DNA of 29,091 nucleotides from Syncephalis fuscata (lineage: Eukaryota > Zoopagomycota > Zoopagomycetes > Zoopagales > Piptocephalidaceae), in the NCBI GenBank assembly GCA_025786725.1, contig JAHLTZ010000093.1:1-29091 (forward strand). Reading direction: 5' to 3'. Below the pieces are notes generated by a model, which had not been told where the DNA came from, did not search any database, and worked only from the letters and a program-made list of their open reading frames with translations. Numbering within the stretch: position 1 is the stretch's first letter; each line of letters begins with the position of its first letter. Shown piece after piece: positions 1-29,091 of this stretch. The translations under genes and the position numbers were made by a program.

Positions 1-215
1 CATTTGAAAATAATATATATATATTTAAAAGTTAAGTAGCAAAGATATGTAATAAACAGCCTAGATATTATAGTATAAACTAATTTACTGGTGGGATATT
101 TCAGGTAGCTGGTCAACTTCGACATAGGCTATAGTTAAGAATTACATTGTATTAAACAATCAACGGATTAATATGTGTGAATGCATAGTTTTTCTATTTC
201 TTTTGTAATACTTAC

Positions 216-1750
216 CGTGATCACGACCAATTTGCCGCGAGAAAGTGCTTCGTAGTGCCTTTCGCCATGATGCAAATACATTTGCGTTTTTGGGATACAG
301 CATGACACCACCACGTCTATCAAACATATAGATGACATTACAATTAGCCATTGCCGGCTTGTTTCGGATTGACGACGACGGCGAAGACGATGATGAAACA
401 GGCTTCTTTGCATCACCGGCCATACGAACACACACGGTTGCTTCTTTTAGGTGAATGGTGGTCATATACGTAAACTGATCCACGCCAAGCTTCGAGGCTA
501 ATACAATACGATCTCCAAGCAGCCATGCCGTGGTTAGTGTATGGTTGTCGAGTTGACCGCTGATATTAGCGTTATCGTAATGACTGGCCGAGAATTGGAT
601 AGCTGCCGCTGCTGCCTGCCGATTGCCGACAGCTGTGCAGGCAAACTCACCCTCTGCCGCCAGTTCTTGATCACGGGATAGGAAGGCTCTTGGCAGACCA
701 ACAATGCTTGCCTGTATAATGGCGAGTCGTTGGATTTCTTGAAGTTTATCGAATCTAATTATTATTATTATTATTATAATTTATCGTTAGTACTTAAGCT
801 CATACGTAGAATTATATTCGCCACTTACAATGGTGTCATCGCTTGATCCAATTCCTGCAATTGTTCAAGGCAGGAATTAATGGCATGCAAGTCACGATCA
901 TTGCTGAGCATAACGCAGCGATTCATTAAATTTTCAAGGAAGCTGATGTAGTGCCAGATGCGTTCACGTGGTTTAATAAAAAACTCGGGTAAAACTATAT
1001 CTCCCATTCGTTCCTAAGTTGTTTTTAGTTATCGAAATACAGTTTCTTTTAAATAAATTACCTGGAATGTAGGTAGAAATGTAGCATCCGTGTAGCGAAG
1101 CATTTCAAATGTAGCCAATGCACTGATATGTTTATCCATCAGTTCTACATGACCCTGTAGTTCTGGGATCTATTTTATAGAAATTGTATTTTAAATAAAT
1201 ATTTTTCATCAAAACTAAACGGTCTACTTACGTTCATGTAAAAAATCCATACGACTTGTCTGATTGACAATGCTTTCATATCACTAGGGCAATAATTAGT
1301 ATTTTATATTTGATAAAACACACGCTAGTATGCTTACAGTGACTTAAGATCTGTTAGAAAATTGTCGTGCGTTCTCATTAAAGCAGGCGTAGTATAGAAT
1401 AGGCTGCTGATTAATTGACGCTGCGACGAAGGACGTGCTCGCAAAGCAGGATCGGTTTGGGTTGAAAGATTCCATGGGAGATATCTTTTCCAAACCGGTT
1501 CGGCAATACGATCGTTAATATGCTTAAGTGAGCGAACAAAACTGGCCTCGTTTTCCACTAAATGGTGAATTTGTCCGTAAAGTGACTTAAGAGAAGATGT
1601 GGCGGCTGTTTTACTGTTAGCTTGCGCGTTTTTGTCTACTTTGTACATACAAACACCATCAAATGATGTGGATTCTTTGATAGAACTTGCGCAGGATCCA
1701 TCGTCACTTCCGTGACCATCGCTCATGTAGCTCGTTGCTTGTTTGCTCAT
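216..1750 (-). CDS. Rho guanine-nucleotide exchange factor (DH-PH), 5' part, truncated by window edge
   Basis: Five exons are visible (minus strand): 1338-1750, 1232-1283, 1062-1169, 829-1013 and 216-754. All junctions are GT-AG and keep the frame; the last visible exon ends in phase 1 at a GTAAGTATT donor, so the gene continues off the left edge. The protein starts with a Ser/Lys-rich stretch. A DH domain follows, beginning at 'VENEASFVRSLKHINDRI' and continuing through the last DH helix ('IKPRERIWHYISFLENLM'). A PH domain follows, with 'LLGDRIVLASKLG' and, after a Ser-rich loop, the C-terminal helix 'ASWRKALRSTFSRQ'. DH-PH proteins catalyse GDP-GTP exchange on Rho/Cdc42 GTPases at membranes and control polarity and the wall. 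I chose the ATG at 1750; an in-frame ATG at 1894 would add an unlikely hydrophobic leader. The subfamily (Cdc24, Rom or other) cannot be decided without the missing C-terminus. Confidence 0.83.
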
Positions 1751-4041
1751 AGTGATATTGTAATTGTTAGACGTGACTGCTATGCTAAAATAGGCGGTTG
1801 GTAGTATTCCTAATTTACACAGATACATCAGTAAACTAAAATCGAGTTTTGCAGCAACGTGATTATTACCTAGGTAGTTAATGCTGACCAGCAACAGTGA
1901 GAAAGGGCAGAAATGAATCGAACGACAAAAGAGAAGAGGTGGCTTGCAAATAGCTAAGCCGTGGTCTTAAGTTGGCACATGATGCAGATATAAAGAGACA
2001 TTAAGCACATGGGTATTTGAAACACAGCCTTGTCCCAAGTCTTTCAACACGACCCCGTTCTACTTATCTGGTTTGGTATTGTCTTGTAAACAGGTATTGA
2101 AGGTCGTAATTTTCTTTCAAAGTAACATTTCATTTTTCTAACATGGTCGCGTCATTAGCCTCAATAAACGAACTCCGCAATTTACATTGTGTCCGCACCG
2201 TGAGCTTTGGTGTTTCATATTTCCGACGCTGGTTCATCTTAATAAGAAACTGGAATTAATGCGGGTACTTGTTGGGTAGTAAATAAGCAGTCTTTCATTC
2301 ATTTTAAAGCCGTCTATTGAGATTAAGATATGTAATAGCTATTATAAATTAAACCTTTTTTGATAGTATCAAATGGTTTTGGCTATAAAAATGTGTCCCT
2401 TCAACGTCAGTTTTACATTTTCTTTACTCCGCCATACTCAATGGTCGTTGAATAGCTGCTAAGCATTGCACTTATTACAAACTGTCTTATTTATCTTTAT
2501 TTTTGTTTTTATTTTTATTTATTTTCTGTTCATTTAACAACATGTTTGTGCAGCAATGCTGAATAAGTATATTTAAGTGCAAACGTATATTACATTAATG
2601 GAATACAACGGTTATTCATACATTCTTACTACCTGTAAGGTTAAGTACCCACGACGGTTTTATCATACATTTGGGCTTAACTAATTGCAGCTGACACATG
2701 ACTTGTATTTTATGATAACATAATGGAAGAAGAGGCCAAGGTCTGAATATTTCAAAGTCCTTATACATAACCTATGGGGTGTTTATAGTGCATTAATAGC
2801 ACATTATCGGGTCATTCAAGCGCTAGTGGGGTGCTTAATACCAAATATACCAACTATTTTAAAGTAAAAAAAGAAAACGATAATATTATTCTAGCATTAA
2901 GCATTCAACATGAATTGAGGTGTTCTTCATAGTAATCGCCATAGAAATGTATATTGTGATTGGTAGAATCATAAAAATACCAATGCTGTGTGTGTAAACT
3001 TTATATAAAGATTTTAGTTACTTATAATTCAAGTAATACTAATATAGTATAAAACATTTTAAATATTTTTTCAAATGCATTGATTGATACATGTAAATTA
3101 TCAACGTACGATTATTTAATAATCAAGTGTAAAAGCTTACTATAATCACTTTTGAATTTATAATATAACACCAAAATGTTACAGCCGAATATTAGCATAA
3201 TTACAAAGCAAATAATTGATTATCACAGGCTTAATGGTTTTTTTTACTATCAATAAACTAATGTTTTGCTTTTAAATTTTAAACCTTAAAACCATTGTTT
3301 GGTTAAACTAAACCAGTACTTTGATATCAGCTGTTACAAGTATAATATATATATATATACGCTTATATAGAAGTTATGCAATACAAATTATACGTGCTAT
3401 TGCATATATCTGTGAATATAAGTGATCAGCATTGTAATCTGCTACACTATTATATTGCTATTTAGTCGTTAAATTCTACTAATTTGATTCTAAAAAGGCG
3501 ACGCATCCTAAATATTTTTTGCGCTTTATTAAATGTTATTTATAATACTTTCTGCTTCTTTGTGCTTCATTTCTACTAAGCGTTATTATTTTAATTGCAT
3601 TAAACTCCGTTATATCTTTGATAAACAGTTCATTTTGACGTGATTATAGAAATTTGATTTTAGTTTATAAAGCTTTTTATAAAGCTAAGCCGATTAACCT
3701 TGAAATGCCAATTGTTTTCTATTGGTTTCTGCTTTGGCTTGTTCCTCTATATTTCATCTTGCTTAACTTGTCAGAATTGGTTTCAGAAATGTAAACAGCA
3801 CTTAGGCCTTAGATGATTATCGGCTGATGTACAATCCACAGCCACTATGCACTCGAAATTGCTGATATTTGGCTAGAGTTTTTTGTTGTATTTAGTTTAG
3901 TGTCTTCATATTGTATTGCGTGTAATTTATCTGATGCAATCTAGTTTACAGCTGAAAACTGATAACGAAAATGACATGTTGGAATGTTCCATTGCTCAAA
4001 AGGCTGTGATGCATCATGCTACAAACAGTACTTATTGTATA
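1751..4041. other. AT-rich intergenic DNA without a supported gene
   Basis: No exon with credible protein similarity or coherent splice signals was found on either strand. The part next to 1750 is expected to hold the promoter and 5' leader of the DH-PH gene. There are T-rich runs near 2490-2525 and an (AT)n tract near 3343-3358. Confidence 0.5.
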
Positions 4042-4124
4042 GGCAGTTTCAGGCGGTTAGGATTAGCCACCATTTGAATGATGGTAGTTTCAGGTGGTTT
4101 GGATTAGCCACCATTTGCATGATG
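4042..4124. repeat. Two-copy tandem repeat, about 41 nt
   Basis: Two adjacent copies (about 4042-4083 and 4084-4124) share the core 'GATTAGCCACCATTTG' followed by ATGATGG, with a few substitutions. No coding potential is seen. Confidence 0.8.
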
Positions 4125-4350
4125 GCAGTTGCACAGCATGTAGCATGATATGCATGAATGTGATGCATTTGTAAATTCAAAGCAATGATTGCCCCATAAC
4201 AATGAGCATAGTTTTGAATGAAATGCATGCATGTACCAATCAACACATCTTATAATTTAAAAATTACATCTAATTTATGTATGGCAGTAAAAACCTGTAT
4301 AAAATACCAGTTTGATACATTAAGCTTGTTTTTGCATCAGTATTGTGTGT

Positions 4351-4830
4351 TATTTTGTATGCATGCAGATATTGAGGACCGAACCAGTAGAAATAGCAGC
4401 AAAAACATTATTATCATTTTTACAAAACCAAACAACAATATATTTGCTTTCACCAAATAGTCAAACCGTGTAACAGAAAATACAGGCTAATATACCTATC
4501 TCTATTGCATATGTACTGGATTATTACCATTGCCACAGTACTCGTGCAAATAACTGACAGATTGAAGTAAAGACCAGGCAGGCTATGTATTATTTTGTAT
4601 GCATGCAGATATTGAGGACCGAGTCATTCAGTGGAAGCAATAGCAAGGCATCATTTTTTGTTTTCACAAAGTCAAACAATATCTTGCTTTCACCAAATAG
4701 TTAAGCCGTGTAATAAAAAACAGGATACTGTACATGTCTCTATCGCATATGTACTGCTCATTGGGATTGCCGCGTTATCTGTGTAAATGCCGAGAAGGTT
4801 AAATCAAAGGTTGGCAGATTGAAATCAAAA
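4351..4830. repeat. Diverged tandem duplication with 240-nt period
   Basis: Copy A starts at 4351 and copy B at 4591. Both open with the same 30 nt, beginning 'TATTTTGTATGCATGCAGAT', and share later blocks such as 'CTTTCACCAAATAG' and 'GCATATGTACTG' in the same order. The rest has diverged by substitutions and small indels. There is no open frame common to both copies, so this is a non-coding duplication upstream of the microexon gene. Confidence 0.85.
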
Positions 4831-4895
4831 CCGAGCAGGTTAAAATCAAGGCTGGCAGATTGAAACCTAGACCAAGCAGATTAAATCAAGGCTGG
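4814..4895. repeat. About 40-nt tandem repeats at the end of copy B
   Basis: Units of about 40-41 nt begin 'GGCAGATTGAAA' at 4814 and 4855, each containing an AGCAG-TTAAA-TCAAGGCT block. A partial unit lies at about 4796-4813 and a related fragment at about 4557-4585 in copy A. Confidence 0.7.
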
Positions 4896-5040
4896 GAAGC
4901 ATGTTATCGCATTATGAATTTATTGGTACACGTGCGCCTTAAACCATTATTTGGATTGCTTTATTGGTTCATATTACACATCAATGATATATCTCGTATA
5001 CTGCAGCATGCTAGCATCTCAGCATTGCCGTAAGTACAAA

Positions 5041-5179
5041 TAGCCCCCAAAATATACACAACCAACTGCGATATCATCATCACACTCTACTCTCTGCTAA
5101 ACACACGCTAATCTCCACTCTATACCAACCACACTCTACTATCTCTTTTATTTGTTTGTCTTAACAAATTAATATCACC
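5041..5179 (+). promoter_or_regulatory. Pyrimidine-rich putative promoter / 5' leader of the microexon gene
   Basis: The stretch immediately before the ATG at 5180 is C/T-rich with repeated CACTCTAC elements (5082-5091 and 5131-5139), unlike the AT-rich flanks. The ATG has an A at -3 (TCACCATGA), a good eukaryotic start context. Transcription start is not determined. Confidence 0.4.
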
Positions 5180-7873
5180 ATGAAGCTTTCCATTGCCGTT
5201 GTTTGCATCATTGTTGTGGCTTTGATAGCCGCTACAACCATGGTGGATGCTAATCCAGCCTTAGTTCGTCGTTATGGTATGTTACAATAACAATAAACAT
5301 AATAGCATTTGTTTATTAACAATATTTTTAATTAATAATTATAATAGAGCGTAAGTAACACTATATATTAGCTGACTATGCATTAATTATATATCATGTA
5401 ACGTGTGCATCAACAAATAAATATCAATAGCTGGTAGGTTGCATTACATATTAACATCAATAAAACATATACTAATTATGTATCATGTATTGTATCGATC
5501 AACAAATCAATATTAGGCAATTGTAAGTTGTATTGTATAGTAATTGGTTACTCACTAATTACATGCTATGCACCATGTGTATCAACAACTCAATACTAAT
5601 AGGCGGTAAGCGATATTGTATATTAGTTGATTATAAATTAATTATATACCATGTATTGTGTATATCACAACCTAATGCCATAGATGGTAAGGTGTATTGT
5701 GTATTAATTAATTATGCCCTAATTATATATCATGTGCCGTGTATATCAACAAATCAATACTAATAGCATGTAAGTGATATTATATATTGACTGAGTATTG
5801 GCTAATTGTATATTATGTGCTGTGTGTATCAATAACTTGATATTAATAGGCGGTAAGTAGCATTGTATGTGCTGGCTTATAAATTAATTGTGTCATGCAT
5901 TGTGTATCAATAACTGCTGGAATAGTTAGTAAGTAACACTGCATATTCACCGACTATTCACTAATTATATATTATGTACTGTGCATGTATCAACAATTTA
6001 ATATTAATAGCTAGTAAGTCGTATTATATATTTATTAATTACTCTCTAATTATATCCATGTACTGTGTGTATTAACAAACATTAATAGAATGTAAGTAGC
6101 ATGGTATATTAGTTAGCTATTAGCTAATTACATATCGTGTATTGCGTGTATCAATAACCTAATATTAATAGGCGGTAAGTAATACCATATATTGACTGGA
6201 TATATATTAACTATATTATTTACTGATTGTACCAATTGTTTAATATTAATAGAGAGTAAGTGGTAGTGTATATTAATTAACTATATATTAACTATACTAT
6301 TTACTGATTGCACCAATTGTTTAATATTAATAGAGAGTAAGTGGTAGTGTATATTAACTAACTATATATTAACAATGCTATTTACTGATTGTACCAATTG
6401 TTTAATATTAATAGCCAGTAAGTAATATTGTATATTAATTGACTATACGTTAATAATAATAATTAATTATTGTACCGATTGCTTAATATTGATAGTTAGT
6501 AAGTAATATTGTATATTAACTAACTATATATTAACAATGCTATTTACTGATTGTACCAATTATTTGATATTAATAGGATGTAGGTTGTATTGTATATTAA
6601 TTAAATACTCCCTAATTACATGATATTTATTGCTAATATTAATTTTTTAATATTAATAGTCAGTAAGTAATATTGTATATTAAATGACTATACATTAACT
6701 ATGCTATTTACTGATTGTACCAATTGTTTAATATTAATAGTGAGTAAGTGGTACTGTATATCAATGAACTATACGCTAATCATGCTATTTACTGATTGTA
6801 CCAATTGTTTAATATTAATAGAATGTAAGTAATATTGTATATTAACTAACTATACATTAACTATGCTATTTACTGATTGTACCAATTGTTTAATATTAAT
6901 AGGGAGTAAGTGGTACTGTATATCAATGAACTATACGCTAATCATGCTATTTACTGATTGTACCAATTGTTTAATATTAATAGAATGTAAGTAGTATTGC
7001 ATATTAACTAACTATACATTAACTATGCTATTCATTGATTGTACCAATTGTTTAATATTAATAGGCAGTAAGTAGTATTGTGTATTAATTAACTATACAT
7101 TAACTATACTATTTACTAATTGTAACAATTGTTTAATATTAATAGAATGTAAGTAGTATTGTGTATTAATTAACTATATATTAACTATGCTATTTACTGA
7201 TTGTAACAATTGTTTAATATTAATAGATGGTAAGTAGTATTGCATATTAACTAACTATATATTAACTATGCTATTTACTGATGATACCGGTTATTTAATA
7301 TTAATAGAGAGTAAGTGGTATTGTATATCAATGAACTACACATTAATTATATACTACGTACTGTATACGTTAACAAATTAATAGATTGTAAGTGATATTG
7401 TCTATTAATTGGCTATGTACTAATCACATGCTATTTACTGTATGCATTAATAATTTAATATAATAGGCAGTAAGTTGTATTGTGTATTAACTGAATATGC
7501 ACTAACTCTATACCATGCGTTGTGTATATCAATAACTTAATATAATAGAACGTAAGTAATATTATAGGTTAGTGGACTATGCATTAATTTTATACCATGC
7601 ACTGATATATCAACAACTCAATATAACAGAATGTAAGTTATATTGTATATTAGTTGACTATGAGCTAATCACATGCTATTACTGTGTGTACCAATAACTT
7701 ACTACTAATAGGGTGTAAGTTGTATTGCGTATTAACTGAATATGCACTAATTACATGTTATACGCCATGTGTATTAACAACTTAATATAATAGGCAGTAA
7801 GTAGTATTGTGTATTGATGGCTCATGCATTAATTATATGACATATAATATATTTATTTGTAAATACAGCATAA
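5180..7873 (+). CDS. Secreted cysteine-rich peptide precursor encoded by one signal exon plus 31 tandem microexons
   Basis: Exon 1 (5180-5276) encodes a signal peptide (MKLS, then a hydrophobic core to about residue 24) and a short pro-segment NPALVRRY, ending in phase 1. The following microexons start at 5348, 5431, 5517, 5603, 5684, 5767, 5850, 5926, 6011, 6089, 6172, 6253, 6334, 6415, 6496, 6577, 6660, 6741, 6822, 6903, 6984, 7065, 7146, 7227, 7308, 7385, 7467, 7549, 7630, 7712 and 7794. Each is 3 nt except 5517-5522 (6 nt). The last exon starts at 7869 and supplies the stop TAA at 7871-7873. Every microexon lies between a TAG (once CAG) acceptor and a GTAAGT-like donor. The joined frame is 198 nt: 65 codons plus stop. 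The part after exon 1 has 33 residues, with Cys at 37, 40, 44, 55, 60 and 64 (C-X2-C-X3-C-X10-C-X4-C-X3-C), all encoded by TGC, and several Lys. The Arg-Arg at 30-31 is a likely Kex2 site, so the microexons would encode virtually the whole mature peptide. No family is recognised. An effector or antimicrobial role is possible but unproven. Confidence 0.85.
5277..7868 (+). repeat. Tandem array of 32 related short introns, about 81-nt period, separated by single-codon exons
   Basis: Thirty-two GT-AG introns share a common layout: GTAAGT, then TATTGTATATTA-like sequence, a CTAAC/TTAAC/CTAAT region, and an AATATTAATAG acceptor. From 6172 to 7308 consecutive microexons are exactly 81 nt apart except one 83-nt step (78-nt introns); flanking units vary from 75 to 86. 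The introns at 6744-6821 and 6906-6983 read as identical, and 6825-6902 and 6987-7064 differ at only a few positions, which marks a recent two-unit duplication. Donor variants are GTATGT (exon 1), GTAGGT (units 2 and 16), GTAAGC (unit 4) and GTAAGG (unit 5). Confidence 0.9.
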
Positions 7874-9440
7874 TCGATGGTTTCAAGACATCAGCATTGA
7901 TAGTGCAATCAAACCACTATTCCAATACACTTTAGGTATATATTCGGTGAAAAGCAAGACCATTTGACAACTACACCGTCCAGTCTATTTATATATCAAG
8001 TTTTGGCCAATGCTCCGGTTTATCCAGTCTTTAATCAATGAGATCATTATTTTATCAACAAGATTGTATCTAGTTGTCCTTATTCAACTGTGCAGACTTA
8101 TAGTAATAAAACTATGGTTCCATCTTAACTATATACAATCAAATTGCTATATCTATAATCACGTTCTATTTACATCCAATAATCGACAATTATTAATCAA
8201 ATAGTTAAATTAACAAAATGTCTATAATCGTATCGTCTAAGCTAATAGGCATAGATTGGTATGGATAGTAGCAAAGCTATTATTATCATATAGCCAAATA
8301 ATAGTATTCTGAAATTAGAATAAAGACGCTTTTCTAATAAAACATGACAACAAAGCATAGAATATTATTAAACAAAATAAATAAGCAAATCAAATACATA
8401 AATAGTGATAGTGAAACTATACTGTATGCAATTGGCCAAGAGTAATGAATGAAATAAATCAAAATCTATTAAAAATACAGCTAGCAGTAAACTTTTAAGT
8501 TTTGTTAATATAGTTTTTACAATTTACAATATCAATGATATAGATGGGCACAAGTATCTGTATACATGATAGATATGTACAGTCCAATAATAACGATAAA
8601 TAAAAATTTAATAACCAATGACACTCACCACTCAATTTCATCTTCAATAATACGAATATTTAGTTTAAATGTGTGGCTATTATAGCTATTTAACCGCCAA
8701 ATCACATTAAATAACCAATAGTGTGCTTAATATTGGCAAAAAGTTATTTTTATTTAGTTAATAAAATACCATAAGATTCAATACAAATCAAGTGGTTTAA
8801 ATGATCCGCCACAATACCCTTTTAAGCTTCTTTCGCCATGTTTCATGACTTTTTTAAATTAGAACATTGGAGCAACTACTACAACATTTAAGAATGAATG
8901 TTACAGGTAGATTGTTTTAGTTTATCAATGACAAATGCCATATTGACGGTTTTATTTTGCACATCTTCACTCTTGCTTGATACACCAACCAATTAATTTA
9001 AGTTGATCAAAGCAATAATGCTTTCATGTAATTCGGAATTGTTTAATTGCTAAATCTAATATCTGAAATGCTCTAAATAAGCCAGTCTAATTTTATTCGT
9101 TGGTTAAATTTAAATTTTAAAAAATATTTATTAATTAAATAATTTCTGTTTGCATTACACTTTATTTATTTTGATAGCTATTTCATTAGTAGTTTGTATT
9201 TGTTTAATAAAAACGGTTGTTTCAACATTATTAATGCTAATTTTTACATAGCATGCTCTTGTATTGTATTTTTTGAATTGCATTTGCCACCAATATATTA
9301 TTAAAGGTCTTTTAACAAATAAAACACAATAGTTAATGCTGTTGATATAGCTACAATTAACTAAATTACATAAATAAACAAAGTTTTAAATTGAATTCGT
9401 TGCATTTATTGTAATTAACTTTTTTTTATAATTGTTGCAG
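7874..9440. other. 3' untranslated region of the microexon gene, then AT-rich DNA
   Basis: The last exon of the microexon gene starts at 7869 and stops at once, so the following bases should be 3' UTR; AATAAA-like signals occur near 8105 and 8319. The rest is AT-rich without coherent exons. In particular, no upstream Fanzor exons (RuvC-I region) were found before 9441. Confidence 0.45.
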
Positions 9441-9758
9441 AAAGATGCTCAAAACTGCTAAGCGACAAGGACTCTTGGTGATTGTAGATATTGATGAATA
9501 CAATACATCAAAAGTCTGTTCCAAATGGAAGAAAAGGAGATGGCAGGTTTACATCTGAAAGAACCCAGCGGCACAATGCATAGCATATTTGTTTGTCAAA
9601 ACAATGATTCTCGTACGGTATGGCAGCGTAATGTTAATGCCAGCAGAAACATGCACAGTATACTCAGTACAATTGCCAGTGGTAAACCAAAGCCTTCTGA
9701 TTTCTTACCGCCTATTACTACAAGAAATCCAACCGACACTGTTGCATCAACATCATAA
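9441..9758 (+). pseudogene. Fanzor (TnpB-like RNA-guided nuclease) C-terminal remnant
   Basis: The stretch follows a splice-acceptor-like TTGTTGCAG and encodes, in three successive frames, parts of a TnpB/Fanzor C-terminus. First comes 'LLVIVDIDEYNTSKVCSK', which matches the RuvC-II/zinc-ribbon entry (DE..TSK.CS.C). A +1 frame continues 'GDGRFTSERTQRHN'. The long frame 9525-9758 then gives 'FVCQNNDSRTVWQRNVNA' and 'SRNM', corresponding to the second half of the zinc ribbon and the RuvC-III motif (usually W.RDxNA..N). The catalytic Asp position is Asn here and one zinc-ribbon Cys position is Ser. The upstream nuclease domains are absent. Frame breaks plus lost key residues suggest a dead copy, although at least one break could be a sequencing error. 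Fanzor genes travel with eukaryotic transposons; no terminal repeats were recognised. Confidence 0.72.
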
Positions 9759-9762
9759 TTAA

Positions 9763-10316
9763 ATCATAATATTTTATTTTAAGTAGCGTAAAGTACTATT
9801 TAACATCATTAACACTAATATTGGATATTGGAAATTGTGCAGATTAATTGATACTGATTGATTCAATCGGAGTTGATGTGGCACTGCTTCAACAAATAGC
9901 ACTTCTCAGTAGTAAAAGTTGATCGACAATTTACTATTCGAGTTATAGATCTTTTTGTCCCCAGTTTGAAGCAAAAGACCCAAAGTGAAATAGCTCTGTT
10001 TATTTAATACTCGTTGTCATATTCACTATTGACCCCATATTGGCTGGAGTAATAAATAAATAAAAAAGTTATAATTAAATTATCATGATTGTCAGGACAT
10101 TTGAATATAATAATAGGCTATTTAATTTTATTGAAGCAGTGAACCAAATGCGCACCTATTATATAACTACTATTGACAGACACATATAAAGAGAGAAAGA
10201 GAGAGGGGAAATGAAAATAAATGAGTGCCTATGCGAATAAATCAAGCAAACGAGTATAAAATAATACAAAATAAATGGGCGAAATAGAAAACAAAAATAA
10301 TGCGATGATACACAGA
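9763..10316. other. AT-rich intergenic DNA
   Basis: This lies between the Fanzor remnant and the Atos-like stop codon. It contains a purine-rich GAGAGAAAGAGAGAG stretch near 10190-10206. It should include the 3' UTR of the Atos-like gene. No gene was found. Confidence 0.45.
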
Positions 10317-13300
10317 TTACGAAGGCAAATGCGGTGGCTTTTCCAAATGATTAGAAGGGAAACAAAGAATGGGTATTGATGGATGAGGAGAAGGTGGTTG
10401 AGATGATAAGGGCACATGACTATGATTAGCAACACTTTTATGTGAAGTAGATGTTCTCAAAGAGGATGAGGAGGAGGAGGAGGAGGAGGGGAAAGGCAGT
10501 GGTAGCGTTAAAGCTGAAGTGGTAGAGGATGTTAACATGGTTGTAGATCGATCTGTATTGATACATTCCATAAGAGGCGGCTTCTTTTGTTCACAAAGAT
10601 CTAACTGTGCCTTAAATTCATTGCGACTAACAACTACCGTATGAGCCACATCAGAAACGGCACGAGCACGACCTTGCATTCCTTTAGTCGTGGTAGTAAC
10701 ATTTAATAAATTGGTCAAATGCTTAGTCGTATTTCTAAAACTACCATTCTGTCCATTATTTATGCTGCTGTTGCCGGTATTACTACTAAGACAAGCGGCA
10801 GTCAGTGGCGAATAACGCGGTTCGCCGGGGCCATCACAAACTACTTGTAGCTTCTCACTACCATCGGGTACACGATGGGAGAACACAACACGGATATGTT
10901 TGTATAGATAGATACGACCACGGCTGGGCGAACAGACTTGCAATTGAATGGCATATCGTAGAACAGGTCGATTATTACCATTATTGCTTTGACTATTCGT
11001 GGTGGTAGTGGTGGTGGCATCGGATGCAGGCTGTGCATAAGACTTTTGTCGTATAAATGTTTTAGTGCCAATTGGCATGTCCGAAAAGTCATAAGGTACC
11101 AAGAATAGCTTAATCGCCGTTTTGTTAGGATTCTTAATGACCACTTGTAACTGCCCCGCAGTTGGAATACGATAACCAACCACACCATGTCGTGTAGCCG
11201 TTGACTTCTTTTGTTTTAATACATCAGCCGATGCATGTTCCAAATCGATATTACCAACATATGGGGTGGGTGCATCATCATCCTGCATATTGTAGAAGGT
11301 GGCCGGGAAGGGCAGATTAATGTGCGGTGGGCACTTTAACGATGATCGACAATTGCCTCGACCAAGTACACCAATTTGTGCAATAAATTCGATTGGCCGT
11401 GATGGCAGTGTTGACATACGTCCACTAAGAATAGATTCCTATAATATATTAATTAATTTAACTATCAACAATTCTATCTATTCCACTTACCTCATAACTA
11501 CCAATAAATGATCCAAATAATTCACCTGTTATACTGGCCCGTCGGTTCATAGAACGAGACGGATATGGACGGAGTGAATGTGATAGCGATAATGACAATC
11601 CATTATTACCTAGTGCATCGAATGAATTACGCAGTGGTGACGGTAACGTAGGTGATGTAGGTGTCACCACAGGTGGGCGTATTTGCATTACTGAACGAAA
11701 AGAATGCGGCATTAATTTGCCAGATGTCAATTCTTGTGATGATCTACCGGTAATAGTGTGGCTAGGCGATGAAATATACCGAGACGATGGCTGATTTAAA
11801 TCATTAAAATATGGTTTTGGTTCACCCAAACAATCAATAGTCTTTTTATACACAGAGTGATTATTACCATCGTCATCATCAGTGTTAATCGTATGATGAC
11901 GACAATTGTTGTCACCATCGTTATTTGTTTTTGTATGGTTATTAATAACAGTATTTTCATCTGGTAGTGATGGTAACAGTGGGGGTAAAGATGGTCCAGT
12001 TGATAAAATACCCTGGCTATTATTGTCTCGATCACGTAACATACGCGTTAGACCAGAAAGTGATCGTGTTAATGGCGCTGAACTGGATACGATCGATGGC
12101 AATAGATTATTTGACAGTGGTGTTTTTTCTACCAATGATGTTGAATTATCCTTTTCTGCTGTCACTTTAACCGTGTTGGATTTTGTTGATATCTCATTAC
12201 CAGAAGTATTATATTCCACAGTGTCTCGTCTGTTGCCGACTGCGTAAATGATAGTCGAGAACGGGCTAGTTGTGGTCGTTGGACACGAGCCAGCTTTAAT
12301 CGAGCCAATCTTTCCAACTGCACAGCTATATCTGCATTAGGTGGGGGTGTTCCTGGTCGGGGTGGTGAATTAGCGCGCATCTTTGTCATTGATGGTCTAA
12401 TTTCCCTTGGTTGACTATTAGACCAAGATGTATGTTGCTGATTTACAGATATCGATGGTGTAGATGCAGATGGTGGTGTTGGTAAACTTGGTGAGTTTGA
12501 TAAACGGCTATAATCATGTCTTGAGGCACCTTTAGGCAGTGTTTTATGGCGATTGACATCACGTAGTCCACCTACACTCGGATCATAGAGTAGACTAACT
12601 TTAAGGGCGCCTCGGAGTGCGACTGCTGGACGGAATGGATAGACAGTCAATTCCGAATTGGATACTACCCATCGTGGATGTAATGTATTATTCAACTCCT
12701 CATAATCATCATCATCATCATCCGTTAAGGCTTCCTCCATGCCTAGTAATCTAATTGCACAGCCTAGATCATTTTTGGCCAATATGGCATCATGTAGTGC
12801 TGATTGAACCGGTAATAGGCGCACTTGCGAGAAAAGCGATTGTGCTAACAAAATAAATTCTGTTTCATCCGTTTCACTAGATGTATTTTGTTTATTTGAA
12901 TGGTGATGAGTGACACTGTAGATATTATAATATTATAATTCATTAGTACAATTATAGATTATATTTGATCTGCCCTTTAGTTGTAATTATATATTATTAA
13001 TCATAATAACATCAATCCATTCAATTGTTCCACGCTCTCTTCTCTTTCTTTCCGTTTTGTGTTATGACTCACCTTGGTGTATATTGAATAGTCCAACGCT
13101 CTAATAATGCTTGGTCACATCGACGATATACATCAAGTTCAAAAACTCGATCTTTACTTGTTATACTATCAGCTGTAGCCTTTTCCTTTATGCTTGAAAT
13201 ACTATCCTGTTGAAGGCAGTCGGATATAGAGCGATGGCTGTTGTCAAGATGGCCGTGATATGCATCGCCGTGTATTATAGGTAACGATAAGGATGGTTTT

Positions 13301-14090
13301 TGCTGTTGTTTCTGTTCATATAGCTCAGATCGTTGCCGAGCAGCACGTAATTCACGTACACGCTGTCGTAGTAAGCGCTGTAGTCCTTTGGCTGTTCGAT
13401 CTTCGCATTCAGTCCAATCCTGTTGACCTACTCCCGTCTTTAAATGGCATGTATTGGCACGAGCGCGCGTAACCACTTGCATCATCTTGGCAACATACTC
13501 CATGGCTTCCCTGTACCCACCGTCTACGTGTACAGCAACCAGCCGGCCAACCAACCAACAAACAGAATCGTCAGTACACTGTATTCAAATGTGCACGTAT
13601 TTGTGTGTGCGTATTTCAAATAATCTGGTGAGAAACAGGAGAAAAGGAGAGAAGGAGAAAGAAGTTTAGACGAATCTAGAACGTGTAGGGATAGTATTAT
13701 TTGTTCCAAAATTTTATGACTGTAATACTAGTAATACAGAAAGAATATGATGGTATAAAATGAGTGCTAACACGAGTTGTATGTAGTAAGTGTCAATAAA
13801 ACAATTGCTTGGGTAAAATACAAGAGAAAAAAAGGAAATGAAGGTGACCACTCACTAGCTGTCAATAATAATAATAATAGCAACAAAATAATAGATAGAT
13901 AGAAATACGTAACTGCAAGATTATCTATCATGTGACACACGTACACGCACAGAATGGCTAGCATTCTTTAATTATAGTATACTAACTATGGTATACTAAT
14001 ATAACTAATTGACTTACCTGTAAAAACAATAGATGGTGTAATAATCGGCATAAGGGGCGAAAGAGATGGTGGATGAGCAGGCGCAGGCAT
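10317..14090 (-). CDS. Atos/FAM214-like protein (ATOS and chromosome-segregation-type domains)
   Basis: Four exons (minus strand): 14018-14090, 13073-13523, 11491-12915 and 10317-11438. Predicted length is about 1,023 aa, allowing one missing base. Exon 1 starts MPAPAHPPSLSP. Exon 2 ends with 'CDQALLERWTIQYTPR'. Exon 3 has an acidic Asp run followed by a long low-complexity Ser/Pro/Asn linker. The conserved core spans the exon 3/4 junction: 'GSFIGSYEESILSGRM' opens the ATOS domain, followed by 'IEFIAQIGVLGRGNCRSS' and 'DDDAPTPYVGNIDLE'. The C-terminal conserved region includes 'GYRIPTAGQLQVVIKNPNKT', 'LFLVPYDFSDMP', 'TFIRQKSY' and 'GRIYLYKHIRVVFSHR', the same order as in animal ATOSA/ATOSB. 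Animal Atos proteins are nuclear transcriptional regulators; the role in fungi is uncertain. The frame changes once, near 12220-12280, with no intron available, so one base is probably missing there. A poly-Ser tract lies near 10450-10490. Confidence 0.8.
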
Positions 14091-15474
14091 AAATCAACTC
14101 ACTATTGCACAAGGCGGCAATGGTCACTTATAGTAGTTGTTACGCTGTTAAAAAACAAAAAGGAGTACTGAACAAGAGTGGTGGTTGCAGCACGGCTGTT
14201 CCACTATTTATGTGCTTAAATAGTTATCACTTGGGCGCACGTGTGTCATACGTGTTCAAAATTTAACGAAAAAAATAACAGAAAATAAAGAAGTGATAGC
14301 TGCATGACACTTATGCCAGGCGGTCGTGTGTGTGTGTGTGGTGGTTTTAAAGAGAAAGTAAAAAAAAATACAGAGAATATTTGACAAAATAGTAACACAA
14401 ATCGAAAAAAGTTTTTTTTTCTATAGCCATGTGACTATCAAACGATAGACCTGTGGCTAAAAACATGGTTTTGTATTTCCTTTCACTGCCCCTTTACAAC
14501 GATACTAGACTGGTGTAGTAACATGTTATTCGGTTTTCTTTAAAAATGCCACCGATAATGATTGCGATATACAAAAAAGGAAATGCATATAGCAAAAAAT
14601 AGAAAAGACGTCAAAAAAGGAAAGCGCAATATATATTTATTTATGCTGATGTTATTACACTGAACTAGACTGATAAACGCGTATTGTGTGTCATGTACTA
14701 ATATTATACAGTTTATTTTGTAAACAATTTATTAGCCATTTAATATGATTTAGTGTCAAATGACTATATTTAATAACATCCTATCTATTGAACATGATGA
14801 TGGATAGTGAGTGACGTCAATCATCACAATACTCCTCATTGTAGATTTATTACCCAGTATGCGTATATCCTCTATTCATCTATATTATTTCCATTCTATT
14901 CCATACTACTATATATCATTCTACGATATGTTAGACACATTTTATTTATTAGATATTTCAATACACTTACTCATTCCATTCATTACGGTATATATACCCA
15001 ACTTTAGCACTGATGTTCATAGCTTTTCACATCATATATTTATTTTGCTGTGCCATTTTACTATGTAATAATTATGCGTTTTTAAACTGCTGTTTTTTAT
15101 TGCTAACTATATTATTTATAAACCTTAATTTTGTCGTTCGTTAATTTAGATGCATGAGCGAATGAGTGAAGAGTTGGAATTTACTATTAACTTACCTAAA
15201 GTCAAATAAACAAAAGGTTTGAATAAGAAAAAGTTGGTTGAACGTAACATGGTATTTATTGAAATAAAGTGTATTGAAACATATAACCAATAGAATGATA
15301 TGAATGGATAGAATATATATGTATATGCATACTGGATAATAAATCTATGATAATGAATATTTTAAACCTTGATATCACTCACCACCTAATCTTATATTCA
15401 ATAGACTGAATGCTAGCAAATTTAGCCATTTAATTATCACTATTATTTGTGCTATGTTATTGTTTAATAATTGT
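14091..15474. other. AT-rich intergenic DNA between two minus-strand genes
   Basis: This should hold the promoter and leader of the Atos-like gene and the 3' end of the WLM gene. It contains a (TG)n tract near 14326-14341. Short overlapping open frames near 14807-15068 have runs of Ile/Tyr/His typical of translated AT-rich noise. No gene is supported. Confidence 0.45.
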
Positions 15475-16676
15475 TTATTTGTTTGTAGTTTTTGTCTTCT
15501 TTAATCTTTTACTTGATGGTAATAATGATGACGATGATACAGTATGATCTAGTGTTGTAGCATTTTTTAATTGATGACATGCTGAACACATGAGCGCCAA
15601 TGGCTTATTGATAAGCGTACAGACTGTGCATGACCACGGTGTAACTTCCTCTTTGATAATAACATCATCAATGGTGCTATTCTCTAATAATATTGGCGAT
15701 GTTGACTGTGGTGGAGATTTTCGCTTAGTGTGTCGTAAAACGGCGGCCATTGCTGCCGCTTCATGAGCTGTAGCATCACTTGTAGATGACATTGTTGCTA
15801 TTGATTTGCTTAAAGCTTTTGCTATGGCTATTTCTTCATCACCCTCTTCTAACGCCATTTGCTCTTCTGTAGCGTCACCGCCACACCATGTGGCATCGAG
15901 TAGGCCGCGTCGTTGAATTGCGGCCATGGCAGCCATTTGAGCGGGCGAACAATGTAGTTTCCACCGATCTACAGCACTTTGGCTTTGATTTTTACCTAGT
16001 CGACTACCATGTCCTGCGAATTTAACAAAGGTAGTATTGGTATTACTACTTGTACTTGATGCGGCCGTGTATCCATTTTTCATTAATAATTGCTCGCATT
16101 CATCTGTTAACTTGTCTAGTAATTTATAAAAATTGCTATCATGTGGGCCATGAACTATCAATTATTAATTAATTAATAGCCAATAAAATAATTAATTGCA
16201 TTTTTAAACTTACCGATATGTGTTAATCTATTAATTTACATATCATTTCCTTAATAATAGCTAATAAAAATCAACATTACTTACTCATGCAATAGTGTGC
16301 CTAATAAACTTTCATAATCAATGAATTGGCGTGGATTAGAGGCATATCGTAGGCGAATGCGTATTTCTTGACCTTTATTTACATTGATGCCTAAAATACT
16401 ATTAAAGTCTATAATATAATCTATATCTAACATACCAAGTAAATTTTCATTCTTTGGTAGGAATTCGCGTAATAACCCAACATGCCAGTTATACTTTGCC
16501 ATAATTGGCTGTACCTAGTAAAAGAGTTGTATATTGGTGAGTCATACAAAGGAATCTATAGACATTACTTGTTGTGCAAGCTGTTGTAATAAAGCAGTTG
16601 CTTCCGAGTAAAGCGGCTGGCGTTTCAGCACCATACATTGAAAGATTAATGGCGTGTCATTCTTGGCTATCGTCAT
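15475..16676 (-). CDS. Wss1-like WLM-domain metalloprotease for DNA-protein crosslink repair
   Basis: Four exons: 16569-16676, 16285-16514, a 14-nt microexon 16214-16227, and 15475-16154. The joined frame is exactly 1,032 nt (343 aa). The WLM domain runs from about residue 15 ('LKRQPLYSEATALLQQLAQQ', then VQPIM) through 'WHVGLLREFLPKNENLLG' to the zinc-protease signature HELTHIVHGPHD (residues 112-123). The latter is rebuilt only when the 14-nt exon is included. It continues 'NFYKLLDKLTDECEQLL', and FAGHGSRLG matches the basic loop after the catalytic domain. C-terminal parts: a UIM-like helix 'DEEIAIAKALSKSI' (about 223-236), a SUMO-interacting-like IDDVII between acidic residues (about 279-284), and a RanBP2-type zinc finger W-x-C-x2-C-x10-C-x2-C (Cys 293, 296, 307, 310). 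Wss1/SPRTN-type proteases digest proteins crosslinked to DNA, guided by SUMO or ubiquitin. The start ATG at 16676 directly precedes the conserved domain. Confidence 0.88.
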
Positions 16677-17297
16677 AGCAATAATATCAATATAATGACA
16701 ATATCAGTATCAGTACAATAACAGTAGTCGTATCCGTATCAGTAATAATAAAGAGAAATAAAACTTTATTATTATGATCATTAATAAATTGTAGTTATTT
16801 GTGAAATAGTCATGGTACAATTCATTACTACAATTAACGAATTTTACTTCGTAGACACAGTTCAATATAGGTCTGTCCAGTTGTTATAGGATATTTTACA
16901 ATTAAAATTTCTTTAATGTTTATTGTTAATGTTAAAAATAGATATTGACAAATGAATTACTTGTTTATATATCGTGTCTGTATAAAAGCGATAGATTGAT
17001 AAAAGCCATGTTGTTGCGATAAGGATAAACAACGACAACCTAAGTGGATAAACACTTGTTCTCTCACCTTTAGTAGTGGACTCTTTTCACTTCCTAATCA
17101 TCTTTACCTTCAATACTGCACGTTTCTATTCTCCCTTCTTCTATCTATCTGTTTGTTGGTGGCACTTTTGTTCTGCGTCACGCTATTATATGCTTGTGAA
17201 CTATATCGACTATTCAGCCTATTTGTTGAATCTTATTGTTCCTAGTGTATATTTGTGTGTGTGTGTGCGTGTGTGTACGTGAATCCTCTAGCCCAGC
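16677..17297. promoter_or_regulatory. Divergent (bidirectional) intergenic region between the WLM protease and TOR genes
   Basis: These 621 bp separate two start codons pointing away from each other. The TOR side is pyrimidine-rich from about 17065 to 17150 and has a (TG)n tract at about 17251-17278 just before the ATG. No TATA box or conserved operator can be assigned with confidence. Confidence 0.5.
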
Positions 17298-26500
<9,203 letters not shown>

Positions 26501-26596
26501 AAGTATTTATATCATTTGCTAACCATATGCTTGTTTATTAGGTGTGCTTTTGGTAATCAAAAGATAAGAATAGTGTATGACATGTGACAGTAACGA

Positions 26597-28844
26597 CTAA
26601 TATATATATCTCTTATCCCAATATTTATTGTGCCATCCAATGGCGTGGCCACTTTTGAGTTCATGTGGATGCCAGACATCAATGAGTACTTTGTGTGTGC
26701 TTTCATTTTTCTAATAATAGTTATTTACAGTTACTATTTGTTTATTGTGATACTTCTTTAATATACGGTTGTCTTCCAGTCCCATACCATAATGACACTT
26801 GGTCGCCTGATATTAAATAGCGGCCATCAGGTGAGAATTTGGTGGCTGCATAACCAGCGACCATATGACCAACAATCGCTTTCGTCTATTTTGTTTAAAT
26901 CGATCCTGTGCGCCAAATACTAGGATCTGGTTATCAATGACTGTGCCACAAGCCATTTATCTGTAGATAACAATAATAGTATTGTTAGTTAGTTGTATAG
27001 CTATGGGTTGCAGTATTAAATGGCTACTATTTACTTACTATTGGGATGCAGAGCAACAGCTGGCATACTATACATATCTGGTTCGGCAACATATTTGATA
27101 ACTACTGGAATGCCAAATTCCCATACGCGTAGTGTTTTATCATCAGACGTGGTAACAAATCGACGATTTTCATCAACAAAGGTAATTGTATTGACCGCAC
27201 CTAAATGCTGATCATATTCCTGTTCTATATCACCAGTATTTACATTATACTATAGTGTACAATAATCGATTAGTATTAAGGCTGTTTCACAATGCTTATG
27301 AATGGATGTAACCTACTTGAGTGATCTTTTTATCAGAACATCCAACTAAAAATGAATCTGGATGATCCGGATTAAATCGAACACAATAAGGGATTTTACC
27401 ATTACTGAAAGCGCTAATGCATTTGCCTAAACAACAAAATAGTTAATTAGTGTATAATAATACATAATTAAATAAAATAATGTTATAGAATTACTATATA
27501 CCTGTCTCGGTGTCCCATAGCTTAATTGTTGTGTCGTAACTGGCACTTAAAATTGTCGGCCATCAGGTGTAAAGCAAATGTCACGTACAGCCTTTTCATG
27601 ACCTAAAAATGTGCGTAGACATTGTCGTTGATGATAAACATCCCATAGCTAAATGTCATAATAAGCAATATGATTAATATAGTTAATAAATGTTGAACTA
27701 CCTTAATCTTTGTATCCATTCCGGCTGATAACAAAAGATGACCAGATTGTGGAAAGAATCGAATAGCCGATACGCCCTTTGTATGACCAGTAAATGTATG
27801 GATTTGTTTTTTAGGTAAAAAGCACTGTTGAGCACCCGATTCACCAAGTAGATCAATGCCCAAATCTTTTGGTATATGCATGTAAGTACGTCCTTGATAG
27901 TCATATTCCTCTCGGCCTATATTTATACATTAGTAACTGTAGTATATATATGTATATATATATGTAAAAAGTAAACTAAACTTACCATGGAAAATGGTCT
28001 CCTCGTTGCCTGCAGCAATCTTATGCCGTTGTCTCTCCATTGGTGCCGGTTCTTCAGGCACCACTTCTTTCTCTTTCTCTTTCTATTATTATTATTTCAC
28101 TGTAATTAGATTCAATACAAATCAATTTAATCTTAAATTACCTCTTCTGCTTCTTCTGTCTCTTCAGATGGCTGTGGTGGTGGTGGTGGTGGCATCATAT
28201 CATCTGTATTAAAACCTGCCCATGGTCCCTGATAGCGTATCGCCATCGACCACGGTAACATCACCACGAGCCTTACGCTAGGTCCAGCATCTTTTCGTGA
28301 CTTTTGCGTGGCCTTGATAGATTCTGTTCGTATGTATTCACCTTATCTACTCGCCTACATAGCCGTGCCATCCTTACCAGTGCCAATACTGCCAGCCACC
28401 GTATGTTAAGTAACGATGGATCACGCGCATAGCCTCGTGCTTGAAAGTTGTAATACTGTGAATCAAAATCGTAGTTGGCATAGGCTTGCTCCTCGACATG
28501 TCCAGCTGCCACGTTCTTTTCAACACCACAGCCGGCCAACATGCCACGAATACCGCCAAATGTTGGATTCTCTGGACCGAGCATAGGCCGATGGAGATCT
28601 TCGTAGTTTACATTAACGGCCATCTCGCGATCGGTTGGGTAAAGTGTAATCTGACGATTCGAGCCATAGTTCTAGGTACGTATGAACGTTTAAAAACTAA
28701 ACACTTAATATACTGTTAAGTAGAACTTACTTCTACACTGACATCGGGAGTGGCATCAACGCGGATTCGCTTTGTAGATTGTGCTGCGGTGGCCTCGGAT
28801 TCTTGATCGGAATCCGACGCATAAACACTGCCCAACAGATCCAT
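26597..28844 (-). CDS. PRP17: Pre-mRNA-processing factor 17 (CDC40/PRP17), WD40 splicing factor
   Basis: Nine exons (minus): 28731-28844, 28142-28671, 27986-28082, 27702-27916, 27502-27648, 27317-27426, 27039-27249, 26754-26960 and 26597-26710. About 580 aa, the usual Prp17 length. The N-terminus [16 protein letters not shown] is short and acidic; exon 2 has '[10 protein letters not shown]' and a proline run. The signature stretch '[20 protein letters not shown]' (exon 4) opens the WD40 propeller, followed by '[15 protein letters not shown]', '[15 protein letters not shown]', '[19 protein letters not shown]' and '[13 protein letters not shown]', ending IDVWHPHE and YWDK. Prp17 acts in the spliceosome at the second catalytic step. 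Several exons need a single-base correction (about 28300-28410, 27547-27552, about 26915-26935, about 26680-26700), like the adjoining part of TOR. Its stop lies about 100 bp from the convergent TOR end. Confidence 0.9.
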
Positions 28845-29091
28845 CGAATATATGTTTAAAGCGATATAATAGATGGGAGATGCAAAAGAGCAAGATGGAA
28901 TTAGATGAACACAGATTATAAAACTATTTTAAAATGGACTTGTTTTGTTATTTGGTTAGTTAATCTATTTGTCTATTGTTCAGTAAGCATATACCTCTAT
29001 TCACCTACCATCTTTGTTGTATATTTATTCTATTATATACTATTATATGCTATACTGAATACACTATATATTTTAACATTACCCCTTCCAC
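28845..29091 (-). promoter_or_regulatory. Upstream region of PRP17
   Basis: AT-rich sequence before the PRP17 start codon, up to the window edge. It presumably contains its promoter and 5' leader. No specific site is recognised. Confidence 0.35.

Follow-up and report, generated by a model that had tools for sequence, protein, structure and literature searches.

Can the mature part of a protein be encoded almost wholly by exons of a single codon? A locus of Syncephalis fuscata raises this question. Syncephalis is an obligate mycoparasite according to an excerpt on the genus (PMC6784888), and S. fuscata, a mould parasitic on other moulds, is placed in the Zoopagales. The locus lies in a stretch of 29,091 nucleotides from one contig, to which we refer as the window. 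A first-pass annotation, made from the sequence alone, had read it as a gene of consecutive single-codon exons that follow a signal-peptide exon. Our analysis extends this view, in that the gene belongs to a large family and is predicted to have codons that straddle its introns and to yield a six-cysteine peptide. The parts of the locus are as follows.

4591–5179, plus strand: 5' flank, common to family members; inferred promoter and 5' UTR
5180–5276, plus strand: exon 1, 97 nt; signal peptide, MKLSIAVVCIIVVALIAATTMVDANPALVRRY and one further base (phase 1), with a dibasic RR close to the 3' end
5277–5347, plus strand: intron 1, 71 nt, GTATGT...TAG, with its donor at 5277
5348–5350, plus strand: microexon 1, AGC
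5431–5433, plus strand: microexon 2, CTG
5517–5522, plus strand: microexon 3, GCAATT, the sole 6-nt microexon; an exon of 6 nt occupies a similar place in many relatives
5603–7551, plus strand: microexons 4–28 (25 exons of 3 nt each), with intervening introns of 73–82 nt; starts at 5603, 5684, 5767, 5850, 5926, 6011, 6089, 6172, 6253, 6334, 6415, 6496, 6577, 6660, 6741, 6822, 6903, 6984, 7065, 7146, 7227, 7308, 7385, 7467 and 7549
7630–7632, plus strand: microexon 29, AAT, the sole microexon preceded by a CAG acceptor
7712–7714, plus strand: microexon 30, GGT
7794–7796, plus strand: microexon 31, GCA
7797–7868, plus strand: intron 32, with TAAATACAG at its 3' end and a CAG acceptor ending at 7868
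7869–7873, plus strand: terminal exon; CA forms the final two bases of the last codon, the stop codon TAA is at 7871–7873, and the exon runs into a 3' UTR common to intronless paralogs

The 31 acceptor-exon-donor sites that the first-pass annotation had described were recovered on the plus strand between 5348 and 7796, 30 of them with an exon of 3 nt and one with an exon of 6 nt, and so were its 32 introns, which span 5277–7868 after the signal-peptide exon at 5180–5276. Its description of the splice sites, TAG acceptors with one CAG and GTAAGT-type donors, was equally accurate (acceptors TAG 30 and CAG 1; donors GTAAGT 27, GTAGGT 2, GTAAGC 1 and GTAAGG 1). The strict pattern TAG-NNN-GTAAGT had 25 matches in the window, all on the plus strand and all within the array, as compared to a mean of 0.17 and a maximum of 1 in 100 dinucleotide shuffles of the window. 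When the window was scanned with a profile of the introns, 31 of the 33 matches fell inside the array, and the two outside it were weak (E 0.67 and 0.9).

Tandem Repeats Finder reported an 81-bp tandem array at 6160–7350 (82% match, 14.7 copies). This result would suit a non-coding 81-bp minisatellite with chance splice-like motifs, in which the true gene simply joins exon 1 to the last exon. Such a repeat, however, would not conserve both flanks of each NNN while the NNN itself varies, nor would triplets that lie far apart join into codons that are free of stops, rich in cysteine and matched by an intronless paralog. We consider it exceedingly improbable, and a chance minisatellite was rejected on codon order, on the rates in paralog pairs, on the paralog match and on the contrast between introns and exons within genes, each of which is described below.

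To learn how far the exon length holds beyond this locus, we turned to the whole assembly (28.95 Mb), in which TAATAG-NNN-GTAAGT had 2,716 matches and the reversed pattern 5. At other spacings the strict motif was found 35 times (control 46) with 1–2 nt, 25 times (control 36) with 4–5 nt and 15 times (control 7) with 6 nt; zero-length sites, as in recursive splicing, were not above control genome-wide (7 versus 9), with one likely case in the locus L062. We also measured, at 24 loci of which some represent one and the same gene, how far GTAAGT lies from the closest ATAG before it; the distance was exactly 3 nt in 334 of 384 instances and 2 nt in 2, and it was never 0, 1 or 4–43 nt. A parse of 18 loci that allowed exons of any length from 1 to 60 nt yielded 361 exons, 334 of 3 nt, 18 of 6 nt and 9 of other lengths. 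Similarly, twelve longer loci gave 335 exons of 3 nt, 15 of 6 nt and 20 of other lengths, the last mostly within disrupted stretches of F041, L061, L062 and C1a. Eight genes could be parsed end to end or nearly so and had 242 microexons for 144 strict motifs, and this ratio, extrapolated to the whole genome, would give about 4,500 microexons. The donors of these eight genes were GTAAGT at 195 of 242 sites and GC at 4, and the acceptors were TAG (235), CAG (5) or AAG (2). By their GT-AG or GC-AG ends and conserved 5' site, the array introns would be of the spliceosomal U2 type.

The window gene belongs to a family of at least 59 genes that share the first-intron donor motif in the assembly (control 0). 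This motif coincided with a match to exon 1 in 57 cases, of which 55 were in phase 1 and 2 had a first exon ending out of phase. Relatives of exon 1 are more numerous, at least 150 in the assembly (304 candidates; the 150 that were scored all matched, E ≤ 1.6e-6). The terminal motif, TAAATACAG-NN-TAATCRANGG, was present 53 times (reversed control 0), and 45 of these copies had an exon-1 match 0.7–3.7 kb upstream on the same strand. The microexon genes of the family have 23–37 microexons and a median intron length of 78 nt, and the introns of all arrays form one similar set, across genes and across positions. Two related arrays, C1:474393-479590 and C1:530062-534437, lie about 55 kb apart in opposite orientation; one of them, C1a, is disrupted.

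If the microexons are joined into a reading frame, their phase and order should leave a trace in the codons. For this analysis we used 14 loci, without the disrupted C1a, the near-copies L048 and L057, and L054 (one exon parsed); exons other than 3 or 6 nt were dropped and the runs cut there, and three of the later runs have an assumed phase. Joined in phase 1, the 14 genes gave 368 codons with no stop, as compared to a mean of 22.6 stops (sd 3.5) in 5,000 shuffles of exon order, and 64 cysteine codons, as compared to a mean of 29.0 (sd 3.9, maximum 45). The last base of an exon was coupled to the first two bases of the next by 0.418 bits (shuffles 0.101, sd 0.019). In the other phases there were 5 stops (phase 0) and 40 stops (phase 2), and phase 2 also had a mild excess of cysteine (18 versus 12.0, P 0.019), which counts against the phase-1 specificity. 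Four independent tests support the earlier reading of the locus as a gene of consecutive single-codon exons: the genome-wide exon length; the joint absence of stops and excess of cysteine, found only for in-order joins in phase 1; the gapless alignment of the spliced protein with an intronless paralog whose stop and 3' end are the same; and splice sites that are kept between fast-changing codons.

The same junctions bear on whether microexons might be skipped freely, so that one gene gives rise to a large pool of peptides, as has been claimed for the schistosome MEG genes. All exons are symmetrical and of one phase, and the frame would survive skipping unless a stop arose, as it did at 22 of 253 junctions made by skipping a single exon. 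These junctions are not protected from stops, however, as random junctions gave 17.9 (sd 3.1) and true junctions 0 of 262; moreover, the cysteine spacing relies on the complete exon order. We regard combinatorial splicing as quite unlikely, and a design that tolerates skipping was rejected because stops are not depleted at skipped junctions. This lack of depletion suggests instead a favoured product in which all exons are spliced in order.

Spliced in this manner, the window gene is predicted to encode a product of 65 residues, MKLSIAVVCIIVVALIAATTMVDANPALVRRYEPGNCDACVTKCEKTIRFMKWKCKYENCKQWCT, of which exon 1 encodes the signal peptide through VRRY and the remainder is EPGNCDACVTKCEKTIRFMKWKCKYENCKQWCT, followed by the stop. 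Members of the family that were obtained via exon 1 or by search include eight with a mature part in one piece (L033, L034, L037, L039, L040, L044, L056 and L085, the last with a near-copy, L086), and L038 repeats L037. Most intronless members have 64–74 residues and one has 107, with paired cysteines. One of them, L085 (MKLSIAVVCTVVVALIATTTTMVDAKPNSSLIKPADCKACIKDCTRWWRLDYDKCRYKECREWCG, 65 residues), aligned to the mature part of the window peptide without a gap, at 38% identity over 32 residues and with six cysteines in register (E 0.028 in a whole-genome search). The score of this alignment was 89, and 10,000 shuffles of the exon order reached a mean of 20.0 and a maximum of 57. When nine microexon genes were compared with the eight intronless peptides, six scored above every one of 1,000 order shuffles or above all except one. 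The other three, F036, F041 and F050, did not (15, 60 and 138 of 1,000 shuffles reached their scores), and the spliced mature part of L063, used as a query, found no intronless copy. Across the family alignment (A1) the cysteines are spaced C-x2-C-x3-C and then C-x3/4-C, with few exceptions.

The family fits the description of secreted cysteine-rich effectors by its signal peptide, judged by eye, and its conserved cysteine spacing. L037 and the hypothetical protein BDF19DRAFT_453325 of S. fuscata agree at every one of 69 residues, and a profile search of 5.8 billion proteins, with a sensitivity bounded by shared 5-residue words, returned 11 matches at E ≤ 1, all from S. fuscata. Two of three family proteins had no Pfam match, and the third had one at E 0.14. 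The mature part of L085 was modelled with AlphaFold2 as a helical hairpin (helices 8–22, 26–33 and 35–38; mean pLDDT 75.2, pTM 0.49), for which Foldseek returned six matches in the PDB, all at E 6.5 or above. The public models of proteins from this family that we examined lack the microexons; three of them (P0002, P0003 and P0004) seem to read through into intron 1. Two others, P0008 and P0010, have the same signal exon ahead of mature parts that lack the six-cysteine pattern, as if one secretion exon were common to several peptide classes.

The intronless and microexon genes have the 5' flank, exon 1, the stop and the 3' UTR in common. When 700 bp upstream were aligned locally, the window gene was 81–89% identical to nine microexon and six intronless members; the similarity mostly extends to about −589, in F045 only to −228, and L063 was compared over 333 bp. 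A pure promoterless retrogene origin of the intronless copies was rejected because their 5' flanks align with that of the window gene over about 500 bp. These copies might have arisen by recombination with cDNA or might represent an ancestral intronless form, either of which would suit the sequences. A mobile intron could have been inserted at every codon of an intronless gene, which would make the intronless paralogs ancestral; in agreement with this, the introns are alike in all arrays and the intronless forms have the same peptide and flanks. Insertion would nevertheless leave the exact one-codon spacing and the single phase unexplained, both of which tandem duplication explains, and in a tree of the 5' flanks of 25 members the eight intronless ones require two changes and sit among the microexon genes (under a midpoint root that is unsure). 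Such intron gain appears unlikely, though conceivable.

To determine how the parts of the gene change, we counted differing sites in close paralog pairs. The pool comprised 8 of 11 pairs, leaving out L058-L059 (0/24 in microexons versus 1/478 in introns), C1a-C1b (5/51 versus 42/1292) and L063-L052, which are the same gene; a damaged copy is present in three of the eight (the window gene with L061, L058-L060 and F049-L047). Differences were found at 38 of 319 microexon sites (11.9%), 251 of 7281 intron sites (3.4%), 8 of 953 splice-site positions (0.8%) and 5 of 761 exon 1 sites (0.7%), with Fisher p values of 2e-10 for microexons versus introns and 9e-7 for splice sites, which vary four times less than intron interiors. 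The contrast between microexons and introns weakened when the two pairs of greatest divergence were set aside (13/220 versus 125/4964, p 0.005). Codons differed 31 times in seven pairs, 29 times with an altered residue and twice silently; 18 of the 29 came from the window gene and L061, one member of which is damaged, and the pair L042-L043 yielded just one codon for this count. Within genes, the exon bases next to intron copies that are at least 95% alike (12 pairs) were themselves 69% alike, and those next to intron copies 90–95% alike (59 pairs) were 33% alike, near the 29% of random bases.

Decay does not account for microexons that change faster than the introns, but either diversifying selection or the exchange of units can. 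These sequences would best be read as encoding effector-like peptides that are secreted, contain six cysteines, are subject to diversifying selection and are made of codon-sized modules. The arrays might instead be decaying or silent, an archive of codons that feeds expressed intronless genes by gene conversion. The 5' and 3' flanks common to intronless and microexon members could be taken in its favour, as could the fact that some arrays are broken. The absence of stops from the 368 codons and the conservation of splice sites are not expected of silent copies, however, and we judge such an archive to be very unlikely.

Among the broken arrays are two frame-broken copies, F036 (L036 + L079), with a 5-nt exon, and L058, with a 2-nt exon. 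C1a, L061 and F041 are disrupted, and L047 is without its first donor. The array of L061 is interrupted by unlike, insertion-like sequence about 0.5 kb past its 16th microexon, and that of F041 (L041 + L080) by insertion-like sequence after the 21st. In L062, between the microexons GCA and TTT, an acceptor apparently abuts GTAAGT directly, giving an exon of 0 nt as in recursive splice sites; this may mark the loss of a codon that left the frame intact.

Exon lengths, phase, order, the cysteine pattern, the paralogs and the rate contrast can be taken as established, and the putative microexon architecture appears as well supported as sequence allows. The locus very probably represents a working type of gene, encoding a secreted effector-like peptide of 65 residues from 31 microexons after the removal of 32 introns. 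We infer from these patterns the splicing in RNA, the order of removal, the secretion and the effector role, which is likely in view of the signal peptide, the cysteines, the size of the family and its rate of change, although neither Pfam nor the solved structures gave a significant match; the peptide would most likely act on the host fungus.

How could such exons be spliced? U1 and the factors of the 3' site could not jointly occupy an exon of 3 nt. All microexons being symmetrical and in phase 1, each codon would be split, its first base lying at the end of one exon and the other two at the start of the next. Each intron is short, resembles the others and carries GTAAGT, almost a perfect U1 site, and would be recognised as a unit (intron definition); adjacent introns would not be held simultaneously across 3 nt and would be removed in succession. 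The difficulty of defining 3-nt exons would be eased if the introns of about 78 nt were indeed recognised as units and neighbours removed in turn.

As to origin, an 81-bp unit of a 3-nt exon and a 78-nt intron would duplicate in tandem, and the codons gained would then be altered rapidly by selection. Duplicating an exon with its intron adds one codon and keeps the phase, which explains the exact spacing. We lean, somewhat cautiously, towards a broader reading of these arrays as a codon ladder, in which the single codon would be the unit of evolution, each walled by interchangeable introns of the same phase. Unequal exchange, safe for the frame, would add, remove or swap codons, and the parasite could retool its peptides freely at the price of some 32 ordered removals for a 65-residue protein.

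Several known systems share parts of this architecture. Introners are similar introns that occur in many unrelated genes, and recursive splicing sites have an acceptor almost immediately before a donor. The S. fuscata introns differ from introners in lying head to tail, one codon apart, and in the arrays examined they fall within one gene family; they differ from recursive sites in that the exon is 3 nt rather than 0. Fungal small secreted cysteine-rich effectors have a signal peptide and paired cysteines and form large families; unlike them, the S. fuscata family is without a Pfam match, and its protein matches are S. fuscata's own alone. The presence of many similar introns in one genome is a point of likeness to introners and duplicated introns, as excerpted from PMC8469720.

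Excerpts on the schistosome MEG genes describe exons of 6–81 bp (3–81 in the abstract), mostly of 15 bp, with 10–20 per gene and introns of 0.1–5 kb (PMC10526429), and a signal peptide, many short symmetrical exons, secretion and a fast-evolving mature part (PMC10526429, PMC4350168). The S. fuscata genes likewise begin with an exon for a signal peptide and have the bulk of their coding sequence in exons that are short and symmetrical. In contrast to the MEG genes, their internal exons are nearly all of 3 nt, number 23–37 per gene and are separated by introns that are alike and about 78 nt long; homology to MEG proteins was not found in the profile search of 5.8 billion proteins, at the sensitivity that shared 5-residue words allow. 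For the aphid bicycle genes, an excerpt gives about 17 exons on average, with internal exons in phase 2, and more than 100 microexons for megacycle genes; many small internal exons of the same phase, putative secreted effectors and fast change are common to both systems (PMC9168663). The S. fuscata exons differ in being single-codon and in phase 1, and their introns in being tandem repeats. An excerpted account of Syncephalis genomes does not mention introns (PMC10386755), and our literature search, which left preprints and most subscription journals outside, found no published account of serial single-codon exons or of such genes in Syncephalis. The family would appear to be an extreme form of microexon gene, and a new one.

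If RNA agrees, these genes would show how small exons used in series can be, with an entire mature protein made from one-codon exons, and its codons divided by introns, in dozens of genes. They would also offer a natural test for intron definition and for the order of intron removal, an evolutionary case in which introns are more conserved than the codons between them, and a class of gene overlooked by standard annotation, as the deposited models without microexons illustrate.

The window genes beside the microexon gene are of ordinary types. A DUF4210/Chromosome_seg protein lies at 10317–12851 (minus strand), a WLM protein, whose RanBP-type zinc finger scored under its cut-off, at 15475–16161 (minus strand), and at 19338–25414 (plus strand) a TOR-like kinase that has HEAT, FAT and kinase regions. 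Upstream of the microexon gene there are 41-bp tandem repeats at 4042–4130 and 4790–4895, and a block resembling the repeat at 4042–4130 is also found upstream of L086.
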